Assembly (NCBI RefSeq): GCF_007997155.1
Contig: NZ_VORT01000009.1
Coordinates: forward strand, 62,001-126,000
Source of the DNA: Aequorivita antarctica
GTDB lineage: Bacteria > Bacteroidota > Bacteroidia > Flavobacteriales > Flavobacteriaceae
Length of the DNA: 64,000 nucleotides
Reading direction: 5' to 3'
A program made the translations under genes and the position numbers. The notes beneath the pieces were generated by a model. The model searched no databases, had not been told where the DNA came from, and was given only the letters and a program-made list of their open reading frames with translations. Of the stretch, positions 1 to 64,000 are shown one piece after another. The number at the start of each line of letters is the position of its first letter. The first letter of the stretch is position 1.

Positions 1-386
1 CCGGTTCCCAAGAGGCCTCTAAATTCAATTTTTGAAACTTTGTTGTACTGTGTTTGCGTGAAGATCTCCCAAGCAATTCGAGGATGAAAACGGTAATTGT
101 AGCGCAGGTGTGCAATCCCCGCATTTTCAAATTTGTTACCCTCTATTTTCTGAAATTCTATATCACTTTTAAGTAAAACCAAATGCCTTTTCATTTTATA
201 CTGAAGATGAATGCTAGAATTGGCTCCCAAATAGTCATTCACATCCCGTTTTAAAGAAAAATTTAAGCTGGCGGAACCAGAGAATCCAGATGTGTCTGTT
301 ACTTTCCGGAGTGATTCGGCATTGAGTATTTGCGACTTTGCAGTAAATGAGAAGCTGATAATAAAGAGTGTGATTATATACTTCAT
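1..386 (-). CDS. DUF481-like outer-membrane protein, 3' end outside window
   Basis: The reverse strand is open from an ATG at 386 to the window edge, giving the first ~128 residues of a secreted protein. It begins with a signal peptide (MKYIITLFIISFSFTAKSQ). After that come alternating polar and hydrophobic stretches typical of a beta-barrel, including an LRYNYRFHPRIAWEIFTQ segment that resembles DUF481 (salt-induced outer-membrane protein) sequences. The C-terminus is missing, so the family call is tentative. Location in the outer membrane is inferred from the signal peptide and strand pattern. Confidence 0.6.
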   Translation of the reverse strand, partial: MKYIITLFIISFSFTAKSQILNAESLRKVTDTSGFSGSASLNFSLKRDVNDYLGANSSIHLQYKMKRHLVLLKSDIEFQKIEGNKFENAGIAHLRYNYRFHPRIAWEIFTQTQYNKVSKIEFRGLLGT

Positions 387-444
387 TCTATTTTTTTAGG
401 CTTTGTTAGTTCCTTAAAAATAATGAAAAGCTTTAATATAGCAG

Positions 445-835
445 TTATTGATTCTCTAGAAATTGTTTTAAGACAATGGCTTGGTTGTGATTTTCATCTT
501 TGGCGCCATAGAGCAAAGTGAGGCGTTTTACTTTGGTTTTGTTCAGTAGTTCTTCAACTAAGGCTGAATGATTATCCAGCTCTTTTTTATATTTTTTTTG
601 AAAACTCATCAAACCGTTCTTCTTTATGGTCAAACCACTTTCGAAGTTCTGTAGAAGGCGCGATCTCCTTCACCCACTCGTCTAGTTTTGTGTCTTCTTT
701 GCTTACTCCTCGTGGCCAAACTCTATCCACTAAAACTCTGAAACCATCATTTTTTAAGGCCTCTTCATAAATTCTTTTATTTGGATTTCCATAACTTTTC
801 AAAATTGAAAATTCTGAATCACTTATTCCCCCCAA
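445..835 (-). pseudogene. DUF488 family protein, frameshifted
   Basis: Two overlapping reading frames together encode one DUF488 protein of about 130 residues. The first frame (587-835) carries the family core [11 protein letters not shown] and [14 protein letters not shown]. The second frame (445-633) carries the C-terminal LTLLYGAKDENHNQAIVLKQFL motif. They join at an A8 run on the coding strand (plus-strand T run just before 600). Seven A residues would give FDEFSKKYKKEL, the expected family sequence, so one extra A breaks the frame. Start is probably TTG at 802 or 835; no ATG is available. The 5' end overlaps the dioxygenase stop, suggesting a shared transcript. A sequencing error or slippage-based decoding are alternatives to a true pseudogene. 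Confidence 0.75.
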
Positions 836-1728
836 TTAGCTATTTCTTCTTTTGACCAAAGTTTCGGGAAGAATTTGCGTTGCTGATATTTTGGATGCAA
901 GTATTTTTTCCATTCAGAGCCACCTGTGGCCGCTTTACTTTCGCCTTTGCGGTTTAGGTAGTGTTGTGCGGTATCCAAATGTACCAATGGCCACGCTACG
1001 TTATAAAAATGGTCAAACTGTTTTAGTTTATCTTTTAATTCTTCCGAAGGGTTTTCCATCTGCGCTACCCGTTCTTCAAGGGTTTTACCTTTTGTTTTTT
1101 CTACTAAAACTTTAAAATCGGCTTCGTATTTTTCGATGAACTGAAGAAGTGTTAAGCTTATTTTACCCGTTTTTCTGTTGTATCCGGCGTCTTTCCAATA
1201 CAGGTTCTCAAAGTAATCCTCCATAGTTGGATTTTGTGGCAAGCGCTGCTGTCCTTGGCTATTTACAAGGTTTTCAAGTTTGGTGCAGTAGAGTTCCAAA
1301 TAACGGAATGATGCACTTTGAAAACCACTAGCGGGTGTAAGTGTAGAGCGGAAGACATTATAGTCGTCATAGCTCATGCCGTCTTTCATGATATCGAAAG
1401 AGGTGATAAGCATCCGGGTGTATCTTTTTAAGCGGTCTAATTTTGTCAACCAAATTTCTTCAGAAAGATTTTCGCCCTCAGAAAGTTGCTTTATTTCGTG
1501 AATCATCATTTTTAGGGTCAGTTCCGTAACTTGATGATACATCACGAATATTTCTTCATCCTTAAAATCAGTTCGTGTTTTTTGAAGTGAAAGCAAGGTG
1601 TCCACTTGAATATAATCCCAATAATTAATAGGTTTAGCCTGAAGTAACCCTTTTAGATATGTCTCTGGATTTTCGCCAAGAGCCTTATATTTTTCTTCAA
1701 TAGCTTTTATTAATTCGTTGTTTTCCAT
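823..1728 (-). CDS. kynA: Tryptophan 2,3-dioxygenase
   Basis: 301 residues, normal length for the family. It oxidises L-tryptophan to N-formylkynurenine with heme, the first step of the kynurenine pathway. Visible marks: a YHQVTEL segment near residue 65 (substrate-binding His66), the heme-ligand candidate His250 in WPLVH, and the substrate loop [11 protein letters not shown] around 267-277. The start ATG at 1728 follows an AT-rich upstream region. It overlaps the broken DUF488 gene downstream. The same window encodes the whole Trp biosynthetic operon, but the two are far apart and not co-transcribed. Confidence 0.95.
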
Positions 1729-1836
1729 TCTTTTATTTTTTGAAAAGAGGTTTTTAAGAAAGCGGTTTTTTAAAACGTTTCTAAAAATAAGGGATATTTT
1801 TCTATTTTTTGAAATATTCTAAAATGAGTTTTAAAG

Positions 1837-1874
1837 AAAAAGCCCTGTTACAAAATTTTGCAACAAGGCTTTTT
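1837..1874 (-). terminator. Rho-independent terminator downstream of the ppiD-like gene
   Basis: An 8-bp outer stem (AAAAAGCC with GGCTTTTT) continues inward with a second paired block separated by single mismatches. It lies 22 bp past the stop of the PpiD-like gene on the minus strand. Both flanks are A/T runs, so it could also act on plus-strand transcripts. Confidence 0.7.
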
Positions 1875-1895
1875 TTTATAAATTTTAAAGTGCTA

Positions 1896-4010
1896 CTAAT
1901 AAAAATTAGCGCGATTATCTTCAATATTGGCTTTCTTTTTAAGGGCGTTGAAAACTTGGGTCGGTGCGCCAGGAGCCTCTTTAGTGCTCATTTGGTTGGC
2001 AAAGTTTACATATGATTCCATTTTTGGTGCTGGATTGAACGCAGTCACTTTTACTTTGTAAACGCCATTCTTGCCGTCTATCAATGGAGTTGTTTCGCCA
2101 GGTTTTGTACCAAAGGCCATACCTGCTACTTTCGGCTCGCTAGTAGCCCCTATTAGAGGGTTTGCCATACTAACTCCCGTAGCGGTTTGGACTACCACGT
2201 TTTGACTTGCAGCAACTTCTTCAAGGGTTGCTCCTTTTATTGATTCTTGTATTTTTTTAGCTTTTTTCTCGTTGCGCAAAATAGGTGTTACCGCTGCAGA
2301 AGCATCAGTAGCTGTCATAAGGCCTTTAGGATTTTTACGAGTAAGCTGTGCTATAACATAACCGTTCGGTACACTGAAACGTTTGGTGTTACCAACTTTG
2401 GTTTCTTCGTTAAACGCCCAGTTAACTATAGTTCTGTTTTCACCTATACCAGGAATGTTAGAATCCATATTGCCCATTTTGTTAACGGGTTTTAATTCAA
2501 GATTTTGTGCTTTAGCCAACTCTGTAAAATCTGCATCTTTTACAGCAAGTTCAAATTTTGAAGCATCTGAAAATACTTGGTTTGTGGTTTTGTCAGAAGG
2601 TTCAATGTTTTTTACAACTGTTGCAAGTTTAATGGCTGGTTTTGCCCCAGACTGCTTGCCAACTTCAACTACGTGAAAACCAAAATCAGTTTCAACAAGA
2701 CCTATTGTACCTGTTGAGTTGTTGAAGATAAAATTGTCAAAAGGAGGCACCATTCTTCCAGGAGTAGAATTACCTAGGTCACCGCCATTGTCTTTGGAGC
2801 TGTCGTCAGAAAATTTTGTAGCAAGCTCAGCAAATTTTGATTTGTCTTTTTTCACAACACTCAAAATGCTATCGGCCAATTTTTGAGCTTCTTCCTTAGT
2901 TCTTGTAACAGTTTCAGGAGCGCGCATAGTACCAACGTAACGAATCAAGATATGTTTTGACTCTGCAGAGTCAGGCATTTTTTTGGTGTCCAAAACTTTG
3001 GAAAGATAAAGTGCACTTTCCACACTATAAGGACCATAGATATCTCCCTTGTTTAAATTGATAAGTGTATCAGCAACGGTCGGTGGAAGGTCCTTTTTGA
3101 ACATCCAACGGTCATAATACGGAACATCAGAATTTGCGTTAACGTATTCTTCGTAATTTTTTGTGTTTCTAAAGCCAGCAATAGTATCGTTTGCTTTTGT
3201 GTCTTGGTTAAACTCAACTTTGTCTTTTAACAAAGTGGCTATTGTTGTTTTTGCTTCCTCAGTGTCAGCTTCAGATGGTTTCTCAGCGAAAAACACATAT
3301 TGGATATCTGCTTGAGGCTCCACTTGAAAGTCATTGGGATGTGCCGCAACGTATTTTTTAATTTCTTCGTCAGAAACCTTTACATCTTCATCAGCAATTT
3401 TGCTGTAGGGAACCAACAAATACTGAAAGTTTAAGTTGTCATTTTGAAAATGATATTCTTGCTCACCTTCGGCAACTGTGGAGCGAAGTCCGCCTTTTAT
3501 CATATTGTAATAGGTGGTTTGAAGCACGCCGTTCGCAATGTCTTCTTCAAATTTAAGCCATTGCTTATACATTTCTGGAGAAGAGGCTTTGATACTTGCG
3601 ATGTATTCCTGGATTTTACCTTGATCCACTTGTCCTGAATCGTTCAAGAAAGTTGGATTGCTGGCCAATTGCGTTTTTAGAGCATCGTCTATTTGGGCTT
3701 TTTCAACAGTAAGTCCCGCTTTTTCAATCTGCTCGTCCATAATGACTTTACGCAGTTCGCGGTCCCAAACCATATTCATGGCTTGAGTTGTATTTCCGTT
3801 TGGCCCCATGTTTCGCTGTGTGGCTTCCACTTCTTCCATAAAACTTTGTCTGGAAATGTCTTCGCCGTTAATGGTAGCGATAGTGTCCTGTCCCTTTGGG
3901 CCACTGCTGCCTTTGGTCAACACATCACTTAAAATAAAGGCAAAAAGCGCCAATGCAATAATAAGGATAAGGAATATCCCTCTTTTTCTAATACTGTTTA
4001 AGATTGCCAT
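1896..4010 (-). CDS. ppiD: PpiD/SurA-like peptidylprolyl isomerase, membrane-anchored
   Basis: About 704 residues from the ATG at 4010 (MAILNSIRKRG), preferred over an upstream in-frame ATG because it puts a short positively charged segment just before the membrane anchor (residues ~11-30), as in PpiD. A SurA-N-like region follows, then a parvulin PPIase domain at ~346-455 (SKHILIRY...FAELATKFSDD...NGGDLG...TDFGFHVVEV), then a long C-terminal region. The protein is predicted to face the periplasm and help fold outer-membrane and secreted proteins. It is the last gene of the envelope cluster and is followed by a hairpin terminator. Confidence 0.9.
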   Translation of the reverse strand: MAILNSIRKRGIFLILIIALALFAFILSDVLTKGSSGPKGQDTIATINGEDISRQSFMEEVEATQRNMGPNGNTTQAMNMVWDRELRKVIMDEQIEKAGLTVEKAQIDDALKTQLASNPTFLNDSGQVDQGKIQEYIASIKASSPEMYKQWLKFEEDIANGVLQTTYYNMIKGGLRSTVAEGEQEYHFQNDNLNFQYLLVPYSKIADEDVKVSDEEIKKYVAAHPNDFQVEPQADIQYVFFAEKPSEADTEEAKTTIATLLKDKVEFNQDTKANDTIAGFRNTKNYEEYVNANSDVPYYDRWMFKKDLPPTVADTLINLNKGDIYGPYSVESALYLSKVLDTKKMPDSAESKHILIRYVGTMRAPETVTRTKEEAQKLADSILSVVKKDKSKFAELATKFSDDSSKDNGGDLGNSTPGRMVPPFDNFIFNNSTGTIGLVETDFGFHVVEVGKQSGAKPAIKLATVVKNIEPSDKTTNQVFSDASKFELAVKDADFTELAKAQNLELKPVNKMGNMDSNIPGIGENRTIVNWAFNEETKVGNTKRFSVPNGYVIAQLTRKNPKGLMTATDASAAVTPILRNEKKAKKIQESIKGATLEEVAASQNVVVQTATGVSMANPLIGATSEPKVAGMAFGTKPGETTPLIDGKNGVYKVKVTAFNPAPKMESYVNFANQMSTKEAPGAPTQVFNALKKKANIEDNRANFY

Positions 4011-4204
4011 TTGATGTTCAAATTTATCTCCCATTACATCCGGTTTGCCAGATGAAAAGGTCTTTGGTTGTGAATTCCTTTTATCCCTTAATGTTAATCA
4101 AGGTTTTAGAGGACTTGTTTTTTAGATTATTTAGGTGGCGAAAATACCATTTTCCCTGCATTAATAAAAAAGTATATTGAAAAAATTGTGGAAATGTTCA
4201 AAAT

Positions 4205-5458
4205 CTAATCTTCATGGATAATTTTTAATTCCACAAGTTCAATTTTTGTGTTGGAAACTTCCAGAATTGTGAAGGTAAATTTATCGATTTCAACGGTTTC
4301 ACCTTTTTCTGGAATTTCTTCGGTGTGATTCACGATAAGGCCGCCGAGGGTTTCGTAGTTTTCACTTTCTTCCAAATCAAGTTTGTAGTTTTCGTTGAGG
4401 TAATCTACTTCCAAACGGGCGGAAAATTTAAAATGGTCTTCGCCAAGTTCTTCTTCAATAAGTGCGATGCTGTCGTGTTCGTCTTCAATTTCGCCGAAAA
4501 GCTCTTCAATAATATCTTCAACTGTAATAATTCCGCTAGTTCCACCATATTCGTCAATTACAACGGCAAGGCTTTTTCTTTTTTTGCTGAGGATGCCTAG
4601 CACATCTTTAACGAGCATGGTTTCGGGTACAAAAACCACGGGCATCAATACTTTTTTAAGGTTTGCAGGTTTTTTGAAAAGCTCGAAAGAATGTATATAG
4701 CCTAAAATATCGTCTATGTTTTCATTGTAAACCAATATTTTTGAAAGACCAGTTTCGGTAAAAAGTTTGGCGAGTTCTTTTGGCGAGGTGTCAATATCTA
4801 CCGCTACAACCTCTGTTCGAGGAATCATGGCTTCGCGCGATTTTACTTCAGAAAAATCCAGCGCGTTTTGGAATATCTGAATTTCCGAATCCATTTCCTC
4901 TTTAGCCTCTGAAATATCCATTTGTTCGGAAATATAATTTCCAAGTTCCAATTTACTGAAGGTGAGTTGCACGGTATCGCCTTCGGACTTAAAAATAAGT
5001 TTTAGCACCAAATCTGAAATCCAAATGATGAATTCTGAAATAAAAGAAAAAAGAACATAAAAAAAATAGGCGGGAACGGCAAAAACTTTAACCAAACTGT
5101 TTGCGTAGATTTGAAAGAAAACCTTTGGAAGAAATTCTGCGGTCAATAAAATTATTAAAGTTGAAATAATAGTTTGCACCAATAAACCCCCGAAACCAGC
5201 CAGTGGAATGTATTCCATTAACAGGTCGCCCATAAAAAAACCGTATATAACAAGGGCAATATTATTGCCCACGAGCATCGTAGCAATGAATTTTGAAGGA
5301 CGTTTGGTAATTTTTTTAAGGATTCCAGACAAGAAGTTGTTTTGTTTCTTTTCAATCTCTATGTGGATTTTGTTGGAAGAAACGTATGCAATTTCCATCC
5401 CCGAGAAAAAAGCGGAGAGGATGAGCATTGTCAGTATTATTATGATGCTGTAATCCAA
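4205..5458 (-). CDS. CNNM/CBS-domain transporter-associated protein (HlyC/CorC family)
   Basis: 417 residues. The N-terminal CNNM region (~1-190) has about four membrane helices. A CBS pair follows (~205-330, with MIPRTEVVAVD and DEYGGTSGIITVEDIIEELFGEIEDEHD), then a C-terminal CorC_HlyC domain (~345-417, ending in FTILEVSNTKIELVELKI). Members are linked to Mg/Co ion transport; the gliding protein GldE of flavobacteria belongs to the same superfamily. I see nothing that decides between these roles. It lies in the envelope cluster between ppiD and the small membrane protein, about 170 bp from ppiD. Confidence 0.9.
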   Translation of the reverse strand: MDYSIIIILTMLILSAFFSGMEIAYVSSNKIHIEIEKKQNNFLSGILKKITKRPSKFIATMLVGNNIALVIYGFFMGDLLMEYIPLAGFGGLLVQTIISTLIILLTAEFLPKVFFQIYANSLVKVFAVPAYFFYVLFSFISEFIIWISDLVLKLIFKSEGDTVQLTFSKLELGNYISEQMDISEAKEEMDSEIQIFQNALDFSEVKSREAMIPRTEVVAVDIDTSPKELAKLFTETGLSKILVYNENIDDILGYIHSFELFKKPANLKKVLMPVVFVPETMLVKDVLGILSKKRKSLAVVIDEYGGTSGIITVEDIIEELFGEIEDEHDSIALIEEELGEDHFKFSARLEVDYLNENYKLDLEESENYETLGGLIVNHTEEIPEKGETVEIDKFTFTILEVSNTKIELVELKIIHED

Positions 5459-5476
5459 TTTGAATTTTTGTTTTAA

Positions 5477-5522
5477 AGAGGAAACATTCCTCTAGCTCTT
5501 AATTAGACTGCGCTCAGCACAG
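5477..5522. repeat. Spacer hairpin plus remnant of a dispersed repeat
   Basis: A perfect 7-bp hairpin with a 3-nt loop (AGAGGAA-aca-TTCCTCT, 5477-5493) lies upstream of the CNNM gene. It is followed at 5506-5522 by GACTGCGCTCAGCACAG, which resembles one arm of the GACTnCGCTCAGGACAG-type repeat common in Bacteroidota genomes. Related sequence appears inside argS. Function unknown. Confidence 0.35.
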
Positions 5523-5552
5523 ATTTGAATGGAGGATTTTTTTATGTTAAAA

Positions 5553-5750
5553 TTAATCTTCGGAACGGTTTTCCATTTTCTTTCTGAAATTTCTTTTAAA
5601 GAAAAACATAAAGATAGCAACTACCACAAAAAAGAGGAAAAGATAGGCTCGGTTTGGCTCAGTATTCCAATTGTTTACTGCTTCATAAGCAAAAAATACT
5701 GCAATTATAAGATATGCATATTCAAAAAAACGATATACTTTATTTAACAT
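5553..5750 (-). CDS. Small two-helix membrane protein
   Basis: 65 residues from ATG at 5750, which overlaps the 3' end of lptC by 11 bp and sits behind an AGAAG sequence. The alternative upstream start is a TTG. Two hydrophobic segments (FEYAYLIIAVFFAYEAV and AYLFLFFVVVAIFMFFF) are followed by a basic tail (KRNFRKKMENRSED), so the C-terminus is probably cytoplasmic. I do not recognise a characterised family. Overlap with lptC suggests translational coupling and an envelope-related role. Confidence 0.7.
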   Translation of the reverse strand: MLNKVYRFFEYAYLIIAVFFAYEAVNNWNTEPNRAYLFLFFVVVAIFMFFFKRNFRKKMENRSED

Positions 5751-6318
5751 CTTCTGTTTTGGTTTTGTCAACTAATTGAACTCCTTGATTTTTTCTGGAT
5801 AGAAAGGTAGTGAAATCTTCACTACTGTCAAATCCTACGGCGCCATCGTTATAGGAACCATCTTTAAATTTTATTTGATAGGGCTTGTCTGTGAAAACCC
5901 ATTTATTTTTTTGATCCCAATAGAGCTGGTTGGCTTTTAAAACAACACTATCTGCTGTTACCACTACTACGTTTTTGCGCAAATCGACCAAGCCGGTTCC
6001 GTCAAATTGGATAGCATAATCTGCTGTTACGGTGTTTTTTTTTCCATCTTCGTCCCAAAAGCGCACTTCAATTCCCTCAGGAAATTCTTTATATGGAAAT
6101 TCCAAATTTGAGTAATCGAGCAATTTATCAGCCAAAAGATTGGTCACCAATTTCCCCGAATCTGTATATTTAAAATTAATACCTTTTCCTTCTGCAATGG
6201 GTGCTCCGTCAGAAAGACTTAGTTTTTTTACGTTTTGGTAATTGCTTTCACATGCAAAAAGCGTGATGACCAATACCAAGGCCATCACGCTTTTAAACAT
6301 ATTTATAGTGGTGTACAT
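5740..6318 (-). CDS. lptC: LPS export protein LptC-like lipoprotein
   Basis: 192 residues with a lipoprotein signal (ALVLVITLFAC). The body matches the LptC/OstA-like beta-jellyroll: LVTNLLADKLLDYSNLEFPYKEFPEGIEVRFWD, then DLRKNVVVVTADSVVLKANQLYWDQKNKWVFTD. LptC links the inner-membrane LptBFG transporter to the periplasmic LPS bridge. The start at 6318 is 2 bp after the TPR gene stop; an internal ATG at 6300 is also possible and would begin the signal peptide directly. Being a lipoprotein rather than having a plain membrane helix is common in Bacteroidota. Confidence 0.88.
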   Translation of the reverse strand: MYTTINMFKSVMALVLVITLFACESNYQNVKKLSLSDGAPIAEGKGINFKYTDSGKLVTNLLADKLLDYSNLEFPYKEFPEGIEVRFWDEDGKKNTVTADYAIQFDGTGLVDLRKNVVVVTADSVVLKANQLYWDQKNKWVFTDKPYQIKFKDGSYNDGAVGFDSSEDFTTFLSRKNQGVQLVDKTKTEDVK

Positions 6319-6320
6319 TC

Positions 6321-7685
6321 TTATAAGTTAGGAACTCTTACGCTTCCGCCAACCCAACAATTGAATTTAATTGTTTTGCCAGCCATACCTTCAGAAAAGA
6401 TGTCGCTTGCCTGTGGAGCACGTTGTCTGTAGCTACTTGCGGCTGCTCTTGCATTTGAAGCAATTGTTCCATCAACTCGGGCTGCTTTGTCCATCATATC
6501 TGCAGCTAGCCAGTACATTGCTCTTTTTTCAAATACAGTAGTTCCGCAGTTGTTGGCACTATCTGAATACATTGCGCCAATTTTATAGTAAGCGATTCCA
6601 GCAGAAGGTTTTGCTTCAAGCATTTTGTTATAGTAGTTTCTTGCTGTACCAAGGCTTCCTTTTTTGCGATAGTTTTCTGCAATGCTATAGTATATACGTG
6701 CTTTTTTAGAATTATCCTTTTCTAGATCCGCAGCTTGGTTGAAATATTCCAAAGCTTTTGAGGCTTTGCCTTCAGCTTCAGCTTGTTTACCCAAAAGGTA
6801 GGCAGAAGTAGAACTTGGCTCTAACTCGTGAAGACGCACTGCCAGTTTGTTTGATAATGGGCTTTCGCAATCTTTAGCATCCAGTCTGTTACTAGCAGCT
6901 TTTAACCAATCTATATCGTTCTTTTTCTGCTCGTAGTCTTTTTCATAAAGAGGGATAAGGTTTGGACAATCTGCCAACTGCCCCAATTTTCCGTTAACGC
7001 TTTCTTCAACAGTTGCGTAAACACCTAAGTTGTTTTCATAAACATCTTTAGCGCGTTGTTCTTTATCACTAAGGGCCGTTCCTGCTTCTTCTTTATCCAT
7101 TAAAGGTGTAAGTTTTGAAGCGAGACTGTTTTTTTCAGTGTCTATTTTGCTTATAACAATATCATATAGATCAAAGATTTCTTGGATGTCTTTCTGACCG
7201 TCGTTAAAAAGGTCAACAGCTAATGAGAAATAGGCATAAAGACTTTTTCCGCTTGTAAAATTTTCTGGATCCTTCTTGAAGGCTTCGTCATAAGCTTTGA
7301 ATTGCTCAGCTTTTGAGCCAATGTTGTTGTCAAATTTTATTTGGGCAATGGTTGAAAGAACATCACCTTCCTTAGTTTGCTCTGGAAAGTTTTGAAGTCT
7401 TAATTGATATGCTTGAATAAGATTGTTTATTTTGCTTTTATCACCTTTTTCTTCAACAAAATATTCAAACATTTTAATACCATATTGGTAAATAGCAAGA
7501 TTATAATTTGGACAATCTTTTATTAGGTTTTCGTAATGAGGAAGTGCTGCCTCGTAATTTTTTATTTTGGCTTGTTCTGTAAAATAAGACATTAAAATTG
7601 TACAGTCATCCGGTGCCTGTGCAAAAGATTTTGCAGAAACAGAAAGCAGTGCAATGGTAAATAATAAAATGAATTTCGTTTTCAT
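6321..7685 (-). CDS. Secreted TPR-repeat protein
   Basis: 454 residues with a cleavable signal peptide (FILLFTIALLSVSAKSFAQA). Several TPR-like helical repeats are visible; the clearest are in the C-terminal half (SSTSAYLLGKQAEAEGKASKALEYFNQAADLEKDNSKKARIYYSIAENYRKKGSLGTARNYYNKML). It ends in a short conserved-looking tail with FNCWVGGSVRVPNL. It is probably a periplasmic or outer-membrane-associated scaffold. It lies between the FadL-like barrel gene and lptC in one transcription unit, which suggests a role in envelope assembly. No specific function can be assigned. Confidence 0.85.
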   Translation of the reverse strand: MKTKFILLFTIALLSVSAKSFAQAPDDCTILMSYFTEQAKIKNYEAALPHYENLIKDCPNYNLAIYQYGIKMFEYFVEEKGDKSKINNLIQAYQLRLQNFPEQTKEGDVLSTIAQIKFDNNIGSKAEQFKAYDEAFKKDPENFTSGKSLYAYFSLAVDLFNDGQKDIQEIFDLYDIVISKIDTEKNSLASKLTPLMDKEEAGTALSDKEQRAKDVYENNLGVYATVEESVNGKLGQLADCPNLIPLYEKDYEQKKNDIDWLKAASNRLDAKDCESPLSNKLAVRLHELEPSSTSAYLLGKQAEAEGKASKALEYFNQAADLEKDNSKKARIYYSIAENYRKKGSLGTARNYYNKMLEAKPSAGIAYYKIGAMYSDSANNCGTTVFEKRAMYWLAADMMDKAARVDGTIASNARAAASSYRQRAPQASDIFSEGMAGKTIKFNCWVGGSVRVPNL

Positions 7686-7710
7686 GGTATTGCTATTAGT
7701 AGTATTAATC

Positions 7711-8952
7711 TTAATCGTATAATCTTTTTTCGAACCAACGGTCGTTTAATGAGAAACTTAAATATGTATTGAAAAAGGTTTCTTTTATTAAACCAAAGTC
7801 TGTTGTTCCCCGACTTCCATATTCAAAACCTAAATTCATATTAGAGAATAATCGTCCGATGGGTAATCCTACTCCAAAAGATATGCCAAACTCATTAATG
7901 TCGTGTCCGCTCACACTCAGGCCTGTTTGCTCAAACCTTGCTCCAGCTCTGTAAACGACTCTCTTGTAGTAATCTCCGAAAGAATTATAATTGGGAATAT
8001 AAAAACCTCCCACGTTAAATTTGGAAGCATTTTTATAGGTTACATTTTCAATGGTGAATGAGCGGTTTGTAAAATTACTTGTTTTTTGGTTTACGTATTC
8101 CAATCCAAGGCCCCAATTTTTTGGTTTGCTTATGCCTACCCCAAATGTAAATTGTGAAGGAAAGGTAAACTCTGTGTTAGGCACAGATACTTCTCTTACA
8201 TCAATATCATATATACCCGAAGGAAGTATAGATATACTTCCTGTTGTTCTAAGATTTTCTGAGTTAAAATTTGTTCCTGGTATAAAACTCAAAGAACCAG
8301 TAAGTTCTAAGTTTTCGGTAACCATTCTTTTATACAATGCTCCAATATTAAAAGTAAAACCTGATAGGTTTGACCTATTAATAACACGGGTTCCGTATTG
8401 AAGCTCTGATTTTTGAGTAACTGCAGTGTTCTCAATTTTACCAAAATTATAACTGGCATCCACACCAAGGCTAAATTCAGGAGTAACTTGATATCCAAGA
8501 GCAAGGAATGCTTTGTTTAAGCCACCGTTTCCAGTGTATTGTGTAATGCCGTCAGGTATTTCAGAATAAAAATCATAGCCCACTGAAGTATAAGGAATAA
8601 GTCCAAAACCCATTCCGAATTTACCCATAGGAATACCCATTGCCAAGTAATCTAGCGTTGTAGTGGAAGTGTTTTGGCTTTCAGTGCTGGTCTTTTGTGA
8701 TATAGACTGATGGCTGCCCCCCACGGAAAAATTAATCAATCGCAGTCCTGCATAACCAGCAGGGTTTTGAAGATTTAAGTGAATGCTGTCAGAGAAAACA
8801 CCCAAACCTCCCATAGATCTGTTTTCAGCAGTACCGCGAAATGTTAGCGACCCAATACCATAAAAAGAATAAGGTGAGGTGGTTCCTTCCTGAGCAAGGG
8901 CGATACTGGTTATAAATAAAAATAAACCAATTACTATTTTTCTAAACATCAA
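7711..8952 (-). CDS. Outer-membrane beta-barrel protein, OmpP1/FadL-like
   Basis: 413 residues with a signal peptide (IVIGLFLFITSIALAQ). The start region TSPYSFYGIGSLTFRGTAENRSMGGLGVF is typical of Bacteroidota OmpP1/FadL or PorV-like barrels. Many amphipathic strands follow, and the protein ends with a barrel-like strand pattern. The ATG overlaps the coaX stop, so the two are translationally coupled. Substrate unknown. Confidence 0.82.
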   Translation of the reverse strand: MMFRKIVIGLFLFITSIALAQEGTTSPYSFYGIGSLTFRGTAENRSMGGLGVFSDSIHLNLQNPAGYAGLRLINFSVGGSHQSISQKTSTESQNTSTTTLDYLAMGIPMGKFGMGFGLIPYTSVGYDFYSEIPDGITQYTGNGGLNKAFLALGYQVTPEFSLGVDASYNFGKIENTAVTQKSELQYGTRVINRSNLSGFTFNIGALYKRMVTENLELTGSLSFIPGTNFNSENLRTTGSISILPSGIYDIDVREVSVPNTEFTFPSQFTFGVGISKPKNWGLGLEYVNQKTSNFTNRSFTIENVTYKNASKFNVGGFYIPNYNSFGDYYKRVVYRAGARFEQTGLSVSGHDINEFGISFGVGLPIGRLFSNMNLGFEYGSRGTTDFGLIKETFFNTYLSFSLNDRWFEKRLYD

Positions 8953-9677
8953 TGTTTGTTAAATTCTAAAATATGGTTCAATCCCTCCAATAAAAAATTT
9001 GAGTTGGCAAAGATGTCATTTTTTATACTATCTCGCAAAAAATGTACGTCTCCTCCTGTTAAAATAACTGTTAAATTGTGGTAATTTTCATGATACTCAC
9101 TTATATAGCCATCTATTTCGTACAAAACGCCGTTTATCACCCCTGAATGTATGGAGGCTGTAGTATTGTTTCCTATGTATAAATTTGGATTGGTTGCTTC
9201 AAGTAACGGTAATTTTTCGGTAAACGTATGCAAAGCTTTATAGCGAAGCGAAATACCTGGAGAAATAGCCCCACCCAAGTATTCATTTTCAGAATTTAAA
9301 AAATCATAAGTAATACAAGTTCCCGCATCGATTACTAAAACATTTTCACCTGAATACTGCTCGGCGGCCGCGCTTACTAAGGCAATGCGATCTATTCCCA
9401 ATGTTTGTGGTGTTTCGTATTTATTAGTGAATGGGATTTTAGTTTGATGGTTTAAAATCAAAACATCAAATAGTTGCTCTAATTTCAATAATTGGTGTCC
9501 TGATAGATTTGCTACGGATGAAATAATGCATTTCTGAATTGCGGGTAAAGCTTCGGAAATTTCGGCAAGTGTATGCAAAAGATCTTTTTTAATGCACGTT
9601 TTTTTTAGCTTGAGTTTTCCAGAATCGAACACTCCAAGCTTTATCAGTGTGTTCCCTACATCTATTGTGAGATTCAT
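8949..9677 (-). CDS. coaX: Type III pantothenate kinase
   Basis: 242 residues. It phosphorylates pantothenate, the first step of CoA synthesis. The ASKHA-fold phosphate motif DVGNT is at residues 6-10, TLGIDRIAL and NVLVIDAGTCITYDFL mark the central core, and GGAISPG and GGD complete the signature. It is the first gene of the minus-strand envelope cluster and overlaps the barrel gene by 4 bp. Confidence 0.96.
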   Translation of the reverse strand: MNLTIDVGNTLIKLGVFDSGKLKLKKTCIKKDLLHTLAEISEALPAIQKCIISSVANLSGHQLLKLEQLFDVLILNHQTKIPFTNKYETPQTLGIDRIALVSAAAEQYSGENVLVIDAGTCITYDFLNSENEYLGGAISPGISLRYKALHTFTEKLPLLEATNPNLYIGNNTTASIHSGVINGVLYEIDGYISEYHENYHNLTVILTGGDVHFLRDSIKNDIFANSNFLLEGLNHILEFNKH

Positions 9678-9783
9678 TTTTTTAATTGAGGTGATAAAAA
9701 TACAACTTGAGGTCGCAAGTAATTGTTAAGGCCTTATTAAATTGGTTAAAGATTATCTTTTTTTTATTTTTTGAATTAATGTT

Positions 9784-9812
9784 TTGAGAAAAAGAAAATA
9801 GCTTTATATTTG
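9784..9812 (+). promoter_or_regulatory. Bacteroidota-type promoter of tRNA-Phe
   Basis: A -33 TTG (9784-9786), an 18-nt spacer and a -7 box TATATTTG (9805-9812) match the primary sigma consensus of Bacteroidota. The tRNA starts 13 bp downstream. Confidence 0.85.
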
Positions 9813-9825
9813 CCGACTCAATAAT

Positions 9826-9898
9826 GGTGCCTTAGCTCAGTTGGTAGAGCAATGGACTGAAAATCCATGTGTCCCTAGTTCGATTCTTGGAGGCACCA
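9826..9898 (+). tRNA. tRNA-Phe (GAA)
   Basis: A 73-nt cloverleaf. The 7-bp acceptor stem is GGTGCCT/AGGCACC with discriminator A. The D arm is GCTC-AGTTGGTAGA-GC, the anticodon stem is ATGGA/TCCAT with loop CTGAAAA (anticodon GAA), and the T loop is TTCGATT. The T stem CCTAG/CTTGG has one T-T mismatch. CCA is not encoded. Confidence 0.95.
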
Positions 9899-9903
9899 CT
9901 TAA

Positions 9904-9932
9904 AAACCCGAAACAATTGTTTCGGGTTTTTT
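9904..9932 (+). terminator. Rho-independent terminator after tRNA-Phe
   Basis: A strong palindromic stem (ACCCGAAAC-aatt-GTTTCGGGT) is followed by a run of six T, just after the tRNA. It may also serve the convergent GHMP kinase gene. Confidence 0.9.
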
Positions 9933-9958
9933 GTTTTAAACTACTTGTTTTTCAGGCT

Positions 9959-10861
9959 TTAGAGCAACATTTCTTCGAAAGGAACAATACTTTCAAACCC
10001 TTTTTTCCTGAAGTAATCCATATCGGTATTATCGCCAGTAACCAAAACAAAATCCCCGCCCCAAGCGCCCAAACTTTTGATGGTGTGTGGATAATCCCTA
10101 AAAAGTTGTTCTTTTATTGTTGGAAGCTTTATAATTTTTGAAATAATTTCTTCGTGTGCATTCATCAATTTTTCAAAATCTGAAAGGGAATAACATAACA
10201 ATAACTTATTGCTGATGTCTGAAATTCTTTGAATTGATTTTTGATCCACTGAAGTGTTTCTATATCTCAAAATCCCTTCTTTGCTATCCTGCTTTTGATT
10301 TAAGTGAACAAAAAACAAACGGTCTGTAAAGTCCCATGAAAGATGTGCTTTTTTAAATTCAGGGATTTTATCTTTTAATTCATATAATATAGGAGCACTA
10401 CTTTTTGCGATAGCAATATCATAACCACTTCCGCCGAAACTGGTTTTCAATAGCTCAAAAGCATCCACCTTTGCCCATTGTGCAATGTTATTTATTAATG
10501 TTGAGGAAGTTCCCAAGCCCCAATCGCGAGGAAAATCCAATTTTGTTGAAACAGTAAGACCTTTGGGTTTATTAAGAAAAGCAGGGTTTAGGTTTTTTGC
10601 TTCCCGAAGTATTTTTGATAAGGTTATTGAAAAGGTATTCTCTGGGTTTAAAGCTTTTAAATCTTTCAAACTAAAAACTTCTTCAAACCAAACTGTTTCT
10701 TTTTCATCAAAACTTTTCCAGTGAATTCCTTCTTTTTCGGAAGTGGATACTTCTAAAGATTGCCCATATTTAGTTGGAATGGCCAAAGCAATAGCGCCGT
10801 CAAGAACCACATATTCTCCCGTGAGCAATAATTTTCCGTTGCTATAAAAAGTTTTCTTCAA
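9959..10861 (-). CDS. GYDIA family GHMP kinase
   Basis: 300 residues. The family name motif appears literally as GGSGYDIA. GHMP features include the N-terminal KLLLTGEYVVLDGAIALAIPT and an ATP-loop-like WGLGTSSTLINNIAQW. The family is largely limited to Bacteroidota and is thought to act as a mevalonate-pathway kinase, which fits its position 16 bp downstream of HMG-CoA reductase. The exact step (mevalonate or phosphomevalonate phosphorylation) cannot be read from sequence. Confidence 0.9.
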   Translation of the reverse strand: MKKTFYSNGKLLLTGEYVVLDGAIALAIPTKYGQSLEVSTSEKEGIHWKSFDEKETVWFEEVFSLKDLKALNPENTFSITLSKILREAKNLNPAFLNKPKGLTVSTKLDFPRDWGLGTSSTLINNIAQWAKVDAFELLKTSFGGSGYDIAIAKSSAPILYELKDKIPEFKKAHLSWDFTDRLFFVHLNQKQDSKEGILRYRNTSVDQKSIQRISDISNKLLLCYSLSDFEKLMNAHEEIISKIIKLPTIKEQLFRDYPHTIKSLGAWGGDFVLVTGDNTDMDYFRKKGFESIVPFEEMLL

Positions 10862-10877
10862 TTTGTTTCTAAATATA

Positions 10878-12191
10878 TCAACCTCTCAATTTTTTTAAAA
10901 AATCATCCGCCGAACTATGCGAAACAGGGTTTGTTATAAAATATTCCATAGCCTTTTCCTTTTCTTCTTTGGAAGCGTGCAGTTGGTTTAGAATATTCAT
11001 CAAGTGCATTTTCATATGTCCCTTTTGAATTCCCGTGGTAACCAAAGATCGCACTGCCGCAAAGTTTTGGGCTAAACCGGCAACGGCCAGAATTTTCATC
11101 AATTCTTTTGCATTGGGTTTTTGAAGAATCTCAAAAGCAAGTTTTGTCAATGGGTGAAGTGAAGTCAATCCGCCAACTGTGCCAACAGCTAGAGGCAATT
11201 CAATCCAAAAAGTGAAAATATCATCTTCTATTTTAGCGTGTGTTAAACTTCCGTAATAACTGTTTCGGGCGGCATAAGCGTGCACGCCAGCTTCCACAGC
11301 TCGAAAATCGTTGCCAGTTGCTAAAACTACCGCGTCTACCCCGTTCATAATACCTTTGTTGTGGGTTACAGCGCGTCGCGATTCGGTTTTGGCGATTTCA
11401 ATGGCGCGCACAAACTTTTGGGCAAACTGCTTTCCGTCGTTATGTTTTGTGGTAAGTTCTTCCACATTACAGCTCACTTCGGCATGTACTAAACACTCGG
11501 GAACGTAGTTGGAAAGGATGCTCATTACTACTTCGGGATAGCTATCTTTTTTCTGGAAGCTTTCATAATTTCTAGCTTCGTCTTCAAAAGTGTGTGCTAT
11601 CTGCTCCAAACAACTGTTTATAAAATTGGCGCCCATAGCATCCAAAGTTTCAAAAGTGGCGTGAATGTAATAATAGCCGTCCAAAATGTGCGATTTGTCA
11701 ATAAGCGAAAGCTTTACAAGACCTCCGCCACGGGCTTTCATGTTTTTTTCGAGGGATTGGATGCTAAGGCGAAGTTTCGGTTTTACTTCTTCAAAGAAAT
11801 TTTCGATATCCTTTTCACTTCCATAGAAATTGAAATGAACCTGACCATTTTTTTCTGTGGAAATCACTTCGGCTTTAAATCCACCGCGTTCCAGCCAAAA
11901 TTTGGCAGCATTACTCGCGGCAGCTACAACGGAACTTTCTTCGGTAACCATTGGAAGGGCAAACAACTTTCCGTTTATCAAAAAGTTGGGCGCAATGCCG
12001 AAAGGCATATAATAATTGGATAGGGTGTTTTCAATAAAATCATCGTGTAGTTGCTGTAAGGAAGTATCTTCATTCCAGTACTTTTTTAGAATTTGAACGG
12101 AATCAGGATTGTTTTGCAGATAATTTTCTGCAAGCCATTCAATTTTTTCATCCTTTGATTTTTTTGAAAATCCAGAAACGGGTTGGTTCAT
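10878..12191 (-). CDS. mvaA: Hydroxymethylglutaryl-CoA reductase, class II
   Basis: 437 residues. By homology it interconverts HMG-CoA and mevalonate. Class II features are present: dimer motif ENTLSNY with the PFGIAPNFLING loop, catalytic Glu in TEESSVVAAAS (Glu84/85), Lys279 in THNKG, Asp295 in GNDFRAVEAG, and His392 in KGHMKMH. It is probably biosynthetic here, supplying isoprenoids, since the next gene is a GYDIA-type GHMP kinase. A TATCTTTG -7 box lies just upstream. Confidence 0.95.
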   Translation of the reverse strand: MNQPVSGFSKKSKDEKIEWLAENYLQNNPDSVQILKKYWNEDTSLQQLHDDFIENTLSNYYMPFGIAPNFLINGKLFALPMVTEESSVVAAASNAAKFWLERGGFKAEVISTEKNGQVHFNFYGSEKDIENFFEEVKPKLRLSIQSLEKNMKARGGGLVKLSLIDKSHILDGYYYIHATFETLDAMGANFINSCLEQIAHTFEDEARNYESFQKKDSYPEVVMSILSNYVPECLVHAEVSCNVEELTTKHNDGKQFAQKFVRAIEIAKTESRRAVTHNKGIMNGVDAVVLATGNDFRAVEAGVHAYAARNSYYGSLTHAKIEDDIFTFWIELPLAVGTVGGLTSLHPLTKLAFEILQKPNAKELMKILAVAGLAQNFAAVRSLVTTGIQKGHMKMHLMNILNQLHASKEEKEKAMEYFITNPVSHSSADDFLKKLRG

Positions 12192-12213
12192 GTAAATAAA
12201 TAAAGTTAAAGTG

Positions 12214-12221
12214 CAAAGATA
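12214..12221 (-). promoter_or_regulatory. -7 promoter box upstream of mvaA
   Basis: TATCTTTG on the minus strand, 22 bp before the mvaA ATG, matches TAnnTTTG. The context TATCTTTGCACTTTAA is identical to the argS promoter region. No clear -33 TTG. Confidence 0.65.
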
Positions 12222-12266
12222 GTGTTTCGTTGTAGTTTCTTCAGAATCATTTAAGAATAGAAAAAG

Positions 12267-13028
12267 TTATCTAATTGATTTGATGAAAGATGAAATTCCT
12301 GCAAATCCTTTTTCCGAAAGCATTTTTATAAAAGCACTACCAATAATTGCTCCGTTGGTGTGCAACGTGGCTTGGCTGAAAGTTTTCGAATCCTGAATCC
12401 CAAATCCCACAATTAGGGGATTATTTAGTTTCAGAGAAGCGATTCGTTCAAAATAATTTTCCTGTTCCTTGCCAAAACCGTCGGAGCTGCCAGTAACGCT
12501 GGCACTGCTCACCATATAAATAAAGCCTTTGGAAGCAGTATCAATCTGTCTAATTCTTTCTTTGGAAGTTTGGGGCGTGATTAAAAAGATATTCAACAAA
12601 CCATATTTTTTAAAAATTTTAGCATAATGTTCTTCATATTCAGCCAAAGGGAGGTCAGGAAGGATCAGGCCATCAATGCCAACTTCGGCACATTTTTTAC
12701 AAAAATTTTCTACGCCAAATTGAAGAACGGGATTAAAATAACCCATAATTATCAATGGAATGGAAACAGTGTTTCGCACGTCTTTTAATTGCTGAAAAAG
12801 TAAATCGGTTGTCATGCCATTTTCTAGAGATTCTTGTGAACTCGCTTGAATAGTGGGGCCATCGGCTAAGGGATCGCTAAAAGGCAAACCAATTTCAATC
12901 AAATCGACTCCGCTTTTTTCCAATTGCTGAAGTATTTCAATAGTATCATCCAATTTTGGATAGCCTGCTGTGAAATAAATGGAAAGCAGTTTTTTGTTTT
13001 CTGAAAGTGTATTTTTTATTCTATTCAT
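12267..13028 (-). CDS. trpA: Tryptophan synthase alpha chain
   Basis: 253 residues. It cleaves indole-3-glycerol phosphate and channels indole to TrpB. Visible marks: LIEIGLPFSDPLADGPTIQ (catalytic Glu and Asp region), GLILPDLPLAE, and the phosphate loop GFGIQ. It is the last gene of the trp operon, 47 bp behind trpB. That spacer holds a perfect 14-bp inverted repeat. Confidence 0.97.
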   Translation of the reverse strand: MNRIKNTLSENKKLLSIYFTAGYPKLDDTIEILQQLEKSGVDLIEIGLPFSDPLADGPTIQASSQESLENGMTTDLLFQQLKDVRNTVSIPLIIMGYFNPVLQFGVENFCKKCAEVGIDGLILPDLPLAEYEEHYAKIFKKYGLLNIFLITPQTSKERIRQIDTASKGFIYMVSSASVTGSSDGFGKEQENYFERIASLKLNNPLIVGFGIQDSKTFSQATLHTNGAIIGSAFIKMLSEKGFAGISSFIKSIR

Positions 13029-13040
13029 AACATAAGATTA

Positions 13041-13071
13041 GACCTAACAGGTTTCTAAAACCTGTTAGGTC
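13041..13071. repeat. Perfect inverted repeat between trpB and trpA
   Basis: Two 14-bp arms (GACCTAACAGGTTT and its complement) flank a 3-nt loop. It fills most of the trpB-trpA gap. There is no T run, so it is not a standard terminator. It resembles palindromic intergenic repeats seen in Bacteroidota and could affect mRNA processing or stability. Confidence 0.75.
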
Positions 13072-13075
13072 TCAT

Positions 13076-14257
13076 TTATAGATTAAAATATTTTATATAA
13101 GTATCAAGATCTTTATCGCCCCGTCCACTCAAATTCACCACAATAACATCATCCTTTTTAAATTTTCTCGTTTCAAAAATTGCGAGCGCGTGACTGCTTT
13201 CAATGGCGGGAATAATGCCTTCCAGTTTGCAGAGTTCAAGTCCAGCTTCCATAGCTTCATCATCGGTTATTGAAATAAATTCCCCGCGTCCGCTTGCAAA
13301 AAGATTAGCATGCATAGGCCCAACACCCGGATAATCCAATCCTGCCGAAATGGAGTGGGGTTCGGTAATTTGTCCGTCGGCAGTTTGCATCAACAGTGTT
13401 TTACTTCCGTGTATAATCCCCACTTTTCCCAAAGCTGAAGTTGCAGCGCTCTCGCCACTGTCAATTCCCTTTCCAGCAGCTTCAACGGCGATAATCCCAA
13501 CTTCCGGAGTTTCCAAATAATGATAAAAAGCTCCAGCGGCGTTACTGCCGCCACCAACACAAGCTACCACAAAATCCGGATTTTCACGACTTTCCTTTTC
13601 TTTGAGCTGGGTTTTTATTTCTTCAGAAATTACACTTTGAAATCGCGCAACCATATCAGGGTAGGGATGTGGTCCTACCACACTACCTATAATATAATGT
13701 GTATCCACCGGATTGTTTATCCAATCGCGAATGGCTTCATTGGTGGCGTCTTTCAAGGTTTTGCTGCCGCTCTTAGCCGGAACCACTTTTGCACCCAGCA
13801 TTTTCATTCGAGCCACATTTGGAGCTTGGCGTTTTATATCGACTTCCCCCATAAAAACAATACATTCCAAACCCATTAAGGCGCATACGGTGGCGGTTGC
13901 AACACCGTGTTGTCCAGCGCCTGTTTCAGCAATAATTCGGGTTTTGCCCAAACGTTTTGCCATTAAAATCTGACCAATGGTGTTATTTACTTTATGTGCG
14001 CCTGTGTGACAAAGATCTTCCCGTTTTAAATAGATTTTGGTGTTGTATTTTTCTGAGAGTCGTTTCGCAAAATATAGGGGAGTCGGTCGTCCCACATAAT
14101 CTTTCAGTAATTCACGAAACTCTTTTTGGAAGGATTCTTCCGCCATTACTTTTAAATAATTCTGCCGAAGCTCCTCCACATTTGGATAAAGCATTTCGGG
14201 AATATACGCTCCGCCAAACTCGCCGTAATAGCCTTTTTCGTTTACGTTATAATTCAT
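13076..14257 (-). CDS. trpB: Tryptophan synthase beta chain
   Basis: 393 residues, normal for TrpB1. It condenses indole with serine using pyridoxal phosphate. The PLP lysine lies in [13 protein letters not shown], the phosphate-binding loop is GGGSNAAG, and ETGAGQHG and the C-terminal LSGRGDKD are conserved. Upstream, a heptamer repeat separates it from trpF. Confidence 0.98.
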
Positions 14258-14264
14258 ATTTTCA

Positions 14265-14299
14265 GTATTGAGTATTGAGTATTGAGTATTGAGTATTGG
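14265..14299. repeat. Heptanucleotide tandem repeat, 5 copies of GTATTGA
   Basis: Four perfect GTATTGA units and a fifth with a final G lie between trpF and trpB, 8 bp upstream of the trpB ATG. A looser TCTTG-rich stretch follows to about 14340. Copy-number change could alter spacing before trpB. Confidence 0.85.
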
Positions 14300-14323
14300 T
14301 TCTTGTCTCTTGGCTCTTGATTT

Positions 14324-14998
14324 TTATGTCTTGGCTGGTGGTTCTTTTAAGTAGTGCTTCAAAACTTCGGTGAATGATTTTAATGCCGAAACATCTTTCA
14401 TTCCCGGGGCAGTTTCAAACTTACTGTTTACGTCAATCGCGTGAATGGGAAGGTCTGTTTTTAGTAAATTTTTCAAGGACTCAATTTCTTCCAAACCAAT
14501 TCCGCCGCTTAAAATAAAGGGTTTTTTAGAAGGATAATTTTTGAGAATCTCCCAATTAAAAGTGAAACCATTTCCGCCTTTTTCTTTTCCTTTAGTGTCG
14601 AAAAGGAATTTATCTACAATGCTTTCGTAGGATTTTAAAATTTCGAAATCGAATTTATCTCTTATTGAAAAAACTTTCCAAATCTCGATAGTATCACTTT
14701 TGTCTGATCGAGCGCCATCGAGACCTTCTTTTAATTTTTTACAGAAATCCACACTTTCATCCCCGTGCAATTGAATTATATTCAAATTATATTTTCTGAC
14801 TTTCTCTAAAATTTCTTCCACAGAAGCATCCACAAAAACCCCAACTTTTTTAATTCCAGCCGGCAACTTAGGAATGACTTCGCCGTCAAAAAACCTCGGA
14901 CTTTTTTCATAAAAAATAAAACCCATATAATCTGGCTGAATTGCTGCCACTTCTGCTACATTGTGTTTCATTCCACAGATTTTTAGCAATGTTTTCAT
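14324..14998 (-). CDS. trpF: Phosphoribosylanthranilate isomerase
   Basis: 224 residues. It isomerises phosphoribosylanthranilate in Trp synthesis. The catalytic Cys is in LKICGMK, Asp in VGVFVDAS, with IIQLHGDE and the phosphate-site loop LSGGIG. Residues ~92-106 (EGLDGARSDKSDTIEIW region) look like extra sequence compared with usual TrpF and are encoded by a repeat element. It overlaps trpC by 4 bp. Confidence 0.95.
   Translation of the reverse strand: MKTLLKICGMKHNVAEVAAIQPDYMGFIFYEKSPRFFDGEVIPKLPAGIKKVGVFVDASVEEILEKVRKYNLNIIQLHGDESVDFCKKLKEGLDGARSDKSDTIEIWKVFSIRDKFDFEILKSYESIVDKFLFDTKGKEKGGNGFTFNWEILKNYPSKKPFILSGGIGLEEIESLKNLLKTDLPIHAIDVNSKFETAPGMKDVSALKSFTEVLKHYLKEPPAKT
14683..14725 (-). 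repeat. Dispersed repeat read in frame inside trpF
   Basis: On the coding strand it starts GGTCTCGATGGCGC and ends TATCGAGATT, so its ends are inverted (TCTCGA/TCGAGA). The first 14 bases match those of the argS element (GGTCTCGACGGAGC) at 12 positions. It is translated without a stop. Confidence 0.6.
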
Positions 14999-15777
14999 CT
15001 TAATTTTTCAATAAATTGCTTTGCAGTCTCGCCGGGATTTTCGGTTTTCATAAAGTTTTCACCAATTAAAAAACCTTCGAAACCGTATGTTCTTAATTCT
15101 TTTATAGTTTCAACATCACTGATTCCGCTTTCAGATATTTTTACAAAATCGGTTGGAATTTCTTTTGAAAGCTTTCTACTGGTTTCAATATTCACTTTGA
15201 AGTTTTTCAGATTCCGATTGTTCACGCCAATCATATCTACATTCGGTAACAATGATTTTTGAAGCTCTTCAGAATTATGAACTTCCAGCAAAACATCCAG
15301 TTTTAAATTTTTTGCTAAATGCGAAAACTGCTTTAACTCTTCAGCAGAAAGGCAGGCGGCAATCAATAAAATGGCATCTGCACCATAGGCTTTTGCCTCA
15401 TAAATTTGGTAGGGGTCAATTATAAATTCCTTCCGAAGAATGGGGATGGAAACCGTTTTCTCTGCCACCAATAAATCGTCCAGCGAGCCGCCAAAAAAAT
15501 TGGAATCTGTTAATACCGAAATTCCTTTGGCGCCGGCAAGTTCATAGCCCGAAACCACTTCGTGCAACAAAACCTTATCATTGATTACGGATTTGCTGGG
15601 CGAGCGACGTTTGTGTTCAGCAATGATGCCCGTAGTTGAAATGCGCAACGCTTCCGCCAAAGATTTTGTTTCTTTCGCAAACAGCGGAAACTTTTCAAGC
15701 AAGCGTACTGGAATTGCTTCTTTTTTTGCTGCAACTTCTTTGAGTTTATAAGCAGTTATGTTATCTAAAATTGTCAT
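14995..15777 (-). CDS. trpC: Indole-3-glycerol phosphate synthase
   Basis: 260 residues. It closes the indole ring. Conserved marks: IIAEHKRRSPSKS (catalytic Glu/Lys), ISVLTDSNFFGGS, ILRKEFIIDPYQIYEAKAYGADAILLIA, and IGVNNRNL. Overlaps of 4 bp with trpD and trpF indicate translational coupling. Confidence 0.97.
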   Translation of the reverse strand: MTILDNITAYKLKEVAAKKEAIPVRLLEKFPLFAKETKSLAEALRISTTGIIAEHKRRSPSKSVINDKVLLHEVVSGYELAGAKGISVLTDSNFFGGSLDDLLVAEKTVSIPILRKEFIIDPYQIYEAKAYGADAILLIAACLSAEELKQFSHLAKNLKLDVLLEVHNSEELQKSLLPNVDMIGVNNRNLKNFKVNIETSRKLSKEIPTDFVKISESGISDVETIKELRTYGFEGFLIGENFMKTENPGETAKQFIEKLR

Positions 15778-16766
15778 TTTCTCAGTTTTTGTAATTGTTT
15801 TAAGGAATTCAATGCTTTTCCGGATTGCAACGATTCTTGCGCTTTTTCAAAACCTTCTTTTATTTTGCAATTCTCCACTACTGAAATTGCCATTCCAGCA
15901 TTTGCGCAGACTACGTTGTTTTGGGCTTCTGTACCTTTTCCGTTTAAAATATCCATAAATATTACGGCGGATTCTTTTACCGTTTCCCCACCAAATATTT
16001 CAGATTCCTCGATTTGTTTCACACCAAAATCTTCCGCATTCAAAATATTTTCTGAATTTTTTGTAATCACTTTCACGGGACCAGTCAGCGATATTTCGTC
16101 ATATCCGTCAACTGCGTGCAGGACTGCGTAATTTTTTTCGCTTTTTTGATAGAGATAGCCATACATTCTGGCTAATTCCAAATCGAAAACTCCAACTAAT
16201 TGGTTTTTTGGAAATGCTGGGTTCACCATCGGCCCAAGCATATTGAAGAAGGTTTTTACGCCTAATTCTTTTCGGATTGGCGCCACGTTTTTCATTGCGG
16301 GGTGGAAGAGCGGTGCGTGCAAAACACAAATTCCTGCTTCATCCAAACAGCGTTTTAAAAAATCTTCTTTGTTACTGAATTTTATGCCCAAAGCTTCCAT
16401 CACGTTGCTACTTCCGCTAACAGAAGAAACGCCGTAGTTGCCGTGTTTTGTAACCTTCAAACCTACGCCAGCTGTAACGAAAGATGCCAAGGTTGAAATA
16501 TTAAAGGTGTTTTTTCCGTCTCCGCCAGTTCCGCATAAATCAATGGTGTTGTATTCACTGAAATCTACCGCTAAACACAGGTCTAGCAAAGCATCGCGAA
16601 AACCTTCCAATTCTTCCAAACTTACGTTTCGCATCATAAAAACCGTCAAAAAAGCAGCTATTTGGTTTTGGTTGTATTTTCCTTCGGAAATATTCACCAA
16701 AACAGTTCTTGCTTCTTCTTTTGAAAGCTGTTCGTGATTTATTAATCTGTTTAAAATCTGTTTCAT
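15774..16766 (-). CDS. trpD: Anthranilate phosphoribosyltransferase
   Basis: 330 residues. It joins anthranilate to PRPP. The signature DLCGTGGDGKNTFNISTLASFV, the KHGN loop and GSSNVMEALG are all present. A spacer of 92 bp upstream of it (16767-16858) separates it from trpG and holds loose CACTGAA-like repeats without an ORF. Confidence 0.97.
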   Translation of the reverse strand: MKQILNRLINHEQLSKEEARTVLVNISEGKYNQNQIAAFLTVFMMRNVSLEELEGFRDALLDLCLAVDFSEYNTIDLCGTGGDGKNTFNISTLASFVTAGVGLKVTKHGNYGVSSVSGSSNVMEALGIKFSNKEDFLKRCLDEAGICVLHAPLFHPAMKNVAPIRKELGVKTFFNMLGPMVNPAFPKNQLVGVFDLELARMYGYLYQKSEKNYAVLHAVDGYDEISLTGPVKVITKNSENILNAEDFGVKQIEESEIFGGETVKESAVIFMDILNGKGTEAQNNVVCANAGMAISVVENCKIKEGFEKAQESLQSGKALNSLKQLQKLRK

Positions 16767-16858
16767 TTTTATAAGTCGATGAGTCTATATGTTTATAGTT
16801 TAGGCTTAAAGTCTATTTAAAAGTGCTGCCCACTGCCACTGAACACTGAATACTTTTT

Positions 16859-17425
16859 TCAGCTTTCAATCCAATTTTTAATAATCTGTTTCCCCATTGG
16901 CGTCAGCACACTTTCGGGGTGAAATTGTACGCCACAAACATCGTATAGCTTATGCCGAAGCGACATAATTTGTCCGTTTTCATCTACGGAAGTAATTTCC
17001 AGAATTTCCGGGAAGCCTTCCTTTGAGACCACCCAACTGTGATATCGGCCAATTTCAATTTCTTTCTCAAGTCCTTTAAAAAGCGGTTCTTCCTCTGAAA
17101 TAATGATTGCTTTGGTAGAAACACCGTGAAAGACTTTGCTTAAATTTTCAAGGGTGCCGCCAAAAACCTCACCGATTGCCTGTTGCCCCAAACACACACC
17201 CAAAATAGGTTTTGAAGTTGCGTATTTTTGAATCACTGCTTTTAGCAATCCAGCTTCATCTGGAATTCCTGGACCTGGTGAAAGAAGAATTTTGTCGTAA
17301 TCTTCAGCTTCTTCCAAATAAAACTTATCGTTTCGTCTTACGGTTACTTCGCAATCCAATTCTTCTAAATAATGAACCAAATTGTACACAAAACTGTCGT
17401 AATTATCTATTACCAATATTTTCAT
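16859..17425 (-). CDS. trpG: Anthranilate synthase component II (glutamine amidotransferase)
   Basis: 188 residues, a separate class I amidotransferase that supplies ammonia to TrpE. The oxyanion SPGPGIP, nucleophile elbow GVCLGQQAI, and QFHPES with its catalytic His and Glu are intact. It follows trpE by 2 bp. It could also serve para-aminobenzoate synthesis, since no separate pabA is in view. Confidence 0.96.
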   Translation of the reverse strand: MKILVIDNYDSFVYNLVHYLEELDCEVTVRRNDKFYLEEAEDYDKILLSPGPGIPDEAGLLKAVIQKYATSKPILGVCLGQQAIGEVFGGTLENLSKVFHGVSTKAIIISEEEPLFKGLEKEIEIGRYHSWVVSKEGFPEILEITSVDENGQIMSLRHKLYDVCGVQFHPESVLTPMGKQIIKNWIES

Positions 17426-17427
17426 AA

Positions 17428-18855
17428 TTATATACTTTCAGCTAATTCCAGCGCCTTTGTGAGTGCGCCCAATTTGTTATAAACTTCCTGTAATTCATTT
17501 TCTTCGTTGCTTTCTGAAACCACTCCAGCTCCAGCTTGATAATGTAAAGTATGGTTTTTACTCACAAAAGAACGAATGATAATTGCGTGATTAAAATTGC
17601 CGCTGAAATCCATAAAACCAATGGCGCCACCGTAAAATTCGCGACTTCTATTTTCATATTTTTCCAGCAATTGCAGCGCTTTGTGTTTTGGCGCACCGCT
17701 CAAGGTTCCTGCGGGAAACGTGTCCGCAACTATCTGCATTGTTATAGTTTCTGGATTTTTTGTTGCCGTAACCTTGCTCACCAAATGAATAACGTGTGAA
17801 AAAAATTGAACCTCACGATACGTTTCTACTTTCACATTTGTTCCGTGGCGACTTAAATCGTTTCGTGCCAAGTCAACCAGCATAACGTGTTCGCTATTTT
17901 CTTTTTTGTCTTCGGAAAGTCTTTTGGCTAGTTCCGCATCCTGTTCGTCATTTCCGGTGCGTTTGAAAGTTCCGGCTATTGGATGAATTTCGGCCCGATT
18001 TCCTTTTACAATTAATTGCGCTTCGGGAGAACTTCCAAAGATTTTAAAATTTCCGTAATCAAAATAGAAAAGGTAGGGCGAAGGATTTACGCTTCGCAAA
18101 GCTCTGTAAACATTAAATTCATCACCTGTGAATTTTTGGGAAAATCGTTTGCTTGGAACAATTTGGAACACATCGCCACGCTGGCAGTGTCCCTTACATT
18201 TTCGAACCAAAGCTTTAAAATCTTCGTCATTTAAATTTGTAGTTCTATCTCCGTTTATTTTAAAAGGATATTCCGCGAAACTCTTCGACTTTAAGATTTG
18301 TTCAATCTGCGGAATGTTGTTTTCAGAATCAAAACAGTGCGCAAAAATATAGGCTTCGTTGTTGAAATGGTTTATTGCGATTATATTTTGATAAACTGCA
18401 TAATACAGATCGGGCATTTCTAGATTCTCTTCTTTTTTATGAAGTTCAATATCTTCAAAATACCGCACTGCATCAAAAGCCATAAAGCCGAAAAGACCAT
18501 TGTTGATGAACTTGAAATTGCTTGCTTCTCCCTTCGCTAAAGCTTCGGAAGACAGAACCGAAGAAAAAGAAGAAGCAAATTCATCTAAAACTTTTGGGAC
18601 ATTTGTGCTTTCAGTAATTCTGGTTTCAAGACTTTTTCCATCCGGAAAATGCTGAAATATGGTTTCATTTTCAACTTTTATGGAAGCAATCGGATTCAAA
18701 CAGATATAGCTGAAACTATTGTCGTTAGCGTGATAGTCGCTACTTTCCAGCAAAAGGCTATTCGGAAATTTGTCGCGCAACCGCAAATACACGGAAACGG
18801 GCGTGAGGGTATCTGCCAATAGTTTTTTTGAATGTGTTTTTAAGTTGTATTTCAT
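17428..18855 (-). CDS. trpE: Anthranilate synthase component I
   Basis: 475 residues, first enzyme of Trp synthesis (chorismate to anthranilate). The LLESSDYH segment matches the Trp feedback site. The chorismate-binding domain fills the C-terminal half, with FQIVPSKRF, EIHPIAGTFKRTG, ENSEHVMLVDLARND and FPAGTLSGAPK. First gene of trpEGDCFBA. A terminator ends 23 nt upstream of the ATG, so its expression depends on the leader attenuator. Confidence 0.98.
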   Translation of the reverse strand: MKYNLKTHSKKLLADTLTPVSVYLRLRDKFPNSLLLESSDYHANDNSFSYICLNPIASIKVENETIFQHFPDGKSLETRITESTNVPKVLDEFASSFSSVLSSEALAKGEASNFKFINNGLFGFMAFDAVRYFEDIELHKKEENLEMPDLYYAVYQNIIAINHFNNEAYIFAHCFDSENNIPQIEQILKSKSFAEYPFKINGDRTTNLNDEDFKALVRKCKGHCQRGDVFQIVPSKRFSQKFTGDEFNVYRALRSVNPSPYLFYFDYGNFKIFGSSPEAQLIVKGNRAEIHPIAGTFKRTGNDEQDAELAKRLSEDKKENSEHVMLVDLARNDLSRHGTNVKVETYREVQFFSHVIHLVSKVTATKNPETITMQIVADTFPAGTLSGAPKHKALQLLEKYENRSREFYGGAIGFMDFSGNFNHAIIIRSFVSKNHTLHYQAGAGVVSESNEENELQEVYNKLGALTKALELAESI

Positions 18856-18878
18856 TTTAAAATTTCAATTTATGCAAT

Positions 18879-18912
18879 AAAAAAAAGGCTTGTCGTGATT
18901 GACAAGCCTTTT
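18879..18912 (-). terminator. Attenuator terminator of the trp operon
   Basis: On the minus strand a 12-bp perfect stem (AAAAGGCTTGTC with GACAAGCCTTTT) and 6-nt loop AATCAC end in a run of eight U. It lies between trpL and trpE, so transcription would stop before trpE unless the hairpin is prevented. Confidence 0.92.
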
Positions 18913-18949
18913 CGTATATTTTTAATACCATAGGTGTTCAGTTCACGAC
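18892..18949 (-). promoter_or_regulatory. Predicted antiterminator pairing of the trp attenuator
   Basis: GTCGTGA at 18943-18949 (minus strand), which contains the trpL stop codon, is complementary to TCACGAC at 18892-18898, which spans the terminator loop and its 3' arm. Pairing of these seven bases would block the terminator. A ribosome stalled at the Trp codons leaves the first segment free; one that reaches the stop codon covers it. Confidence 0.7.
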
Positions 18950-18999
18950 GTTTTTCGTAAAGTAGACCACCACCAAGTATTTGTTGTAAATGTTTTCAT
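18943..18999 (-). CDS. trpL: trp operon leader peptide
   Basis: An 18-codon ORF from ATG at 18999 encodes MKTFTTNTWWWSTLRKTS. Three consecutive Trp codons sit at positions 9-11, followed by a stop that overlaps the antiterminator segment. The terminator begins about 30 nt later and trpE follows. The ATG lies just after a promoter -7 box, so the 5' leader is very short (about 6 nt). The layout is that of a classical ribosome-stalling attenuator: with low Trp-tRNA, the ribosome stalls at WWW and lets the operon be read. The match of codons, hairpin and context makes chance unlikely. Confidence 0.9.
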   Translation of the reverse strand: MKTFTTNTWWWSTLRKTS

Positions 19000-19010
19000 T
19001 GTTTCGGGTT

Positions 19011-19018
19011 CAAAGATA
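19011..19018 (-). promoter_or_regulatory. -7 promoter box of the trp operon
   Basis: TATCTTTG on the minus strand fits TAnnTTTG and sits 12 bp before the trpL ATG. A clear -33 TTG is not seen. A 16-bp palindrome (TAAGATT-ct-AATCTTA type, 19058-19073) about 40 bp upstream could be an operator. The remaining spacer up to 19242 is AT-rich with nothing else recognisable. Confidence 0.7.
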
Positions 19019-19242
19019 TATTTTTTTTGGAAGACATTATTATTATACTGAAAACTTTAAGATTCTAATCTTAGTTTACTATTAAATGATGGAAAATTTT
19101 AAATAGAAATTATGAGAAACTTTTCTTTTAAAGACAGTACTATTAACAAGAAGTTAATCATTGAAATCCCAGACTAATTTGTTTTCGGTTTTTATATGAA
19201 TAAACCCTTCGCATTTATTATTTTTACCAAAAATTTTATAAA

Positions 19243-19554
19243 ATGGCAGACTTAACTCAACAGCAGTGGAGTGAACAATGTGAGAAGGACGATAATGCAG
19301 TAATTTTAGACGTTCGAACAGATGCCGAATTTGATGAAGGCTACATTCCGGGTGCATTGCAGATTGATATTTTTAATGGGGCAGAATTTCTTAAACGCGC
19401 AAAAGCATTAGATCCTGAAAAAAACTATTACGTTTATTGCCGTTCTGGCGGCAGAAGTGGTCAGGCCTGTATGTTACTAAATTCCATAGGAGTGAAAAAC
19501 GCATACAATTTAAAAGGCGGAATTATTGAGTGGAAAGGTGAAATAAACAATTAA
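19243..19554 (+). CDS. Cytoplasmic single-domain rhodanese
   Basis: 103 residues, one rhodanese domain without a signal peptide. The active-site loop is YCRSGGRSGQ with Cys66 as the sulfur carrier; VILDVRTDAEFDEGYIPGALQIDI is the usual substrate-side motif. Role is persulfide or sulfane-sulfur transfer; partner unknown. A second, exported rhodanese follows 11 bp later. Confidence 0.93.
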   Translation: MADLTQQQWSEQCEKDDNAVILDVRTDAEFDEGYIPGALQIDIFNGAEFLKRAKALDPEKNYYVYCRSGGRSGQACMLLNSIGVKNAYNLKGGIIEWKGEINN

Positions 19555-19565
19555 TCTAAATAATT

Positions 19566-19964
19566 ATGAAAAATATAGCTATCCTTTTTGGACTTACTTT
19601 TATTCTTTTTTTTACAGCCTGTAAAGACAAAAGTGTTGCGCAGGAAATCCAAGTTTTAACTCCCAAGGAATTTCACGATGCAATTGCAGGCAAGAAGGAT
19701 GTTCAGTTGGTTGACGTTCGTACTCCTGAAGAATTTGCAGAAGGACACCTTGAAAACGCGCTGAATATAAATATTTCAGAGACCGATTTTATCACAGAAG
19801 CTGAAAAGTTAAATTTAGATGAACCAATTTATCTTTATTGCCGAAGTGGAAAAAGAAGCGCCAAAGCTGCTTTGATTTTAAAAGACGTTGGCTTTAAGGA
19901 AATTTATGATATGAAAGGTGGTTTCTTGCATTGGGAAGCCGACGGACTTCAAAATAAAAACTAA
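19566..19964 (+). CDS. Rhodanese-domain lipoprotein
   Basis: 132 residues. A lipoprotein signal (FILFFTAC, lipid Cys19) is followed by one rhodanese domain with YCRSGKRS and catalytic Cys92. It is likely anchored in the envelope. It forms a two-gene unit with the cytoplasmic rhodanese upstream, pairing sulfur handling on both sides of the inner membrane. Confidence 0.93.
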   Translation: MKNIAILFGLTFILFFTACKDKSVAQEIQVLTPKEFHDAIAGKKDVQLVDVRTPEEFAEGHLENALNINISETDFITEAEKLNLDEPIYLYCRSGKRSAKAALILKDVGFKEIYDMKGGFLHWEADGLQNKN

Positions 19965-20031
19965 ATTTCCTTCTTAATTTTTTAACGTAGTGAGTCTTCG
20001 GTAGTTAAACTAGCGCCAAAGTACTTCCTGT

Positions 20032-20451
20032 GTGAGCATTTCAATGCAATCTCTTCGTAACTTCAATAGTGCTATGGAAAACGAGGAGGAAATACTGTAT
20101 AGGGAAATGCGAAATCTTATTGCGTTGAGCTGTCGTTTTAACAAACGACCCTCGGGGGAATTCTATAAGTTCCACCGAACCTTTTTGATCTATTTCTTCA
20201 ATATAGTTGATGTCAATATTGACTACAAAACTAAAATAATTTCCATTTGGAATACCAAACCCCTGCCCGCAAACCCCGTTAGACTTTTTGATTTAAATGA
20301 AGCAGTTGCCGCTAAAGTTACATATTCAGACTTGGAGGAAACGCTAATGGGGTGTCTTGAAGAAGGACAACTTCAGAATGATTTCTACGAAAGATTACTA
20401 TTGAAATTTGGACATAATCCCATTGATGAAGGGGATTCTTTAAGTGCTTAA
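20032..20451 (+). CDS. Conserved hypothetical protein, about 135 aa
   Basis: The reading frame can start at GTG 20032 or ATG 20044 (MQSLRNFNS); I favour the ATG. The product is soluble, without signal peptide or membrane helix, and rich in charged and aromatic residues (GEFYKFHRTFLIYFFNIVDVNIDYKTKIISIW). I do not recognise the family. It converges on the DUF3570 gene with only 1 bp between the stops and shares no obvious function with it. Confidence 0.7.
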   Translation: MSISMQSLRNFNSAMENEEEILYREMRNLIALSCRFNKRPSGEFYKFHRTFLIYFFNIVDVNIDYKTKIISIWNTKPLPANPVRLFDLNEAVAAKVTYSDLEETLMGCLEEGQLQNDFYERLLLKFGHNPIDEGDSLSA

Positions 20452-20452
20452 A

Positions 20453-21688
20453 TTAATTTCCAATAAACTTAAACCCTGCCGAAATAAGGCTATAGTTCAA
20501 ACCGCTGTCCCGTTTGTAATAATCGTATTTTAAATCTATACTTTTCAGTCCAAATTTCAGCAATCTAAACTTTGTGAAAATATCTGTATAGCCAATTCCA
20601 AAACCGTATTGGTTTGCTGAGAATTTAGATAAATCATAATCTGAAGTGTAAAATTCATCTGTTGATAACGCTACTTCATAGGGGTAAAAGTAATCTGCTG
20701 CGGTCTGATTGTAAAAACGATAACTTGGATACAAAGTAAATTTATCTGTGATTTTTATAGGAACTTCAATGCTCGCCGTGTGCGAATTAATCCCCCAATC
20801 ATCAGAATAGTAGCGATAATAGGTTCTTACTACAAACATTTCATTTATAAAATAATTTAACCTTCCACCAATTGCTGTTTTGAAACGCGTATCAGGCAAT
20901 CTTTCAATATCATCCGCCAACTGAAAGTTTTCACGAAAACGATCTGGAAGGTCGCTAAAATATACCCTTTGAAAAGGTGTGGACAGTAAACCTTGCTGTT
21001 GTACTAAATCCAGTGAAAGGGATCCCTGTAAACTTTTTGAAAGTATCTGTGAAAAACCAAAACCTATAGAATAGGAATTTCTGTTTTTCTTGTCTAAACC
21101 ATTAAAAGTTGAAGACTGTCGAAGTTCTATTGGGTATAGTAGTTTCCAAGTGTCTAAATAAACATTTGCGTGCACACTTAACTCTGTATTCTTTTCATTG
21201 AAAAGCTTTGTGTAGTTTCCGCCAAAACCGAATGAAAAATAATCAAACTCTGAAGAAACGGAAACTTTAGCGCTTACAATATCATTTCTATCATCGCTCC
21301 TGTGTGAATAGCTAAAATTGCCACCCGCCCAAAGATCGCTAGCTGAAGCCCCTGAAGACGATACATAAGGATCTGCAGGGCTATTACCATCAAATGGGTC
21401 GATATTACTTGATGAGGCTGATGTGTATGCGGAAACACCAGCGTCAATTGTTAATACATCGTCGTCATTTAAAGGAATTGCAACCACTATTGTAGGGGTA
21501 AAATCTGTAAGTTTTTCTGAACCTATACCACCACTTACTGCGGCATTATTGCCATCTTGACTGTAGAAGCTTGTTAGAAAATCTACTTCGCTGGCTTCGA
21601 GTACTCGTTTTTTATAAGTAGAAGTGGAATCCTGCGCAAAGACTGTTGCTGAAAACAGAATGATAAATAAACTAATTGTGTATTTCAT
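20453..21688 (-). CDS. DUF3570 outer-membrane beta-barrel protein
   Basis: 411 residues from ATG at 21688, chosen because a signal peptide (MKYTISLFIILFSATVFAQ) begins there; the frame is open further upstream. The early segment VLEASEVDFLTSFYSQDGNNAAVSGGIGSEKLTDFTPTIVVAIPL is the DUF3570 hallmark, followed by about 14-16 amphipathic strands and a barrel-type ending (SAGFKFIGN). It is the last gene of a four-gene operon with thioredoxin, ApbE and DUF4266, and is the only one expected in the outer membrane. Confidence 0.9.
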   Translation of the reverse strand: MKYTISLFIILFSATVFAQDSTSTYKKRVLEASEVDFLTSFYSQDGNNAAVSGGIGSEKLTDFTPTIVVAIPLNDDDVLTIDAGVSAYTSASSSNIDPFDGNSPADPYVSSSGASASDLWAGGNFSYSHRSDDRNDIVSAKVSVSSEFDYFSFGFGGNYTKLFNEKNTELSVHANVYLDTWKLLYPIELRQSSTFNGLDKKNRNSYSIGFGFSQILSKSLQGSLSLDLVQQQGLLSTPFQRVYFSDLPDRFRENFQLADDIERLPDTRFKTAIGGRLNYFINEMFVVRTYYRYYSDDWGINSHTASIEVPIKITDKFTLYPSYRFYNQTAADYFYPYEVALSTDEFYTSDYDLSKFSANQYGFGIGYTDIFTKFRLLKFGLKSIDLKYDYYKRDSGLNYSLISAGFKFIGN

Positions 21689-21695
21689 AAATTCT

Positions 21696-21911
21696 TTAAT
21701 TACAGCCGCAACCGCCACCAGTTTTACCTCCGTTAGCACCTGAGGCAGCTTCACGATATGCCTGTGCGTTAATCTCGAACCTGTCCGCGGGTTTGTCTCC
21801 CAAAACCATATCGGGATCATTGAGTTTCACTTTTTCGTATTCTTTTACAACTGTACAAGAATTCAAAGTTCCCAATGTTATGATTGCTGAAAGCAGTAAT
21901 AGCTTTTTCAT
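21696..21911 (-). CDS. DUF4266 small lipoprotein with C-terminal Cys motif
   Basis: 71 residues: lipoprotein signal (TLGTLNSC), then VKEYEKVKLNDPDMVLGD, typical of DUF4266, and a Gly-rich tail SGANGGKTGGGCGCN with two cysteines. The tail could bind metal, form a disulfide, or accept a flavin from the ApbE encoded next door (the SGA triplet faintly resembles ApbE target motifs); this is speculation. It is 15 bp downstream of apbE and 7 bp upstream of the barrel gene. Confidence 0.88.
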   Translation of the reverse strand: MKKLLLLSAIITLGTLNSCTVVKEYEKVKLNDPDMVLGDKPADRFEINAQAYREAASGANGGKTGGGCGCN

Positions 21912-21926
21912 ATTTTTTTAGGCTTT

Positions 21927-22916
21927 CTAGTTTTTTAAAGTTTCAATTTCTATATTTTTTGAAGTGAAAATCTCACCTTTTTCATCAATAACAATGCATT
22001 CTATTTTTGGTAATTGATTTATAAAATCAATCCCAACATCCTTTCCCATTACAAAGATAGAAGTGGCCAGAGCATCGGCAATTTCGGCTTTTGGAGCAAA
22101 TACTGTGGCGCTTATAATTCCGGTGGCGGGATACCCTGTGCGTGGATCAATAATGTGGGTATAGCGAACACCGTTAAATGTAACGTATTTCTCGTAATTG
22201 CCGGAGGTAACCACAGCATTATCTTTTAATGGCAATAGTGCAAAGGCTTTATTTTTATCCATTGGGTTGGTGATGGCCACTTTCCAAAACTCCCCATCGG
22301 GTTGTTTTCCCCAGGTGTTCATATCTCCTGAAGCATTTATTATTCCTGCACTAACACCTTTTTCCATTAAAAGTTTTTTGGCTTTGTCGGCCGCATATCC
22401 TTTTCCAATGCCGCCAAAACCTATTTTCATTCCTTCCAACTTCAGAAAAACAGTAAAGTTTTCAGGGTCGAGAATAATATTTTGATACCCAATTTTTGCA
22501 ACGGATTGTTTTATAGCTTCTTCGGAAGGCATTTGGGTCATGCTGCCGTCGAATTTCCAGATTTTATCCATGGAAGCAAAACTGATGTCAAATGCGCCTT
22601 CGGTCAATTTAGAAATCTCAACGGAACGCCCTATTAAATTGTAGAGTTCTTCATCAACCTTTATGGGTTTTATTCCGGCATTTCTATTTATTTCTGAAGT
22701 TTGCGAAGCTGGATCCCAAGAGGAAATTAGTTTTTCAATTCGAGTTATTTCCCCAACTGCAATATCAATATAACTGTTTGCTTCTGTTAAATCTTTTGCA
22801 ATGACTGTAATTTCAAAACGGCTGCCCATCAATTTTAGGGTGCGTTTGAAAATTTCCTGTGCAAAAATTGAATTCACACAAAGTAGTGCAATGCATAAAA
22901 GGGCTATTTTTTTCAA
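21927..22916 (-). CDS. apbE: FAD:protein FMN transferase
   Basis: 329 residues with a signal peptide (IALLCIALLCVNSIFAQ). ApbE moves FMN from FAD onto Ser/Thr of extracytoplasmic proteins. Family marks: LMGSRFEITV, ISSWDPASQTSEINRNAG, GGIGKGYAADKA, ASGDMNTWG and THIIDPRTGYP. It follows the thioredoxin gene by 1 bp. No RnfG, NqrC or FMN-bind protein is in view, so its target may be the DUF4266 lipoprotein or a protein encoded elsewhere. Confidence 0.95.
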   Translation of the reverse strand: MKKIALLCIALLCVNSIFAQEIFKRTLKLMGSRFEITVIAKDLTEANSYIDIAVGEITRIEKLISSWDPASQTSEINRNAGIKPIKVDEELYNLIGRSVEISKLTEGAFDISFASMDKIWKFDGSMTQMPSEEAIKQSVAKIGYQNIILDPENFTVFLKLEGMKIGFGGIGKGYAADKAKKLLMEKGVSAGIINASGDMNTWGKQPDGEFWKVAITNPMDKNKAFALLPLKDNAVVTSGNYEKYVTFNGVRYTHIIDPRTGYPATGIISATVFAPKAEIADALATSIFVMGKDVGIDFINQLPKIECIVIDEKGEIFTSKNIEIETLKN

Positions 22917-22917
22917 A

Positions 22918-23355
22918 CTATTTTACAAACGATTTAAGTTTTTCTATATAAGTTTTTGGCGAAGTTTTTTCGTAACCTGTTTCTCCCAAAACATTCCCTT
23001 CTTTGTCAAGAACCACTACGAATGGAAAGTAGCCTTGTTTGTTGTATTTTTCGGCAAGTTGATTATTTTTTTGCTGTTGTTCATCGGGCAGGGCATTTAT
23101 CTTTTTCCTAGGAAAATCTGCTTGCAACATAACAAAATTTTCTTTTGCATATGCCTTGAATTCATCGGCACTCCATATTTCCCGATCTAGTTTTATACAC
23201 GGTGCGCACCAATCACTTCCCTGAAAAACTAATATGATGGGACGATTTTCTTCGGAAGAAATTTGTTTTGCGGTTTCAAAATCGGTTTGCCATTCTTGGG
23301 CGGAGACTGTTATTGAGAATACAATAGCAGCAAATGATAAAATTATTTTCTTCAT
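22918..23355 (-). CDS. Secreted thioredoxin-fold protein
   Basis: 145 residues with a signal peptide (FAAIVFSITVSAQ). The thioredoxin domain contains GSDWCAPC with a CxxC active site and a cis-Pro region YFPFVVVLD. Likely a periplasmic thiol reductase or disulfide carrier. As first gene of the apbE operon it may keep the DUF4266 cysteines reduced. Confidence 0.92.
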   Translation of the reverse strand: MKKIILSFAAIVFSITVSAQEWQTDFETAKQISSEENRPIILVFQGSDWCAPCIKLDREIWSADEFKAYAKENFVMLQADFPRKKINALPDEQQQKNNQLAEKYNKQGYFPFVVVLDKEGNVLGETGYEKTSPKTYIEKLKSFVK

Positions 23356-23469
23356 TGGGGAGTTAAATATTTTTTAAAAACGTAGTAGTCTAAAATATAT
23401 TGGGCTTTAGTCAATATATTTTTAATAAACTTACATCTTCAAAACCATTTTTTCAATTTTAAATTCCTG

Positions 23470-23477
23470 TAAATTTG
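23470..23477 (+). promoter_or_regulatory. -7 promoter box of ctlX
   Basis: TAAATTTG fits TAnnTTTG and lies 19 bp before the TTG start of the ctlX-like gene. The -33 element is weak. Confidence 0.6.
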
Positions 23478-23496
23478 TAGCCTAAAATTTCTTCAA

Positions 23497-24429
23497 TTGG
23501 CAAAACAAATCACAGATACAATCGTAATGATTCGCCCAGTTGCGTTCCGTATGAACGAGCAAACAGCGGTCAATAATTTTTTTCAGGAAGACATAGCGCT
23601 TAAAAATGCTGAAATTAATGCCCAAGCACAGGCTGAATTTGATGACTTCGTACAAAAACTTCGCAACGTGGGTGTAAATGTGATTGTTGAAAACGATGAT
23701 TTAAGGATGGATACACCAGATTCCATTTTTCCAAATAACTGGATCAGTTTTCACGAAAATGGGGATATTGGCCTTTACCCGATGTTTGCCGAAAATCGAC
23801 GCCGCGAAAGACGTGAAGATGTTTTAATCCGTTTGGAAAGCGAAGGTTTCGTCATTAATAATGTTTACGATTATACTCCAGCGGAAGACGAAGGGGTTTT
23901 TCTGGAAGGTACTGGAAGCCTATTGCTTGACCGCGTAAATCATAAGGCTTATTGTGCGCTTTCTGCTCGTGCCGATGAAGACCTGTTAATTGAATTCTGC
24001 GAAGATTTTGAATACTTGCCCGTAATCTTTACCGCAAACCAAACAGTTGGTGGCAAGCGTGTACCAATCTACCACACCAATGTAATGATGTGTCTTGCGG
24101 AAAAATTCTGCGTAATTTGCTTGGACTCAATAGACAATGCCGCTGAAAAGAAAAATGTTGTACAGCATTTAAAAAAAGACGGGAAGGAAATCATCAAGAT
24201 AACCGAAGCGCAAATGCATCATTTTGCTGGTAATATGCTTCAACTTCAGGGCAAGGATAGAAAGTATTTGGTAATGAGCACTGCGGCCCATACAAGTTTA
24301 AATAAGGAACAAATTGCGGCAATCGAAAAACATTGTGAAATTTTGAGCAGCGATCTTACGACTATTGAAACTTGCGGCGGCGGAAGCGCACGCTGTATGA
24401 TGGCAGAAGTATTTCTTCCGAAGGAATAA
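23497..24429 (+). CDS. ctlX: Citrulline utilization hydrolase CtlX-like (amidinotransferase fold)
   Basis: 310 residues from a TTG start, chosen because the family usually begins about ten residues before MIRP; the first ATG (23527) would give 300 residues. MIRPVAFRMNEQTAVNNFFQ, IFPNNWISFHENG, and the C-terminal CGGGSARCMMAEVF with the nucleophile Cys match CtlX, related to arginine deiminase and dimethylarginine hydrolase. Its reaction is thought to be citrulline or related guanidine-compound hydrolysis. Single gene, with its own promoter. Confidence 0.88.
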   Translation: MAKQITDTIVMIRPVAFRMNEQTAVNNFFQEDIALKNAEINAQAQAEFDDFVQKLRNVGVNVIVENDDLRMDTPDSIFPNNWISFHENGDIGLYPMFAENRRRERREDVLIRLESEGFVINNVYDYTPAEDEGVFLEGTGSLLLDRVNHKAYCALSARADEDLLIEFCEDFEYLPVIFTANQTVGGKRVPIYHTNVMMCLAEKFCVICLDSIDNAAEKKNVVQHLKKDGKEIIKITEAQMHHFAGNMLQLQGKDRKYLVMSTAAHTSLNKEQIAAIEKHCEILSSDLTTIETCGGGSARCMMAEVFLPKE

Positions 24430-24431
24430 GT

Positions 24432-25865
24432 TTAGACCAAAGCTTCTTTTTTGGTAATATTCTTAATCATTCCGCCAAATATGAAGTAGTGAAACGGAAG
24501 CATTAAATACCAGTAAAGCCTTCCCCACAAGCCTTTCGGCCGGAACGTGGCGGTTTGTATCAATTCATTTTTATCGTTAATGCAGAATTCCAGCCAAGCT
24601 TCTCCAGGTAATTTCATTTCAGCGAAAAGTAAGAGCCTTTTACTTTCCCTGTCTGCATAAAGTACGCGCCAAAAATCCAAAACATCACCCGTATAAATTT
24701 GATCAGGATGTGTTCTGCCGCGACGTAAACCAACCCCGCCAAAAATTTTATCCATAAAGCCCCGGATTTTCCAAAGTGAATTTCCGTAATACCAACCACG
24801 ATTTCCACCAATAGTCCAAATGTTGTCCAAAACCTTTTCGGGATTGTCAATTTTCAACACTTTTCTGTCTTTTAAACATCCGAATGTTGGCACTTGTATG
24901 TATTCTTTTAAATTCGAAATCCTGCCTGACACCAACGAATCTTTCCAACTTGAAATCACGAGATTTTGTTCAATTTTTATAAAGGCATTTTTGATGGCTT
25001 CTTCATAAGAAATGGGTTGGATATTTAAAATTTCCTGTAGTTTATTGTCTCTTGCAACAACTTCCATTTTCATACTGTCCACAAGGTTTACTGCAAGTTT
25101 ATAAGATGTTGAAGTGACGAAATACAACCAATAAGAAGACAAGCGCGGAGACATTATTGGAACAGAAATTATCCAGAGTTTCAGGCCGCGGATTTTAGAA
25201 TATTTCAGCAGCATTTCTTTATAGGTCAAAACATCGGGTCCACCAATGTCGAAAGACTGGTCAAAACATTTTTCATTGTTCAAGACGCCATAAAGAAATG
25301 CAATTACATCTCGAATTGCGATGGGTTGGATTTTGGTTTTCAACCATTTTGGTGCAACCATTACGGGTAGTTTTTCACATAAATCCCTGATTATTTCAAA
25401 CGAAGAACTACCACTTCCCACCACAATTCCTGCGCGTAAGACGGTGAGATGATAATTACCTTCGTATAAAATTTCTTCTACTTTTTTACGCGAAGAAAGA
25501 TGTTTGGAAAGTTGTTCTTCGTTTATAATTCCACTTAAATAAATAACCTGCTTCACAGAAGTTACAGCCATGTATTTATTGAAATTTTCAGCAGATTTAG
25601 CTTCAATTTGGTCAAAATTGCTATCAGCACCGCTCATGGAATGGATTAAATAATACGCGGCATCTATATCTTTCGGAAAGGATTCAAGGTTTACTTCTTC
25701 GGCAAAATCAACTTCAAATACGGTTACTTTTTTTGTGGTTTCTGGATCCAGTGGAAGTCGGTTCTTATCGCGAACCGCACAGATTATTTCATGTCCGTTT
25801 TCTAAAAGTTGGGGAAGCAAACGCATTCCAATATATCCATTAGCACCTGTGAGTAGAATTTTCAA
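24432..25865 (-). CDS. NAD(P)-binding SDR with C-terminal DUF2867 domain
   Basis: 477 residues. The N-terminal Rossmann domain has TGANGYIGMRLLPQLL (NAD(P) loop), AYYLIHSM and VIYLSGI, typical of atypical/extended SDRs. From ~320 a DUF2867 domain follows (NIWTIGGNRGWYYGNSLWKIRGFMDKIFGG; LRRGRTHPDQIYTGDVLDFWRV). The C-terminal segment LWGRLYWYLMLPFHYFIFGGMI is hydrophobic and may touch the membrane. Substrate unknown; convergent with ctlX. Confidence 0.9.
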   Translation of the reverse strand: MKILLTGANGYIGMRLLPQLLENGHEIICAVRDKNRLPLDPETTKKVTVFEVDFAEEVNLESFPKDIDAAYYLIHSMSGADSNFDQIEAKSAENFNKYMAVTSVKQVIYLSGIINEEQLSKHLSSRKKVEEILYEGNYHLTVLRAGIVVGSGSSSFEIIRDLCEKLPVMVAPKWLKTKIQPIAIRDVIAFLYGVLNNEKCFDQSFDIGGPDVLTYKEMLLKYSKIRGLKLWIISVPIMSPRLSSYWLYFVTSTSYKLAVNLVDSMKMEVVARDNKLQEILNIQPISYEEAIKNAFIKIEQNLVISSWKDSLVSGRISNLKEYIQVPTFGCLKDRKVLKIDNPEKVLDNIWTIGGNRGWYYGNSLWKIRGFMDKIFGGVGLRRGRTHPDQIYTGDVLDFWRVLYADRESKRLLLFAEMKLPGEAWLEFCINDKNELIQTATFRPKGLWGRLYWYLMLPFHYFIFGGMIKNITKKEALV

Positions 25866-25955
25866 TTTTGGAGATTTTGTTTAAAGATAGTTGATAATAA
25901 ATAAACGGTAGTTAAAAACCCGTTAAGTTATGGGCTAGCATATTTATCAAAATGG

Positions 25956-25963
25956 TATCTTTA
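25956..25963 (+). promoter_or_regulatory. Near-consensus -7 box
   Basis: TATCTTTA lies 29 bp before the start of the small membrane protein gene and differs from TAnnTTTG only at the last base. Confidence 0.45.
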
Positions 25964-25992
25964 AAACTTCAACCAAAAAAAAACCAAACTTT

Positions 25993-26199
25993 ATGAAAAT
26001 CCTAAAAATTGTATTGCTGATAGTAGGCGTAGTTTTGATCGTCTTTGGATTGTATAATGCATTTGTTCCACAGCAAGTTCTGGATATTGGACCGCTGGAA
26101 GTGAATGCCAAGGAAGGATTGACCAATCAAACCTTGGGAATGATTGGTATCGGGGTTTTAGCGTTGATTGCTGGTGCGTTACTAAAAAATCGCCGCTAA
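25993..26199 (+). CDS. Small two-helix membrane protein
   Basis: 68 residues with hydrophobic segments at ~4-24 (KIVLLIVGVVLIVFGLYNAF) and ~46-64 (LGMIGIGVLALIAGALL), a polar loop between them and a basic end (KNRR). It resembles DUF3185-type small proteins, but I cannot assign it firmly. It has its own near-consensus promoter and converges on marC with 3 bp between stops. Confidence 0.75.
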   Translation: MKILKIVLLIVGVVLIVFGLYNAFVPQQVLDIGPLEVNAKEGLTNQTLGMIGIGVLALIAGALLKNRR

Positions 26200-26202
26200 T
26201 TT

Positions 26203-26835
26203 TTAAATATTTATTGTTTTAAAAATAGAAATCACTGCGGCACTGATATACTCTACGCCGATGGAAATTACTATAAATCCAACAATTCTTGAAATAGCGT
26301 TGATGCCTGAAGCTCCCAAAAATTTACTGATGTAGTGAGAGCTTCTCAAAATAATATAAGTTGCCAAACCAACTGCCAACACTGCCAAAACAACCAATAA
26401 TATATCGCTCGATTCTTGGTATTTCTGATTAAAAGTTATTAATAAGGAAATGGATCCCGGTCCTGCAAGCATTGGTATAGCTAAGGGTGTAAGCGAAAAT
26501 TTCTCGCGTTTGTCCAAATCTTTTTGAACCCGTTTGTTTTTCATCCCTTTGTGCTTTGAAAATGTGCCGGTTAAAAGTGCGAAACCGGAAGTAACTATTA
26601 TCATCCCGCCCGCAATGCGCAGCGCGTTCAAACTTATTCCGAAAAAAGCCAACAAATAAGTTCCTGCGAAGAAGGAAATAATTAAAATAGCAATCACATT
26701 TACGGTGGTTAAAAGTGAGGTTCTATTTCGCTCTTGTGTACTCTCATCACTAGTTAATCCTACAAATACGGGTACCGTTCCCAATGGGTTTATCACCGAA
26801 AAAAGTGCAGCGAAAACATATAAAAAAATGTCCAT
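26203..26835 (-). CDS. MarC family integral membrane protein
   Basis: 210 residues with six predicted membrane helices. Family marks: FSVINPLGTVPVFVGLT near the N-terminus, RIAGGMIIVTSGFALL and LAIPMLAGPGSISLLI. Function of the family is unclear despite the name (multiple antibiotic resistance locus). It is divergent from argS. Confidence 0.93.
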   Translation of the reverse strand: MDIFLYVFAALFSVINPLGTVPVFVGLTSDESTQERNRTSLLTTVNVIAILIISFFAGTYLLAFFGISLNALRIAGGMIIVTSGFALLTGTFSKHKGMKNKRVQKDLDKREKFSLTPLAIPMLAGPGSISLLITFNQKYQESSDILLVVLAVLAVGLATYIILRSSHYISKFLGASGINAISRIVGFIVISIGVEYISAAVISIFKTINI

Positions 26836-26957
26836 AGTTTTTTCGGCAAAGGACGCTAGCTTTTAGAATTTGAAGTTTACCAAAACTTTAAATGAAGGTT
26901 ATTTGATAGCTTCGAAAAATTCGGAAAATTGAAAACAGAATTAAGAGTTCAAAAAAG

Positions 26958-26965
26958 TATCTTTG
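26958..26965 (+). promoter_or_regulatory. -7 promoter box of argS
   Basis: TATCTTTG lies 17 bp before the argS ATG, with the same flanking sequence (TATCTTTGCACTTTAA) as the mvaA promoter. Confidence 0.7.
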
Positions 26966-26982
26966 CACTTTAAAATTTTAGT

Positions 26983-28782
26983 ATGACACTTCAACAAACA
27001 TTGGAAACCCAAATTAAAACTGCAGTAGAAAAACTGTACGGAGCAACTCTTGAATCTGTAGAATTGCAGGCCACCCGCAAGGATTTTGAGGGTGATATTA
27101 CTGCTGTTGTTTTCCCGATGTTGAGAGTTGTTAAAGGAAATCCAGTACAGATTGGAGAGGCAATTGGCAACTATTTGGTTGAAAATGTTGCAGAGATTGA
27201 AAAATTCAACGTGGTTCAGGGTTTTTTGAATATTGTTTTGAGTGATGCGTATTATTTGAATTTCTTTAATTCAGTTGATGATTTTTCCTCCTTCGGAAAA
27301 GTTCCACAGGGTAATGAAGCTATGATGGTAGAATATTCTTCTCCAAACACCAACAAACCTTTGCATTTGGGTCACGTTCGAAATGTTTTGTTAGGATATT
27401 CAGTTGCCGAAATTGAAAAGGCAGCAGGAAAAAAAGTCTATAAAACACAAATCATCAACGATCGCGGAATTCATATTTGTAAAAGTATGCTTGCTTGGGA
27501 AAAATTCGGAAATGGCGAAACACCTGATTCTGCAGATTTGAAAGGCGATAAGCTCGTTGGTAATTATTATGTAAAATTTGACAAAGAATATAAGAAACAA
27601 ATTGAAGTTTTAAAGCAAGATGGTAAAACCGAAGAAGAAGCCAAGGTACAAGCCCCGCTTTTAAAGGAAGCACAGCAAATGCTTCTTAAATGGGAAGCTG
27701 GCGATAAAGAAACAGTAGCGCTTTGGAACAAAATGAACGGCTGGGTTTATAAAGGTTTTGAGGAAACTTATAAGTCTATCGGCGTAGATTTTGACTTTTA
27801 TTATTACGAAAGTGATACCTATCTTTTAGGAAAGGATATTATAGAGGAAGGTATAAAAAAAGACGTCTTTTTTATGAAAGACGATGGTTCCGTTTGGTGC
27901 GATTTAACGGAAGATGGGTTAGATGAAAAGCTTGTGTTACGAAGTGATGGCACCGCCGTCTATATGACGCAAGATATTGGTACTGCCGTGCAGCGTGTAA
28001 AAGACCACCCTGATGTTGGTGGAATGATTTACACCGTGGGCAACGAGCAAGATTACCATTTTAAAGTATTGTTTTTAATTCTGAAAAAATTGGGTTACAG
28101 TTGGTCCAAAAACTTGTTTCATTTAAGTTATGGAATGGTGGATTTGCCCTCGGGAAAAATGAAAAGTCGCGAAGGAACAGTTGTTGATGCTGACGATTTG
28201 ATTGCACAAATGACTGAAACTGCCCGAACTATTTCTGAAGAACTTGGAAAAATTGACGATTTTTCAAAAGAAGAAAAAGAGCAGCTTTACAAAATGATCG
28301 GGTTGGGCGCTTTGAAATATTATATTCTAAAAGTAGATCCAAAAAAACGAATTCTTTTCAACCCCGAAGAAAGCGTAGATTTTCAAGGAAATACGGGGCC
28401 TTTTATACAATATACTTATGCGCGAATTCAGTCTATTTTAAGAAAAGCTGGGGAGGTCTCGACGGAGCCTGTCTTGAGCGGAGACGAAAGGCTCGACCTG
28501 ACAGCTTTTGAAATGCATCCAAAGGAAAAAGAGCTTATAAAAATGATTCAGCAATATCCCGAAACAATTCAATTTGCTGCGGAAAATTATAGCCCTGCTT
28601 TAATTGCTAACTATACTTATGATTTGGTGAAGGAATTCAACAGTTTCTACCAAAATGTGCCTATTTTGGCAACGGATAACGAAACTGAAAAAGCGTTCCG
28701 TGTGAAGATTTCAAGAGCTGTTGGTGAGATTATTAAAAGTGCTTTTGCGCTTTTAGGTATCGAGGTTCCGGAGCGCATGTAA
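26983..28782 (+). CDS. argS: Arginyl-tRNA synthetase
   Basis: 599 residues. The class I HIGH motif is HLGH within SSPNTNKPLHLGHVRNVLLG; the KMSK-like loop is GKMKSREG; the N-terminal Add-1 domain and C-terminal DALR domain are present. Residues ~491-506 (VSTEPVLSGDERLDL) are encoded by a dispersed repeat inserted in frame at the start of the anticodon-binding domain. The rest is normal, so the enzyme is probably active. It converges on a TonB receptor gene with 3 bp between them. Confidence 0.97.
   Translation: MTLQQTLETQIKTAVEKLYGATLESVELQATRKDFEGDITAVVFPMLRVVKGNPVQIGEAIGNYLVENVAEIEKFNVVQGFLNIVLSDAYYLNFFNSVDDFSSFGKVPQGNEAMMVEYSSPNTNKPLHLGHVRNVLLGYSVAEIEKAAGKKVYKTQIINDRGIHICKSMLAWEKFGNGETPDSADLKGDKLVGNYYVKFDKEYKKQIEVLKQDGKTEEEAKVQAPLLKEAQQMLLKWEAGDKETVALWNKMNGWVYKGFEETYKSIGVDFDFYYYESDTYLLGKDIIEEGIKKDVFFMKDDGSVWCDLTEDGLDEKLVLRSDGTAVYMTQDIGTAVQRVKDHPDVGGMIYTVGNEQDYHFKVLFLILKKLGYSWSKNLFHLSYGMVDLPSGKMKSREGTVVDADDLIAQMTETARTISEELGKIDDFSKEEKEQLYKMIGLGALKYYILKVDPKKRILFNPEESVDFQGNTGPFIQYTYARIQSILRKAGEVSTEPVLSGDERLDLTAFEMHPKEKELIKMIQQYPETIQFAAENYSPALIANYTYDLVKEFNSFYQNVPILATDNETEKAFRVKISRAVGEIIKSAFALLGIEVPERM
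28455..28498 (+). repeat. Dispersed repeat read in frame inside argS
   Basis: 44 bp from GGTCTCGACGGAGC to GGCTCGACC, with partly inverted ends and an internal GAGCCTGTCTTGAGCGGAGA core that resembles the GAGCCTGTCCTGAGCG-type repeat common in many Bacteroidota genomes. Its first 14 bases match the trpF element at 12 positions. Confidence 0.65.
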
Positions 28783-28785
28783 TTT

Positions 28786-31347
28786 TTAAAACAAAACCTG
28801 AAACGAAAAGTTTGGTGTAATTCCCAAAGAAATTTCCTCAATTTGATTTACGGTTATCTCATTGTTTTCATCCCGTGCCAAGGCATAGCGGATGTTAATA
28901 GTGTTTTCGGTATTCAACAAGTTTAAAAGCGCAATGTTTATTTTGGCATCAATGGAAGGAGATAGTTTCCAAAGATATTCCGCAGAAATATCTGTACGAA
29001 AATAGTCTGGTAATCGCTCATTATTTGGAATATCAAATTGAATAGTTGTTATCCCACCTTCTGTGGTTGTTTCAAAATTTTGCAACGGAATTGTATAGGG
29101 TTTTCCGCTGTGCCAATTCAGTCCTAAAGCAACTTTCAAAGCATTCCATGAATAAGTTCCTGCAAGTGTAGCGGAATGCTGAATATCCAGATTGTTTGGA
29201 AACGTTGATGGTTCGAGACCTTCAAATTCATAATCGTTTTTACTATACATATAACTCAGCCAAGTGCTGAATGATTTTGTTTTTTTATTTACCACAATTT
29301 CGGCGCCTTTTACGGTATAATTTCCAATGGCTCTAGAAAATTGAAACTGATTCTGTAGTCCTTGATTTGCACTATTTATATCATCCACTATTTTATAGAA
29401 CCCTTCCACATTCATAAAAAGTCCCTTCTTGCTGTAAACAAGCCCAGCAGAAGCTTGTTTACTTTTAATAATAGGTGTGTTTTCTTCGTCAGCCAAAATC
29501 CATCTTCTTTTTTCAATACCGAGAAAATCACTTTCAAAATCGATTCGTTGCGTAGTGCTTTGACTTTTGAATTCACCCAAAACCTCAACGGCAAAACCCT
29601 TCGCCAATTTTTGATGCAAACTCAATCGAGGTTCTATCAAAATTTCTTCAAACTTCGAAAAATAATTCCCTCTCACTCCTCCAAAAATGGAGGTTTTTTG
29701 ATTGGTGGACATATAATTCAATCCCGCAAAAAGCGCGTGTGTTCGCAAAACATTTTTTTCGTAATTGCGAAACCGCGGTAGATTTACATCTTGGGTGTTA
29801 GCAATACCTATTTCGGAAAAATTATAGCCCGTTTGCAATTTTAAAGTTTGCGAAAGCCAGATGTTTGCGTCTAGTTTAACGCCAGTTTCCAAAACTTCGT
29901 TTTTTTGTATTTGTTCTTGGGTAGTGAAAATATCTTTATTGGTAGCATCTAGCAGATAATAAGTGCCGTAAAGCAAAGCAGTAGTTTCAATTTTATCATT
30001 CCACCTACGGTTCCATGAAACACCTCCCAACAAGCTGCGTTGGTCCAATTCACTGGTTTTGGATTGGGAATTGGTTTCCAAAGTTTCAGTGAAATCCAGT
30101 GAATTATCAATTGTCAAAAAGTTGATACGCACTTTATCTTTTTCTGAAATATCCCACAACAATTTGGTGCTGAAATCGTAAAAACTGAAATTTTCATCAG
30201 TAGCGATTGCGACATTATTCTCCGTGTTTTCAATATTCGAAACTTCACTGTCCTGAAAAATACGTTTGGTATAATTTTTATAAATGGGCGATTCCCAAAG
30301 ATGGTTGATTGATTTTCGAGCGGCAACTTGAATACCGAGTTTTTCTGAAATGGGAATATCCAAAAATCCGTTTCCGTTTATCAAATTGAAACCAATTCCA
30401 GCTTCAGTTTCTGAGGAAATGGTATTTTTTGAATGCATATCGATTACACTCGAAACTCCTTCGCCAAAACGAATGTTGGTTCCATTTTTATATACTGTTA
30501 CGTTTTTGGTGATATCTGGGTTTACAGCCGAAATGAGGCCAAAAAAATGTCCGCTTTGATACATTTTTATATCATCCCAAAGCATTAGGTTTTCATCATG
30601 CGTTCCGCCGCGAATGTTGATGTTTGAAATAGTTTCATCCACACTTTCCACGCCTGGTAGGGCTTGCGCAATCTGCAACACATCGTTTTCTACTTGTCCC
30701 GGTAAGAGACCGAAATTTTGAGTAGAAATTATGATGGAACCATCCTGGTTTTTATCGATTCCTTTAGTGAAAATATTTTGGACCATCACTGCCTCCAATT
30801 CAGAAACCGAAGGAACTAAAAGCAGGGCAGAACAATCATTGGATAAGCTGGAAGTGCTTTTTTTAATTGAAGTATAGCCAACAAACGAAACCGTATAGTT
30901 TACATTTTTGTTTTGCATGGGAATATAGAAAAAGCCTTCGGCGTTTGAAATTGTATTGAACGAGTTATTTTCTGAAATAATCGTCGCACCTTCTAATGGC
31001 AATTGGGTTTCAAAATCTATAATCCGACCGCAAAGACTGCCGTCATTTTCTTTGGAAGTAATACTGATATAGCGTTCGTTGATGCGGTGGTAAATTAAAG
31101 GCGTGTTCTTCCGAAGGTGGGAAAGCACATTTTCTAAGGAATTGTTATCCTTTGAAAGTGGCTTCAGTGTAATTTGTTCTACTTCTTCCCGAACGTAGGA
31201 AAACCGAACATTGTACTCCTCTTCCAAAGATTTCAAATAGGTCAAGAGGGTAGTATCATCAGATTCCTGTGCTACGGATTTGGCTCCGAAAGCAAAGAAA
31301 ACTAAGAAGAAAACAAGGATTTTGTAGCTACTTGCTATTTTTGGCAT
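28786..31347 (-). CDS. FecA-type TonB-dependent receptor with STN-like domain
   Basis: 853 residues with a signal peptide (ILVFFLVFFAFGAKSVAQ). The order is an STN-like N-domain (~30-92), a CarboxypepD_reg-like domain (~103-185: LCGRIIDFETQLPLEGATIISE), a plug (~190-310, with IAQALPGVESVDETISNINIRGGTHDENLMLWDDI) and a beta-barrel to the C-terminus. The STN domain is what FecA-type receptors use to signal to FecR. It overlaps the FecR gene by 20 bp. Ligand unknown; by analogy an iron chelate, but other substrates are possible. Confidence 0.93.
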   Translation of the reverse strand: MPKIASSYKILVFFLVFFAFGAKSVAQESDDTTLLTYLKSLEEEYNVRFSYVREEVEQITLKPLSKDNNSLENVLSHLRKNTPLIYHRINERYISITSKENDGSLCGRIIDFETQLPLEGATIISENNSFNTISNAEGFFYIPMQNKNVNYTVSFVGYTSIKKSTSSLSNDCSALLLVPSVSELEAVMVQNIFTKGIDKNQDGSIIISTQNFGLLPGQVENDVLQIAQALPGVESVDETISNINIRGGTHDENLMLWDDIKMYQSGHFFGLISAVNPDITKNVTVYKNGTNIRFGEGVSSVIDMHSKNTISSETEAGIGFNLINGNGFLDIPISEKLGIQVAARKSINHLWESPIYKNYTKRIFQDSEVSNIENTENNVAIATDENFSFYDFSTKLLWDISEKDKVRINFLTIDNSLDFTETLETNSQSKTSELDQRSLLGGVSWNRRWNDKIETTALLYGTYYLLDATNKDIFTTQEQIQKNEVLETGVKLDANIWLSQTLKLQTGYNFSEIGIANTQDVNLPRFRNYEKNVLRTHALFAGLNYMSTNQKTSIFGGVRGNYFSKFEEILIEPRLSLHQKLAKGFAVEVLGEFKSQSTTQRIDFESDFLGIEKRRWILADEENTPIIKSKQASAGLVYSKKGLFMNVEGFYKIVDDINSANQGLQNQFQFSRAIGNYTVKGAEIVVNKKTKSFSTWLSYMYSKNDYEFEGLEPSTFPNNLDIQHSATLAGTYSWNALKVALGLNWHSGKPYTIPLQNFETTTEGGITTIQFDIPNNERLPDYFRTDISAEYLWKLSPSIDAKINIALLNLLNTENTINIRYALARDENNEITVNQIEEISLGITPNFSFQVLF

Positions 31348-32254
31348 GAATGCTTACGACTCCGTTTTTATTTATTTTATAGTTCAGTTGAAGGGGCTCA
31401 CAAATGGCTTTTAATGCAAGATCAAGGTTTTCGTGGGTGAAGCTTCCGGTAAATCTTTTTTCAGAATCAATATCTTCTAAATTAACCTTAACAGGGTATT
31501 GTCTTTCAACTTCTTTCAGAACAATTGGCAGTGGTGCGTTTTCAAAATTGCTTTCGTTGGCAAGCCATATAGGTGAAGCGTTTTCAGTAGCTTCATTAAT
31601 TGCTAACTTTCCGTTTTCAATTTGTATTTTGCTTCCTGCGGGCACCTTTACAAGTGTATCATTGAAAGCTACACTAACCAAACCTTCGTAACAGGAAACC
31701 TCAAAAAATCCATCTCTCGCAAAAACATTGAACTGCGTTCCTAAAACACTTACAATACCTTCAACGGTTTTTACGCTGAATTTATTTCCTTTTTTCACTT
31801 TGAAGTAAGCTTCCCCATCCAAAGAGAGCTCGCGAGAATCGGACCAGTTTTTTTTGTTGTATGTGATTTGTGAACCTGCGTTTAGCACAACTTCAGAATT
31901 ATCTGGCAATGCAAAAGTTTTGGTCTGAGCGATTTCAGTTTTCACCGAAGTGTCTAACATAGAAATGTAATAATAGCTGCTCAGCAAAACTGCAAAGACC
32001 GCGGCAACTTTCCAAACAATTGAAAATATGTTCGGCTTATGAAGTTGGTGAACAGGTTTTAGCTGGTTTGAAATGGCTTCAAAGTTTGCTTCACTGTCCA
32101 TTTTAGGTACTCCAAAATTAGAACTGGCAGTTGCAATTTGAACATACGAAGCATATTCTGGATCGGCTTTTAACTGTTCCAGTTCCTCGGGAGTGGCTTC
32201 GTTGTTCAGCCATTTGTGTAATAAGTAATCTTTCTCCATTTTCTTTGTATTCAT
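31328..32254 (-). CDS. FecR-type anti-sigma factor
   Basis: 308 residues. The cytoplasmic N-terminus (KWLNNEATPEELEQLKADPEY) precedes one membrane helix (~84-103), then a periplasmic FecR domain (FALPDNSEVVLNAGSQITYNKKNWSDSRELSLDGEAYFKV) and a C-terminal DUF4974 domain (VLKEVERQYPVKVNLEDIDSEKRFTGSFTHENLDLALKAIC). It would hold the sigma factor until the receptor binds its ligand. It sits 41 bp downstream of the sigma gene. Confidence 0.95.
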   Translation of the reverse strand: MNTKKMEKDYLLHKWLNNEATPEELEQLKADPEYASYVQIATASSNFGVPKMDSEANFEAISNQLKPVHQLHKPNIFSIVWKVAAVFAVLLSSYYYISMLDTSVKTEIAQTKTFALPDNSEVVLNAGSQITYNKKNWSDSRELSLDGEAYFKVKKGNKFSVKTVEGIVSVLGTQFNVFARDGFFEVSCYEGLVSVAFNDTLVKVPAGSKIQIENGKLAINEATENASPIWLANESNFENAPLPIVLKEVERQYPVKVNLEDIDSEKRFTGSFTHENLDLALKAICEPLQLNYKINKNGVVSIHAKNSK

Positions 32255-32295
32255 AAGTGAAACAGCCGAAGTGCTTGTTACCCTACCTTAAAATT

Positions 32296-32805
32296 TTAAA
32301 TATTTCCTATTTCTTTCCGAAGTGTTGCCAAAGCTTGGCTCATGCGTTTTTCCACTGCTTTCTCTGAAATATTCAACATTTCTGCAATTTCAGCATATTT
32401 TTTTCCTTCTATTCTATTTAACAGAAAAGCAGTGCGCTGGGCTTCGGTAAGATTTTCAAGTGAGGTTTTAAGTTTCTCATGAAATTGGGCTTCTTCCATC
32501 AAAAACTCAGGGGACTGGAAATTTGTGTGGTCGTTTTGACTTTTGGCGTGTTTTAAAACCACTTTTTTGTGAGCCATTTCATTTAAAAAAGCATTGTTGC
32601 AAACGGTGTATAAAAATGATTTTGCTTTTTCTTTCGTTATCTTAGCGCAGTTTTGCCACAATTTTATGAAAGCCTCCTGCACCAAATCATCAGCTTGCGC
32701 CCCATCACCACATTTGAAATAGATAAAACGCCAAACCGGCTTTCCATGAGTTTCATAAAGACGGTTGAATGTATTTTCATTACAAACATTTTCAGGCTCT
32801 TTCAT
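32296..32805 (-). CDS. ECF RNA polymerase sigma factor, FecI type
   Basis: 169 residues with sigma region 2 (WRFIYFKCGDGAQADDLVQEAFIKLWQNC) and region 4 (LTEAQRTAFLLNRIEGKKYAEIAEMLNISEKAVEKRMSQALATLRKEI). First gene of the sigma/FecR/receptor unit. Targets probably include the receptor gene and may include the lipoprotein genes transcribed from the same intergenic region in the opposite direction. Confidence 0.95.
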   Translation of the reverse strand: MKEPENVCNENTFNRLYETHGKPVWRFIYFKCGDGAQADDLVQEAFIKLWQNCAKITKEKAKSFLYTVCNNAFLNEMAHKKVVLKHAKSQNDHTNFQSPEFLMEEAQFHEKLKTSLENLTEAQRTAFLLNRIEGKKYAEIAEMLNISEKAVEKRMSQALATLRKEIGNI

Positions 32806-32824
32806 AAAGGTGGTTGGTTGGCTT

Positions 32825-32832
32825 CAAATATA
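32825..32832 (-). promoter_or_regulatory. -7 promoter box of the sigma factor gene
   Basis: TATATTTG on the minus strand, 20 bp before the ATG, fits the housekeeping consensus. A TTG is present 13 bp further upstream, shorter than the usual spacing. Confidence 0.55.
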
Positions 32833-32911
32833 TTTAAAAGTTTTTCAAGTTGGAGGGTAGGGTAAATTTTAATTTATTTGTTATTAATATAAACCACTTA
32901 ACACAGCTAGT

Positions 32912-34675
32912 GTGAAAAAAATATACATCCTCCGTTTTTTCCTTCTGCTTTTTATTGGCATTGTATTTTTTTCATGCCAGAAAGAGGAAAAGGAATATAT
33001 TGATGAAACTCCTGCGGATACCATAACTGCAGGCTCTCCATTAACTGGTCTGTTATTGCGCACCTCACAGAATCCAGGCAGTTACGATGATATAATTGAT
33101 GGAAATGGTTGTGCTTCTGTAGTGCTCCCCATTACGGTTGTTGCAAACGGACAACAGCTAACAATCAATATTCCCGATGATGTTTTATTGATTCAACAAA
33201 TCTTCAATCAGTTTCCAAACGATACGGATACTCTAGAAATAGCGTTCCCAATTACCCTCGAGCTTTTTGATTTTACACAGTTAGAAGTAAACACTCAAGC
33301 TGAGTTGGACGCTCTTGCCGCCACTTGTGGTGTAAATGATGTTGAAATTGGATGTTTGGATTTTGTATATCCTATTTCTTTTTTCACCTACAATTCAGAT
33401 CAACAGCAAACAGGTTCTGTGTTTGTGAATAATGATTTAGAGCTTTTCAGCTTTCTGCAAGGATTGGGCCCGAATGATTTTATTAGTTTGGATTTTCCAA
33501 TTTCGGTAATCCTTGTTGATGGTTCAACATCAGAAGTGAACAGCAACCAACAATTACAAACCTTGATTGCAGATTGTGTGGCAAATACAAATAACAATCC
33601 CATAGATATTTCGCAATTTGAAGAAGATTTAACAACTGGGAATTGGTATGTTGAATACTATTTTAATGATTATGACGAAACTGATAATTATGCCGGATAT
33701 GAATTTAACTTTGCTTTAGATGGAACGGCTCAAGCGGTAAAATCTGGAACTACCATATCTGGAACTTGGGCGCTCGTGAACGATTTTAAATTCGATCTTT
33801 TCTTCGGAACAAATGCGCCGTTGAATGAGTTTGACGAAGATTGGGAAATACTTGAAGCAACCTCAGAAATCATTAAGCTGAAACACATTAGTGGAAGTGA
33901 TGGTAGTGTAGATTATTTAACGTTTGGCCGCAATCCTAATACCGGCGGAAACAATACTGAACTAAATCTTTTCATAGAGAACCTGAGTACAGGAAGTTGG
34001 TTCGTGAATTTGCTGGAGGAAAATGGAACCGACCACACTGCAAATTTCAATGAATATGAATTTGCGTTCTTAAGAAATGGTTCTGCTATTGCCGTGAGCA
34101 ACAACAATACAATCAATGGTTTTTGGACTGCTGCAATAGATAGTGGCAATTTAGATTTCATTCTAAATTTTGAAACAGGCACTAACGGCAATTTCGGTGA
34201 ACTGAACGACGATTGGGATGTTTTGGAAGCCACACAAACCATTATTCGTCTTTCTGACGTGAGTGGTGGCGGGGGTAGAACAGATCGTCTTACTTTCGGC
34301 CGGGAACCAAATGGCGGTGGAGGAGGTGGTCCAGATCCGCAGGAACTTCGTGATATTCTTCAATCGGGCACTTGGTATATTGAAAAGTATTTAGACGATG
34401 GCGATGATGAAACTTCAGATTATTCTGGCTATGATTTTACCTTCTTTGCCAATCAGAATATTTTGGCTACAAATGGATCGCAAAATGTGGATGGAATATG
34501 GATCGTAACATTGACCGGCCAAGAATTAAATTTTGAATTTAATATGGACAGTCCCATAAATGGTGCGGATAATGATGAATATAAAGCATTGCAATATTCA
34601 CCAACCTCAGTAACCTTTATCACCCGAAATAGCCAAGGTGAAATTGAAGATACTTTGATTTTCAAAAAAAATTAA
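32912..34675 (+). CDS. Large modular surface lipoprotein (two A domains, three B domains)
   Basis: 587 residues from a GTG start directly before the signal peptide (FLLLFIGIVFFSC). The sequence after the lipid cysteine is QKEEKEY, an acidic stretch like the export signal of surface lipoproteins in Bacteroidota. Two ~75-residue A domains (~67-140 and 148-222: C-D-YPISFFTYNSDQQQTG...FPISVILVDG...VNSNQQL...DC) precede three ~105-residue B domains (~238-341, 355-465, 478-587: G-W-Y...DDWE/D...LKHISG...DYLTFGR). B domains look lipocalin-like (GTW, alternating strands). Function unknown; neighbours share the domains. Confidence 0.9.
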   Translation: MKKIYILRFFLLLFIGIVFFSCQKEEKEYIDETPADTITAGSPLTGLLLRTSQNPGSYDDIIDGNGCASVVLPITVVANGQQLTINIPDDVLLIQQIFNQFPNDTDTLEIAFPITLELFDFTQLEVNTQAELDALAATCGVNDVEIGCLDFVYPISFFTYNSDQQQTGSVFVNNDLELFSFLQGLGPNDFISLDFPISVILVDGSTSEVNSNQQLQTLIADCVANTNNNPIDISQFEEDLTTGNWYVEYYFNDYDETDNYAGYEFNFALDGTAQAVKSGTTISGTWALVNDFKFDLFFGTNAPLNEFDEDWEILEATSEIIKLKHISGSDGSVDYLTFGRNPNTGGNNTELNLFIENLSTGSWFVNLLEENGTDHTANFNEYEFAFLRNGSAIAVSNNNTINGFWTAAIDSGNLDFILNFETGTNGNFGELNDDWDVLEATQTIIRLSDVSGGGGRTDRLTFGREPNGGGGGGPDPQELRDILQSGTWYIEKYLDDGDDETSDYSGYDFTFFANQNILATNGSQNVDGIWIVTLTGQELNFEFNMDSPINGADNDEYKALQYSPTSVTFITRNSQGEIEDTLIFKKN

Positions 34676-34720
34676 ACAACAATATTTTAATCAAATACTA
34701 ATCGCAAAATATAATAAACA

Positions 34721-35188
34721 ATGAAAACCCTTTTAAATGCAATTCTTGTAATTTTTATTTACACTGGCCTCGCAATGTCTTGTAATAAAGATGATGACAA
34801 CAATCAACAGCAAAATACAACCGTTGAACAAACCATAAATACTGTACAAAGCGGCACTTGGAAAGTCACTTACTTTTTTGACTCTGATCAGGATGAAACT
34901 GATCATTTTACTGGTTATGCTTTTACTTTCAATGAAAATGGTTCCTTGGCAGCTATAAAAGGAAGTACGACAATTACAGGAACTTGGTCTGTAACGGATA
35001 GTAATTCTAGTGACGATGATGGAGGTTCAAGTGGTGCCGATTTTAATATTTTCTTTGCTTCGCCTCCAGATTTTGAAGACCTTTCTGATGATTGGGATAT
35101 TATTTCGGTGAGCAATTCAAAAATTGAATTAACCGATGTAAGCGGCGGCAATGGAGGTACGGACTTTTTAACATTTGAAAGAATCTAA
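34721..35188 (+). CDS. Single-B-domain lipoprotein
   Basis: 155 residues. The lipoprotein signal ends at MSC, followed by NKDDDNN, another acidic surface-export-like stretch. One B domain (~42-155) carries all family marks: SGTWKVTYFFDSDQDETDHFTGYAFTF, GTWSVTD, DDWDIISVSNSKIELTDVSGGNGGTDFLTFERI. It follows the large lipoprotein by 45 bp and ends at a strong terminator. Confidence 0.9.
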   Translation: MKTLLNAILVIFIYTGLAMSCNKDDDNNQQQNTTVEQTINTVQSGTWKVTYFFDSDQDETDHFTGYAFTFNENGSLAAIKGSTTITGTWSVTDSNSSDDDGGSSGADFNIFFASPPDFEDLSDDWDIISVSNSKIELTDVSGGNGGTDFLTFERI

Positions 35189-35206
35189 AAATCACTTTCA
35201 TCTTCT

Positions 35207-35240
35207 AAAAAAAACCATCCTATTTTCGGATGGTTTTTTT
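35207..35240 (+). terminator. Rho-independent terminator after the lipoprotein pair
   Basis: AAAACCATCC/GGATGGTTTT stem with a 7-nt loop and seven T. It separates the first two lipoprotein genes from the third. Confidence 0.9.
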
Positions 35241-35351
35241 ATTCCCTTTTTTTCAGTGAATTTCTCTGTTTCAAATAAAAATTATAAATGTATGGTAGGG
35301 TTTTCTTTAGGTTGTCTGTCTTAATTATATAAAACATAAAAATAAACAACC

Positions 35352-36854
35352 ATGAATAAATTAATCAAACTCACATTTTCAGCTTTCTTATTAATTTTTT
35401 TAGTAAGCTCTTGTACAACAGAAGATTCACAGCCTTTTGATGATTCGAACACAGATATTGTAGCCGTAGATTCCGAACTCGGAAATTTATTGCTTCGCAC
35501 TACGGACGGCAACAATAATTCTTCAATAGATTGTATTGATCTTGTTTATCCGCTTACCTTCTTTATCTACAATTCAAATCAGCAGCAAACCGGAACGCAG
35601 ACGGTGGGCAACGATGGTGAACTACTTGCCTTATTGCTTTCCTTAGATCCGGGAACTTATATTGCCTTGCAATTTCCAATAAGTGTTGTATTGCAGGATG
35701 GCACTACGGTTCAAGTAAATAGCAATGCAGAATTAGTAACATTAATTTCGGATTGCTCATCTAATGGAGGAGGTTTTCCTTCAGATTTTGAAACCATATT
35801 GACCACAGGTTCTTGGTTTGTCACATATTATTTCGATGACACAGATGAAACGAGCGATTTTGCTGGTTATGAATTTACATTCGCTACAGACAATACCGCA
35901 CAAGCCGTAAGTACTTCCAATACAGTTGATGGCACTTGGAGCTTGACAAATAGCAATACCCCGGATCTAAATTTTTTCTTTGGAACCAATGCTCCTTTTG
36001 ATGAACTTGATGAAGATTGGGACATTATTGAAGCAACCCAAGATATCATTAAATTGAAACACATTAGTGGTGGCGACGGCAGTGTAGACTTTTTAACTTA
36101 CGAACGAACACCGAACGGCGGCGGCGGCGGAAACACTTCTGAATTTACGGATAATTTGACAAATAATGTATGGTATGTAAACCTATTGGAAGATAACGGA
36201 AATAATAAGACTTGTGATTATGTAGCTTATGAATTCAAATTCAACGCAAATGAAACAGTTACTGCAATAAGCACGAACAACACGGTTAACGGTATCTGGA
36301 CAGTTACTAATAGCAGTAGTGGGATAGATCTTATTCTGAACTTCGAGATATCCGGAAGCAATGATCCTTTTGAAGATTTAAATGATGATTGGGACGTAAC
36401 CAGTTTTGACGCCCAAATCATAAAATTAATTGATGTTAGCGGAGGTAACGGTGGAACAGATTATCTGAATTTTGGAAGAAACCCTTACGGAGATTGTAAT
36501 GGAGGAGGAAACACCACAGAGCTGACCAATATTCTAATGGATGGACAATGGTATGTGCAAAGCTATATAGACGATGGCAATGACGAAACCAACGATTACA
36601 ATGGTTACGCACTGACTTTTAAACCTGATGGGAACGTGAGTGCAGAAAACAGCAACAATACAATTAACGGAACTTGGAGTGTTGTTAACAGCAGCAATGG
36701 TCTTGACGTAATATTAGATTTTGGAACCGCTATGCCTTTTGACGAATTTAATGACGATTGGGATGTTGTTACATATACAAACACCAGAGTTGAACTCTTT
36801 GATGTTAGTGGAGGCAACGGTGGTACTGATTACTTAACTTTTCAAAAACTATAA
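35352..36854 (+). CDS. Modular surface lipoprotein (one A domain, three B domains)
   Basis: 500 residues with a lipoprotein signal (FLLIFLVSSC) followed by TTEDSQ. One A domain (~58-137) and three B domains (~145-252, 263-376, 389-500) separated by Gly-rich linkers (PNGGGGG, DCNGGGN). It is a shorter relative of the 587-residue protein, with high similarity in B1 (FFGTNAPFDELDEDWDIIEATQDIIKLKHISGGDGSVDFLTY), which points to duplication and gene conversion. Its own transcription unit ends at 36904. Confidence 0.9.
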   Translation: MNKLIKLTFSAFLLIFLVSSCTTEDSQPFDDSNTDIVAVDSELGNLLLRTTDGNNNSSIDCIDLVYPLTFFIYNSNQQQTGTQTVGNDGELLALLLSLDPGTYIALQFPISVVLQDGTTVQVNSNAELVTLISDCSSNGGGFPSDFETILTTGSWFVTYYFDDTDETSDFAGYEFTFATDNTAQAVSTSNTVDGTWSLTNSNTPDLNFFFGTNAPFDELDEDWDIIEATQDIIKLKHISGGDGSVDFLTYERTPNGGGGGNTSEFTDNLTNNVWYVNLLEDNGNNKTCDYVAYEFKFNANETVTAISTNNTVNGIWTVTNSSSGIDLILNFEISGSNDPFEDLNDDWDVTSFDAQIIKLIDVSGGNGGTDYLNFGRNPYGDCNGGGNTTELTNILMDGQWYVQSYIDDGNDETNDYNGYALTFKPDGNVSAENSNNTINGTWSVVNSSNGLDVILDFGTAMPFDEFNDDWDVVTYTNTRVELFDVSGGNGGTDYLTFQKL

Positions 36855-36877
36855 TTGTTTTTTTAATCCCTACGATT

Positions 36878-36904
36878 AAGCCACGGTTTCCCGTGGCTTT
36901 TTTG
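36878..36904 (+). terminator. Rho-independent terminator
   Basis: AAGCCACGG-tttc-CCGTGGCTT stem followed by T6, 24 bp after the third lipoprotein gene. Confidence 0.9.
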
Positions 36905-36929
36905 TTTTAGTGAAATAGGTTTAAAAATG

Positions 36930-38426
36930 TTAATTCTTATATAAAACCTTTCCTGCTTCTTCATATTTATCCCCCTTAGTCCAAGTAGGGGTCTTAGTAT
37001 CATTTGCAATTAAACGGCCAGCCAAAACGTAGCTCTGAAAAAATTTCAATAAATAGTCGTAATCCAAAGTGTCTGCCTCATCCCCAGCTTGATGATAATA
37101 TTTAGTAACATCGCCGTCAAAAGATTTAAATCCCAATGAAAAAGTAGGGGCTGGGATGCCTTTTTTAGCAAACATTACATTATCACTGCGATCAAAAAGA
37201 TTTTGATCCGGAGCGGCATCATCAATTGCTGTTAGGCCAAAAGTTGTGGCGGCTTCTTTTATGTTTTCAGACGCTGTTGTTCTTGGCAATCCAATTACCG
37301 AAATTACTGAAGTATCGTTATAACCCGCATTATCACTATTAAAACAATAAACCATTTTGTTTAGAGGAAGTACAGGGTTTTCAACATAATATTCGCTTCC
37401 CAGTAATCCTTTTTCTTCTCCTGTGAAAAGAATAAATAATGCCGAACGTTTTGCTGGGTATTTTGCAATGTTTTCGGCCATACTTAAAACCGTTGTTGTT
37501 CCCACAGCATTGTCCCTCGCACCATTGTAAATTACATCACCAGTTTCATCGGGTTTACCAATACCCACATGATCGTAATGTGCGGAATAAATAATAAATT
37601 CATTTTTTAATTGTGGATCTGTTCCTTCAACCATCCCAATTACATTTTGAGAAATAATAGTTTTTTTCTCTTCACCTTCCATCATAAGTTTTGCACTCAA
37701 TTTGTCCTTAGTTCCAAGTGCATTCGCCAGAATATTATTTTCATCGTGTACCCAAAGATATGCGAGTCCTTTTTCTTTGCTATTTTTGTCATCAGCAATT
37801 TCAAGACGGTCACCATTAAAACTGTGGTCGATATATTCCCAAATTATTTCGTTTGTGTCCACAAGTTCAATTACTGCAACCGCGCCATGTTCTTTTGCCA
37901 ATTGCTCTTTTTGTTCAATCAAGCCAAAGGCGGCACGAGTATCAGTAACTTTTGGCCCACCTGACCTTACAATTACAATTTTTTCAGAGACATCTTTTCC
38001 CTTATAATCACTTTCAAGACCATAACCTAAATACACGGCCTCTCCCGTAAACTCCATTTTGTTTGGCTTTATAGCTACTTTTTTCTTTAACTCTTTGCCA
38101 TCTATAGCCAAAAGCAGACGTTTTATGGGGGTTATTTGGTTCAATTTTACTTCTTGAAAATAGCTTTCTGTACTTGAACCTTTTAAGACATTTTGTGTAA
38201 CTGGTATTACACCATAGCCTCTAAGGGTATTGGCAAGATAGGAAGCTGCAACCTTATTTTCGGGTGTGCCCGTGGCGCGGCCTTTTAAAAGATCGTCCGC
38301 AAGAAAATAGATATGCCCTTCAATTTTGTTTTTAGTTACGGTGCTTTCTACTTTTTCTTTTTCAGATTGAGAGAATAGAGTGCTTGTGCATAATATAATC
38401 GAAAAAAATATAAAGATGTATTTCAT
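36930..38426 (-). CDS. Secreted M28 family metallopeptidase
   Basis: 498 residues with a signal peptide. A PA domain (~100-240) is followed by the M28 zinc site: YSAHYDHVG, NGARDNAVGTTTVLSMA, FILFTGEEKGLLGSEYY and NSDNAGYND, in family order. An aminopeptidase of the envelope or medium. It is divergent from the fasciclin gene; a near-consensus -7 box TATCTTTA lies at 38459-38466 on the minus strand. Confidence 0.93.
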   Translation of the reverse strand: MKYIFIFFSIILCTSTLFSQSEKEKVESTVTKNKIEGHIYFLADDLLKGRATGTPENKVAASYLANTLRGYGVIPVTQNVLKGSSTESYFQEVKLNQITPIKRLLLAIDGKELKKKVAIKPNKMEFTGEAVYLGYGLESDYKGKDVSEKIVIVRSGGPKVTDTRAAFGLIEQKEQLAKEHGAVAVIELVDTNEIIWEYIDHSFNGDRLEIADDKNSKEKGLAYLWVHDENNILANALGTKDKLSAKLMMEGEEKKTIISQNVIGMVEGTDPQLKNEFIIYSAHYDHVGIGKPDETGDVIYNGARDNAVGTTTVLSMAENIAKYPAKRSALFILFTGEEKGLLGSEYYVENPVLPLNKMVYCFNSDNAGYNDTSVISVIGLPRTTASENIKEAATTFGLTAIDDAAPDQNLFDRSDNVMFAKKGIPAPTFSLGFKSFDGDVTKYYHQAGDEADTLDYDYLLKFFQSYVLAGRLIANDTKTPTWTKGDKYEEAGKVLYKN

Positions 38427-38572
38427 AATTTAATTTGAGAATTGGTTAAAACTTGCTATAAAGATAAGTTTTGTATTGAAACTATAAATTTATTTTATTA
38501 AAATTTTGTTTAACTTTTAACTAAAAAAGATAAACAAAAGTTAAAGTTCTTTTTACAAGGAAACGCATTCAA

Positions 38573-38580
38573 TAGATTTG
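38573..38580 (+). promoter_or_regulatory. -7 promoter box of the fasciclin gene
   Basis: TAGATTTG fits TAnnTTTG and lies 29 bp before the ATG. Confidence 0.6.
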
Positions 38581-38609
38581 CTGCTCATAAAAACCTTAAC
38601 TATATAACA

Positions 38610-39566
38610 ATGAAAAACTTATTAAAAATTTCTATGATTGTTTTCATCGCAATAGGAATAACTTCTTGTAGTGATGATGACGATAACAATCCGAACCCTC
38701 CAACAAACACAATCGCAGATTTTGTAGCATCAAATGATGATTATTCTTCTTTGGAAGCAGCATTAGATAAAGCTGGCCTTACAGCAACGCTGGCAGGACA
38801 AGGAGATTTTACCGTTTTTGCCCCTAACAATGCTGCCTTTGCTGCATTTTTAACTGCAAATGGATTTGCTTCTTTGGATGATGTTCCAACAGATTTACTT
38901 AAAAATGTGTTGTTAAACCACGTTTTAAGTGGTAAAGTAATGGCGGCTGATTTGAGTACTGGCTACATTAACTCTTTGGCAACCGAAGCATCTTCAGGAG
39001 AAAACTTGAGTATGTATGTAAACACTACATCTGGTGTAAAATTAAATGGAATTTCCACTGTAACAACTGCAGATGTTGCTGTTGACAATGGAGTAATTCA
39101 CGCTGTTAATTCAGTAATTGGCTTGCCAACAGTAGTTACTTTTGCTACAGCAGATCCAACTTTCACCACTTTGGTAGCGGCTTTAACGCGTTATGATCAA
39201 CCCGATTATGTGGCCGTACTATCAACCCCTGCGGGAACTAGCCCTGCGCCATTTACAGTTTTTGCTCCAACCAATGATGCTTTTGTGGCACTATTGGCTG
39301 AACTTGGCGCGAGTGGATTAAATGATATTGATGGGCCTGTATTAACAGCGGCCTTAAATACCCACGTGATTGCAGGTGCTAATGTTCGTGCTGAAGATTT
39401 GGTAAATGGTACTGTAAGTACTTTAGGTGATGATTTGGTTATTGATGCTGGAAATGCAACCATAACAGATCCTAACGGACGCGTTAGTAATATTATAGTA
39501 GTGAACGTTCAAGCCGCTAATGGCGTTGTTCATGTAATTGATAAAGTACTTCTTCCCCAATTGTAA
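38610..39566 (+). CDS. Fasciclin-domain surface lipoprotein
   Basis: 318 residues. Lipid cysteine in ITSCSDDDDNN, a textbook acidic surface-export stretch. Two FAS1 domains follow (~38-172 and ~175-317), each with the FTVFAPNNAAFAAFL / FTVFAPTNDAFVALL core and a VIHAVNSVIGLP / VVHVIDKVLLP end. FAS1 domains mediate adhesion. The gene stands alone with its own promoter and terminator. Confidence 0.95.
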   Translation: MKNLLKISMIVFIAIGITSCSDDDDNNPNPPTNTIADFVASNDDYSSLEAALDKAGLTATLAGQGDFTVFAPNNAAFAAFLTANGFASLDDVPTDLLKNVLLNHVLSGKVMAADLSTGYINSLATEASSGENLSMYVNTTSGVKLNGISTVTTADVAVDNGVIHAVNSVIGLPTVVTFATADPTFTTLVAALTRYDQPDYVAVLSTPAGTSPAPFTVFAPTNDAFVALLAELGASGLNDIDGPVLTAALNTHVIAGANVRAEDLVNGTVSTLGDDLVIDAGNATITDPNGRVSNIIVVNVQAANGVVHVIDKVLLPQL

Positions 39567-39583
39567 TAATTGCTTTGTAGATG

Positions 39584-39619
39584 AAATGCCGTTTTCCAAT
39601 TCAGGAAAGCGGCATTTTT
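39584..39619 (+). terminator. Rho-independent terminator (bidirectional)
   Basis: A 14-bp stem (AAATGCCGTTTTCC with one wobble pair), 6-nt loop AATTCA and T5. It lies between the convergent fasciclin and carbonic anhydrase genes. Confidence 0.88.
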
Positions 39620-39638
39620 ATTTAGAGACTTATCTAAA

Positions 39639-40265
39639 TTAATCTAAATGATAAATTTCCATTATCCCTTTCAGCACTGTATCAAAATCAATTTTTAAAT
39701 CTATCAATTTTCCTGTTTCCATATCCATTACCCAGCCGTGTACTGTTAGGTTTCGGTTTCGATAAGCTATTTGTACATCTGCGGTTTTAATAACGTTAAC
39801 GCACTGTTCCTGTACATTCAGTTCTACAAGCCGACGGTATTTTTCTTCTTCGGTTTTTAATTGGTTGAGTTCTTGATTGTGCAATCTATAAACATCGCGA
39901 ATGTTTCGTAACCAAGGATTTAAAATCCCCAAATCCTGACTTTGCATTGCGGCTTTTACACCGCCGCAACCGTAATGGCCACAAACAATTATATGGCTTA
40001 CTTTCAAATGGCTCACCGCATAATTGACTACGCTCATCGCACTGAGGTCTAAGTTTGAAACCATATTTGCAATATTTCGCATCACGAAAGCCTCTCCTGG
40101 TTTAGCACCCATAATTTCTTCGGCAGTAACGCGGCTGTCACTGCACCCAATGTAAAGCACGTCGGGATTTTGGCCTTCGGAAAGATTTTTGAAATAATCA
40201 GGATCTGTGCCTAATTTTTCGTTTACCCAGGCTTCATTGTTTTTGAAAATTTGATCGATATTCAT
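39639..40265 (-). CDS. can: Beta-class carbonic anhydrase
   Basis: 208 residues. It hydrates CO2 to bicarbonate. Zinc ligands are the Cys in GCSDSR (with catalytic Asp/Arg dyad) and His/Cys in CGHYGCGG. No signal peptide, so cytoplasmic. Single gene. Confidence 0.97.
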   Translation of the reverse strand: MNIDQIFKNNEAWVNEKLGTDPDYFKNLSEGQNPDVLYIGCSDSRVTAEEIMGAKPGEAFVMRNIANMVSNLDLSAMSVVNYAVSHLKVSHIIVCGHYGCGGVKAAMQSQDLGILNPWLRNIRDVYRLHNQELNQLKTEEEKYRRLVELNVQEQCVNVIKTADVQIAYRNRNLTVHGWVMDMETGKLIDLKIDFDTVLKGIMEIYHLD

Positions 40266-40371
40266 GGTTTTTTCTGAAGTTTTTTTCAGAATTTAAAGAT
40301 AAGTAAAAGCCTTTTTGCCCACAAAGTGGAAATTGAAAATTTAAGTACTATACTTTTTGAAGTTTGTAAAC

Positions 40372-41892
40372 TCAAATTACTTGTTTTGTTTTTTCTATTC
40401 CTTTTAAAACACGCAACCTACCAGGGCCAATTTTTAGGGCAAGCTCATACTGTTTTGCGGCCTCTTCTTTTCTTGTTTGGGTGAGCAGCCAATCTGCGTA
40501 AAGCTCATGCGTAGGCTTTTGGATGGACGGTGGTCCATAACTGTAACTTATACTGTTTTCAATATCAATAGACTTTATAAAATATTCTTCTGCAAATTTT
40601 GTATTATTATCCAGTTCAGCACGAAGTGCCAATAATTGGTTTTGCCTAATTTCAGCTTCCTTTAAATCCATTTTTGTAGCTTCATCGCGGGTAACCCCTG
40701 AACAAAGTTTTGAACTGCCTTCTGAAACAACAAACGATTCCCTTTTGTGGTCTTGGTCCATAACATTGAGTATACTGTCAAGTTTTTGTGTGTTGCCTGT
40801 TTTAAAAGCTTTCATCCCTTCCAGAAAGTGATATTTGGAGCGGACGGAAATGTTCAAATCTGTTATGTTTACAGGAATATTAGCTACTTCATCTTCCCAT
40901 TCATCGGTCTCGATTAAATAGGTTCCTTTTAAAAACACCAAATATACCCGTGCATTTTTTGATAAGTTTTCGGCAGCATATTTTTTCATATCAAGCACCA
41001 TTTTTTTTGCTTCTTTATAATTTCCTTTTTGAAGATAGCCATATTCCAGCCAATGGAAAGCGTGATATCCGCGGGCATCATTGTTTAGATTTTTCTCTTC
41101 CATTCTATTGATACTCGCTTGGTATGAAGCAATATTGGAAGAAATTACATTATCCCACATACCCATTGCAACATATATATGGGAAGGCATATGCAGCGCA
41201 TGGCTGGCATCTGGAGCTACTTTTGAATATGCATTGGCGGCATCCAAAGCAAGGGTAGCGTGATCCGGATCATCATAGGAATGTATTAAATAATGAAGTG
41301 CACCGGGATGGTTTGGATTTTCTTTTAAAATACCTTGAGCAATTTTTGCTCCTTTCCCATAAATATTATCATCCCTTCCTTCAGGTACTGAACCTAATAA
41401 TGACAAAGCATAAAAAGCGGCCACTTCTTGATTGACAGGATATTTTTGGTATAAACCTTCCATAAAATTTGAATACTCAAGATCTCGTTGCTTTTTTTCT
41501 GTTTTTGGCTGATATAATATGTGTACAGATTCAATTAAATCCTGTTCAATTTCTGTTGTATTTTTTGCTATATCAATGCTGTCAAGCTTTTCTAAAACAG
41601 CTGCTGCAGCTTCATAATCTTGTTCGTGCCACAAGCTGTGGTTATAGGTCATCGCCTCGCCCCAATAGGCCATGGGCATTTTTGGGTCTTCCTTTTGTGC
41701 TTCTTGAAAAGCTTCTCGAGCATCTTCATACTCAAAGGAATGCAAAAACAATAATCCCTTTTCAAAATGAGGCTGGGCACTTTCCTTTCCGCTGATCGTA
41801 ATGTTTACAACGCCTAGATAATTTTTTTTTGTTTCCTGTTGCTTGCAAGAAAAGATAAAAAATAATATAAAGAAAGAAGCTAAAAGTCTCAT
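40372..41892 (-). CDS. TPR-type lipoprotein
   Basis: 506 residues. Lipoprotein signal (FFILFFIFSC), then TPR-like repeats from ~45 (GLLFLHSFEYEDAREAFQEAQKEDPKMPMAYWGEAMTYNHSLWHEQDYEAAAAVLE), a His-rich middle (HPGALHYLIHSYDDPDHATLALDAANAYSKVAPDASHALHMPSHIYVAMGMWDN) and C-terminal repeats. The middle motif is shared by many uncharacterised Bacteroidota TPR proteins. Function unknown. Confidence 0.88.
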   Translation of the reverse strand: MRLLASFFILFFIFSCKQQETKKNYLGVVNITISGKESAQPHFEKGLLFLHSFEYEDAREAFQEAQKEDPKMPMAYWGEAMTYNHSLWHEQDYEAAAAVLEKLDSIDIAKNTTEIEQDLIESVHILYQPKTEKKQRDLEYSNFMEGLYQKYPVNQEVAAFYALSLLGSVPEGRDDNIYGKGAKIAQGILKENPNHPGALHYLIHSYDDPDHATLALDAANAYSKVAPDASHALHMPSHIYVAMGMWDNVISSNIASYQASINRMEEKNLNNDARGYHAFHWLEYGYLQKGNYKEAKKMVLDMKKYAAENLSKNARVYLVFLKGTYLIETDEWEDEVANIPVNITDLNISVRSKYHFLEGMKAFKTGNTQKLDSILNVMDQDHKRESFVVSEGSSKLCSGVTRDEATKMDLKEAEIRQNQLLALRAELDNNTKFAEEYFIKSIDIENSISYSYGPPSIQKPTHELYADWLLTQTRKEEAAKQYELALKIGPGRLRVLKGIEKTKQVI

Positions 41893-41998
41893 AATAAATA
41901 ATTTATAGAATGGTCTAAAGGTAACAATTTCAGTTCAATTTTAATTTGAACCATTTGCGATTTGGCTATTCGTCGTTTAAGCCATTTGACTGGGACTT

Positions 41999-42556
41999 TT
42001 ACAGGGTAGTAATCACATAATAAATAATAGTAATCAGAACTAACACTAAACCCAATGCCAAAAATTTAAGCGATCGCTGCACATTTTTAAACTTTATTGT
42101 CGCAATTTTTGAAATGATAAACACTTGTTGTCCCAAATGATCAAAAAGTTGATCTTCGTCTTTACTTATTCGGTGGAAGGTTTTGGAGAATTCATTAATG
42201 GTCCCAAACTTTGAAATTACGTCGCGGAAGAAGAATATATTTTTGTCATATTTTGCCTCGATTCTAGGAATAAAGCAGCGAATAGCAAAATAAATGGACG
42301 CCACCGTACTACAAAGCCAAAGCCCTAAAAGAATGTACAATATCATTTCATTTGGCACATTTTTTACCGCCATAGCCGCACCTTGATAAATAAAATTCAG
42401 TAAAATTCCATAAAAGGAAAGAATAAGTCCAGCCTTCAGTTCGGAAGCTTTTATTAAGCCAGCAACGTAATTAATGCTACCCCAATAGTGATCTACTAAA
42501 TCATCAGTATGCTTATTTTTAATTGGCGGTAGGGGTTGTTTTTCTTGTTCTTCCAT
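41999..42556 (-). CDS. Pycsar effector-like membrane protein (PycTM/DUF5706), orphan
   Basis: 185 residues with three hydrophobic segments (~45-62, 70-92, 163-184) and a cytoplasmic helical region between the second and third. The pattern ELKAGLILSFYGILLN, a mid-protein FFFRDVISKF, and late ISKIATIKFKNVQRSLKFLALGL matches the PycTM effector fold, whose characterised members damage membranes in response to cyclic UMP or CMP. No nucleotide cyclase gene is adjacent, so a defence role is uncertain; it may act alone or with a distant partner. Confidence 0.7.
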   Translation of the reverse strand: MEEQEKQPLPPIKNKHTDDLVDHYWGSINYVAGLIKASELKAGLILSFYGILLNFIYQGAAMAVKNVPNEMILYILLGLWLCSTVASIYFAIRCFIPRIEAKYDKNIFFFRDVISKFGTINEFSKTFHRISKDEDQLFDHLGQQVFIISKIATIKFKNVQRSLKFLALGLVLVLITIIYYVITTL

Positions 42557-42652
42557 AATGCTGTTTTTTGAAATCGGTTGAATTTACATAATCTGTTTGC
42601 TTTCAAGTTTTTAGGAATGATTATTTTGGGGAGATTGTTAAAGTTAAGAAAT

Positions 42653-42784
42653 TTAGCTATAAAAAGTTATCTCTTTAGGACAAAGGCATTTTAAAACTTT
42701 CCGAAGCGGTTGAAATTTGAGATATTTACTTGTTTTGCCTTCTGCGAGCAGGTTTTGGCGGATGTTTCTAAAGAGTTTTATCAT
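42653..42784 (-). pseudogene. 5' fragment of a DUF6090 gene
   Basis: From ATG at 42784 the first ~23 codons (MIKLFRNIRQNLLAEGKTSK) match the start of the DUF6090 paralogues elsewhere in the window. After KYLK the sequence changes to an unrelated frame ending at 42653. The fragment follows the S9 peptidase stop by a few bases, as the other truncated copy follows the permease. Debris of recombination. Confidence 0.75.
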
Positions 42785-42790
42785 TGAAGA

Positions 42791-44815
42791 TTAGTCTTTG
42801 CTCTTATATTTATCAAACCAGGCCAATATACTTGCAACTTTGGCAATCAGATTACTTGGTTTGTTAGCAATGCCATGCGAAGCTCCCGGAATTCTTACCA
42901 TAGCAGTTTCTACATTTTGAATTTTGAGGGCTGCATAAAACTGCTCCTGTTCGCTAATAGGTGTTCTAAAATCGTCTTCACCACCTAGTAACATGGTTGG
43001 TGTGGTAACATTGCCAACATAAGACAATGGCGACCTTTTGAAATAAGCTTCAGGATTATCCCAAGGTTTGTCTCCAAACCAATATTTGTAGAAAAATGCA
43101 GGGCTATCTGCATAAAGTACAAAACTGTACCAGTTAATAACTGGTTTAGCCACCACAGCAGCTTTAAACCTGTTGGTTTTGCCAACAATCCAAGCAGTTA
43201 ATACGCCTCCACCTGAACCACCAGTAACAAAAAGATTTGCAGCATCTACATTGCCCATTTTTATAACAGCATCAACACCAGACATAAGATCTTCATAATC
43301 GTGATTAGGATAATCATGGTGAATCAAATTTCCAAACTCCTGTCCATAGCTTGTACTTCCTCTAGGATTGGAATATAAAACCACATAACCTGCAGCGGCA
43401 TACATTTGAATTTCAGCTGAAAACACAGAACCATAACTGGCAAAAGGACCTCCATGTATTTCGAGGATAAAAGGATATTTTTTAGTAGCATCAAAGTTTG
43501 GAGGTGTTACAAGCCAACCTTGAATGTCTCTATTGTCATAAGAAGACTTCCACCACATTTCTTTTACATTGCCAAGTTGTTTGCCAGCAAATAGATCTTC
43601 GTTTAAATTGGTAATGCGTTTGGTTTCACCACCATTCCAAACTGCTAAATCTGCAGGATGGTCAGTTCCGCCAAGTGTATAAGCAAGCCTGTTTTTTGCT
43701 TCTGAATAGGAAGCTGCGTTGTAGGGACGACCTAATGATAGCCCACCAAGATGGTCTGTAATAGTTCTTATTTTTCCAGTGAGTGCTACATGGCCAATTT
43801 TGGTATCGCCTTTTTCATCATACTGAAAATAAAGACCTTTGCCGTTATCTTCCCAAATTGGGTTTGAAATATCTCTGTCTAAATCTGCGGTTATAATTTT
43901 GCTGTCAGAACCATCGGCATTCATAACATAAAGTTTGGTAACTGTATAGCCTTGATAGGTATCATCAAAACCTGTATAGGCTATTTTACTTCCATCAGGC
44001 GACACAACTGCACCATCATCTGGACCTTTTCGAGTAGTGAGTGCTTTAATGGCTCCTGTGCTTATAGAGAGCTGATAAATTTCGCTATCTACAGGTTCCA
44101 TTTCATGGTCTTCGTGAAGATTGGCGCCAAAATAAAGCGATCTTCCATCTTTAGACCATATAGGATTTCCGTGATCGTTAGCAGTAAAACTTAGCTGTCT
44201 TGGGGTACCGCCATCTGTTGAAATTATAAATAATTGGTCGTTGCCACCTTTAAGGTAGCCTTGACCATCACCTCTGTATTTCATTTGGTCAATATAAATT
44301 GGAGGTGCATTCCATTTAGCGCCTTCAGGTTTTTGGGGTAAGGTGATAGGAGATGTTTTGGTAGCAGGTACAAACATAGAAAATGCCAATTGTGTATCAT
44401 CCCAAGACCAAGATACTGAACCAGCACTTTCTGTAGTGTTGGTAAGGGCTAAAACATCTTTGGAATCCATCCACATCATATAGAGCTTTATTTTATCATC
44501 TTTCATATTCGATTTGAACACTATTTTTGTTCCATCGTGCGACCAACTTGGTGCAAAATCGTTTTGGTTTCCTGTAGTAATGGGTCTGTTTTGGCTGCCA
44601 TCAACATTTACCATCCAAAGATTAGATAAGTTTCTGTCTGTCATAACATCCTTGAAATTTCGGACGTAGATAATGTGGTTGCCATCAGGAGAGATTATAG
44701 GTTCGGAAACATATTCCATATTAAAAACATCTAAAAGTTCCAATTTTTTAGAGTTTTGAGCAATGCTATTTGCACAAATAAGAATGGAAATGATAAGAAA
44801 ATAAAATGTTTTCAT
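42791..44815 (-). CDS. S9 family prolyl oligopeptidase-type peptidase (DPP/acylaminoacyl type)
   Basis: 674 residues with a signal peptide (FLIISILICANSIAQ). An N-terminal beta-propeller has WD40-like PD40 repeats (ISPDGNHIIYVRNF, PSWSHDGTKIVF, PIWSKDGRSLYFG, VSPDGSKIAYTG). The C-terminal alpha/beta hydrolase carries the nucleophile in VTGGSGGGVLTAW, Asp in LLGGEDDFRTP and His in PGASHGI. It would remove di- or acyl-amino acids from peptides in the periplasm. Last intact gene of the peptidase island. Confidence 0.94.
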   Translation of the reverse strand: MKTFYFLIISILICANSIAQNSKKLELLDVFNMEYVSEPIISPDGNHIIYVRNFKDVMTDRNLSNLWMVNVDGSQNRPITTGNQNDFAPSWSHDGTKIVFKSNMKDDKIKLYMMWMDSKDVLALTNTTESAGSVSWSWDDTQLAFSMFVPATKTSPITLPQKPEGAKWNAPPIYIDQMKYRGDGQGYLKGGNDQLFIISTDGGTPRQLSFTANDHGNPIWSKDGRSLYFGANLHEDHEMEPVDSEIYQLSISTGAIKALTTRKGPDDGAVVSPDGSKIAYTGFDDTYQGYTVTKLYVMNADGSDSKIITADLDRDISNPIWEDNGKGLYFQYDEKGDTKIGHVALTGKIRTITDHLGGLSLGRPYNAASYSEAKNRLAYTLGGTDHPADLAVWNGGETKRITNLNEDLFAGKQLGNVKEMWWKSSYDNRDIQGWLVTPPNFDATKKYPFILEIHGGPFASYGSVFSAEIQMYAAAGYVVLYSNPRGSTSYGQEFGNLIHHDYPNHDYEDLMSGVDAVIKMGNVDAANLFVTGGSGGGVLTAWIVGKTNRFKAAVVAKPVINWYSFVLYADSPAFFYKYWFGDKPWDNPEAYFKRSPLSYVGNVTTPTMLLGGEDDFRTPISEQEQFYAALKIQNVETAMVRIPGASHGIANKPSNLIAKVASILAWFDKYKSKD

Positions 44816-44904
44816 AATATAATATTTTGGTTAGTAACAATATAGACCCATTTTTAAAATGGGTTAGTTAAATATATATGACTATTATTATGATGATTTA
44901 TTGG

Positions 44905-45141
44905 CTATTTGTTTTTTAATTCTGATTGTATTTTGGCTAAAATGAAATTTTCATCAAGACTTTCCAATATTGCTTTTTCTTCAATGGAATTTTTTTGAAG
45001 TTCATTCCAATTATTAATGCTCAACGCAATTAAAATACCAATAACCACAAGGATTATTTCACCAATAGCGTATTTAAGATATTTACTGGTTTTCCCTTCA
45101 TTGAGAAGGTTTTTGTGGATGTTTCTAAAGAGTTTTATCAT
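44905..45141 (-). pseudogene. Truncated DUF6090 paralogue (78 aa)
   Basis: The N-terminus (MIKLFRNIHKNLLNEG...IGEIILVVIGILIALSINNWNE) is intact, including the membrane helix, but the frame ends after 78 residues where full copies have 238-259. Its ATG overlaps the permease stop (ATGA), so it may still be translated. No remainder is seen in the 89 bp before the S9 gene, which does contain a 19-bp palindrome (44846-44864). Confidence 0.8.
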
Positions 45142-46439
45142 ACAACTTTCTTTTTTAAAAACTTAATAGCGAAAAAAACAAGCGTTAATACAACTATGAC
45201 TATTCCTGTACCAATCATCTCATTTGCCGAAAGGCTTGATAAAAAGTATAGGATTATGGCAATAGCTAAAATGGGGACAGTCCAACCTCCTGGAATTTTA
45301 AATCCTCCAGTATATTGTTCTTTAGAATTGCGCAACTTAATTACAGAAAGTGCTACTCCCAAATAAAGAATCAACATTGCGCTACTGGCAATAATCACTA
45401 ATTGTTCAAAACTGCCAGTAACAGCTAAGATAAAACCGATAGTTGCATATAAAATAATGGCTATGTGTGGTGTAGCAAATGATTTGTGAATTCTGGATAA
45501 TGCATTTATCGGGATTACCTTATCTCTGGCAAGCGCATAAACTATTCTCGGACTATTCAGAATGGTCCCGCTCATATAACCAAACATGGAAATAACGGCG
45601 CCAACAATTAAAAGCATATATCCAAAAGGGCCAAAAACAACACGGGCGGTTTCAGCAAGTGGAGCTGCTTTAAAATTTGGTAAAGCATCGCCCATAACAC
45701 CTTGAGAAACTGTTTGAATTAAGATATAAACAATCGCGACTGTTGTAATACTTATTAAAATAGCTCTAGGGATTGTACGTTTTGGATTAATAACCTCTCC
45801 GCCAACAATAATACCCGTTTCGCAGCCTTGAAAAGCAAAAAATAAAATAAGGGATGTTTCGCCTAAAGTTTTAACACTCGGAAAATGTTGAAAATACAAA
45901 TTGCTTAAGGAAACATCCTTAATGCCGATGAAAATCAGTAAAAGCAAAGGTATTAGCTTAACGATGGTATTAAACTTCACTAAACCCATCCCTTGTTTTA
46001 AGCCAATTACATTTACGTAAACTAGACCGTAAAAAAGAATAAATAAAAACAAAAATCGAGGCCATCCATTTTCAAATATGGGATATGCCGAGGCAACAAC
46101 ATTTACTAGCGCATTAGAGACAGCGGCATCTGCAAACAAATTACTTCCAACAGCAAAAACACCAGCAACAAAGCCAGGATAATCGCCAAAAGCTGTTTCA
46201 ATATAGGTGTAGGGTCCGCCGGTGTTTGTTACTTTACTTCCAGCTTCTGCAAAACAAAGCATTATCATTGCCATTAACAGTCCGCAAAACAAATAAGCAA
46301 CAATGCTGGATGCTCCCATATAACTAGCTACAATTGCAGGTAGTACAAAAATACCAGAGCCAATAATAATATTAATGATGTTAGCCGATAAACCCAGTGC
46401 GCCAACTCTTCTTTTTAATCCTTCGTCTTTTTGAATCAT
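45138..46439 (-). CDS. APC family amino acid permease
   Basis: 433 residues with about 12 membrane helices. The first helix region GLSANIINIIIGSGIFVLPAIVASYMG carries the GSGIF motif of APC transporters, and TNTGGPYTYIETAFG and FFAFQGCETGIIVGGEVINPKRTIPRAI are family hallmarks. Expected to import amino acids or exchange them. Position among secreted peptidases suggests uptake of their products. Confidence 0.94.
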   Translation of the reverse strand: MIQKDEGLKRRVGALGLSANIINIIIGSGIFVLPAIVASYMGASSIVAYLFCGLLMAMIMLCFAEAGSKVTNTGGPYTYIETAFGDYPGFVAGVFAVGSNLFADAAVSNALVNVVASAYPIFENGWPRFLFLFILFYGLVYVNVIGLKQGMGLVKFNTIVKLIPLLLLIFIGIKDVSLSNLYFQHFPSVKTLGETSLILFFAFQGCETGIIVGGEVINPKRTIPRAILISITTVAIVYILIQTVSQGVMGDALPNFKAAPLAETARVVFGPFGYMLLIVGAVISMFGYMSGTILNSPRIVYALARDKVIPINALSRIHKSFATPHIAIILYATIGFILAVTGSFEQLVIIASSAMLILYLGVALSVIKLRNSKEQYTGGFKIPGGWTVPILAIAIILYFLSSLSANEMIGTGIVIVVLTLVFFAIKFLKKKVV

Positions 46440-46454
46440 AATATTATTTTCTAA

Positions 46455-47636
46455 TTATAAATAACTCAACCACCATTTATCCTTATTGTTAGCTTTATAG
46501 ATCATGTATTTTTTGCAGAAAGGGTAGAGTAGAAGCACTACGCCAATCCAAACCAGATAAACAACAAATAGGGAATAGCCATAGGTTATAAGACTTGCAT
46601 TACTGAAATTTTCCGCGGTCAAAATCATAGAATGCCAATCTCCACCAAAAATCATCATGCCAACAATTGCAAAAACGTGGATTACAAAAACGTGGAGGAA
46701 ATAATAAAACAGTGGAACCCTTCCAAAAACCAAAAAGAAATCCGTGAGCTTGTTTTTTGTGTTTTCAAATATGTATAGGAATATAAATGCTGGCCCCATT
46801 GTAATGCACAGATATAATAAAGAAGGCGGATATTTGGTTACGTTAAATATTGAAAGAATAGTTTTGGATGCGGTATCTTGAATTGTCCACGGCACTAGGT
46901 CGCCATAAACGTTCACTCCCCTTAAAACAAAAAATAGAAAAAGCGCGCCAAAGCCTAATAACAGTAGCCATTTTCCACGAATCATTGCATTAAAATCCTT
47001 TTGATAAAATGTGCCGAACAAATAGCCCAAAGCCATCAGTCCTATCCATGGAATTAACGGATAATGTAATATAACCAAAGAATTTGGCCCGAAAACCAAA
47101 CCGTTTTCCTGGTGTAAAATATACCAAATGATGGCCTCAAAGCTTTTGCCTTGCATCACAAAGTCGTCCAATAAATTATGTCCGGCAATCAGAGCAATTC
47201 CTATTATAAGAATAATTTTTTTCGGTAAATAGATAAGAAAGGAAAGGCAGACCATACTGCATCCGATGGCCCAGATAACTTGAAAAATATTAAGGCTATA
47301 TGTTAAATCAAATGTCCAGATAAGATTATTGACAGCGATTTCCAAAAAAATGAGCCAAATACCACGGGTAAACAGAAATTTAAAAAGTTCTGGTTTTGTT
47401 TTTCTGCTTCCATACAGAAATGCTGAGGTTCCTGCTAAAAACACAAATACCGGGGCACAATAGTGTGTAATAAAGCGTGTAAAAAACAGCATTGGTGTAG
47501 TAGTCTCCAGATTGCTGGGGTCAGAAAAAAAAGCACCATAATGGAAGTAATCCCGCACATGGTCCAAGGCCATGATGACCATCACAACGCCACGTAGGAC
47601 ATCAATGGATTCAATTCGGTTGGTTTTTGGTATCAT
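46455..47636 (-). CDS. DUF1624-type multi-pass membrane protein
   Basis: 393 residues with about ten membrane helices. The start IESIDVLRGVVMVIMALDHVRDYFH is the hallmark of DUF1624/heparan-alpha-glucosaminide acetyltransferase-like proteins, which move acyl groups across membranes in characterised members. No substrate can be inferred. It sits between the permease and the iminopeptidase-like gene with gaps of 15 and 31 bp. Confidence 0.88.
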   Translation of the reverse strand: MIPKTNRIESIDVLRGVVMVIMALDHVRDYFHYGAFFSDPSNLETTTPMLFFTRFITHYCAPVFVFLAGTSAFLYGSRKTKPELFKFLFTRGIWLIFLEIAVNNLIWTFDLTYSLNIFQVIWAIGCSMVCLSFLIYLPKKIILIIGIALIAGHNLLDDFVMQGKSFEAIIWYILHQENGLVFGPNSLVILHYPLIPWIGLMALGYLFGTFYQKDFNAMIRGKWLLLLGFGALFLFFVLRGVNVYGDLVPWTIQDTASKTILSIFNVTKYPPSLLYLCITMGPAFIFLYIFENTKNKLTDFFLVFGRVPLFYYFLHVFVIHVFAIVGMMIFGGDWHSMILTAENFSNASLITYGYSLFVVYLVWIGVVLLLYPFCKKYMIYKANNKDKWWLSYL

Positions 47637-47667
47637 TGGTTGTTAATTAGCTGATTTTACACCAACC

Positions 47668-48717
47668 TTATTTGAATTCTCCTGTATTTACATCTTTAAT
47701 AAATTTTATCAATCCTGGAAAATAAGTTTCTGGGTCATCATATTGTGAAACGTGTCCTGCATTGACTGTCAAACTTCTTCCGTGTTGCACTTGGGTGCTC
47801 ATCCATTCCATATATTTTGGGTCCATAGTGTCGTATTTTCCACCAATCATTAAAGTTGGAACAGTCAATTCCTTTAATCTATCGGAAACATCCCAGCCTT
47901 TCAATGTTGCATTTCCAGTTACACCAAATTCACTATAACCCTGCATATAGATATAAATGTTTGGGTTGAGGTGCGAAAAACCGCGATTGATAAACTCGGG
48001 CCATTCATCCAAAGGTTTGCGAAGGATGTGTTCTGTGTAATAATTATTCATCACCAACTCGGCGTATCTGGGATTTGAGAAATCTTCCTTTGCCTCCAAT
48101 TCCTTGATTTCTTTATAAATTTCTGGAGGAAGTTGAGCTCCCAATACTTCAGCATATTTTTCATACTCAGGAATGCTGGCCATCATATTTGAAATAATCA
48201 AACCTTTTAAATTGTTTTGATATTTCAGTGCGTATTCCATTGCCAAAATTCCGCCCCACGATTGACCAAGAAGATAGAAATTGTCTTTATCTAAATTTAA
48301 AGCCTTGCGCACTTGCTCCACTTCTTCCACAAAATGTTCTGTGGTCCAAAGTGTGGAATCGTTGGGCTTGTCGCTGTAATAACTGTCCAGTTGATCGTAA
48401 TAGATGTATTCTATTTCTTCATTGGGAAGATAGCCGTCAAAATTTTCAAAAAATTCGTGGGTACCACCGGGACCACCGTGAAGTAGTAAAACCTTCATTT
48501 TTGGGTTGTTGCCCATGCGTTTTGTCCACACATTAAAAGTGCCTTTTGGAGTAGTAATCGGAATCATTTTGATGCCGCCCGTTATTTGATCATCGCTATT
48601 TGAATAGTCGAAATAATTGGATTTACAGTCGGTTTCAGACTTTGCGGTTTCTTTTTTTTCGGCACAGCTTAAAAGTAGCACTGCGGAAATTATGAGAAAG
48701 TAAATTGTATTTTTCAT
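47668..48717 (-). CDS. Prolyl iminopeptidase-like alpha/beta hydrolase lipoprotein
   Basis: About 349 residues from ATG at 48717, which begins the lipoprotein signal MKNTIYFLIISAVLLLSC; a longer in-frame start would overlap the M19 gene. Catalytic features of the proline iminopeptidase family: LLLHGGPGGTHEFF (oxyanion), GQSWGGILAMEYA (Ser), GGKYDTMDP (Asp) and NAGHVSQYDDPE (His). It would release N-terminal proline from peptides in the periplasm. Probably co-transcribed with the M19 dipeptidase. Confidence 0.92.
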   Translation of the reverse strand: MKNTIYFLIISAVLLLSCAEKKETAKSETDCKSNYFDYSNSDDQITGGIKMIPITTPKGTFNVWTKRMGNNPKMKVLLLHGGPGGTHEFFENFDGYLPNEEIEYIYYDQLDSYYSDKPNDSTLWTTEHFVEEVEQVRKALNLDKDNFYLLGQSWGGILAMEYALKYQNNLKGLIISNMMASIPEYEKYAEVLGAQLPPEIYKEIKELEAKEDFSNPRYAELVMNNYYTEHILRKPLDEWPEFINRGFSHLNPNIYIYMQGYSEFGVTGNATLKGWDVSDRLKELTVPTLMIGGKYDTMDPKYMEWMSTQVQHGRSLTVNAGHVSQYDDPETYFPGLIKFIKDVNTGEFK

Positions 48718-48733
48718 AAGTGTTGGTTTTATG

Positions 48734-49915
48734 TTAATTGGTTTCATTGGCTTTTAAAACTCGAAGCAGATTTCCGCCAAGGATTTTATCAATATCTTTT
48801 TCGCTGTAGCCTTTTTCAACCAAGGCTTTTGTAATTTTTATATAATCGGTAACATCATCCAATTGTTTTGGTGGCAGAAAAATTCCGTCAAAATCGGAAC
48901 CGATACCTACATAATCCACACCTACCAAATTGATGACGTATTCTATATGTTTAATTACCAGTTCAAAAGGTGCGCGAAATTGTTGGGATTCATCTGCATA
49001 TTTTATGTAGATACTTTCTTGAGCGATAAATGGATTCATCCCAGCCTGCGTTAATGAATCTATTTCTGCTTTGTATTTTTTAAGAAAGACACTTTCCCGT
49101 TTATCAACAGTTGGATCAATAAATCCTGAATTAAAGTTTATTTGAATTACGCCACCATTTTTTGCAATCGCTTTTATTTGATCATCTTTCAGATTTCGAG
49201 GATGTGGACAAAGTGTATAAACTGAACTATGTGAAGCGATAACAGGTTTTGAAGTTGTGGCGATTACATCATAAAACGTTTGTTCACCCACGTGCGAAAT
49301 ATCTATTAACATTCCCAAGCGGTTCATTTTTTGGACTACTTGTTTGCCAAAAGCGGTAAGCCCATTTTTTCCTTCGGAATTTTTTGCGCCTTCCGGATTG
49401 GTTTCGTCGGCAGCGCTGGTTGCCCATGGTGTAGAGTTATTCCAAGTTAACGTGATGTAGCGAGTACCGCGATTATAAAGCGCTTCAAGCTTGCCCAAAT
49501 CATTCTCAAACTGATGGCCGCCTTCCAAACCTACTAAAGCCGCAATTTTGCCATTTTTTACCGCTTTTAAAAGTTCTTTTGAATTGGCGACTTTTACGAT
49601 TTTATCAGGATTCCGTTTTATTACAGCATCCAAACTATCTATTTGGCGGTTGGCAAAGGCATACGGATTTACCCTTTCGCCATCGCTCCAAACAGAAAAG
49701 AATTGAACATCTAAGCCACCTTCCTTCATCCTGTTGAGGTCGCTGTGGGTTTTGCCTTTTAAATCGGTGTCGAATACTAAATTCTTCTCCATTGTTTGGG
49801 TAAGAAAATCGTTGTGAGTGTCCACAAGAATGGCTTTGCTGTGAATTTTTTGATAATTCTGGGCGCTTAATTGAAGCGTTGCAATTCCTAATAAAATAAA
49901 TAGTTTTGTTTTCAT
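48734..49915 (-). CDS. Secreted M19 membrane-type dipeptidase
   Basis: 393 residues with a signal peptide (FILLGIATLQLSAQ). Renal-dipeptidase zinc-site motifs: VDTHNDFL, LVGLEGGHQ, ISHVGEQTF, ASHSSVYTLCPHPRNL and GIGSDFDGI. It cleaves dipeptides, including those with D-residues in known members. 126 bp after the M14 peptidase gene on the same strand. Confidence 0.95.
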   Translation of the reverse strand: MKTKLFILLGIATLQLSAQNYQKIHSKAILVDTHNDFLTQTMEKNLVFDTDLKGKTHSDLNRMKEGGLDVQFFSVWSDGERVNPYAFANRQIDSLDAVIKRNPDKIVKVANSKELLKAVKNGKIAALVGLEGGHQFENDLGKLEALYNRGTRYITLTWNNSTPWATSAADETNPEGAKNSEGKNGLTAFGKQVVQKMNRLGMLIDISHVGEQTFYDVIATTSKPVIASHSSVYTLCPHPRNLKDDQIKAIAKNGGVIQINFNSGFIDPTVDKRESVFLKKYKAEIDSLTQAGMNPFIAQESIYIKYADESQQFRAPFELVIKHIEYVINLVGVDYVGIGSDFDGIFLPPKQLDDVTDYIKITKALVEKGYSEKDIDKILGGNLLRVLKANETN

Positions 49916-50041
49916 ATGTTGATGTTTATTGTTTTTTACCGGTTATATGTAATTGCTTCGCCAATTCGTGCAAAGCTCTCGGGTCTCATATCATTATTGG
50001 TTTTTGCTACCAATTATTGGTTATGCTCATTTCATAATATT

Positions 50042-51901
50042 TTATAAATTTCTTCCAATTGGGTATAATAAATAGCGCTCATCATAGAATTTTGTTTTGC
50101 TATAAAACCAAGTGTATATGGTATTTGGGTCGTTCGCAAAAATAGTATCCGATGCTTTTTTATCTTCAAATTCTTTTAGTAATTCGGGGGAATCCGCAAG
50201 CATTTTTGTGATGGTTGGTTCCATAACATAGGCTTCAATATATTCAGTACGTTGAAAAATCGCATTGAAAAATCCCCAACTCAAAAAAGAATCGGGTGAT
50301 TTGGGTTCCAATAAAAACATCGTTAAATCTCCTAAAGGTTGGTCGGTTGAAATATATACTGAACCTGCTGGAAAGACTTCTTTTCGGATTTCTGGAACGG
50401 GTATACCTTTTACTTGCATATGGCCTTCATAGGGTAAAACGTTGCCTGAGTCATCCTGAAATTTTGCGTCTTGAATGCGGTACATTTCTACAGCTACTTC
50501 TTTTGGTTCTTTTAAAATTTCCATTTGAATACCATGTAGCTTTAGCCTTTCAATGACTTCAGAACACCATATTGGCACATAATATCCTTTTGGGCGAACC
50601 ACCAAATCCATAGGTTCTGTGGCTTTAAAATTGGCAATGGTCATGGTTACCGGTTTGCCTGTCCATTCCACATAATCCGTATTGGTTACTTTGGATTTTA
50701 CAATTTTTGATTCAATTCCTAAAAGTTTTAGACTATCGGGAGCCGCAACCACATCCTCTTTCAACTTCGCGATGGATAAATTTTCAAAATTTACTTTATC
50801 ATCCATTTGTGGCACTTTAAACTTCATAGGAAGCGGGGATTCTCTTTTTGCCCTATCGGTTATCGTGCTTTCTTTTAGTGAATTTCCCTCTGTTGCTAGT
50901 ATTTTTAAAGTGCTTTCTAATAATACATATGTTCCTAAAACCCGTTGTTTGAATGGCTTTAAAGAATGATTTTCAACAAGAACGCTAGCAGTATGCCGCG
51001 CATCTCCATAAGCATCTGAAAATCGAGGTTCTCCTGATGCAAGTATATTTCCTTCAGAAAAGTCACGATCGTTTAAAGCAAACAATAATTGTCCGGGAAT
51101 GTGTCCATTGGCAATTAGGTCTTTATCCGCCTGTGTTTTGTAGGTTTTGTCTAGCCAATTGGAAATAGATTTTGAATACCCTTGTCCATCCAAACCACCA
51201 AATGTAATGTCGTATTGATAATCAGCACCGTCGGTAACGTGAAGATCCATGTAAAGTAACGGGTCATATTCATTGATCACATTTATTACGGATTGCACTT
51301 CTTTGGTGTCTATTTTGGCATAATCTCTATTCAGGTTTAAATTTTGGGCATTGGTACGCCATCCCATATTTTGCGGTCCTCGCTGATTGGGTCTGTTAAA
51401 TGATGAACTTCGCTCATGTCCATCTACATTTAGGATGGGAATAAATAAAAAATTCACATTTTCTATCAATGACTTCTTATTTCCAAAAGCAATATCACGA
51501 AGAAGCATCATTCCCGCATCTTTTCCGTCAATTTCCCCAGAATGGATTCCAGCTTGCGCCAATAATATTGGTTTTCCTGATTTTTTTAATGATGCGGCAG
51601 TCACTGTTTTTTCTGTGGAAGCAATCACCATATAAATAATTCTTCCTTCCGGGCTTTTGCCAATAGAAGTCATAGTAATGAATGGCGAAGCGTCAGCTAG
51701 TTTTTTAAACCAACTCATCGTTTCGTCATAGGTTGGGGTTTTGGTGAAAGCTGATGTTTCTGCAGTTGTTATCCACTTATTTGAAGCATTTGCAATGAGT
51801 AATTCACTTTTTCCGTGCCATTCTTGTATGGGTGGAAGTATGGACTGCGCATTTAATTGAAAGGTTGCGATACTTAATAAAATTAATAGTTTTGTTTTCA
51901 T
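50042..51901 (-). CDS. Secreted M14 family metallocarboxypeptidase
   Basis: 619 residues with a signal peptide nearly identical to that of the M19 protein (MKTKLLILLSIATFQLNAQ), hinting at local sequence exchange. The zinc motif HxxE is in AGIHSGEIDGKDAG, the third ligand His in YMDLHVTDGAD; RNP-like DGHERSSSFNRPNQRG follows. It removes C-terminal residues from peptides. Sits directly downstream of the DUF6090 array. Confidence 0.93.
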   Translation of the reverse strand: MKTKLLILLSIATFQLNAQSILPPIQEWHGKSELLIANASNKWITTAETSAFTKTPTYDETMSWFKKLADASPFITMTSIGKSPEGRIIYMVIASTEKTVTAASLKKSGKPILLAQAGIHSGEIDGKDAGMMLLRDIAFGNKKSLIENVNFLFIPILNVDGHERSSSFNRPNQRGPQNMGWRTNAQNLNLNRDYAKIDTKEVQSVINVINEYDPLLYMDLHVTDGADYQYDITFGGLDGQGYSKSISNWLDKTYKTQADKDLIANGHIPGQLLFALNDRDFSEGNILASGEPRFSDAYGDARHTASVLVENHSLKPFKQRVLGTYVLLESTLKILATEGNSLKESTITDRAKRESPLPMKFKVPQMDDKVNFENLSIAKLKEDVVAAPDSLKLLGIESKIVKSKVTNTDYVEWTGKPVTMTIANFKATEPMDLVVRPKGYYVPIWCSEVIERLKLHGIQMEILKEPKEVAVEMYRIQDAKFQDDSGNVLPYEGHMQVKGIPVPEIRKEVFPAGSVYISTDQPLGDLTMFLLEPKSPDSFLSWGFFNAIFQRTEYIEAYVMEPTITKMLADSPELLKEFEDKKASDTIFANDPNTIYTWFYSKTKFYDERYLLYPIGRNL

Positions 51902-51966
51902 TTAGTGTGCTGATTTTGAAAGGTTAGCTAGTGATGTTATATTGAAAGTTACTTAGAATTAATTCA

Positions 51967-52725
51967 TTATTTTCTGTTTTCTAATTCAGTATCAATTGAA
52001 ACAACGAGTTCTTTACAAACAAAAATCTGTGTTGCCATTAAATCACGTCTTGCTGTATTGCTATATTCTTGAATGTAATTTGCTTTTTTATAAAATGCCA
52101 AATATGTTGGTGTGTTTAGGTTGTGCACCCACGTTGTGTCAATATTTTTTATGTTTATCAGTTTCGTTTTTAGCTTATCTATAAGTAGTTCATATTGATA
52201 TAAATCGGGATGATTCATCATTTTTAAAACTTCTTTATTGATTTCAAGAAATGCTAACGAGTAGTTGTCTGCTTGAGAATAAAACTGGGTTATTTTTGTT
52301 TTGAGTGTTTTATTTTTAAGATTATAAAATTTACCTGTATTCAGCATTTCATCATAGGTGCTTCTTGTTAATGGAAATACCTTCAAACGGGTAACAATAA
52401 GCGTATCAATTTGTCTAAAATCTTCAACTTTAGGATTATTATTGAATAATTTTAAACCATCGGCAGTACTTCGCTCAAAGGTTGCGTAAAGTGAATCTAG
52501 CTTTGTAAAGTCTGAAATGTTGCTTTGGAGTTCTTCTTTTAAATTTTGTAAGTCATCTCTTTCTTGTAAATTTTTTATTCGGTTTTGATTCCAATTGTTT
52601 ATTGCCAAAGCAATCAAAATGCCAATGACCACGAGGATTATTTCGCCAATGGCGTATTTGAGATATTTTGTGGTTTTGCCTTCTGCGAGCATGTTTTGTC
52701 TAATGTTTCTGAAGAGTTTTATCAT
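51967..52725 (-). CDS. DUF6090 membrane protein, copy A
   Basis: 252 residues. The conserved 50-residue N-terminus (MIKLFRNIRQNMLAEGKTT, then IGEIILVVIGILIALAINNWNQ) has one membrane helix. The remaining ~200 residues are mostly helical and diverge strongly between copies. Orientation suggests a short cytoplasmic N-terminus and a large periplasmic region. Function unknown. It lies upstream of the M14 gene. Confidence 0.85.
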   Translation of the reverse strand: MIKLFRNIRQNMLAEGKTTKYLKYAIGEIILVVIGILIALAINNWNQNRIKNLQERDDLQNLKEELQSNISDFTKLDSLYATFERSTADGLKLFNNNPKVEDFRQIDTLIVTRLKVFPLTRSTYDEMLNTGKFYNLKNKTLKTKITQFYSQADNYSLAFLEINKEVLKMMNHPDLYQYELLIDKLKTKLINIKNIDTTWVHNLNTPTYLAFYKKANYIQEYSNTARRDLMATQIFVCKELVVSIDTELENRK

Positions 52726-52764
52726 TTAGGTTAGCAGTTAATATTATAAAGTATTGTGCTTTCG

Positions 52765-53508
52765 TTATGTCTTTAATTCTGTATTAATTAGTTCCATAAT
52801 AGTATTTATTTCCTTTTGCATTTCTTCTAATCTCTCTTTGGTTTCGTTTAGAGATATACTTTTCCAACGATGTATTCCTTCGTAAACCAAAATCAGCTTC
52901 TTTAAATTTTCGTCAATATTTAAAAAATCCTTTAGTTTAGGTTGATTCAATAGCCTTTTAGGTAGCGTTGTTGACCCTAGCAAAAGGCTTAAATTTTGAG
53001 TAATGTCACTCTTTCCATTGTCTGTATCTTCAAAACGCTTTATAGTAAGGGCTTGAAGACGTTTTAGATCGACTAATCTATTTCTTATATTAGAAGGAAT
53101 TAATCCAATATCACCAGTGCTCTGAAGTGATTCTATAGTACTTGTATTAAATGTTAATGGTGTCGTTTCCAAATCGAGTTTAGAGATCTGTTCATAAACT
53201 TGATTTGGTGTTAATACATCTTTATGATACCCATCTGTATAACTCTCATATTCTTTTAAGTAAGCGCTAGATTCTTCAAGGTAGTCTTTTGAAAATTTAA
53301 TATCGCTTTTCAAGTCGTCTATTAACTGCACATAATAATCTTGTTTCTTTGCATTTAATTTTTGCTTTTCATTCCAATTATTAATGCTCAAAGCAATCAA
53401 AATTCCAATGACCACGAGGATTATTTCACCAATGGCGTAGAGGAGGTATTTGCTTGCTCTGTTTTCTTTAATCATGTTTTGGCGTATTTTTCTAAAAAAT
53501 TTAATCAT
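52765..53508 (-). CDS. DUF6090 membrane protein, copy B
   Basis: 247 residues, same architecture. Its N-terminus is the most divergent of the set (MIKFFRKIRQNMIKENRASKYL), while IGEIILVVIGILIALSINNWNE is unchanged. Its start overlaps the stop of copy C by 8 bp. The C-terminal half is helical and charged (RLEEMQKEINTIMELINTELKT). Confidence 0.85.
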   Translation of the reverse strand: MIKFFRKIRQNMIKENRASKYLLYAIGEIILVVIGILIALSINNWNEKQKLNAKKQDYYVQLIDDLKSDIKFSKDYLEESSAYLKEYESYTDGYHKDVLTPNQVYEQISKLDLETTPLTFNTSTIESLQSTGDIGLIPSNIRNRLVDLKRLQALTIKRFEDTDNGKSDITQNLSLLLGSTTLPKRLLNQPKLKDFLNIDENLKKLILVYEGIHRWKSISLNETKERLEEMQKEINTIMELINTELKT

Positions 53509-54280
53509 GTTGCAATTCGTTTTTTATGAGATCCTTTAATTTGATTGTCTCAATAATGAGTTCTTTCATTTTAATCATATTTTGATTTTGGCCTTCTCCA
53601 ATTAGGTCCATTCCTATTTGGTAATCTTTGTATTCTTTCGAGTTTTTGTCAGTGTAAAATGGATAGTTATTTAGGTTGAAATTGAGGGAGTCTATATGAT
53701 AATCCATCATTAGCTTCCCAAAACCATCATCAAATTTTATAAATCCATAATTTATGTCTTTAGAGTTCGTTACATTATAGTCTGATTCGCGTTCGCCTCT
53801 TTTGTAGTAGGTTGTGATGGCTTCCACCAAAGTTTCAGAACCCAGAGAATATAATTTGCCTGTATTGCTCAATTCGGAGTATGTGTTGTCATTCAAATTC
53901 AAAAGCGAACTTCCTGAATTAAAGGGAGCTGTCATGAGGTAGTTGAAATGAGATTCTTTCAGTCCTAAATAGGTTAGTTTTAATATGGAATCACATGCTT
54001 TTACCGCTTCTTCCAACGATGGATAGGTGCCGTCATTTAAAGAATCATAAACTATGGTACTTAATCGTTTCTCATTAGCATCAAGGTCTTTTAGCATTTT
54101 GCTTAAAAACACTTTGTTGCTTTGTTTTAACTGTCGTTCGTTATTCCAGTTGTTGATTCCCAATGCAATCAAAATCCCAATGACCACGAGGATGATTTCG
54201 CCGATGGCGTATTTGAGGTAGTTGGTTGTTTTACCTTCCTTTAAAAGGTTTTTGCGGATATTTCGGAAGAGTTTAATCAT
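53501..54280 (-). CDS. DUF6090 membrane protein, copy C
   Basis: 259 residues. N-terminus MIKLFRNIRKNLLKEGKTT plus the conserved membrane helix (ILIALGINNWNNE), then a variable helical region with a Tyr/Asn-rich middle (YSELSNTGKLYSLGSETLVEAITTYYKRGE). The middle motif STGKLYxL is also visible in copy A (LNTGKFYNLK), showing that the variable part is homologous. Confidence 0.85.
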   Translation of the reverse strand: MIKLFRNIRKNLLKEGKTTNYLKYAIGEIILVVIGILIALGINNWNNERQLKQSNKVFLSKMLKDLDANEKRLSTIVYDSLNDGTYPSLEEAVKACDSILKLTYLGLKESHFNYLMTAPFNSGSSLLNLNDNTYSELSNTGKLYSLGSETLVEAITTYYKRGERESDYNVTNSKDINYGFIKFDDGFGKLMMDYHIDSLNFNLNNYPFYTDKNSKEYKDYQIGMDLIGEGQNQNMIKMKELIIETIKLKDLIKNELQHD

Positions 54281-54292
54281 TATTTTCTAAAT

Positions 54293-55009
54293 TTAATTAA
54301 TAGCATCAATTTGTTTAATAATGGCTTCTCCGTTTACTTTGAATTTCTGTAATTCTTGAACATAAATGTCATGCACTAAATAATATATTGCAATCCGATT
54401 TTTTTGTAATGGATTGTCTATCATAAAATCTATCGCTTCATCGGTTTCGTTATTAATAAAAAAAGACGAAAACCAGGGTAATTGTTTATAATCACTCAAA
54501 TTATTAATCATTTCGCGCATTACCTCAGAAGTGGCTACATTGATTTCTGTTAGATGTTGATTGTAAAATAGATTAATTTTAGAGGCAAGATTTTGTTTAT
54601 CAATAGTACCATCGTTCGGTAGGTTTTTAAGTAATTCAAAACCACGTAGATTGATTGAAAAATCTTTGAAACCCTTTAAAACACTAAGGTACTCTGGGTG
54701 TTTTAGGTAGTCTGCTTTTGAAGGGTTTTTGTTTAGAACAGCCTCGAAAGCGGGTTTTCTAACGGAATCATAATCATTTATAAAGGAATTTATTTCGGTA
54801 ATGTCAATAGATATATCTTCTCTAATAATTTGATAAATACTATATAATGTTTTTTTTTGCTTTCTGTTTTCGTTCCAATTATTAATGCTCAGGGCAATCA
54901 AAATCCCAATGACCACAAGGACTATTTCACCGGTGGCGTATTTCAAATACTTTGTGGTTTTACCATCGTTGAGAAGGTTTTGGCGGACGTTTCGGAAAAG
55001 TTTGATCAT
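54293..55009 (-). CDS. DUF6090 membrane protein, copy D
   Basis: 238 residues. First gene of the array, 12 bp before copy C. N-terminus MIKLFRNVRQNLLNDGKTT and helix GEIVLVVIGILIALSINNWNE; the variable region follows the same plan. The 258-bp region upstream (55010-55267) has no ORF and holds the terminator of the next gene; no consensus -7 box was found. Confidence 0.85.
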   Translation of the reverse strand: MIKLFRNVRQNLLNDGKTTKYLKYATGEIVLVVIGILIALSINNWNENRKQKKTLYSIYQIIREDISIDITEINSFINDYDSVRKPAFEAVLNKNPSKADYLKHPEYLSVLKGFKDFSINLRGFELLKNLPNDGTIDKQNLASKINLFYNQHLTEINVATSEVMREMINNLSDYKQLPWFSSFFINNETDEAIDFMIDNPLQKNRIAIYYLVHDIYVQELQKFKVNGEAIIKQIDAIN

Positions 55010-55192
55010 TTTGATAGTTGGTTTAGTATAAAGGTTACTGTTTTGAACCTATTAAACTTTATTATTTCCATTGGAAACTTTGGAAGCATTAGTATTGTTA
55101 CAATTCATGGTCAATAACCCAACATTTTTAGCCACTAGTACTAGAATAGTAAGTCTTTTTATTATGTGTGTGTTTAGGGTTGTTTTTAAATT

Positions 55193-55231
55193 AAAAAGGG
55201 CGGACCTGTATTTCAAATTTGCTCGCCCTTT
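55193..55231 (-). terminator. Terminator downstream of the DUF1330-like gene
   Basis: On the minus strand AAAGGGCG pairs with CGCCCTTT across a 21-nt loop and is followed by U5. The long loop makes it weaker than the others. It separates the DUF6090 array from the upstream genes. Confidence 0.6.
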
Positions 55232-55267
55232 CTGACCTTTAAAAGCTAAGTTGTTTTACCATAGCCG

Positions 55268-55537
55268 TTAAGCTTCTTCAAGCACGCTAAAATTCGGTAC
55301 ACTGATGACACCAGCTTCTTTCATTGCTTCTTGCGTAGCTGGATTGCTGGTGTAAGAATTAAAAGTTTCCACGCTGGGTGCTTCAAAAATGAAGGTTACA
55401 TCATTCGGGTTCTTAACATTTTTGTACAGTCCTTTAAATTTTAGTCCTGCTTTGTCTCGATTTGGCTGGTCTACGTCAAATCCTTTTTTCCATTCATCGA
55501 AGTCTTTCACTTCGTGTTGACCAATTACTGTTACCAT
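55268..55537 (-). CDS. Small ferredoxin-fold protein, DUF1330/ABM-like
   Basis: 89 residues from ATG at 55537; the frame is open further upstream, but that part is low-complexity and contains a repeat. Sequence pattern VTVIGQHEVKDFDEWKKGFDV and NPATQEAMKEAGVISVPNFSVLEEA fits dimeric alpha-beta barrel families (DUF1330, antibiotic biosynthesis monooxygenase-like). Reaction unknown. Cytoplasmic. Confidence 0.75.
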   Translation of the reverse strand: MVTVIGQHEVKDFDEWKKGFDVDQPNRDKAGLKFKGLYKNVKNPNDVTFIFEAPSVETFNSYTSNPATQEAMKEAGVISVPNFSVLEEA

Positions 55538-55556
55538 TGTGTTGTAATTTAAATTG

Positions 55557-55597
55557 TTATTGCTTACTCTATCCGGTTTTCGGCTTGCTCCGTTTTT
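55557..55597. repeat. 41-bp repeat, copy 1
   Basis: Matches 56621-56661 in the same orientation at 38 of 41 positions (TTATTGCyTACTCTATCyGG core). It lies 20 bp upstream of the DUF1330-like ATG. Confidence 0.8.
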
Positions 55598-55717
55598 GTC
55601 TATGTTTTTAGTTTTGATTATTGTCTTCAAAAATTGTTGAAAATTTATTGCCAATTGCTTCTTTAAAAACACAAATCAAGTCTGAAAGTGAAATAACCCT
55701 TTATACTTCTCTTGCAC

Positions 55718-55801
55718 CTATAAGGTAACTGGGCATAATTTGGTGTGCCTTTTCTGCGCTTCTATCCAAGCTGGATCTTCTAACACTTCTTTAAACTTCA
55801 T
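55718..55801 (-). other. Possible 27-codon ORF, perhaps a gene remnant
   Basis: ATG at 55801 overlaps the sulfotransferase stop (ATGA) and opens 27 codons (MKFKEVLEDPAWIEAQKRH...). The DPxWxEA pattern resembles ends of NIPSNAP-like proteins. A single-base shift after TL would extend it by six codons (IGAREV). It may be a deletion remnant; evidence is weak. Confidence 0.25.
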
Positions 55802-56538
55802 CCAAAGAATTTAATCAATCCATAGATAATCCCAACTAATACGATTGCTCCAATTGCCAATATGGTATATGCGCCTTTGGTTATATCTGCAATTGTCTTT
55901 TTAATTTCTGCACGATCATTTACATTTGGAAACTCAGAATTTGGCACTTCAACATCTAGAAATTTACAAAGTGGTTCCCATCCCTGATCTACTGTAAAGA
56001 TTAAAAGCTTTTCCTTAGGAATTGCAGCTTTCACTTCTTCTATATGTGCATTATAGCGTGCAATAGCTAATGTTTTATCATTCATTGTCCCCTTGTGATT
56101 TCGTTGCCAAATTAATTTCGCGCTCATATTTCCCATTTTTCTACCGAACGAGGTGAAGAGTTCAAGGACTTTAAACTGCCATCGGTTTTCGGTAAAATAA
56201 ATGGTTGCTATGGTGCTTTCATACCAAGCCTCGGGTCCGCGCGGATGCAAGGTGAGTAATACTTTTGCATCGGGGTTTGCTTCATACAATTCACGCCATA
56301 CACAACATGCCGGATTATCTACAGTAGCGTTATACTTTTCAAATACTTTATCCCAATCATGTTGCTGACCAGCCTTTGCATTAGCCACATCATTCCAAAA
56401 ATCGAGATGCCCTTTATTTTCTTTATTAAGAATTACTTCCGACATGTGGTAGCATGGAAATCCCAATTGCTTTAAAGCGGTAAATGTTGACATGGTACCT
56501 GTTCGTCCATATCCTGCTCCTATTATTTTTAGATTCAT
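55798..56538 (-). CDS. Sulfotransferase-family protein with C-terminal membrane helix
   Basis: 246 residues. The 5'-phosphosulfate loop GAGYGRTGTMSTFTALKQLG, VWRELYEANPDAKVLLTLHPRGPEAWYES and IARYNAHIEEVKAAIPKEKLLIF are typical of the PAPS-sulfotransferase-like family also found in eukaryotes and in marine bacteria. A C-terminal hydrophobic helix (~222-243) would tie it to the inner membrane. Substrate unknown; no PAPS-synthesis gene is adjacent. Confidence 0.85.
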   Translation of the reverse strand: MNLKIIGAGYGRTGTMSTFTALKQLGFPCYHMSEVILNKENKGHLDFWNDVANAKAGQQHDWDKVFEKYNATVDNPACCVWRELYEANPDAKVLLTLHPRGPEAWYESTIATIYFTENRWQFKVLELFTSFGRKMGNMSAKLIWQRNHKGTMNDKTLAIARYNAHIEEVKAAIPKEKLLIFTVDQGWEPLCKFLDVEVPNSEFPNVNDRAEIKKTIADITKGAYTILAIGAIVLVGIIYGLIKFFG

Positions 56539-56620
56539 TTTTTATGGTTTTAGAATTTCTGTCTTATAGGTTTGCTTAAAGAATTCTTTGTTATTTTGAT
56601 TGTTAACTTTTATAATATTT

Positions 56621-56661
56621 TTATTGCCTACTCTATCTGGTTTTTGGCTTGCTCCGTTTTT
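56621..56661. repeat. 41-bp repeat, copy 2
   Basis: Near-identical to 55557-55597, located between the sulfotransferase start and the SDR stop. The 170-bp spacer holds no gene. Confidence 0.8.
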
Positions 56662-56708
56662 TTATGATAATTTAATGTTTCATCAACTAAGTGCCATTTT
56701 CTTAGTAT

Positions 56709-57563
56709 TTATCTCGCATTCAAACCAAAATCCTGCTCAACCGATTTATACCAATCTTCGTCGCTTGCGGCATTCCAATCCACCCATTGTTCATCTGTCA
56801 AGGAAGCTCGCCATGCCATAAACGGTTCTGCATCTGGGCCAACGGGATGTCTTAATTTCCATGTTTTACTGTCTGAAATTTCCAAAATTTTGACTGCCAC
56901 GAGTGAAGGTGGCGTTGGCGTTTTTAATGCTGCTTTGAAAAGACCAGCTTGACGTTTTGAATGTGGATAGATGGAGTTGCCATTGACTGAAATATCAGCA
57001 GCCATTTCGGTATTGATGATGCCTGGTTCTACTATAGCAACCCTAATGTTAAAGGTTTTTACTTCTTGTGCCAAAGCTTCACTGATAGCTTCAAGCGCAA
57101 ATTTGCTTGCGGCATAAGCACCCAACGGACTATTGGCAATATGACCTGATATTGAAGCGACATTAATAATGCAACCATTTTTGTTTTTTCGCATATGTGG
57201 CAGCAAGGCTTTGGTACACCGAAGTACCCCCAAATAATTGGTATTCATAACAGATTGAAAATCGTCCATCGACATCTCTTCAATTGATCCATGACGTTCA
57301 ATCCCAGCGTTATTAACAAGTACATCTATTGAACCGTGTTTTTGTAGGATATCATCCATGCATTTCTTTACAGAAGCATCAGAATCGACATCCATTTTAG
57401 ATATCGTGATGTCCAAAGATTCATTTTTGATTTTTTGCTTAAAATCGGAAGCTGCTTCGGGATTATGCATGGTGGCAAACACTTTATAGCCTGCACGACC
57501 GAATGTTAATGCTGTTTCAAGGCCAATGCCCTTGCTTGTTCCTGTAATGAGTGCTGTTTTCAT
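56709..57563 (-). CDS. Short-chain dehydrogenase/reductase
   Basis: 284 residues, classical SDR: cofactor loop TGTSKGIGLE, NNAG, catalytic Ser in VASISGH and YAASK with Tyr/Lys. GTSKGIG with Met-Asp-Val after the third strand fits NADP or NAD; not decided. It follows the SnoaL gene by 23 bp. The family includes many retinol- and steroid-like oxidoreductases; substrate not predictable. Confidence 0.93.
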   Translation of the reverse strand: MKTALITGTSKGIGLETALTFGRAGYKVFATMHNPEAASDFKQKIKNESLDITISKMDVDSDASVKKCMDDILQKHGSIDVLVNNAGIERHGSIEEMSMDDFQSVMNTNYLGVLRCTKALLPHMRKNKNGCIINVASISGHIANSPLGAYAASKFALEAISEALAQEVKTFNIRVAIVEPGIINTEMAADISVNGNSIYPHSKRQAGLFKAALKTPTPPSLVAVKILEISDSKTWKLRHPVGPDAEPFMAWRASLTDEQWVDWNAASDEDWYKSVEQDFGLNAR

Positions 57564-57586
57564 AATTTTATATTTGGCTAATAGAT

Positions 57587-58465
57587 TTAATTTTGCATTG
57601 CATCTGCTACTTTCTTAGTGTCCAAAAACTGCTGAAACGCGATTACCTTTCCATCCTTAAGTGTCCAAAGATGTGCAACTTGGGCATTATAGGTTTTTCC
57701 AGTTTTCTTTACTTTGGCATCATAGCGAAGTGTTGCCAATACTTGGTTGTTATCCATTCCGTGAAGTTGAATGTCCATTAGTTTAAAATATTCATTGTCT
57801 GCTCCCAACTTTGCAAATACACCATTTAAAACGGCATCTGGTCCTATGTATGGATTACCATCAGCCAAGGAATTGCTTTCAGCTTCGTTCCAAACTATTT
57901 TGGCATCCATCGCGCCAAGTACTTTAGGAATATCACCAGTTGCAAATGCTTTGTACATTCCGTCAACAACAGCTATATTATTTAGATCACTAACTAATCC
58001 CAATTGTTGCATAAGCACCCCATTGTCCATAAAATCTTGCTCTTGGGCAATGCGTCCGTTTTTCATTAAAACCAATGTAACGCCATCGACATTAACCTTA
58101 TTTCCAGTAGCTGGAATACCGAAGAAATCGCCAGTGTGCTTTCCTTCAAATCGCCAATGTTTTACAATTTTATTGCCTTGACCAAAAGCATCCTCTACAG
58201 TGAATTTGACGTCAGAAAATCCAGTTATAAAATTTTGGTAATAGGCTTTAAAATCTGCAATGCCTACAATATTTCCGGTATCATTAATCTGTACGACATT
58301 AGGGTCAAAGTTTTTATCGTTGATGAGGTCAATTTGACCTTTGTTTACGATGTCGTCCCAAACTTGGGTGTACATTTTAAGGTCTTTTTCAATGTTGCTT
58401 TTTTGAGCAAATGCTGTGGAAATGCTTAAAAAAGTGATGGCTAAAATTAGTTTTGATGTTTTCAT
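57587..58465 (-). CDS. Secreted protein with two SnoaL-like domains
   Basis: 292 residues with a signal peptide (LILAITFLSISTAFAQ). Two NTF2/SnoaL folds: residues ~25-155 (ester-cyclase type: IVGIADFKAYYQNFITGFSDVKFTVEDAFGQGNKIVKHWRFEGKHTGDFFGIPATG) and ~165-290 (AFATGDIPKVLGAMDAKIVWNEAESN). SnoaL folds bind small ligands; activity unknown. Its export is unusual because most SnoaL proteins are cytoplasmic. Confidence 0.88.
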   Translation of the reverse strand: MKTSKLILAITFLSISTAFAQKSNIEKDLKMYTQVWDDIVNKGQIDLINDKNFDPNVVQINDTGNIVGIADFKAYYQNFITGFSDVKFTVEDAFGQGNKIVKHWRFEGKHTGDFFGIPATGNKVNVDGVTLVLMKNGRIAQEQDFMDNGVLMQQLGLVSDLNNIAVVDGMYKAFATGDIPKVLGAMDAKIVWNEAESNSLADGNPYIGPDAVLNGVFAKLGADNEYFKLMDIQLHGMDNNQVLATLRYDAKVKKTGKTYNAQVAHLWTLKDGKVIAFQQFLDTKKVADAMQN

Positions 58466-58531
58466 TTGAATGGTTTTATTTGGTTAATTTTTTTGTAAAC
58501 TTTCTAATAACAATTTGAATTAAAACACACT

Positions 58532-60082
58532 TTAGTCTTCCCTCGGCAAACGTGAATCTTCTTGTGCAATTTGATAAACTAGCGCAGCGATTACAGTGGC
58601 ATTTACCATCATATCGCGTTCTGGTACATATTCTAAAACATCTAAATTGGTGTGGTGCGTTACTGTTTCATAATTTAACGGATCCTGAATGATTTGAAAT
58701 CCCGGGATTTTGTAATAGTCAAAAACTACATGATCGGTTCCTCCTGTGTTTTCAATGGTAAAAGCATTCACATCTAAATACGCATAGGGTTTTAGCATCT
58801 CTTCAAAGATGGGTCTGACGGCTTCGTTTCCCTGTAAAAAGATGCCCCGCATTTTTCCGGCACCATTATCCATATTGATGTAGGCCGAAATTTTTTCAAC
58901 TTCTTTTTTTCGAGTGGTTTCCATTATTTTTCCATAGTGATGTTCGGCATAGGCCTCAGAACCTAAATACCCTTGTTCCTCGCCTCCCCAAAGTGCTATT
59001 CTGATCGTTCGTTTTGGTTTTAAACCAGCTGCTTTGATGATGCGCATCACTTCCATCATTACTGCCGAACCTGCGCCATTGTCTGTGCTTCCGGAAGCAG
59101 CATGCCAGGAATCAAAATGGGCACCAATCATCACTACTTCGTCTTTTAATGTTGGATCTGAACCTGTAATTTCTCCTATAATATTGACATTATTTTCAGG
59201 TTTTAAATAGAGTTTTGAATCTAAATTGAATTTAATTTTTGGATTCATATTTCTGGTTATTAAGCGTTGTAGTTTTCCGAAATTTTCTGGTGAAATCGCA
59301 AAATAGGGGATTGGTTTTGCGTCACTTTCTTTATAATTATAAGTTCCACCCGGATGGATAATACCTGGAAATAAAGCCCTTGAATCAAAAACACTTAATA
59401 CCCCTTCTTCCTTTAAGAATGCGAAAAAAGCATCATCCTTTCTCTTATATATTTCAAACCCTTTGTCATCTTCAATTAAATTATCATCTGAAGCAGAAGG
59501 ATCTAAAGCATTTTTTAGAGAAGTAACAATCGATTTTTCAGCCTGCTCAATTTGGTCTTCGGCAAATCTTTTTGAAAGTGCATCAAATAACATATTTTGT
59601 TCTGGCACAGCTCCCATCAATATGGTTTTCCCTTTTAATTTTCCGCTCCATTGCTTTTTTACTTTTTCTAAATCGGCATGACTTTCAATCCATATCAATT
59701 CACCGATTTGCACACCATTTGAACTTTCTGTCCACGCATACGGATATGCCTGTATTTTCATATAAGCAGGTGATGTCATTTCAACGTTGAAAGAATTTAC
59801 TTCCCAGCCCATACAATCATTACAATATTTTTCGAAATAAACCTTGTCCATTCCCCAATTTTCCAGGGTTTTTTTTGCCCATTCTGCAGCAGTAAAGTAT
59901 TGATTCGTTCCCGTTAACCGCGGGCCATAAACATCAGACAAGTCTGTAATTAAATTCATAACCTGCGATTTCTGAAAGCCTTCGGTATTGATTTTAGCGA
60001 GTGCTTGTGGGAGTGTTTGGCTGCTTGTAACGAATCCTATCAAGAAGAATAGTGGGATAAGAATTTTAGATATTGTTTTCAT
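58532..60082 (-). CDS. Secreted M28/M20-type metallopeptidase
   Basis: 516 residues with a signal peptide (LIPLFFLIGFVTSSQ). The zinc site is MIGAHFDSWH, GSTDNGAGSAVMMEVMRI, WGGEEQGYLGSEAYAEHHYG, and INMDNGAG, with a final His in TGGTDHVVF. It is similar to glutamate-carboxypeptidase and aminopeptidase M28 proteins with a PA insert (~130-250). Part of the peptidase island. Confidence 0.93.
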   Translation of the reverse strand: MKTISKILIPLFFLIGFVTSSQTLPQALAKINTEGFQKSQVMNLITDLSDVYGPRLTGTNQYFTAAEWAKKTLENWGMDKVYFEKYCNDCMGWEVNSFNVEMTSPAYMKIQAYPYAWTESSNGVQIGELIWIESHADLEKVKKQWSGKLKGKTILMGAVPEQNMLFDALSKRFAEDQIEQAEKSIVTSLKNALDPSASDDNLIEDDKGFEIYKRKDDAFFAFLKEEGVLSVFDSRALFPGIIHPGGTYNYKESDAKPIPYFAISPENFGKLQRLITRNMNPKIKFNLDSKLYLKPENNVNIIGEITGSDPTLKDEVVMIGAHFDSWHAASGSTDNGAGSAVMMEVMRIIKAAGLKPKRTIRIALWGGEEQGYLGSEAYAEHHYGKIMETTRKKEVEKISAYINMDNGAGKMRGIFLQGNEAVRPIFEEMLKPYAYLDVNAFTIENTGGTDHVVFDYYKIPGFQIIQDPLNYETVTHHTNLDVLEYVPERDMMVNATVIAALVYQIAQEDSRLPRED

Positions 60083-60155
60083 GATTATTATTTAAATGCT
60101 GTTCATTTTTAGATTTTGTCTATTTCCCGCCTTCTTCAATCCACGCTCGAACCCG

Positions 60156-61898
60156 CTATTCTAAAACAGCAAGTGGCATATCGCCTGCATCAAGAATGGT
60201 GTTGTGAAAGGCTTTGATATCAAAGTCATCACCCAAGGCTTTTTCTGCCTCTTGTCGTAATCTTAAAATGGTAAGCTGCCCTATTTTATACGACAGTGGT
60301 TGTGCTGGCTCTACCATATAGCGTTCAATTTCTGAAATGATACCAGCTTCTGGAAACGCTTCATTGTCTAGCGAATAGGCTATGGCTTCTTCACGCGTCC
60401 AACCTTTATCGTGTAGTCCAACATCTACTACCAATCGGATTGCTCTGTGCATTTCCATACTTAGCATGCCAAAATATTGATAGGGGTCTTCATACAATCC
60501 CAGTTCTTTCCCTAGCGATTCAGCATACAAACCCCAACCTTCTATGTATGCACCAGAATATGTAAACTTTCTAAACGCAGGAATACTTTCGTTTTCTGCT
60601 GCAAGCATCACTTGATAGTGATGACCAGGAATGGCTTCGTGTAAAAACAAGGCTTCATCAGCATTTACATTATATGAGGTTACGTCTGGAATAGGCACAT
60701 AAAATACGCCCGGTCTTGAGCCATCAGGATTGCCAGGATTGTATTGTGCACTCGCCGATTTTTCGCGAAACGCCTCGGTGCGCTTTACCATAAATGGTGT
60801 TTTAGGTTTTTTATCAAACAACTTGGCTAGTTGTGGTGCCATACGCTTCTGAATAGTATCAAAACTGTTGAGCACTTGCTGTGGGTCTGTGTAAGGCATT
60901 AAGTCTTTCTTGGTGCGTACGTGATTAAAAAACTCGACCAAGCTGCCTTCAAAACCGACCTCTTTTTTAACCAATTCCATTGCTATTCTAATCCGTGCTA
61001 CTTCAGATTTCCCTAAGTTGAATATAGAATCTGCTGAAAGGTTTGTCGAGGTCATATATTCAATCTGGTTTTTGTAGTGTTCCGAACTTGCCGGCAATGG
61101 GCCAATACCAGAAGTGGACCGAGCAGCGTCTAAATAATCCGTTTTAAAAAATTCAGCTAATTTTTGATACCTCGGGATAATATCTTCTTCTATTGTTTTT
61201 CTATATTTAATTTCAATCGCTGATTTTTCGGCTTCCGTAAATCCCTCTGGCATATTTTTAACGGGACTGTAAAATAAATGGGCTTCTACAGGACCTTTTG
61301 CCATTTCTTCAAATTGCGGAATTATTTTTTTTACGATTGATTTTGGTTGCACATAACCTAGGGTAATGCCTTCTTTCATATTTGCCAATGCGGTATCTAA
61401 CCAAACATTGTAATCTTTTAGTCTTTTTATCCAGTTGTCATAATCTTGAACCGTAACAAAAGGTTGTGTGCTACTGCCTGAAGCCAGTTGGGCGATATAC
61501 AGATTAACTGAACTCAATTGATTTATGGGTAAATACTTTACAAAATTGTGGTTGGCTGCCAGTCTATTTTTGGTGTACCAAACGATAATATCATAGTTAA
61601 GCTGGTCTGATTCGTTGAGTTGTGTCCTATCGTACTGCTGGATTTTATCGAGGTGTGTTTGATAATGAGCTACTTCTTTAGCTCTAAATTCATCCGTTAG
61701 ATTGTTGGGCAGCGTATCCAAATACCTGTTGATACCAAAAAAATTTCCAAAGAGTGGATCTAACGCCAGACTGCCTTCATAAAAACTGTCATACACTTCT
61801 GAAATAGGGGGAAGTGTTGTTTCTTTAATTTCTTTTTGTTTATCGACACAGGCTGTTAATACCAGTGCGAATGTGAGTATTTGTAATAGATGTTTCAT
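60156..61898 (-). CDS. DUF885 lipoprotein, likely lost its last residues to an amber stop
   Basis: 580 residues. Lipoprotein signal (LTFALVLTAC), then DUF885 (~30-580) with the zinc motif HEAIPGHHYQ and the downstream EGWGLYAESL. The DUF885 family contains putative zinc peptidases. The CDS ends at TAG (60156-60158) right after GDMPLAVLE. Reading past that TAG gives RVRAWIEEGGK and a second TAG at 60120, and DUF885 proteins normally end with a similar LERVVxxWI segment. So the true gene appears to run to 60120, with a nonsense change removing 11 residues. Confidence 0.9.
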   Translation of the reverse strand: MKHLLQILTFALVLTACVDKQKEIKETTLPPISEVYDSFYEGSLALDPLFGNFFGINRYLDTLPNNLTDEFRAKEVAHYQTHLDKIQQYDRTQLNESDQLNYDIIVWYTKNRLAANHNFVKYLPINQLSSVNLYIAQLASGSSTQPFVTVQDYDNWIKRLKDYNVWLDTALANMKEGITLGYVQPKSIVKKIIPQFEEMAKGPVEAHLFYSPVKNMPEGFTEAEKSAIEIKYRKTIEEDIIPRYQKLAEFFKTDYLDAARSTSGIGPLPASSEHYKNQIEYMTSTNLSADSIFNLGKSEVARIRIAMELVKKEVGFEGSLVEFFNHVRTKKDLMPYTDPQQVLNSFDTIQKRMAPQLAKLFDKKPKTPFMVKRTEAFREKSASAQYNPGNPDGSRPGVFYVPIPDVTSYNVNADEALFLHEAIPGHHYQVMLAAENESIPAFRKFTYSGAYIEGWGLYAESLGKELGLYEDPYQYFGMLSMEMHRAIRLVVDVGLHDKGWTREEAIAYSLDNEAFPEAGIISEIERYMVEPAQPLSYKIGQLTILRLRQEAEKALGDDFDIKAFHNTILDAGDMPLAVLE

Positions 61899-61956
61899 TT
61901 TTTTATGTTTAATTGGTATGGTTTTGTTCTTTTAGAATAAGATTTCAGTACCTGAA

Positions 61957-64000
61957 TTACTTCAACTTCTTGAGCAAATAGGAATAAGTCAACGCGTTTG
62001 ATTTTGCGCTTTGTTCATTGGTAGATGAGCCTGCATGACCACCTTCGGTATTTTCATAATAGTAGGTTTTGTAGCCCATATCATTCATTTTAGCAACCAT
62101 TTTTCTAGCATGACCGGGATGTACTCTATCGTCTCGAGTAGAAGTGCCAAAATAGACTTCTGGGTAATCTGTTCCTTCTTTTAAATTATGATAGGGTGAA
62201 TATTTTTTGATGTATGCCCATTCTTCAGGAATATCTGGATCTCCAAATTCGCTCATCCAACTTGCTCCTGCTAACAGTTTGTTATAGCGTTGCATGTCTA
62301 GCAGTGGTACTTGACAAACAATAGCGTTGTATAAATCTGGTCGTTGTGTAAAAGCAACCCCTACTAAAAGGCCACCATTACTGCCACCCATCGCGCCTAA
62401 ATGTTTTGGTGATGTGATTTTTTTAGCAATTACATCTTCAGATACAGCATATAAATCGTCGAAAGCGTTTTGTCGGTTTTCTTTTATCGCATCTAGGTGC
62501 CATTTGGGACCGTATTCACCACCACCGCGAATATTTGCCAATACAAAAACACCGCCTTTATCTAACCAAGAAACTCCCATTGATGCCCAGTAAAAAGGGG
62601 AGCTAGAAATTTCAAAACCACCATAAGCATATACTAAGGTTGGGTTGGTACCATCCATTTTTAGGTCTTTACGAGACACCATGAAATAAGGAATCATCGT
62701 TCCATCTTTAGATTTTGCTTTGTACTGTTTAACTTCAAGGTTACTGGTGTCAAAATAGGTGGGTAGGGACTGGTATGGGGTAAAGTTATTACTGCTTGCA
62801 TCGCCTAGATATAAAGTAGTAGGTGTGATAAAGTTTTCAAAATCAAAAAAATACTGATCAGAATGATTTGAAGTTGCAACAACACTAAGTGCTCCTAATT
62901 TTGGCGCTGCTACTTTTTTACTGACCCAGTTTCCATTGGTAAATGAATAGACGAATAAGTTGCTTGTAACATCAGTGAGTACATTAACAAGTAATTTAGT
63001 TTTGGTTGTAGAAATTCCGGAAATACTTGAAAATTCATCGGGTTTCAGGATGACTTTAATGTCTTTATTTCCTTTTAACAATTCAGTAAAATTGAGACTT
63101 ATAAGCGTGCCTGTGGTATAGGTTTTGTTATTTACGGTCCAGTCTGATTTTAATTGAATCACAAATTGGTTGTCCTTTATAATTAATCGTTCATAAGCAA
63201 CTGCACCTATGGCAGCATCTTCTGGAATATCTAATGGGATGCGTTTATTATTTAACCAAACCGAAAGTTGAGCTGATAAAAAACTAGATGCTTTAACCAA
63301 TAGGGTGTATTGTTTGTCACCATCGTGGATAATAAAACCTGTAGCTAACACATCTGTAGTTTCCGCTTCATAAATAAGTTGGGCATCTTTTAAAAGAGTA
63401 CCTCGTTTCCAAAGTTTTACTTGTCTTGCGTAACCCGAAGTAGTCATAGTGCCTTCGCCAAAATCGTTTGAAACAATCAAGTTGTTTTCATCTAAATACG
63501 CTGCACTACTTTTTGCTTCGTCTATTGAAAAACCGTTTTCTATAAATTGCTTTTTGTTGACATCAAATTCTTTGATATAAACGGCATCGCCACCACCATT
63601 GGATAGTTGAATTAAAAAACGATTGTAGTCAGGATATAGCCCATAGCTTCCTTTATAAACCCATTTCTTATTATCTTGTGCTGAAAGTTTATCGATATCC
63701 AGCAGTGTTTCCCAAACTGGATTTCCGCTCTTATAGCTTTCTAATTTGCTTCTTCGCCAAATTCCTCGCACATGGTCTTGGTCTTTCCAGAAATTATAGG
63801 CATAGTTTCCGTGAATTGTTGGGTAGGCAATTTTTTCGGTAGAATTGAGGATTGCTAAATTCTTGTCGTAAATGTCTTGGTAGTTTTTTTCTGCACTCAA
63901 CTCTGCAACGGTGGCTTTATTTTGTTTTTCAACAAATTGCAAAGCCTCTTTGCCATCAACTTCTTCCAACCACAAGTATTTGTCTTCCTGTGCTTTAATA
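61957..64000 (-). CDS. Prolyl oligopeptidase family peptidase, 5' end outside window
   Basis: The frame is open to the window edge; upstream codons encode IKAQEDKY before LWLEEVDGKEAL, the usual prolyl-oligopeptidase start region, so about 680 residues are visible. The beta-propeller fills the N-terminal part; the hydrolase domain has Ser in MGGSNGGLLVGVA, Asp in TSTRDDRVHPGHA and His in TEGGHAGS. S9A type. It cuts short proline-containing peptides. First gene of the visible island. Confidence 0.95.
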   Translation of the reverse strand, partial: IKAQEDKYLWLEEVDGKEALQFVEKQNKATVAELSAEKNYQDIYDKNLAILNSTEKIAYPTIHGNYAYNFWKDQDHVRGIWRRSKLESYKSGNPVWETLLDIDKLSAQDNKKWVYKGSYGLYPDYNRFLIQLSNGGGDAVYIKEFDVNKKQFIENGFSIDEAKSSAAYLDENNLIVSNDFGEGTMTTSGYARQVKLWKRGTLLKDAQLIYEAETTDVLATGFIIHDGDKQYTLLVKASSFLSAQLSVWLNNKRIPLDIPEDAAIGAVAYERLIIKDNQFVIQLKSDWTVNNKTYTTGTLISLNFTELLKGNKDIKVILKPDEFSSISGISTTKTKLLVNVLTDVTSNLFVYSFTNGNWVSKKVAAPKLGALSVVATSNHSDQYFFDFENFITPTTLYLGDASSNNFTPYQSLPTYFDTSNLEVKQYKAKSKDGTMIPYFMVSRKDLKMDGTNPTLVYAYGGFEISSSPFYWASMGVSWLDKGGVFVLANIRGGGEYGPKWHLDAIKENRQNAFDDLYAVSEDVIAKKITSPKHLGAMGGSNGGLLVGVAFTQRPDLYNAIVCQVPLLDMQRYNKLLAGASWMSEFGDPDIPEEWAYIKKYSPYHNLKEGTDYPEVYFGTSTRDDRVHPGHARKMVAKMNDMGYKTYYYENTEGGHAGSSTNEQSAKSNALTYSYLLKKLK

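Follow-up and report, generated by a model that had tools for sequence, protein, structure and literature searches.

A comparative study from 2004, by Vitreschak and co-workers, reportedly named attenuators in Bacteroidetes. The RNA family Bacteroid-trp goes back to Weinberg et al. (2010; PMC2864571), as far as the available part of that paper indicates. In the accessible text of a 2019 paper (PMC6414381), a Bacteroid-Trp RNA lies upstream of the trp operon of F. psychrophilum and is likened by the authors to the E. coli leader. A transcriptome study of the same species (2021, PMC9723704) speaks of 'strong clues' for leader-peptide attenuation before amino-acid operons, with trp unnamed in the portion of its text at hand. 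For F. psychrophilum, then, the same RNA family stands ahead of the trp operon, and the statements in the available text are brief. Two further systems serve for comparison: E. coli trpL, with tandem Trp codons and three competing helices (PMC1183508, in the part available), and the leaderless trpL of Sinorhizobium meliloti, whose leader RNA begins with the ATG of the leader ORF or very close to it, according to the available part of PMC7298713.

Here, we find that the leader ahead of the trp operon in the window (the whole 64,000-nt stretch of Aequorivita antarctica DNA that was analysed) is the same element as Rfam family RF01692, Bacteroid-trp. It scores 69.6 bits against a gathering score of 49, over the full 131 positions of the model, with an E-value of 1.4e-6 over the whole window, and it is the single match at E ≤ 0.001 in the window's genome. 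As in the family, it lies ahead of trp genes in a member of Bacteroidota; seven of them follow directly downstream, among which trpE and trpF have best matches below NCBI's curated cut-offs. The leader contains a short ORF rich in Trp codons, and an intrinsic terminator lies between this ORF and the first gene (Table 1). We are highly confident that the element, a member of Bacteroid-trp, attenuates transcription in response to Trp by way of the ribosome, as the E. coli trp attenuator does. The core of this finding is already known, because the element belongs to RF01692, a family that the available text of PMC6414381 ties to trp control in F. psychrophilum, and the antiterminator is not claimed here as unpublished. 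In the RF01692 model, a stem takes in the Trp codons and stops with the final base of the terminator's 5′ arm, so that terminator and antiterminator are both absent from it as pairs. What the present computation adds is a covarying antiterminator, a spacing rule, the spread of such leaders through the class, and a near-leaderless habit.

Table 1. Parts of the trp leader and operon in the window (coordinates are those of the window)
Feature	Position	Strand	Basis
-7 box TATCTTTG, match to flavobacterial TAnnTTTG	19011..19018	-	sequence; box position -12 to -5 according to the available part of PMC9723704
Predicted transcription start	19005..19006	-	box position and published spacing (PMC9723704, available part)
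Leader ORF MKTFTTNTWWWSTLRKTS, 18 codons and stop	18943..18999	-	sequence
Stop codon TGA of leader ORF	18945-18943	-	sequence
WWW, three consecutive Trp control codons	18967..18975	-	sequence and conservation in relatives
Outer stem (18981-18976/18929-18924 and 18971-18968/18936-18933), resembling the Rfam structure	18924..18981	-	folding
Anti-antiterminator (1:2) hairpin, UUUACGA (18961-18955)/UCGUGAA (18948-18942)	18942..18961	-	folding
Antiterminator strand 2, GUCGUGA	18943..18949	-	complementarity, covariation, masking model
Antiterminator strand 3, UCACGAC, in the loop and first part of the 3′ arm of the terminator	18892..18898	-	complementarity, covariation, masking model
Intrinsic terminator, 12-bp stem 18912-18901/18894-18883 and U8 18886-18879	18879..18912	-	sequence, folding, covariation
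Rfam RF01692 Bacteroid-trp match, model positions 1-131	18901..19019	-	covariance-model search
Operon trpE-G-D-C-F-B-A	12267..18855	-	best family matches
trpE; trpG; trpD; trpC	17428-18855; 16859-17425; 15774-16766; 14995-15777	-	best family matches
trpF; trpB; trpA	14324-14998; 13076-14257; 12267-13028	-	best family matches

A sequence-only reading of this locus had described the 18-codon ORF with three consecutive Trp codons, the 12-bp terminator with U8 ahead of trpE, and a 7-base pairing of GTCGTGA with TCACGAC over the ORF stop. All three are present, and the two 7-base segments are exact complements. To that reading must be added that the element is an RNA family already described by Weinberg and colleagues. 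Four of the U's in the U8 run double as part of the 12-bp stem, and 23 nt separate the run from the ATG of trpE. The leader as a whole folds more stably than shuffled versions of itself (z −5.76; 0/200 shuffles equally stable). In this fold, the 1:2 hairpin masks the antiterminator strand and is nested in the outer stem, which contains Trp codons; its p-value against shuffles is 0.027. Compared with E. coli trpL, the window has three Trp codons instead of two, and its antiterminator strand pairs with the loop and 3′ arm of the terminator, whereas the helix that we find in E. coli pairs with the 5′ arm.

In the scheme that we infer, which covers the response to Trp, translation of the ORF, the place where transcription starts and the kinetic order in which the helices form, RNA polymerase would begin just upstream of the leader ORF, by a few bases. 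With little charged tRNA-Trp available, the leading ribosome would stall at codons 9–11, open the 1:2 hairpin and leave GUCGUGA free; this segment would then pair with the emerging UCACGAC of the terminator loop, allowing read-through into trpEGDCFBA. When Trp is plentiful, a ribosome at codons 16–19 would cover GUCGUGA and the terminator would form. Without translation, the 1:2 hairpin and the outer stem would favour the terminator.

A masking model, with an assumed ribosome footprint of −15 to +11 around the A-site codon, gives the antiterminator (2:3) a probability of 0.98–0.99 when the A site is on codons 9–11 and the transcript ends at UCACGAC or two bases past it. From codon 16 to the stop, the modelled 2:3 probability is 0, and terminator pairs form with a probability of 0.29–0.42, then 0.84–0.87. 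A ribosome at codons 4–8 or 12–14 also yields 2:3 in this model (0.68–0.99), so the predicted range for stalling is wider than the Trp codons and not specific to them. With no ribosome, 2:3 stands at 0.82 and then, two bases later, at 0.38; termination without translation is thus weakly predicted at that point. Once the full stem is transcribed, the modelled terminator wins at equilibrium in every ribosome state, and the switch must therefore be kinetic.

At equilibrium, the full leader folds into the terminator in every case, and one would see the same if an ordinary constitutive terminator lay next to a chance reading frame. We find this explanation scarcely credible. The upstream neighbour is divergent (19243-19554, plus strand), so no upstream gene on the minus strand is seen that would need a terminator at the leader, and both the covariation and the recurrence across the class, described below, speak against it. 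The neighbour itself and a second gene beside it, 19566-19964, are both oriented away from the trp operon and have rhodanese-like matches that fall short of the curated cut-offs.

Comparative evidence for an attenuator comes from relatives. In a set of 148 genomes, the window's included, 71 contain an RF01692 match; 70 of these loci were collected (G089 was left out), and 68, window included, entered the alignment. The leader start was defined as the last ATG ahead of the Trp codons; the two loci set aside were L063, in which no ATG start was found, and L036, which has TGA at the first Trp codon. The sequence-only reading had pointed to aligned relatives as the place where conserved WW(W) codons and compensatory changes in GTCGTGA/TCACGAC should appear, and both do. 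WWW is found in 64/68 leaders, and five of the seven antiterminator pairs show changes on both sides, with 0/500 shuffles reaching any of the five measures used. Pairing holds in 87.6% of alignment cells in register versus at most 50.2% when the strands are slid by 1–3 columns; the in-register figure benefits from the structure having been read off the window's row. Clean compensatory cases are L053 (GTCGCAA with TTGCGAC) and L030 (GTCGTAG with CTGCGAC). The outermost G-C pair of the antiterminator is unpaired in 43/68 leaders. For the terminator, double changes are seen in 7 of 12 pairs, and RNAalifold run on the 68 rows predicts the terminator alone. A further candidate for a clean change, the same-genus pair L204/L208, was dropped, the register of the helix differing by eye.

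We also compared each leader with the terminators of others. Leaders with an ORF and a terminator numbered 100 (the window counted twice, as L001 and L190) and were reduced to 50 that differ in terminator core. In L070, L207 and L214 the terminator had missed the script's rule and was entered by hand. When the region between Trp codons and terminator is paired with its own terminator, the mean duplex energy is −15.8 kcal/mol, versus −12.3 (sd 0.4) with swapped terminators, and 0/10000 permutations are as low, kinship among the leaders being ignored. Thirteen of the 50 leaders rank in the best 5% of their swaps, and 44 do better than more than half of them. Taken singly against shuffles, the best helices reach p<0.05 in 21/50 leaders and p<0.2 in 34/50; the 1:2 hairpin reaches p<0.05 in 10/44. 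From these comparisons and the masking model, the antiterminator appears to be mutually exclusive with the terminator and to be placed where a ribosome stalled on the control codons would free it. One variant, L061 (G139), has its best antiterminator strand (TCAAAGTCTT) paired with the 5′ arm of the terminator, not with the loop and 3′ arm.

The sequence-only reading had also presented the design as one antiterminator stem overlapping the stop codon. The overlap is real in the window; as a complete design the description falls short, since the fold contains an anti-antiterminator hairpin as well and the position of the stop drifts. Distances were measured from the last Trp codon and then from the end of the first Trp cluster, and the second measure is quoted here. 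Of the 50 leaders, 40 have an antiterminator strand that begins 14–22 nt past the Trp cluster (the median is 17, and 10/50 lie outside), a range that was picked after seeing the first measurement; the 28 of these leaders that come from the class set account for 21 of the 40. Shuffled sequences place it there in a mean of 8.8/50 cases (maximum 16 in 200 runs), and swapped terminators in a mean of 22.6/50 (maximum 30 in 100 runs). The stop codon, in contrast, lies anywhere from 9 to 42 nt past the Trp cluster among the same 50 leaders. By the same measure, E. coli K-12 trpL has strand 2 at 14 nt and its stop at 9 nt, with strand 2 lying beyond the stop. We therefore reject overlap with the stop codon as a design principle: the stop drifts while the distance from Trp codons to antiterminator holds, so the overlap in the window is incidental. 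The steadier distance fits, as far as the sequence comparison goes, the leading edge of a stalled ribosome, and steady spacing set against drifting stops amounts to a testable statement on ribosome geometry. By analogy, the position of the stop may set basal read-through in these leaders; in the available part of PMC1183508, stop position was modelled in this role for E. coli.

To ask how far such leaders extend, we keyed the search of the class on TrpE, because sampling based on Rfam would introduce bias. In 119 genomes, TrpE was found at 37 places in 36 genomes (one of them, L190, being the window). Thirty-two places were judged, the set being taken without the window, the contig ends L200 and L203, and the trpB-first loci L217 and L221. 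In 31/32 there is a short ORF in which two or more Trp codons fall within a span of four, compared with a mean of 0.8/32 in shuffles (maximum 7); the one miss, L218, has a single Trp codon by eye. The RF01692 cut-off was reached in only 4 of the 28 trpE loci scanned out of the 37 found (L200, L203 and L220–L226 were left out of the scan), and the window is among the 4. The comparison suggests that Trp attenuation by ribosome stalling is common in the class, beyond the detection of the current Rfam model. In L193, L196, L197, L198 and L209, spaced Trp codons (WCW, WRW, WLW) take the place of WWW. At five loci (L078, L081, L096, L217, L221) the operon begins with trpB; L078, L081 and L096 have a Trp leader ahead of trpB, and in L217 an RF01692 match lies further upstream.

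With this, the parts of the element, their pairing and their spacing from the Trp codons find support in sequence comparison, and the ribosome-stalling attenuation proposed by the sequence-only reading is well supported by covariation, by the recurrence of the Trp-rich ORF, and by the spacing from Trp codons to antiterminator. Sensing of Trp might instead bypass the ribosome and depend on a T-box, a Trp riboswitch or a protein that binds RNA, TRAP for example, leaving the WWW ORF as a by-product; terminator-controlled trp operons of such kinds exist in other phyla. We consider this very improbable here. With gathering scores as the threshold, Rfam matches in the window are limited to one tRNA and Bacteroid-trp, with no T-box or other riboswitch, and a T-box or other known riboswitch was rejected on this ground. 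In addition, neither the recurrence of the Trp-rich ORF in the class nor the distance that the switch keeps from the Trp codons would be expected from sensing of this sort.

Ribosome-mediated attenuation could be combined with a second role. The terminated RNA or the peptide may also act in trans, as described for rnTrpL/peTrpL of S. meliloti in the available part of PMC7298713, in which case part of the conservation would reflect that role. The N-terminal part of the peptide is indeed similar among close relatives. Past WWW, however, conservation tracks the RNA over the peptide, and the length and C terminus of the peptide vary, so that we regard a trans role as unlikely. Depending on the leader, the TCGTGA motif is found across the stop, within the ORF or past the stop among the 68 aligned leaders, and its changing position relative to the ORF marks it as an element of RNA, not of peptide.

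Beyond these sets, a pattern search of named genomes returned at least 119 stretches, and among the 80 loci listed, 46 have a trpE or trpB match downstream; the pattern favours terminators of the window's type, and for L086, counted among these 46, the trpB match is weak. The hosts of these 46 are presumably all Bacteroidota, as far as their names could be placed, and include Paludibacter, where the leader is ahead of trpB. The other 34 have no trpE or trpB match downstream; many of them are in other phyla and resemble chance hits. Among the 77 relatives without an RF01692 match, 12 were searched for TrpE together with the congener G012. TrpE was found in 7 of the 12, and a Trp-rich leader in 5 of the 7. 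At L238 no leader was seen within 400 nt upstream of trpE, and for L232 the available upstream sequence is 159 nt, its far part foreign-looking. G002, G007 and G008 gave neither an RF01692 match nor TrpE at 1e-60.

In F. psychrophilum, the promoter box has been mapped at −12 to −5, according to the available part of PMC9723704. With that spacing, the TATCTTTG box of the window would place the start at about 19006 and leave a 5′UTR of about 7 nt. The sequence-only reading had put the 5′UTR at about 6 nt: the short 5′UTR stands, with a slightly different value. TAnnTTTG lies no more than 40 nt from the leader ATG in 62/68 leaders of the relatives set (window included) and 21/30 of the class set, versus 2.7% of shuffles. 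For spacing we used 98 leaders, the set being taken without L190 and L220. The end of the box is within 22 nt of the ATG in 81/98, and subtracting 4 from the box-to-ATG spacing, in line with the box position in the available text of PMC9723704, gives predicted 5′UTRs of at most 18 nt in those 81, below 10 nt in 55/98 (counted from the list) and of 0–1 nt in 9/98. For comparison, about 3.7% of 5′UTRs in B. thetaiotaomicron are shorter than 10 nt (PMC7366714, available part), and in F. psychrophilum 5.5% of mapped mRNAs are leaderless, the median 5′UTR being 24 (PMC9723704, available part). A near-leaderless start, as predicted from sequence and published box spacing, looks usual in the clade. 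The earlier view that leaderless coupling of a regulatory peptide is unusual would need correction in light of the 5′UTRs predicted for these 55 leaders and of the leaderless trpL described in S. meliloti (PMC7298713, available part), which differs in belonging to a proteobacterium and in that the predicted 5′UTR of the window is about 7 nt, not zero. Leaders of this kind may serve as natural reporters of whether, in bacteria that lack Shine-Dalgarno signals, ribosomes stay close behind RNA polymerase, and of how translation starts on 5′UTRs predicted at 0–18 nt.

Other amino-acid operons were also considered. In the window's own genome, ilvD gave no match, and the stretch upstream of the best aspartokinase match contains no attenuator visible by eye. 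Upstream of hisG (G000:C22, 351641-352183, minus strand), the leader L227 has His codons in MNRTILHHHHIIFHAHAR followed by a terminator, and a TAGATTTG box 11 nt ahead of the ATG. Judging from its sequence, this is probably a His attenuator of the same near-leaderless design. Upstream of a prephenate dehydratase gene (G000:C63, 85596-86138, plus strand), L231 has a Phe-rich ORF (MNTVFTFNNFWFFYFKNR...) and a strong terminator, with no TAnnTTTG box close to the ORF; its sequence, too, points to a probable attenuator, here for Phe. The best helices begin 12 (hisG) and 10 (prephenate dehydratase) nt past the control codons, which were set by hand and without a control. A broader proposal, which we put forward tentatively and consider somewhat more doubtful than secure, is that one attenuator design widely governs the amino-acid operons of Bacteroidia, a class in which the flavobacterium studied is reported to lack Shine-Dalgarno initiation. 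A near-leaderless control ORF would be loaded with a ribosome on leaving the polymerase, and a footprint ruler of about 17 nt from the last control codon would fix the antiterminator while stop, terminator and peptide drift. On this proposal, the near-absent 5′UTR would be a requirement, and transcription and translation would be closely coupled at these leaders.

Finally, the congener G012 shows a leader beside a reduced operon. No TrpE was found there at 1e-60; in L239 (G012:C42:19000-29500), matches to trpD (residues 1-73) and trpA (residues 216-253) lie directly side by side, and trpG has a full-length match and may have been retained for folate synthesis. Besides the TGA at the first Trp codon of its relatives, the G012 leader (L036) has CGG in place of the third, and its terminator stem contains a mismatch. 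The decay agrees, as a sequence observation, with the idea that the operon is what keeps the leader under selection; it is a single case and no proof. Downstream of trpA in the window, on the same strand, lies an HMG-CoA reductase gene (10878-12191), which is also found downstream of the reduced operon in G012.
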